This document shows positions 1 through 14,365 of a stretch of 14,365 bases of DNA, one piece after another. This stretch comes from an uncultured Bacteroidales bacterium (GTDB lineage Bacteria > Bacteroidota > Bacteroidia > Bacteroidales > F082): the NCBI GenBank assembly GCA_946410535.1, contig CAMKAR010000016.1, forward strand, positions 1 to 14,365, written 5' to 3'. The stretch's first letter is position 1. Each line of letters begins with the position of its first letter. The position numbers and the translations under genes were made by a program. The notes beneath the pieces were generated by a model. It was not told the origin of the DNA. It saw nothing but the letters and a program-made list of their open reading frames with translations, and made no database searches.

Positions 1-686
1 AAATAGATGATGGCTGTCACGATGAGGGGGAAGAAGGCATCGAAGGTGCGCGAGCGGATGAGGTCGGAGGCGCGTGTCATGTCGGCCACGGCGATGTAGC
101 CCACGATGCTGGTGCCTTTCAACAAACTGATGACCTCGCCTTGATAGACGGGCATAACGGCCTTGACTACCTGCGGTAGCACAATCTTGAAGAAGGTCTG
201 CCGACGTGTGTATCCCAAGGCAAGGCCAGCCTCGGTCTGCCCTCGGTCGATACCTTCAATGGCGGTGCGCAGCATCTCGCTGACGTAGGCCGCCATGTTC
301 ATGGCGAAGGTGATGATAGCCACTACGATGCCCGTGGCGTTCACCGGTGCCATCACCACATAGTACATCAGCATGAGCAGCACCAGCACGGGCGTGCCGC
401 GCATGATGTCGATATACACCTTGGCGGTGGTACTTACCCACTTTCGGCAGCTCATGCGCATCCAGCACACCAAACCGCCTAACAGCGTGCCAAAAATGGC
501 GGCGCAGAAGGTGATGAGCAGCGTCACCTTTAGACCGTCGAGAATCATCCTGTAGCGGTCCTCGGCGATCAGGTTGTTGTAAAAACTATCGGACACGCTC
601 CATTTCGCACCAGAGCAACCTGTCAGGATAAAACAGCCGCAGATTGCCAGGATGGCGGCAAGCATCCATTGTGTGTATTTTCTCAT
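1..686 (-). CDS. polar amino-acid ABC transporter permease (HisM/GlnP type), 3' end outside window
   Basis: Inner-membrane permease subunit of an amino-acid ABC importer. 228 codons are visible and the gene continues past the left edge. The typical EAA loop that contacts the ATPase is present at about residues 152-172 (EAGLALGYTRRQTFFK, then IVLP). A conserved cytoplasmic-loop motif RGTPVLVLL is at 96-104. The transmembrane stretches are hydrophobic at about 54-76, 99-112 and 117-135. The N-terminus is odd for a permease: MRKYTQWMLAAILAICGCF followed by ILTGC looks like a lipoprotein signal with a lipobox (Cys24), and the permease domain begins almost at once (about residue 45). In related proteins a solute-binding domain may sit between the two, so a lost binding domain is possible; that is inference. 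The ATG at 686 overlaps the stop of an upstream reading-frame remnant (ATGA). No binding protein or ATPase gene is visible in the window. Confidence 0.88.
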   Translation of the reverse strand, partial: MRKYTQWMLAAILAICGCFILTGCSGAKWSVSDSFYNNLIAEDRYRMILDGLKVTLLITFCAAIFGTLLGGLVCWMRMSCRKWVSTTAKVYIDIMRGTPVLVLLMLMYYVVMAPVNATGIVVAIITFAMNMAAYVSEMLRTAIEGIDRGQTEAGLALGYTRRQTFFKIVLPQVVKAVMPVYQGEVISLLKGTSIVGYIAVADMTRASDLIRSRTFDAFFPLIVTAIIY

Positions 687-796
687 TTATGTTTGTTTTG
701 CTCAAGTAATTCATTGAACACAAGTTCGTCGTCGAGCCAGGCCTTAACGCTGTCGCCGGCAACGGCCAGTTTGACATCATACAGATTTTTAATGGG
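683..796 (-). pseudogene. orphan 3' tail of an unidentified gene (possibly GH51-like glycosidase)
   Basis: A 37-codon open frame with no start codon lies between cstA and the permease and ends in TGA overlapping the permease ATG. It contains YDVKLAVAGDSVKAWLDDEL. This has the alternating beta-strand look of the jelly-roll/LamG-like module found at the end of some Bacteroidales GH51 alpha-L-arabinofuranosidases (pattern W-Y-D-V-K ... V-K-x-W/Y-L-D-x-x-L-V). The family call rests on memory of that pattern and is tentative. The peptide looks protein-like rather than random, and the in-frame stop upstream overlaps the end of cstA. It is therefore best read as the surviving 3' end of a gene whose body is gone. 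Confidence 0.4.
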
Positions 797-2255
797 TTAA
801 CTCTTTCGTTTTCGTTTTCCGATACCACACCGCGAACCACGCGATAGCCACCAACACGCAAAGGCCGCCCAGCGGATAGCCGATGCCGATGGGCAGGCCG
901 AGTATTTGCTTCGAGACGAAGAAGTAGGTGGAGCAGACGGCGGTCATGAAAAGTGCCGGAATCAGGGTGATCCAGAAGCATTTGCGTTCTTGCACCAAAT
1001 AAGCGGTCAAGGCCCAGAGGGTGAAGACGGCGAGGGTTTGGTTGAAGAAGCCCATGTACTGCCAGATGATGTTGAAGCCGTTGGGGTTGGCTATCTGCCA
1101 CACCAGCATGGCGATGGAGATGGCGAAAAGCGGCAGGCAGATGAAAAGACGCTTGCGGACGGGGGTTTGGTCGATTTTCAGCCAGTCGGCCACGATGAGG
1201 CGGCCGGAGCGGAAAGCGGTGTCGCCGCTGGTGATGGGTGCGGCCACCACGCCTAACATGGCCAATACGGCACCGAAGGCACCCAGCCAGTCGCGGCTCA
1301 CGAGATGCACCACCGCCGGCGCCGAAGTGGAGAAGCCGTTGGAGCCTTCAATGAGGTCGTAGCCGGGCGTAGGGTAGGCGTAGAAAAACCACATGCCTAT
1401 CGTGGCCCAAATCAAGGCCACCAAGCCTTCGGTCACCATGGCGCCGTAGAAGACACGACGACCCATGCGCTCCGTTTTCAGGCAGCGACCCATCAGCGGG
1501 CTTTGCGTGGCATGGAAGCCCGACACGGCACCGCAGGCCACCGTGATGAAGAGGGCAGGGAAGATGTGGTCGGTCCAATGCTCGGGGTCGGCTTTGGCAC
1601 CCATGTCGTAGAAATGGCTCCACAACTCGGGCAGGTGCGGCATCTTGGCGAAAAGCACCACCATCAACGCCACGGCCATGAAAACCAGCGCAACGGCAAA
1701 CACCGGATAAATCTTGCCGATAATCTTGTCGATGGGCAGCATCGTGGCTATGACATAGTAAGCGAAGATGATGATGACCCACATCATGGTGTCGCCACCA
1801 ATCAAATGCAGTATCGCTGCCGGAGAGTAAACAAACACGGTGCCTCCGACAAGCAAAGTCAACAAGGTCAGGGCCAGCGCGACGCTTTTCGTCCACTTGC
1901 CCAAGTACTTACCGATGATTTCCGGCAGGCTTGCGCCGCCGTTGCGCATCGAAGTCATGCCGCTCAGGTAGTCGTGTACGGCTCCGGCGAAGATGGTGCC
2001 GAGGACAATCCACAGGTAGGCCACGGGACCGAACTTGGCGCCCATGATGGCACCGAAGATGGGGCCTGTGCCGGCAATGTTGAGGAATTGAATCATGTAA
2101 ACCTTCCAGTTGGGAAGCACCATGAAATCGACGTTGTCGCGCTTGGCGATGGCCGGCGTCACGCGGTCGTCGGGGCCAAATACCCGCTCCACGAAACGCC
2201 CATAAAACAAGTAGCCCAGAATCAGGACGGCGAGGCTAATGATAAAGGTAATCAT
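789..2255 (-). CDS. cstA: carbon starvation protein CstA family transporter (short form)
   Basis: Polytopic inner-membrane protein of 488 aa. In E. coli, CstA and its paralogue BtsT are linked to peptide and pyruvate uptake; the substrate here is unknown. The family signature is clear: NIAGTGPIFGAIMGAKFGP at residues 59-77, then GTIFAGAVHDYLSGM at about 86-100 and ACGAVSGFHATQSP in the middle. The length matches the short Bacteroidetes form (about 480 aa), not the roughly 700-aa E. coli protein. The ATG at 2255 starts the conserved MITFIISLAVLILGYL segment. No strong Shine-Dalgarno sequence is visible, and the start lies five bases after the stop of the pyrB fragment, so translational coupling or use of the pyrB transcript is likely. 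GC content is high, like argS. Confidence 0.93.
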   Translation of the reverse strand: MITFIISLAVLILGYLFYGRFVERVFGPDDRVTPAIAKRDNVDFMVLPNWKVYMIQFLNIAGTGPIFGAIMGAKFGPVAYLWIVLGTIFAGAVHDYLSGMTSMRNGGASLPEIIGKYLGKWTKSVALALTLLTLLVGGTVFVYSPAAILHLIGGDTMMWVIIIFAYYVIATMLPIDKIIGKIYPVFAVALVFMAVALMVVLFAKMPHLPELWSHFYDMGAKADPEHWTDHIFPALFITVACGAVSGFHATQSPLMGRCLKTERMGRRVFYGAMVTEGLVALIWATIGMWFFYAYPTPGYDLIEGSNGFSTSAPAVVHLVSRDWLGAFGAVLAMLGVVAAPITSGDTAFRSGRLIVADWLKIDQTPVRKRLFICLPLFAISIAMLVWQIANPNGFNIIWQYMGFFNQTLAVFTLWALTAYLVQERKCFWITLIPALFMTAVCSTYFFVSKQILGLPIGIGYPLGGLCVLVAIAWFAVWYRKTKTKELTH

Positions 2256-2260
2256 AGTGG

Positions 2261-2380
2261 TCAGGAGTTCTGGCGCGGGTTTTTCTCAAAATACTCGGCG
2301 ATGTCGAGGACGTGGCATATCTCCTCAGGCGAGTAGTCGCTGATGGAGATGAGGCTGCGGTTTTTCAGTGAAATTGACAT
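2261..2380 (-). pseudogene. pyrB: truncated aspartate carbamoyltransferase (first 39 codons of pyrB)
   Basis: ATG at 2380 to TGA at 2261 gives a 39-aa peptide. It contains LKNRSLISISDYSPEEI and then HVLDIAEYFEKNP, which matches the extreme N-terminus of Bacteroidales aspartate carbamoyltransferase (NRSL-x-x-I ... E-I-x-x-x-L-x-x-A-x-x-F-E-x-N-P). Full PyrB is about 305-310 aa. The carbamoyl-phosphate-binding motif (STRTR) and the rest of the enzyme are absent. The fragment ends abruptly five bases before the cstA ATG. The pyrB regulatory leader and promoter upstream appear to be intact. PyrB must therefore be encoded elsewhere, or the organism is rearranged or misassembled here. The peptide could now act only as a translated leader for cstA. 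Confidence 0.75.
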
Positions 2381-2392
2381 AGGCGTATGTGT

Positions 2393-2527
2393 TTAATTGT
2401 TGCTTTTGAACAAAAAAAGACGGCCAACAGTTTGACCGCCAATATGATAACGTTGGAAATTCAAAGTGAAGGAACCGATTGATTCCGTGCAGATAATCTT
2501 TTCCGATGGTTTGTTTAGGTACTTCAT
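2393..2527 (-). CDS. 44-codon leader ORF overlapping the pyrB attenuator
   Basis: ATG at 2527, TAA at 2393, 44 codons. The peptide starts MKYLNKPSEK, later contains YHIGGQTVGRLFLFK and ends in SNN. It is read straight through the terminator-like hairpin at 2419-2440 and its T-run, and stops 12 bases before the pyrB fragment ATG. This layout matches the E. coli pyrBI leader, where a 44-codon ORF overlaps the attenuator and coupled translation prevents termination when UTP is low. Coding status is inferred from position and length. One caveat: the ATG is only about 8 bases from the predicted -7 box, so the transcript would be almost leaderless unless the upstream promoter is used. Confidence 0.5.
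   Translation of the reverse strand: MKYLNKPSEKIICTESIGSFTLNFQRYHIGGQTVGRLFLFKSNN
2412..2440 (-). terminator. intrinsic terminator/attenuator in the pyrB leader
   Basis: On the minus strand GGCGGTCAA-ACTG-TTGGCCGTC forms a nine-pair stem, allowing two G-U pairs, with a four-base loop (2440 to 2419). Seven T follow directly (2418 to 2412). It lies between the predicted promoter and the pyrB fragment ATG, so it acts as an attenuator rather than an end-of-gene terminator. No clear alternative antiterminator stem was found. Confidence 0.7.
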
Positions 2528-2531
2528 CGGA
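2502..2531 (-). promoter_or_regulatory. 7-bp stem at the predicted 5' end of the pyrB leader RNA
   Basis: On the minus strand TCCGATG and CATCGGA form a perfect seven-pair inverted repeat separated by 16 bases. It would be the very first element of the transcript and includes the ATG of the 44-codon leader ORF. It could stabilise the RNA or control access to that start codon; the role is inferred. Confidence 0.35.
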
Positions 2532-2534
2532 CTG

Positions 2535-2567
2535 CAAAGATAAAGGATTAATTTGATAAGGCGCAAG
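2535..2567 (-). promoter_or_regulatory. Bacteroidetes-type promoter for the pyrB leader and cstA
   Basis: The minus strand carries TATCTTTG (2542 to 2535), a perfect TAnnTTTG -7 box, with CTTG (2567 to 2564) about 21 bases upstream as a -33 element. This promoter would drive the leader ORF, attenuator, pyrB fragment and cstA. Confidence 0.65.
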
Positions 2568-2614
2568 GGGAGGGGAGAAAATTTTTTTCGTAGACCGGGC
2601 GCAAAAGTCTTGCG

Positions 2615-2638
2615 TGGCCAATTGTATCACATTGGCCA
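2615..2638. promoter_or_regulatory. perfect 8+8 dyad, possible operator
   Basis: TGGCCAAT, eight bases, then ATTGGCCA: a perfect inverted repeat located between the two minus-strand promoter-like sequences. It is shaped like a binding site for a dimeric regulator, but no regulator gene is visible nearby. A shorter hairpin (CGCAA...TTGCG, about 2600-2614) adjoins it. Confidence 0.35.
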
Positions 2639-2707
2639 GCACCCATGTATCCAACCAATAATAACTGAATCTGTTTGCTTGCATATCTAGTGGCTCTTTT
2701 TTCGAGG

Positions 2708-2740
2708 CAAAGATAATACTTTTTCATCGTTCTAACCCAA
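2708..2740 (-). promoter_or_regulatory. second promoter-like element upstream of the pyrB leader
   Basis: The minus strand has another exact TATCTTTG box (2715 to 2708) with TTG (2740 to 2738) 22 bases upstream. No supported gene starts directly after it; the next real start is the leader ORF at 2527. It may be an alternative, more distant pyrB promoter. The rest of the gap 2568-2845 holds only the dyad at 2615-2638 and a widely spaced inverted repeat (TGCCAAGA/TCTTGGCA, 2759-2805). I see no gene and no clear terminator for the putAbiC operon. Confidence 0.4.
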
Positions 2741-2845
2741 TGAATGGGGTGAAGAGTTTGCCAAGAAAGTGACGCTCGGGCTTGTCCCCCAACAATCTCT
2801 TGGCAGGGCAAAAACGACACTGCTGACACAGTTCAGTTGAAGCGC

Positions 2846-3703
2846 CTATTCTTTTATAATATACGCCCCTTCTTCAAAGAGTAAAAGATGCTTTGGATCA
2901 AAAACCGTATTCTCGCCAAAGTCCCTAAATAATGCGTATTTCTCAACTAGTTCTTTAGCTCTTTTTCTTCCGTCTGGTGATATGCAGTAGTAAAAAAACA
3001 TTGTCAATTCATAATAAGACATATGCGATGTTAGCAACCCAACATAATTATATTTTTCTGCTTTCGACAGAAAATCAGTCTGATCAATCAATTTTAGGAT
3101 TTGAGCTAAATGTCTATTATAGTGATCCAATTCTCCAAAATAGATATTACTAACATCTATATTTGTAATACTCGCACGAAATCGTGAAAATAAATGGCGA
3201 AATGCTTCTTCACCACATACCACATTTCCTGTTGTTTGGTATCTTACCTTCTCAAATATATTCATTTGCAAGTTTAGCATATTAAAAAATGTGTTTTCAA
3301 ACCGCTGCAACATTATCGTCTTATTCTGCTCCTCCATCTCTTTCCTTTGCGACTTCAGCTCTTCATTTGTTTGAGCTATTTCTTCTTTTTGCAACCGCAA
3401 GGCTTCTGTCTGCGCTTCCAAATCTTGTCTTTGTAGATTTATTTCGTCTCTCTGATTCTTTAAATCCTCACGTTGTTGCATGATAGTAATAATCAATCCA
3501 GCAAATGCTAATCCTGAAAAAAGTGCACCTAATGCGCCAAACATATCTCCAAATTGCCCTCTTTTTTCAAGATTACCGGGGAAAAGCCAACACATAACAC
3601 TAAAATAGCCCAGATACAATACCAACACTATGACAAATACCCAGGTATTCCATTTCTTGGTGTTTATTCCTCCTTTGCCTGCTTTTTCATTATCTTTTGA
3701 CAT
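2846..3703 (-). CDS. putAbiC-family phage abortive infection protein
   Basis: 285 aa with the layout of the putative phage abortive-infection family putAbiC (Pfam). Two membrane segments lie at about residues 21-41 and 52-75. A long polar coiled coil follows at about 77-132, rich in Q/E/K with Q-R-E-D-L and Q-R-Q-D-L repeats. The family domain starts with RFENTFFNMLNL (134-145) and continues with HYNRHLAQILKLI (194-206), EKYNYVGLL (216-224), SYYELTMFFYYCIS (229-242) and LVEKYALF (252-259). The protein would sit in the inner membrane with its C-terminal domain in the cytosol. ATG 3703 was chosen over the longer frame because it gives a clean start just before the first membrane segment and avoids overlap with the gene upstream. 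It is the last gene of a three-gene AT-rich operon, 32 bases after its neighbour. An anti-phage role follows from family and context; the mechanism is unknown. Confidence 0.72.
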   Translation of the reverse strand: MSKDNEKAGKGGINTKKWNTWVFVIVLVLYLGYFSVMCWLFPGNLEKRGQFGDMFGALGALFSGLAFAGLIITIMQQREDLKNQRDEINLQRQDLEAQTEALRLQKEEIAQTNEELKSQRKEMEEQNKTIMLQRFENTFFNMLNLQMNIFEKVRYQTTGNVVCGEEAFRHLFSRFRASITNIDVSNIYFGELDHYNRHLAQILKLIDQTDFLSKAEKYNYVGLLTSHMSYYELTMFFYYCISPDGRKRAKELVEKYALFRDFGENTVFDPKHLLLFEEGAYIIKE

Positions 3704-3735
3704 GGTAGTATAAAGTATAATTTTACAAATTGTAA

Positions 3736-4092
3736 TTAGTTGAGCAAAAGTTTTTGACTCATAAGAAACTCTTTCACTGAGTTTCGGTATTGTTCCATAA
3801 AAGCTCTCATAGCTGTCTTCTCGGCCTCTTTCTGTTGTTGTGTCGCACTGTAGAAACACTCAATATCATTTTCGTGCAAGTGAATAATACAATCTATGGC
3901 TTTATCAACCACGTTTTCCGATATACAATACGGAACGCCAAGAGCATTGATTAATATGCAGTTCAAATACTCTGCACATTCTGGAACATTCATTAGTGTC
4001 CTTGTTTTGCTGACAAAAATCCTGGTTTCGTCATTGCCATTTCTTTCAAGAACAGCTACGAAGATGTCAAATAAAGTGATTTGTGTTGCCAT
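3736..4092 (-). CDS. unknown 118-aa protein, middle gene of the putAbiC operon
   Basis: Not recognised. The start is ATG 4092 (MATQITLFDIFVAVLE); a slightly longer frame from a TTG at 4107 would run into the upstream gene. The sequence is soluble-looking, with a predicted helical N-terminus and a C-terminal charged helix (QQQKEAEKTAMRAFMEQYRN). Two Cys residues near the middle (C39, C45) and two later ones (C56, C68) do not form an obvious metal site. It begins one base after the stop of the 392-aa gene (TAA-T-ATG), so the two are almost certainly translationally coupled, and it is followed 32 bases later by the putAbiC gene. A small accessory or regulatory subunit of the same system is the most economical reading, but the sequence does not show a function. 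Confidence 0.7.
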   Translation of the reverse strand: MATQITLFDIFVAVLERNGNDETRIFVSKTRTLMNVPECAEYLNCILINALGVPYCISENVVDKAIDCIIHLHENDIECFYSATQQQKEAEKTAMRAFMEQYRNSVKEFLMSQKLLLN

Positions 4093-4093
4093 A

Positions 4094-5272
4094 TTACTTT
4101 TTTGCAAAAATAGTTATTTTTTTCAATAGAGAATGTACATAAAGGAATGTATCCGAAACCCAGGAAGTTCCAATAAGACAAGTTTTTCTTTTAGTTCTCA
4201 TATTTTTATCTAAATTGCAAATCTTTGGATTCGGTACAGCCTGATTAGAGATTTTCTTTTCAAATCGTTTCTCTATCAAATCGATAACCTGATTGGCCAA
4301 TTCCAAGAAAAGATTGTTGTATTGTGCCACTTCTGCTATTATATCATCAATATCATATGAATACCGTGTACGAAATGAAGAATACTCATTATCGCCTACA
4401 ATGTCCACACCACTTCCATATGGGAAAAGATCTTTATATCTCATACCACCTCTATGTTTAATCTTATTAGCATAATCCCTGACGTTTCTAAAATCTTCAT
4501 TGTTCTTTTTATTGATCGATTTCATTATATTAGATGGCGTATAGCTTTGTAACCGAACATTTATTTTATTGAAAACACATGCTTTATACACATTTTCCAA
4601 CCCTTTTAATGAATTAAGGCTTTGTATATCTAATTTTTCTCCAATAGGATTTCCGTTTTCATCCTCACGTTGATAGCCTACAAAAACTTCAAAGCCAAGC
4701 CACATCGCTTGAATCAATTTGTCAAAACACGAATTGTACATAACAATTGCGTTGTTTAACCATATCGCCCGTGTCCATAATTGTTCCCATCCTGTAACCC
4801 AAAGAGTCTCACTTCTAAATTGAATGATTTTTTTAGCGTTAATTAATGCAAATCGTGCAGTGTTAAAGCAAAAGTTTAAATCCATCAACAACCTCTCGGT
4901 TTCTTTGATAATAGCGCGACATGCTTCATCACTCGTTAACAGGTATATTTCATGCACTCTTTCCAATCCACTTATTCCTGTTAGGCGTTTGAGATTTTTC
5001 TCAAATATACGAGTATTCGCTATATAATCATATAAACTTAACTCCCCTTTATTATTAATGATAGACAGCGGTAGATCCTTGATGTTATTTATATTTTTAC
5101 CTTTTACTTGTCTTACAGAATAGGGGAATTCTTTCAAAAATGGCATCCATTTGTGTAAGTTTTTTTCGTTTTCTGAAAGTGCATCATCGTATTGTGACAG
5201 TCTGTAGAATTTACCGCAGACAATAAACCCTAATAATTCTTCTTTTGGTAATTTGTTATTTCTTGAGTTCAT
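4094..5272 (-). CDS. unknown 392-aa protein with HEPN-like RN...KHRG motif
   Basis: No family recognised with confidence. The protein is mostly helical. Residues 165-200 (WTRAIWLNNAIVMYNSCF onward) form an amphipathic helix, and FRNVRDYANKIKHRGG at 261-276 recalls the basic R-N...H active-site helix of HEPN ribonucleases, with a further long helix at about 308-336. The usual HEPN spacing is Rx4-6H. Here R262 to H273 and R265 to H273 are longer, so the match is only suggestive. The N-terminal 110 residues are unplaced. The last 45 residues (after about 345) are basic and look unlike the rest, possibly a late extension. Low GC. It is the first gene of the three-gene operon, with a good promoter 50 bases upstream. 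Context suggests an anti-phage effector or sensor; this is inference. Confidence 0.75.
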   Translation of the reverse strand: MNSRNNKLPKEELLGFIVCGKFYRLSQYDDALSENEKNLHKWMPFLKEFPYSVRQVKGKNINNIKDLPLSIINNKGELSLYDYIANTRIFEKNLKRLTGISGLERVHEIYLLTSDEACRAIIKETERLLMDLNFCFNTARFALINAKKIIQFRSETLWVTGWEQLWTRAIWLNNAIVMYNSCFDKLIQAMWLGFEVFVGYQREDENGNPIGEKLDIQSLNSLKGLENVYKACVFNKINVRLQSYTPSNIMKSINKKNNEDFRNVRDYANKIKHRGGMRYKDLFPYGSGVDIVGDNEYSSFRTRYSYDIDDIIAEVAQYNNLFLELANQVIDLIEKRFEKKISNQAVPNPKICNLDKNMRTKRKTCLIGTSWVSDTFLYVHSLLKKITIFAKK

Positions 5273-5321
5273 ACTTTATGCTTAAAATATGGTAACGGCC
5301 ACGTCAGTTTTGTTTCTCTTG

Positions 5322-5350
5322 CAAAGATAGAGAGTTTTTTACAAAACAAC
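5322..5350 (-). promoter_or_regulatory. promoter of the three-gene putAbiC operon
   Basis: Minus-strand TATCTTTG (5329 to 5322) is an exact -7 box, with GTTG (5350 to 5347) 17 bases upstream. Transcription would start near 5316, giving a leader of roughly 44 bases before the ATG at 5272. This makes the cassette independent of the methyltransferase operon, from which it is separated by a 194-base AT-rich gap with no clear hairpin terminator. Confidence 0.6.
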
Positions 5351-5466
5351 CATAACAATTAATTACAATATGCTACTTTAATATTCACCTCGCTACATTC
5401 TAACTTGCTGTTTTTTTTGTTATTTACATTTTTTTCGCATTGTCGCTACCAAAACACCTCTTCATT

Positions 5467-8406
5467 TCAAAGTTTTCCCTCAATCACCGCAATCTCTTCA
5501 GGACTAAGACCGTAAAGCTCATATACTTTTTTGTCTATTTGTTTCTCTATTGCTGAAGTTTCAACATTAGAGGCTTTCCGCTTAATGGAAAGAATTTGTT
5601 CCACAAATAATACAATCTCTTGATTTGTTTTAGTTTCAGGGAGTGGTATTTTTCTTAGTTGTTCAGGCTTTATGTTTACATCAATAAAATAATATGAAAA
5701 CCAATAATTTATAAGCTTTGAGTTCAATATACCAATAATATATTTGAGTGTATAATTGTCTTTGTATTGGTCTAATAATACGATATTTGACAACCCAGTT
5801 CCATTTATATAACCGTCAATGTCGTAAGCGCAAACTAATCGGGTTTTTAATTTTGGATTACGAATGCGCTGAACAAGTATTTTTTCTTTGTCAAAAATAT
5901 AAGAAGGTCTTGGCCTATGCAACCATTCCCCATATTTCAGATATTCACCACTCCAAGTAATCGAGTATTTTGAAATGTCTCTTCCGTATAATAGTTTTCT
6001 ATGGTATTCGGTTTCCTTTTCTGTTGAGGTCCATATTCTTGGTTGGTCCTTCCCTGCATATGCAATTAAACCTTGCCAAATTTCGACAATACTCCCGAGC
6101 ACGACCCCAGCTCTTTCTATTTTCTGAATAATAGGATTGGTCTTTGAACATAGAATACTATCATCATTAGTATTGAAATCAAGGATATGAAATGACTTCA
6201 AGTCATCCTCTACAAATTTATATTTCTTTGATTTATTTCCTTTGTTGACCTTCAGAATAGTTATCATAGTATCAACAGTTGCGCTTACAAAAATATCGTA
6301 TAAAGAGTCTGTTATAGACACTATTTCGCATTTATCAAATAGTATCTGCCTCATCTTTTTGAAATAGCCCAATGTTTGCCATGTATTAGGCGTTATATAT
6401 GCGATAACACCTTGTTGGCAAGACAATTTCGTTGCTTGCTCGAAGAAATATTTATAAATCTCATACTTGCCTTCCGTACATAAATAGCACTTTTTATATT
6501 GTTCTTTATTTTCGGTTATAGTTGCTCCATAAGGCGGATTCCCAATAACAATATCAAACCCGCCCTTGTCAAAGATGTCCTTAAACCAGGTGTGCCAGAG
6601 GAAGAAGTCTTGGTTGGCGGAGGGGTCGAGTTGGTCTAACTTGGCGAGGAAGGTCGGAGTGCCGCCAACGCTTTCGCGGATGAGGGTCTTCACCTCGGCG
6701 TTGATGGCGCTTCGCATGGTGGCTTTCTTTTGATGGTCGGTGACGGAGAAGTATTCGCGCAACAGGCGTTGCAGGTTCTTCTGGCTCAGGTCGCTGTCGA
6801 GGCCAATCACATACTGCGTGGAGGTGGACGGACGGCCCACGGTCTTGCCCGCGATGCGGCTGAGGTCGAAACCACCATAACTCTCAATCAGGCTGTTGCC
6901 TTGCATGAACTTGTAGTCGAAGTTGGGCAAAGGCTCCGCCGTCTCGCTGTCCACCACGATGCTCAACCAGAAACGGAGACGGGCGATGTCGATGGCACCG
7001 CGCTCAATGTCAACGCCATAGATGTTGTTCTCAATAATCTCTTTTTTCAACTGTAGGCGCGATAGCTCAGTCCCCAAGGCCTCGCGGCAACGCCACAATT
7101 CGTTGAGCAAACCCATCGGGAAGGCACCTGAGCCAATGGCGGGGTCACAAATCTTCACCTCGCGCAAGGCGGTTTCGAGGGTGTCGCGGTAAGGCTCCAA
7201 CTCAGGCTGCATCTCGTGGTGTTCCACAAAGGTGCGGATGTCGCTGTCATCTTGTAGAGACGTGCCATGGCGCGTCTCTACAGCTGAGACCAGATAGGCT
7301 ATCAGCGACTCCTTGCACATATAGCGCACAATCTCCTTGGGTGTATAGAAAGCGCCTTTGGCCTTGTTGTCCTCCAACAAGCTCTCGAAGATCTTGCCCA
7401 ACATCTCAGGGTCAACGCCAATCTCGGCATCGTCGGGGTCGTTCTCATCGACAGTGAAGTTGTAGGAGGCCAAGAAACTGAAAAGGTCGGAGAAAAGATA
7501 GCGGGGCAACACAATCCTCAGGTTGTCAACGTCATCACGTTCAAAAAGGCCTCCGTTGAGATAGGGAATGTCGGCCCATTGTTCCACCCACTGTTGCGGC
7601 CAGCTGTTCCTGCCGAACACTTGTTCGCGCTTGGCAGGTTCGGTGTTGAGGATGCCGAAGAAAAGCGGTTCGAGCACGCTTTCAAGATAGTCGTCCTGGC
7701 GTTTGCTTTTGTCGAAGGTGTTGAGCATGAAGTTGGTGTCGCCACAGAGCCAGCCTTTCTTTTGCAGGAAATGCAGGAAGACGATGCGCCCCATCAGCTT
7801 CTTCACATAATCGTGATACACGGCTCCCAACTTGCCTTGTCGCGTCAACTCGGCCACGATATGGTCGTAATGGACATGGTACTCGTCGAAGAACTCGTCG
7901 CTGAGCGCATCGACGGAGAAGGCTTCGCGCAAGTCGTTCAGGACGAACCTGCCTCGTTTGGCGCAAATGTGTTCGAGCCGATCCAAGGGCGTCTTATATT
8001 GGCCTTGCTCGTCGCCCAAAATGTACGAGAACCGTTTTGCGCTGGTGACACCTTCTTTCATGTCGCAGATGTACGACAAACGCCAATGGTTTTCGTCGGC
8101 AAAAACGGCAATGGCGGCATCAACATCGTATTTCAGGTAAGGGGCTATCATCTTGCGCAACCCCACGCGCTTGCGGCGCACGTCGCTGCCTTGGGCGACC
8201 TGGGTGTAGAAGAAGCCGAGTTCCCGACCGTCGGCATCGGTTTGGCGACCAATATAATAGCAGTTGTCGCCTTCGGCGGTGCCATCAAGCCATTCGGGGC
8301 GGGTGGAAATATCATTGCAACCGAAAACGTTGTGGACGATTTCGTTGCAGTAGGTCGGGTAGTCGAATTTCGATTGGAAGATTTGTCGTATGGTTGAGGT
8401 GTTCAT
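5467..8406 (-). CDS. Eco57I/PglX-like N6-adenine DNA methyltransferase with specificity domain
   Basis: 979 aa. It transfers a methyl group from S-adenosylmethionine to adenine in DNA. Visible parts in order: an N-terminal region (1-340) of the kind carried by long Eco57I-type enzymes; GAFYTPKEIVRYM at 351-363; SAM-binding motif I DPAIGSGAFPMG at 421-432; NIYGVDIERGAIDIARLRFW at 461-480; catalytic motif IV NPPYG at 623-627; and a C-terminal target-recognition region at about 770-920 with IIGILNSKLINYW (890-902) and LRKIPLP. Segment 55-110 resembles the position of the PD-(D/E)xK fold in type IIG enzymes, but no convincing catalytic triad is seen. It starts 11 bases after the stop of the helicase gene, so both form one operon. 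Composition changes sharply near base 6560 (about residue 615): the last third is AT-rich. A 30-base palindrome is embedded in frame at codons 375-385. Confidence 0.88.
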   Translation of the reverse strand: MNTSTIRQIFQSKFDYPTYCNEIVHNVFGCNDISTRPEWLDGTAEGDNCYYIGRQTDADGRELGFFYTQVAQGSDVRRKRVGLRKMIAPYLKYDVDAAIAVFADENHWRLSYICDMKEGVTSAKRFSYILGDEQGQYKTPLDRLEHICAKRGRFVLNDLREAFSVDALSDEFFDEYHVHYDHIVAELTRQGKLGAVYHDYVKKLMGRIVFLHFLQKKGWLCGDTNFMLNTFDKSKRQDDYLESVLEPLFFGILNTEPAKREQVFGRNSWPQQWVEQWADIPYLNGGLFERDDVDNLRIVLPRYLFSDLFSFLASYNFTVDENDPDDAEIGVDPEMLGKIFESLLEDNKAKGAFYTPKEIVRYMCKESLIAYLVSAVETRHGTSLQDDSDIRTFVEHHEMQPELEPYRDTLETALREVKICDPAIGSGAFPMGLLNELWRCREALGTELSRLQLKKEIIENNIYGVDIERGAIDIARLRFWLSIVVDSETAEPLPNFDYKFMQGNSLIESYGGFDLSRIAGKTVGRPSTSTQYVIGLDSDLSQKNLQRLLREYFSVTDHQKKATMRSAINAEVKTLIRESVGGTPTFLAKLDQLDPSANQDFFLWHTWFKDIFDKGGFDIVIGNPPYGATITENKEQYKKCYLCTEGKYEIYKYFFEQATKLSCQQGVIAYITPNTWQTLGYFKKMRQILFDKCEIVSITDSLYDIFVSATVDTMITILKVNKGNKSKKYKFVEDDLKSFHILDFNTNDDSILCSKTNPIIQKIERAGVVLGSIVEIWQGLIAYAGKDQPRIWTSTEKETEYHRKLLYGRDISKYSITWSGEYLKYGEWLHRPRPSYIFDKEKILVQRIRNPKLKTRLVCAYDIDGYINGTGLSNIVLLDQYKDNYTLKYIIGILNSKLINYWFSYYFIDVNIKPEQLRKIPLPETKTNQEIVLFVEQILSIKRKASNVETSAIEKQIDKKVYELYGLSPEEIAVIEGKL
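7253..7282. repeat. REP-like 30-base palindrome inside the methyltransferase gene
   Basis: TGTAGAGACG, T, GCCATGGC, G, CGTCTCTACA: a 30-base palindrome with one mismatch pair (7263/7272), which is a G-U pair in RNA. GTAGAGACG...CGTCTCTAC palindromes resemble short dispersed repeats I associate with Bacteroidetes and some cyanobacteria (from memory). It encodes about ten residues (near VETRHGTSLQ) between the FYTP motif and SAM motif I, without breaking the frame. Confidence 0.6.
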
Positions 8407-8417
8407 ATCGTTGACTG

Positions 8418-11400
8418 TTAAATGAATGTTTCTGATAGGATGATGTCAGCAGTTGCGGCGACTTTGGGTTGTTTGGGTGTTTCAGAGATGGCGTCCTTGC
8501 CGTAGCGTTCGTCAAGCGTTTCGAGTTGTTTTACGATCTCGATTATCGGCATGGGTGTCTTCTTGTGCTTGCGCGACATTCGGTTGATGTGGTCGGCGAG
8601 TTGGTTGTAGGTGCCGCGTTCCACCAACTGTTTCAAGCGGTCGAGCGTGGCGAGGGCGTCTTCGTCATTCATCAGCGACGGACGCACCTCGCGCAGGAAG
8701 GCGGCGGCTTTCTTGGCGTCGTTGTCGCGTCCGCCAATCTTGGGCTTTTCTCCTTGGTACTCGTGTTGCTGGTCGAGGGTGTATTGTGTCATGGCTCGCT
8801 GCACCTGCTCATAATGGCGAGGCTTGCTGTCGCCGAAAGGCACGGCCTTCTCGGTGGGTTCGGCACGGAAGATGTCGGCGGCTTCGAGGAAGGAGAGCTC
8901 ACGCACTTGGTCATCGATGAGATAGTAGGCGGTCTTTGTCTCTGACGCCAGATAGGCGATGGTTTGAGGTGGCCTCTCCGACGCTCTGCCACAGCGGCTC
9001 TTGGGTGGCAGCTGCTTGATGCGTCGGTAAAGCGTGGGATTGCTGTCGTGGAGGGCTCGCACCTCGCGGAGCAGTTCAAAGTTGCGGTCGGTGTCGTCGC
9101 GGGCATCGCTATTGAAGAGACGAAACTCCTTCACAATCTCGTCGTGTGAGTAAATCTTGGTGTCCTCGCCCAATGCCGAATGGAAACTCTGCAACTTGAT
9201 GAGGGAGTTCTTCTTCAGGCTGATGATGGAGTCGCCAGGGTCAGAAGGATAGAACATGTAGTTGTGGATGGCTTTGGCGGTGCTGCCAATACGGTTCACA
9301 CGGCCAATGCGCTGCATCAGGCGCGTGGCGTTCCATGGGCTGTCGTAGTTGACGATGACATTGGCACGATGCAGGTTGATGCCTTCGGCCAACACATCGC
9401 TGGTGATGATGATGTTATAGTCGTCGCGCTGCTCTTTCTTGTAGTTGGCATCAAAGTTGGCGCGGATGTCCTCTTTCTTGCGGTTGCGGTCGCGGGCGCA
9501 AACCGAAAGGATGTCGTTTCGGTGCAGTCGTTCCTGAAGTTGCTTGGTCAGATAGTTGACCGTGTCGACGCTTTCGCTGAAGACCACCAACTTGCCGCTT
9601 GGGTTGCGTCGGGCATCAAACAATTCGCCTTGCAACATCTCAACGAAAAGGTCAAGTTTCGGGTCGGCATTGACGGCATCCCATCGTTTGCAAAGACTTT
9701 CGAGCAGGTGGGCGTCATATTCCAGCATGGGCAAGAAATCGGGCAGGAAGTCAGTGGCTTGAAACACAATCTTGTCTTGGTCAAAGCCCTTGCCCAGTGC
9801 CAATTCTATGATTTCGTCCAGTTCCATCCCGTCGGCTTGCAACTTCTTGATGTTCAAGTCGGGAGCGATAATCACTTTGTCCTCGCGGAACATCTTGATC
9901 ATACCTTTTGTGGCATCAAGCAAGGTGTGTAGCGATTTCTTGAAGGCATCGAAACTGCTTTCCAGACGTTTCACCATGTGGGTTTGGTAGATGGAGGCGA
10001 GGGAATCGGCCATGTGTTTTGCCATCTTCCCGGAGTGGACCTTATAGTTGGTACAATATTCTATGGCGCGATAGCGGGCGTAGCGCAGGCCACTGCCGTC
10101 GAACATCTCTGGGTTGACCTCGTGAAGGTAGGCCGTAGGCGTGTCGATGAGCTTTTTGTAGGTATCGACAAAAAGCATCAGCACCTTGGGCGGCATCTGG
10201 TAGGTGCGGTCTTCGGGGTCGAGCAGTTGAGGGAAAGAAATCTGTCCGGCATAACGCGGCTCATGCTGGATGTTGCTTCGGGTGCGGCGTACCATCACCT
10301 TTTCCAACACCGTATGGCGCAGTTGCTGGTTGATGGCATCGATACGCGTGGCCAATGCCTCGGGCGTAATCGTGCGACGTTGCGACATCAAGGCATTATG
10401 TTCCTTAATCCACGGGGCAAAGGTGTCGGCAATGTTGCTCACCCCGTCGAGAGTGCAGCGTGCGGTGTCCTGAAACAGCAACAATTGGTTCTTGATGTCC
10501 TCAGGGGTATTGTTGAGCGGCGTGGCCGAAAGCAGCAACACTTTCTTTCCACCCGCGATGTGGCCTTTGTTGGCCCGAGGCGACTTGGTGATGCGTTGCA
10601 GCAGGTCGTAGTTGCCCGTGGAGTCGTGACGGAAATTGTGCGCCTCATCGACGATGATGAGGTCGTAATATGGCGGAGTGTCATAGTTGTTGCCTTCGAT
10701 GACCTTATCCAAACTGCCGTTGCTCACAAATCGGGTATAGACGTTCTTTATTTGGAAGTCGTTGAAGGTCTCTTCCCAGTTGCTACGCACGGCAGGCGGG
10801 AAGATGACGAGGATACGTGTGTTGTTGCCATTGGCGGCAATGAACCGTTGGGCAATCATGGCGGCAATCACGGTCTTGCCCAAGCCCACTACGTCGGCGA
10901 TGAAACAGCCACCGTGACGCAACATGATTTCATAGCCTTGCACCACGGCGTCACGCTGGTAGGTAAGGTCGTCGTAGCCAGGAGGCAACACAGGGATGAA
11001 GTCGTCTTCCACTTGGGCACCGAAGTGGTCGATGAGCATCCGCATATAAAGCTCGTATGGCGATGGCTGTTGCTCTTGTGGCGCGAGGTGAGTTCGGCCC
11101 ATCATGCGTTCCACATCGTTTATCGTGATGGGGATGGCCACCTTCCATAATTCCTGGAACTGTTGCTCGCTATAGGCCACGTCGTCGTAGTCCTTCATGG
11201 CCACGTTGAGTTCGTAGCGGGGCGGCTCGCTGATGCCGAGTCCCTGCGCGCTGATGTTGCTGCTACCCATGATGACCCAGCCGTCGCTATGTTCGGAGTG
11301 CTTCTTAGGAAGGCAGAGATAGAATTTGGCGTGGAGGTCTTTGGTAGGATGGATGCGCATTTGCAGCCGGCCCGAGGCGATGTCCTCGCAGAACTGGCGG

Positions 11401-11726
11401 ATGCTTTCATCGACGTCGCTGCTGTAGTCCGACTGGCGCACATCGCGTAGGAAGCTCTCGCAGTACTGTTCTATTGACGCGTCGCGGTCGCCGAAAAACA
11501 TCTTCCCGGCGGTTTGGGCCCGACGGAAGAGGTTGTCGATGTTGATGCCGACAAGGATTTTGATTTCCTGTGTCGAGGAGAGTTCCTGTCGAAGCTTGAA
11601 ATACCCCGAAGAACGAAAAAAGCCAACCAAGGCATGGAAGATGTCGAAGTTGGCCATGGCTGAGGCGATGCCGTGGAACTTGTCCATCAGCGTCGATTCG
11701 ATATTGTTGAAGAACTTGGTGCTCAT
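8418..11726 (-). CDS. PLD-domain/SNF2-family helicase of a restriction-modification-like system
   Basis: 1102 aa. The N-terminal 210 residues form a phospholipase-D-like nuclease domain: HAKFYLC (132-138, the HxK) and GSSN (154-157). An Asp in the usual HxK-x4-D position is not seen, so it may be a single degenerate HKD site. SNF2 helicase motifs follow: GLGKT (281-285, Walker A), VDEAH (359-363), LLSATPLNN (398-406), TSDVLAEGINL (775-785) and QRIGRVNRIG (805-814, motif VI). The C-terminal 270 residues are unassigned. ATG 11726 was chosen; a TTG 39 bases upstream would extend the frame without adding recognisable sequence. It is cotranscribed with the adenine methyltransferase immediately downstream. 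Helicase plus adenine methylase recalls DrmD/DrmMI of class 1 DISARM, but drmA, drmB and a separate drmC are absent. The likely job is ATP-dependent recognition and cutting of unmodified DNA. Confidence 0.85.
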   Translation of the reverse strand: MSTKFFNNIESTLMDKFHGIASAMANFDIFHALVGFFRSSGYFKLRQELSSTQEIKILVGINIDNLFRRAQTAGKMFFGDRDASIEQYCESFLRDVRQSDYSSDVDESIRQFCEDIASGRLQMRIHPTKDLHAKFYLCLPKKHSEHSDGWVIMGSSNISAQGLGISEPPRYELNVAMKDYDDVAYSEQQFQELWKVAIPITINDVERMMGRTHLAPQEQQPSPYELYMRMLIDHFGAQVEDDFIPVLPPGYDDLTYQRDAVVQGYEIMLRHGGCFIADVVGLGKTVIAAMIAQRFIAANGNNTRILVIFPPAVRSNWEETFNDFQIKNVYTRFVSNGSLDKVIEGNNYDTPPYYDLIIVDEAHNFRHDSTGNYDLLQRITKSPRANKGHIAGGKKVLLLSATPLNNTPEDIKNQLLLFQDTARCTLDGVSNIADTFAPWIKEHNALMSQRRTITPEALATRIDAINQQLRHTVLEKVMVRRTRSNIQHEPRYAGQISFPQLLDPEDRTYQMPPKVLMLFVDTYKKLIDTPTAYLHEVNPEMFDGSGLRYARYRAIEYCTNYKVHSGKMAKHMADSLASIYQTHMVKRLESSFDAFKKSLHTLLDATKGMIKMFREDKVIIAPDLNIKKLQADGMELDEIIELALGKGFDQDKIVFQATDFLPDFLPMLEYDAHLLESLCKRWDAVNADPKLDLFVEMLQGELFDARRNPSGKLVVFSESVDTVNYLTKQLQERLHRNDILSVCARDRNRKKEDIRANFDANYKKEQRDDYNIIITSDVLAEGINLHRANVIVNYDSPWNATRLMQRIGRVNRIGSTAKAIHNYMFYPSDPGDSIISLKKNSLIKLQSFHSALGEDTKIYSHDEIVKEFRLFNSDARDDTDRNFELLREVRALHDSNPTLYRRIKQLPPKSRCGRASERPPQTIAYLASETKTAYYLIDDQVRELSFLEAADIFRAEPTEKAVPFGDSKPRHYEQVQRAMTQYTLDQQHEYQGEKPKIGGRDNDAKKAAAFLREVRPSLMNDEDALATLDRLKQLVERGTYNQLADHINRMSRKHKKTPMPIIEIVKQLETLDERYGKDAISETPKQPKVAATADIILSETFI

Positions 11727-11792
11727 AGGCTTGACGTTTGTCGCGCTTCGCCTTTCAAGTACCAAAAATGTAATCCGTGAACTTTTGTCTAT

Positions 11793-11899
11793 ACCTGAGG
11801 TTCGCCAAAACCCTTACTACAAACAAGAAAGCCCACGGATACTCCGTGAGCATTTCCGCTTTCTTGTGTAGTAAGATTAGAAATTTGGCGATTTCAGGT
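11793..11899. repeat. nested inverted repeat in the helicase operon leader
   Basis: A 107-base structure of concentric arms: ACCTGA/TCAGGT (11793-11798, 11894-11899), CGCCAAA/TTTGGCG (11803-11809, 11884-11890), CTTACTACA/TGTAGTAAG (11813-11821, 11867-11875), CAAGAAAGC/GCTTTCTTG (11824-11832, 11858-11866), and a central hairpin CACGGA-TAC-TCCGTG (11834-11848). The two middle arms form an 18-bp stem with a two-base bulge. It lies about 67 bases upstream of the helicase ATG, inside the predicted minus-strand leader RNA. No transposase or reverse transcriptase gene is near. It may be a structured RNA, a palindromic mobile repeat or a regulatory leader. Confidence 0.7.
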
Positions 11900-12011
11900 G
11901 TACCAAGAAAAGCAAAAACGCTTTATATCAATATGTTATTTAATCAGTTGTTTGTTCTGTCTTTTGTTCTTTTAGGGTCGCCAAGACGTTTCCGCGAGGG
12001 CGACGGGTTAG

Positions 12012-12031
12012 TGAGCGCAAATATAGGGAAA
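12012..12031 (-). promoter_or_regulatory. promoter box for the helicase/methyltransferase operon (copy 1 of 20-base repeat)
   Basis: The minus strand carries the -7 box TATATTTG (12025 to 12018); a T-rich TTTTTTG stretch about 23 bases upstream may serve as the -33 element. Transcription would give a leader of about 285 bases before the helicase ATG, containing a 6-bp inverted repeat GTCGCC/GGCGAC (11977-12004) and the nested repeat at 11793-11899. The plus-strand sequence TGAGCGCAAATATAGGGAAA recurs exactly at 12822-12841. A palindrome AATCCATGTGGATT (12061-12074) lies upstream and could be an operator. Nothing else is seen in 11727-12140. Confidence 0.5.
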
Positions 12032-12139
12032 CTTCGGGGAATGACGAACAAAAAAGTTCAAATCCATGTGGATTGTTGGCTTAGGAAGTTCGGGATGGTG
12101 TTTTTTTGTAGGAAATATGGAAAAAAGTATGAAAAAGCG

Positions 12140-12169
12140 TTGCGAGGAACGAAATTTGTTGTACTTTTG
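12140..12169 (+). promoter_or_regulatory. plus-strand promoter of a candidate small RNA
   Basis: TTG (12140-12142), 19 bases, then TACTTTTG (12162-12169): both elements and the spacing fit the Bacteroidetes sigma-ABfr promoter. No protein gene follows on the plus strand before a terminator at 12241-12262. Confidence 0.65.
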
Positions 12170-12171
12170 CA

Positions 12172-12272
12172 GTGTCAGAAATGACTAATCCGGTATTTTC
12201 CGCGTGGGGTAAGCCTACACCGACACTGCCCAAAGTAAACAGAGTTGCCAATTGGCAACTCTTGTTTATTTA
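12172..12272 (+). ncRNA. candidate small RNA of about 100 nt
   Basis: Between a good promoter (12140-12169) and a strong terminator (12241-12272) lies a non-coding segment of about 70 bases that folds. AGTGTC and GACACT near its ends (from 12171 and up to about 12229) close a domain containing CGG-TATTTT-CCG and GTGGG-GTAAG-CCTAC hairpins. I could not match it to SRP RNA (no GGAA tetraloop with AGCAG), 6S, tmRNA, RNase P or a known riboswitch. It could be a Bacteroidales housekeeping or regulatory RNA that I do not recognise. Exact ends are estimates. Confidence 0.5.
12241..12262. terminator. bidirectional intrinsic terminator
   Basis: AGAGTTGCC-AATT-GGCAACTCT is a perfect nine-pair stem with a four-base loop. 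On the plus strand it is followed by TTGTTTATTT and would end the candidate small RNA. On the minus strand it lies three bases past the stop of the nuclease-like gene, is followed by GTTTACTTTG and would end that transcript. Confidence 0.8.
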
Positions 12273-12808
12273 AAGTAGTTCTTCATAAACAATCCATAGA
12301 ATGATTTGCTCTGCGTCAATTCTCTGGAAACGGAAATACTCTTGCGCCCTTTGAATATGAGCACTTCTATTGCGTTCTTGTTTTGCTCAAAGTAATGCTT
12401 TACCCCAAAAGCCAACAAGCTTGCTTTGTAATTGACCATCAAATGGATGAGAACCCGATTGCATTGTCCAATAGATTCTTCAAGCCGATTGGAAATCGAG
12501 TCCCTTCCGGTAATCGTTTTCAATTCATAGGGGCGATAGGTTCCTTTTCGTTCAAAAATGAAATCTGGAGTTCGTATACCGCTGGGATTGGGAAGGATAT
12601 AAACCTTGTACCCATGCGTGACGGCCTTACGTGCGGCGTTGAGCAGATTGCCGTAATCGCCTTCGCCCTCACTACCTGTAGAAAAGATGCCACTTTCTCC
12701 TTCAACAGGATGGAAATTACCTAAACGGGCAATCCGCTCTACCTGTCGGGAATAGTCAGCACCTGTCAGTGTGTGAAGTTTGGCCAATTCTGCTGCGATG
12801 TTGCTCAT
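12266..12808 (-). CDS. stand-alone CdiA C-terminal tRNase-like nuclease domain protein
   Basis: 180 aa from ATG 12808. A longer frame to 12892 would run through its own promoter, so the shorter start is preferred. The centre reads GYKVYILPNPSGIRTPDFIF (66-85), then YELKTITGRDSISNRLEESI (94-113), QCNRVLIHL (115-123). This pattern (hydrophobic strand, PD, ExK, then a Q-x-x-R-V helix/strand) fits the PD-(D/E)xK-like nuclease fold of CdiA C-terminal tRNase domains in contact-dependent inhibition toxins; here D82, E95 and K97 would be the catalytic set. The protein is not part of a large exported toxin: no signal peptide, no repeat region, no LPXTG-type motif, and no obvious immunity gene alongside. 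It may be a domesticated or intracellular nuclease. It is transcribed divergently from argS, and its promoter shares a 20-base identical sequence with the helicase operon promoter, which hints at joint control with the defence genes. Confidence 0.6.
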   Translation of the reverse strand: MSNIAAELAKLHTLTGADYSRQVERIARLGNFHPVEGESGIFSTGSEGEGDYGNLLNAARKAVTHGYKVYILPNPSGIRTPDFIFERKGTYRPYELKTITGRDSISNRLEESIGQCNRVLIHLMVNYKASLLAFGVKHYFEQNKNAIEVLIFKGRKSISVSRELTQSKSFYGLFMKNYFK

Positions 12809-12821
12809 CGTTAAGTTTTGT

Positions 12822-12841
12822 TGAGCGCAAATATAGGGAAA
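12822..12841 (-). promoter_or_regulatory. promoter box of the nuclease-like gene (copy 2 of 20-base repeat)
   Basis: Minus-strand TATATTTG (12835 to 12828), 19 bases before the ATG at 12808, inside an exact copy of the 20 bases at 12012-12031. No clear -33 element is visible upstream. The very short leader makes the start at 12808 preferable. Confidence 0.5.
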
Positions 12842-12930
12842 ATGTTCATTAGGGAAAGAGAGAGTGGGAAAAGAAAATCCCATTGCAAACATTTTTCCCG
12901 CTTTTTTCGCTTCGTTTGGGGCATATTTGC

Positions 12931-12938
12931 TATTTTTG
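12931..12938 (+). promoter_or_regulatory. -7 box of the argS promoter
   Basis: TATTTTTG fits TAnnTTTG and lies 20 bases before the argS ATG. The nearest TTTG upstream (12915-12918) is only 12 bases away, shorter than usual, so the -33 element is uncertain. Confidence 0.5.
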
Positions 12939-12958
12939 TGCCAAATTATTTCATCGTT

Positions 12959-14365
12959 ATGTTAGAACAAGTACTGAGAGAATTGTTTATCAAGTCGTTC
13001 AAGACTTTATACGGGCAGGAACCGCCTGTCCAGCAAGTGAATTTCCAAAAGACGCGCCCCGAGTTTGAGGGCGACATGACCATCGTGGTGTTCCCCTTCG
13101 GGAAACTGGCCGGGCGTAACCCCGAGCAGTTGGCCAACGAGATGGGGGCCGAGATGATCAAGGAATCGGATATGATTGCCAAGTTCACGGTGGTGAAAGG
13201 CTTCCTTAACCTGCTGATTTCCGACAAGTTCTGGATGGATTTCTTCAAGGCGAACCACGAGGACCGCTCGTTTGGCCGCAAGCCCGTTTCGGGCAAAAAC
13301 GTGGTCATCGAGTATTCGTCGCCCAACACGAACAAACCCTTGCACCTCGGCCATATCCGCAACAACCTGCTCGGCTGGAGCGTCTCCGAAATCATGAAGG
13401 CCAACGGCAAGAACGTGGTGCGCGTCAACTTAGTCAACGACCGTGGCATCCACATCTGCAAGAGCATGTTGGCCTGGCAGAAGTGGGGCAACGGCTGCAC
13501 GCCCGAGTCGACGGGCAAGAAGGGCGACCACCTCATCGGCGACTTCTACGTGCTGTTCGACAAGAAATATAAAGAGGAGTTGAAGACCTTGCTGCCTGCC
13601 AATTTCGCTGAGTTGAGCGAGAAAGAACAGGAAGAAGCCAAGGCGAAGGCCGAAGCCGAGTCGACGCTGATGCAGGAGGCCCGCGAGATGCTGCGCAAAT
13701 GGGAAGCCAACGACCCCGAGGTGCGCCACCTGTGGGAGACGATGAACCAATGGGTGTATGACGGCTTCGACGTGACCTACAAGCGTCTGGGCGTTTCGTT
13801 CGAGAAGATTTACTACGAATCGCAGACCTATCTTTTGGGCAAGGAATTGGTGCAGGAAGGCCTCGAAAAGGGTGTCCTCTATCGCCGCGACGACAACTCC
13901 GTGTGGTGCGACCTCCGCGACGAGGGCTTGGACGAAAAACTCTTGCTCCGCCGCGACGGCACTTCGGTCTATATGACCCAAGACCTTGGCACCGCCCAAC
14001 TCCGTGTGAAGGAATACGACCCCGAAAAACTGATTTATGTCGTGGGTAACGAACAGATTTACCACTTCGACGTGCTGAAGCGCGTGTTGGTGCGCCTCGG
14101 TCGCGAGTGGGGCAACAGCATCGAGCATCTTTCCTACGGCATGGTCGAGTTGCCCAACGGCAAGATGAAGAGCCGCGAGGGCACCGTGGTCGACGCCGAC
14201 GACCTCATGGACGAGATGGTGGCCACGGCCAAGGCGGTCTCCGACGAACTGGGCAAGGCCAAAGACCTCTCGCCCGAGGAGGCCGACAAGCTTTACCATA
14301 CCATCGGCCTCGGCGCCTTGAAGTATTTCATCCTCAAGGTCGACCCGAAGAAGACCATGCTCTTC
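12959..14365 (+). CDS. argS: arginyl-tRNA synthetase, 3' end outside window
   Basis: Charges tRNA-Arg in the cytosol (class I synthetase). 469 codons are visible and the frame is open at the right edge; the full protein is about 590-600 aa, so the C-terminal anticodon-binding (DALR) domain is missing here. The N-terminal Add1-type tRNA-binding domain covers about residues 1-100, with FEGDMTIVVFPFGKLAGRNP at 36-55. IEYSSPNTNKPLHLGHIRNN (117-136) contains the HIGH signature as HLGH (129-132). VNLVNDRGIHICKSM and YMTQDLGTA follow, and the KMSKS loop appears as GKMKSREG (401-408), the variant usual in Bacteroidetes ArgS. ATG 12959 lies 20 bases after a -7 box. GC-rich, housekeeping composition; divergent from the nuclease-like gene. 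Confidence 0.97.
   Translation, partial: MLEQVLRELFIKSFKTLYGQEPPVQQVNFQKTRPEFEGDMTIVVFPFGKLAGRNPEQLANEMGAEMIKESDMIAKFTVVKGFLNLLISDKFWMDFFKANHEDRSFGRKPVSGKNVVIEYSSPNTNKPLHLGHIRNNLLGWSVSEIMKANGKNVVRVNLVNDRGIHICKSMLAWQKWGNGCTPESTGKKGDHLIGDFYVLFDKKYKEELKTLLPANFAELSEKEQEEAKAKAEAESTLMQEAREMLRKWEANDPEVRHLWETMNQWVYDGFDVTYKRLGVSFEKIYYESQTYLLGKELVQEGLEKGVLYRRDDNSVWCDLRDEGLDEKLLLRRDGTSVYMTQDLGTAQLRVKEYDPEKLIYVVGNEQIYHFDVLKRVLVRLGREWGNSIEHLSYGMVELPNGKMKSREGTVVDADDLMDEMVATAKAVSDELGKAKDLSPEEADKLYHTIGLGALKYFILKVDPKKTMLF

Follow-up and report, generated by a model that had tools for sequence, protein, structure and literature searches.

The three genes at positions 2846–5272 of the DNA stretch analysed here (14,365 bp, hereinafter designated the window) are probably exchangeable second-line cargo occupying a variable slot behind a two-gene restriction-like module, a reading to which we assign a probability of roughly two in three. 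It builds on the gene order, linkage and interchangeability observed at this slot, and on a 118-aa gene that stays constant while its partners change. The hosts of module and slot are Bacteroidales from rumen and related MAGs.

All three genes lie on the minus strand and encode, in reading order, a 392-aa protein (4094–5272) combining a predicted HEPN-like helical bundle with an N-terminal alpha/beta part, a 118-aa five-helix protein (3736–4092) and a 285-aa putAbiC protein (2846–3703). The stop codon of the first gene is separated by one T from the ATG of the second (TAA-T-ATG), and 32 bp lie between the 118-aa ORF and the putAbiC ATG. The G+C content of the block is 33.9%, compared with 48.2% in the window, so that the composition, ORFs and spacing described in an earlier note on this DNA are as claimed. 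That note also gave the genes a shared promoter. A promoter-like match to TTG-N17-TAnnTTTG, the Bacteroidales promoter consensus, does begin at 5349, 50–77 bp ahead of the 392-aa start, but it is weak, being one of six such matches across the whole minus strand. It falls in the 194-bp minus-strand gap (5273–5466) between the core module and the cargo, and gap and match together make separate transcription of the window cargo possible.

The restriction-like module said to adjoin the block is borne out by a PLD-like and SNF2 helicase (8418–11765, minus strand), identified by domain matches, and a 979-aa Eco57I-type N6 methyltransferase with a TaqI-like specificity domain (5467–8406, minus strand), both upstream of the block; the defence context of the three genes is likewise supported. 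Comparison with relatives indicates that translation of the helicase likely begins not at the listed TTG but at an ATG 13 codons further on. The pair is common: in two families, the helicase was found at E <= 1e-150 in 43 of 190 and in 16 of 104 genomes. Further upstream, a 208-aa protein (12266–12892) gives a sub-threshold match to CdiA_C (22.2 bits, cut-off 26.6) and is perhaps a nuclease.

To describe what lies behind the module, we collected 35 downstream stretches from these 43 and 16 genomes, largely those of the stronger matches, dropped one duplicate (L118) and seven stretches that a contig end cuts off in or at most 120 bp after the methyltransferase (L085, L095, L110, L114, L115, L117 and L119), and added loci L001, L003, L006 and L022–L024 and the window, giving 34 informative copies. 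The next gene downstream shares the strand of the module in 31 of the 34 and lies within 200 bp in 29, while a same-strand gene lies within 200 bp upstream of the helicase in only one of 42 loci (48 loci minus three without a helicase start and three without an upstream ORF, with gaps measured from the first aligned residue of the helicase). This asymmetry argues for the cargo reading. The slot content itself is interchangeable. We compared 94 pairs of copies that match at 80% identity or more over the first 1.8 kb of the methyltransferase. In the 2.5 kb behind that gene, 87 of these pairs have less than 100 bp in common and two have at least 1000 bp; the window, about 71–75% identical to the copies compared, is absent among the 60 pairs listed out of the 94.

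The exchange seems to reach into the methyltransferase gene. Between the window and L022, a 5454-bp alignment at 74.7% identity ends at nucleotide 1878 of the methyltransferase. BLASTN finds no match between them beyond that point, which suggests that the AT-rich 3′ part of the gene travels with the cargo. The AT-rich stretch indeed starts within the methyltransferase, whose last 734 bp (5467–6200, the specificity end) have 33.4% G+C compared with 51.0% in the rest of the gene, a drop suggesting that specificity end and cargo were exchanged together.

The slots hold 85 proteins, of which ten families occur in two or more copies and the rest are single. The single proteins are overcounted, because run-on genes in L006 and CstA in the window are among them. 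Of 22 proteins scanned against Pfam, 12 gave a match at E <= 0.001 and 10 gave none at this threshold; ten were scanned against PADLOC. The contents include a PARIS-like pair (L098:3782–6017; AriA 4.4e-39, AriB 1.7e-20), a PifA/KAP-like NTPase (L100), an HEC-04-like ATPase (L097), and DUF4062, DUF2971 and HNH proteins. As a separate observation made by eye, a 143–145-aa gene recurs just past the cargo on the opposite strand (right-hand ends of L093, L096, L097, L101, L104 and L111; L032:3916–5606), accompanied in L093, L104, L111 and L032 by a 420–430-aa ATPase-like gene.

Profile searches of the 190 and 104 genomes returned four members of the 392-aa family each, corresponding to seven loci and one fragment. 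In three of the seven (L001, L003 and L006) the gene lies behind the helicase/methyltransferase pair. The fragment, at a contig edge of genome G599 (L024), closes the series helicase, methyltransferase (two ORFs), 118-aa relative, DUF2971 gene, 392-aa relative. These four loci, the last with its 118-aa relative, favour a restriction-linked cargo. A helicase remnant is kept in L004, in which an 1849-bp block with the methyltransferase 3′ end and the 108-aa and 392-aa genes matches L003 at 98% identity. Between the helicase 5′ remnant and the methyltransferase 3′ end, L004 carries two reverse-strand genes (627–6670), the 569-aa product of one of which presumably resembles DUF262/GmrSD. In L002, an N6-methylase/HATPase gene lies two genes ahead of the 392-aa relative, and no restriction gene was recognised by eye beside the relatives in L005 and L007, suggesting that the family does not need the module. 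No support emerged for a 392-aa gene carried by phages or plasmids: tblastn gave no match, and searches of viral contigs with the 392-aa and 118-aa alignments yielded no relative.

The 118-aa protein matches no known family and has 38 homologues at E <= 1e-3, near-identical copies included. More distant relatives, 26–40% identical, occur in six of 190 genomes of one family, two of 104 of another and one of 393 in a sample of the order, and a wider search returned none in 395. The gene lies directly behind the helicase/methyltransferase pair in L022 and L024 and, in L023, after one 92-aa ORF (6317–6595) whose product we take to be HU-like. Elsewhere it follows a type ISP enzyme by 97 bp (L021; Mrr_cat_2, ResIII, ISP_coupler and Type_ISP_C), AbiEi/AbiEii by 466 bp (L010) and a DarT-like gene by 13 bp (L020), and its surroundings differ again in L011, L019 and L025.

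What follows the 118-aa gene changes even between close copies. DNA identity of the gene is 96% between L021 and L022 and 97% between L023 and L024, and across L021–L024 the blocks of similarity break off no more than about 10 bp from the 118-aa stop codon. The genes that come next bear no relation to one another, encoding for example a 323-aa protein and a 285-aa DUF2971 protein, which adds to the case for interchangeability. The exception is a 334/330-aa partner common to L021 and L023 (91%), so that one cassette stands behind two different restriction machines, a type ISP enzyme and the helicase pair. The 118-aa gene is thus the constant member of a two-gene cassette whose partners change. 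A 314–318-aa family (L088:3156–4112, L089:4952–5908, L096:3507–4451 and L112:4545–5495) shows a similar arrangement, lying directly behind the methyltransferase with a different next gene each time; its L088 member has no Pfam match, and L088 and L089 keep 91% identity until the next gene starts, a gene that encodes 1235 aa in one and 413 aa in the other.

We regard as tentative, and on balance rather unlikely, the alternative that the 118-aa and putAbiC genes form a two-gene system, to which the adjacent 392-aa gene does not belong. It would account for the same-strand next gene found 16–231 bp from the 118-aa gene at eight of nine other loci, and a second such pair may exist, since relatives of both proteins appear, among the matches listed, on contigs of equal size (15285 bp), which hints that the pair recurs. 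However, the next gene was never putAbiC by tblastn at the nine 118-aa loci read, and putAbiC keeps other company: its relatives (E <= 1e-15) occur in six of 190 genomes, and in the five of these six loci that were fetched widely and read the neighbours are different, for example a Mrr_cat protein in L032. Near another putAbiC gene, a 352-aa ATPase-like protein (L033:4367–5425) gives a weak 28-residue match to the 118-aa profile (E 4.1e-5, 11.5 bits), which disappears with a wider profile and which we take as chance; a small helical part common to this ATPase and the 118-aa family is conceivable.

An ordinary defence island, in which independent genes sit side by side, each acting alone and with no functional tie to the module, would explain why the cargo differs between most copies and why some 392-aa relatives occur without the module. 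We consider it unlikely; against it stand the same-strand, closely spaced genes downstream in 29 of 34 copies against one of 42 upstream, and the recurrence at the slot of the 392-aa and 118-aa families, both of which are rare. Several features do call for caution about the cargo reading, namely the module-free 392-aa relatives, the convergent gene that replaces the cargo in three of the 34 copies, the ten of 22 scanned slot proteins that lack a Pfam match and whose defence role is therefore only putative, the distance of the window from the copies compared, the absence of 118-aa relatives in the wider search of 395, the 194-bp gap in the window with its promoter-like match, and the tendency of defence islands to gather unrelated genes.

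A bolder version of the cargo reading, which we think doubtful, would make the 118-aa protein a universal coupler that places exchangeable effectors (putAbiC, the 330–334-aa protein, the 323-aa protein and the DUF2971 protein) onto unrelated restriction machines (the PLD-helicase/methyltransferase pair and type ISP), to be released when restriction fails. Such a scheme would resemble the constant sensor and variable effector logic of CBASS.

A fixed three-gene abortive-infection system in which a HEPN RNase, a small regulator and a membrane putAbiC act together, the conserved unit proposed in the earlier note, is highly improbable and largely refuted by the gene-neighbourhood search, which found no 118-aa relative at any of the seven 392-aa loci or the five putAbiC loci, no putAbiC match at the seven 392-aa loci, the 118-aa family (E <= 1e-8, six genomes) and putAbiC (E <= 1e-15, six genomes) together in none of 190 genomes of one family, and differing partners for the 118-aa gene. 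Such a lack of co-occurrence is the first of two outcomes that the note itself had named as refuting its proposal. In favour of the fixed system are the TAA-T-ATG coupling, the 32-bp gap and common AT-richness, a single further meeting of the 118-aa and 392-aa families (L024, with a fragment at a contig edge and a gene between), and two pairs of equally sized contigs: the 15285-bp match above and one of 4332 bp carrying 392-aa and 118-aa homologues, both 99% identical to those of the window, which hints at the joint occurrence elsewhere of the first two genes in almost identical form, equal size suggesting but not proving the same contig. Apart from L024 and these contigs the families do not co-occur, and we rejected the conserved unit; a 392/118 toxin–antitoxin pair was likewise rejected, as the 392-aa family lacks a 118-aa relative at all seven loci.

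The three proteins themselves differ in how much can be said of them. Structure prediction, which had been proposed as a check on the HEPN fold, gives a 392-aa model with a HEPN-like helical bundle at about residues 119–337, making a HEPN-like fold probable. In the family, which has 47 homologues at E <= 1e-3 with near-identical copies included, the motif is Y[AS][NQ]xIKHRGGMRY, and KHRGG closes the third helix in 43 of 45 aligned sequences, the remaining two being shorter (232–233 aa). K272 is conserved in 43 of the 45 rows and H273 and R274 in 44 each, while R127, D131, E163, R168, N173 and D184 never vary across the 45 rows. The RN...KHRG motif originally noted is therefore present, but only its KHRGG part is conserved and the arginine is off the HEPN spacing: in all 43 KHRGG sequences the catalytic motif Rx4-6H is absent, with no R at H-5 to H-7. 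According to PMC3710099, HEPN families with the histidine but without the arginine exist, and other basic residues have been suggested as a replacement. An altered RNase site and an RNA-binding role are both possible for the 392-aa protein. The 118-aa protein is modelled with confidence (pLDDT 88) as a bundle of five helices, for which no convincing fold match was found, and neither of these two proteins contains a hydrophobic window.

The putAbiC protein matches PF16872 over residues 191–261 with 62.8 bits, above the Pfam gathering cut-off of 22, and has 2003 homologues at E <= 1e-10, near-identical copies included, the best 120 of which were listed. Residues 18–76 hold 14 hydrophobic windows, which by eye form two N-terminal stretches. 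The coiled coil attributed to this protein was likewise judged by eye.

Reading these features together, and modelling the second-line logic on PrrC beside PrrI, we propose that the module would act as first line, methylating self DNA and translocating on and cutting foreign DNA, and that the cargo would supply second-line effectors that target phage RNA or the cell itself once a phage or anti-restriction protein has overcome the module, as in a guard arrangement. The HEPN-like 392-aa protein would likely act on RNA, with K272, H273 and R274 replacing Rx4-6H in a putative RNase site; the small helical 118-aa protein may couple or regulate whichever effector is encoded behind it; and putAbiC would be the membrane effector in this copy, killing at the membrane. 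If this is true, a common restriction-like module of gut Bacteroidales is a landing place for exchangeable second-line defences, and reading its slot becomes a way to find new effector families. The most interesting point is the 118-aa cassette, which would provide a small, testable link from restriction to cell-level defence.

Several known systems resemble parts of this arrangement. The core module has the domain types of DISARM DrmD, BREX PglX and the PLD anti-phage protein NF042964, but its scores fall far below the curated cut-offs (152 against 610, 116 against 500 and 127 against 1100 bits, respectively), and we rejected it as DISARM or BREX; no other core gene of either system was found among the seven window proteins scanned (up to 12946). 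The type ISP enzyme of L021, a 1636-aa protein followed by a 118-aa relative with 96% DNA identity to that of L022, differs from the core module in being a single polypeptide with a Mrr-type nuclease. AbiP is a single-gene system, whereas the 285-aa protein, which passes PF16872 and matches AbiP weakly (1.6e-5, residues 190–255), is here a partner behind the 118-aa gene. PARIS (AriA/AriB) reacts to anti-restriction proteins and occupies the same slot in L098, but the window cargo has no AAA ATPase or DUF4435 protein.

The closest parallels are PrrC/PrrI and other HEPN genes of R-M operons (for example ApeA and AbiJ forms), which likewise place a HEPN-type protein with a restriction system as a proposed second line; as described in PMC3710099, PrrC is a HEPN nuclease kept inactive by its R-M system and freed by an anti-restriction peptide, and no fewer than 16 clades of HEPN proteins show a link to R-M systems. 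Compared with PrrC/PrrI, the module here is a PLD/SNF2 helicase with a single methyltransferase, the HEPN-like protein has neither Rx4-6H nor an ATPase, and the slot content varies from genome to genome. On the best reading, R-M-linked defence genes are a known kind, of which exchangeable cargo behind this module would be a new variant.
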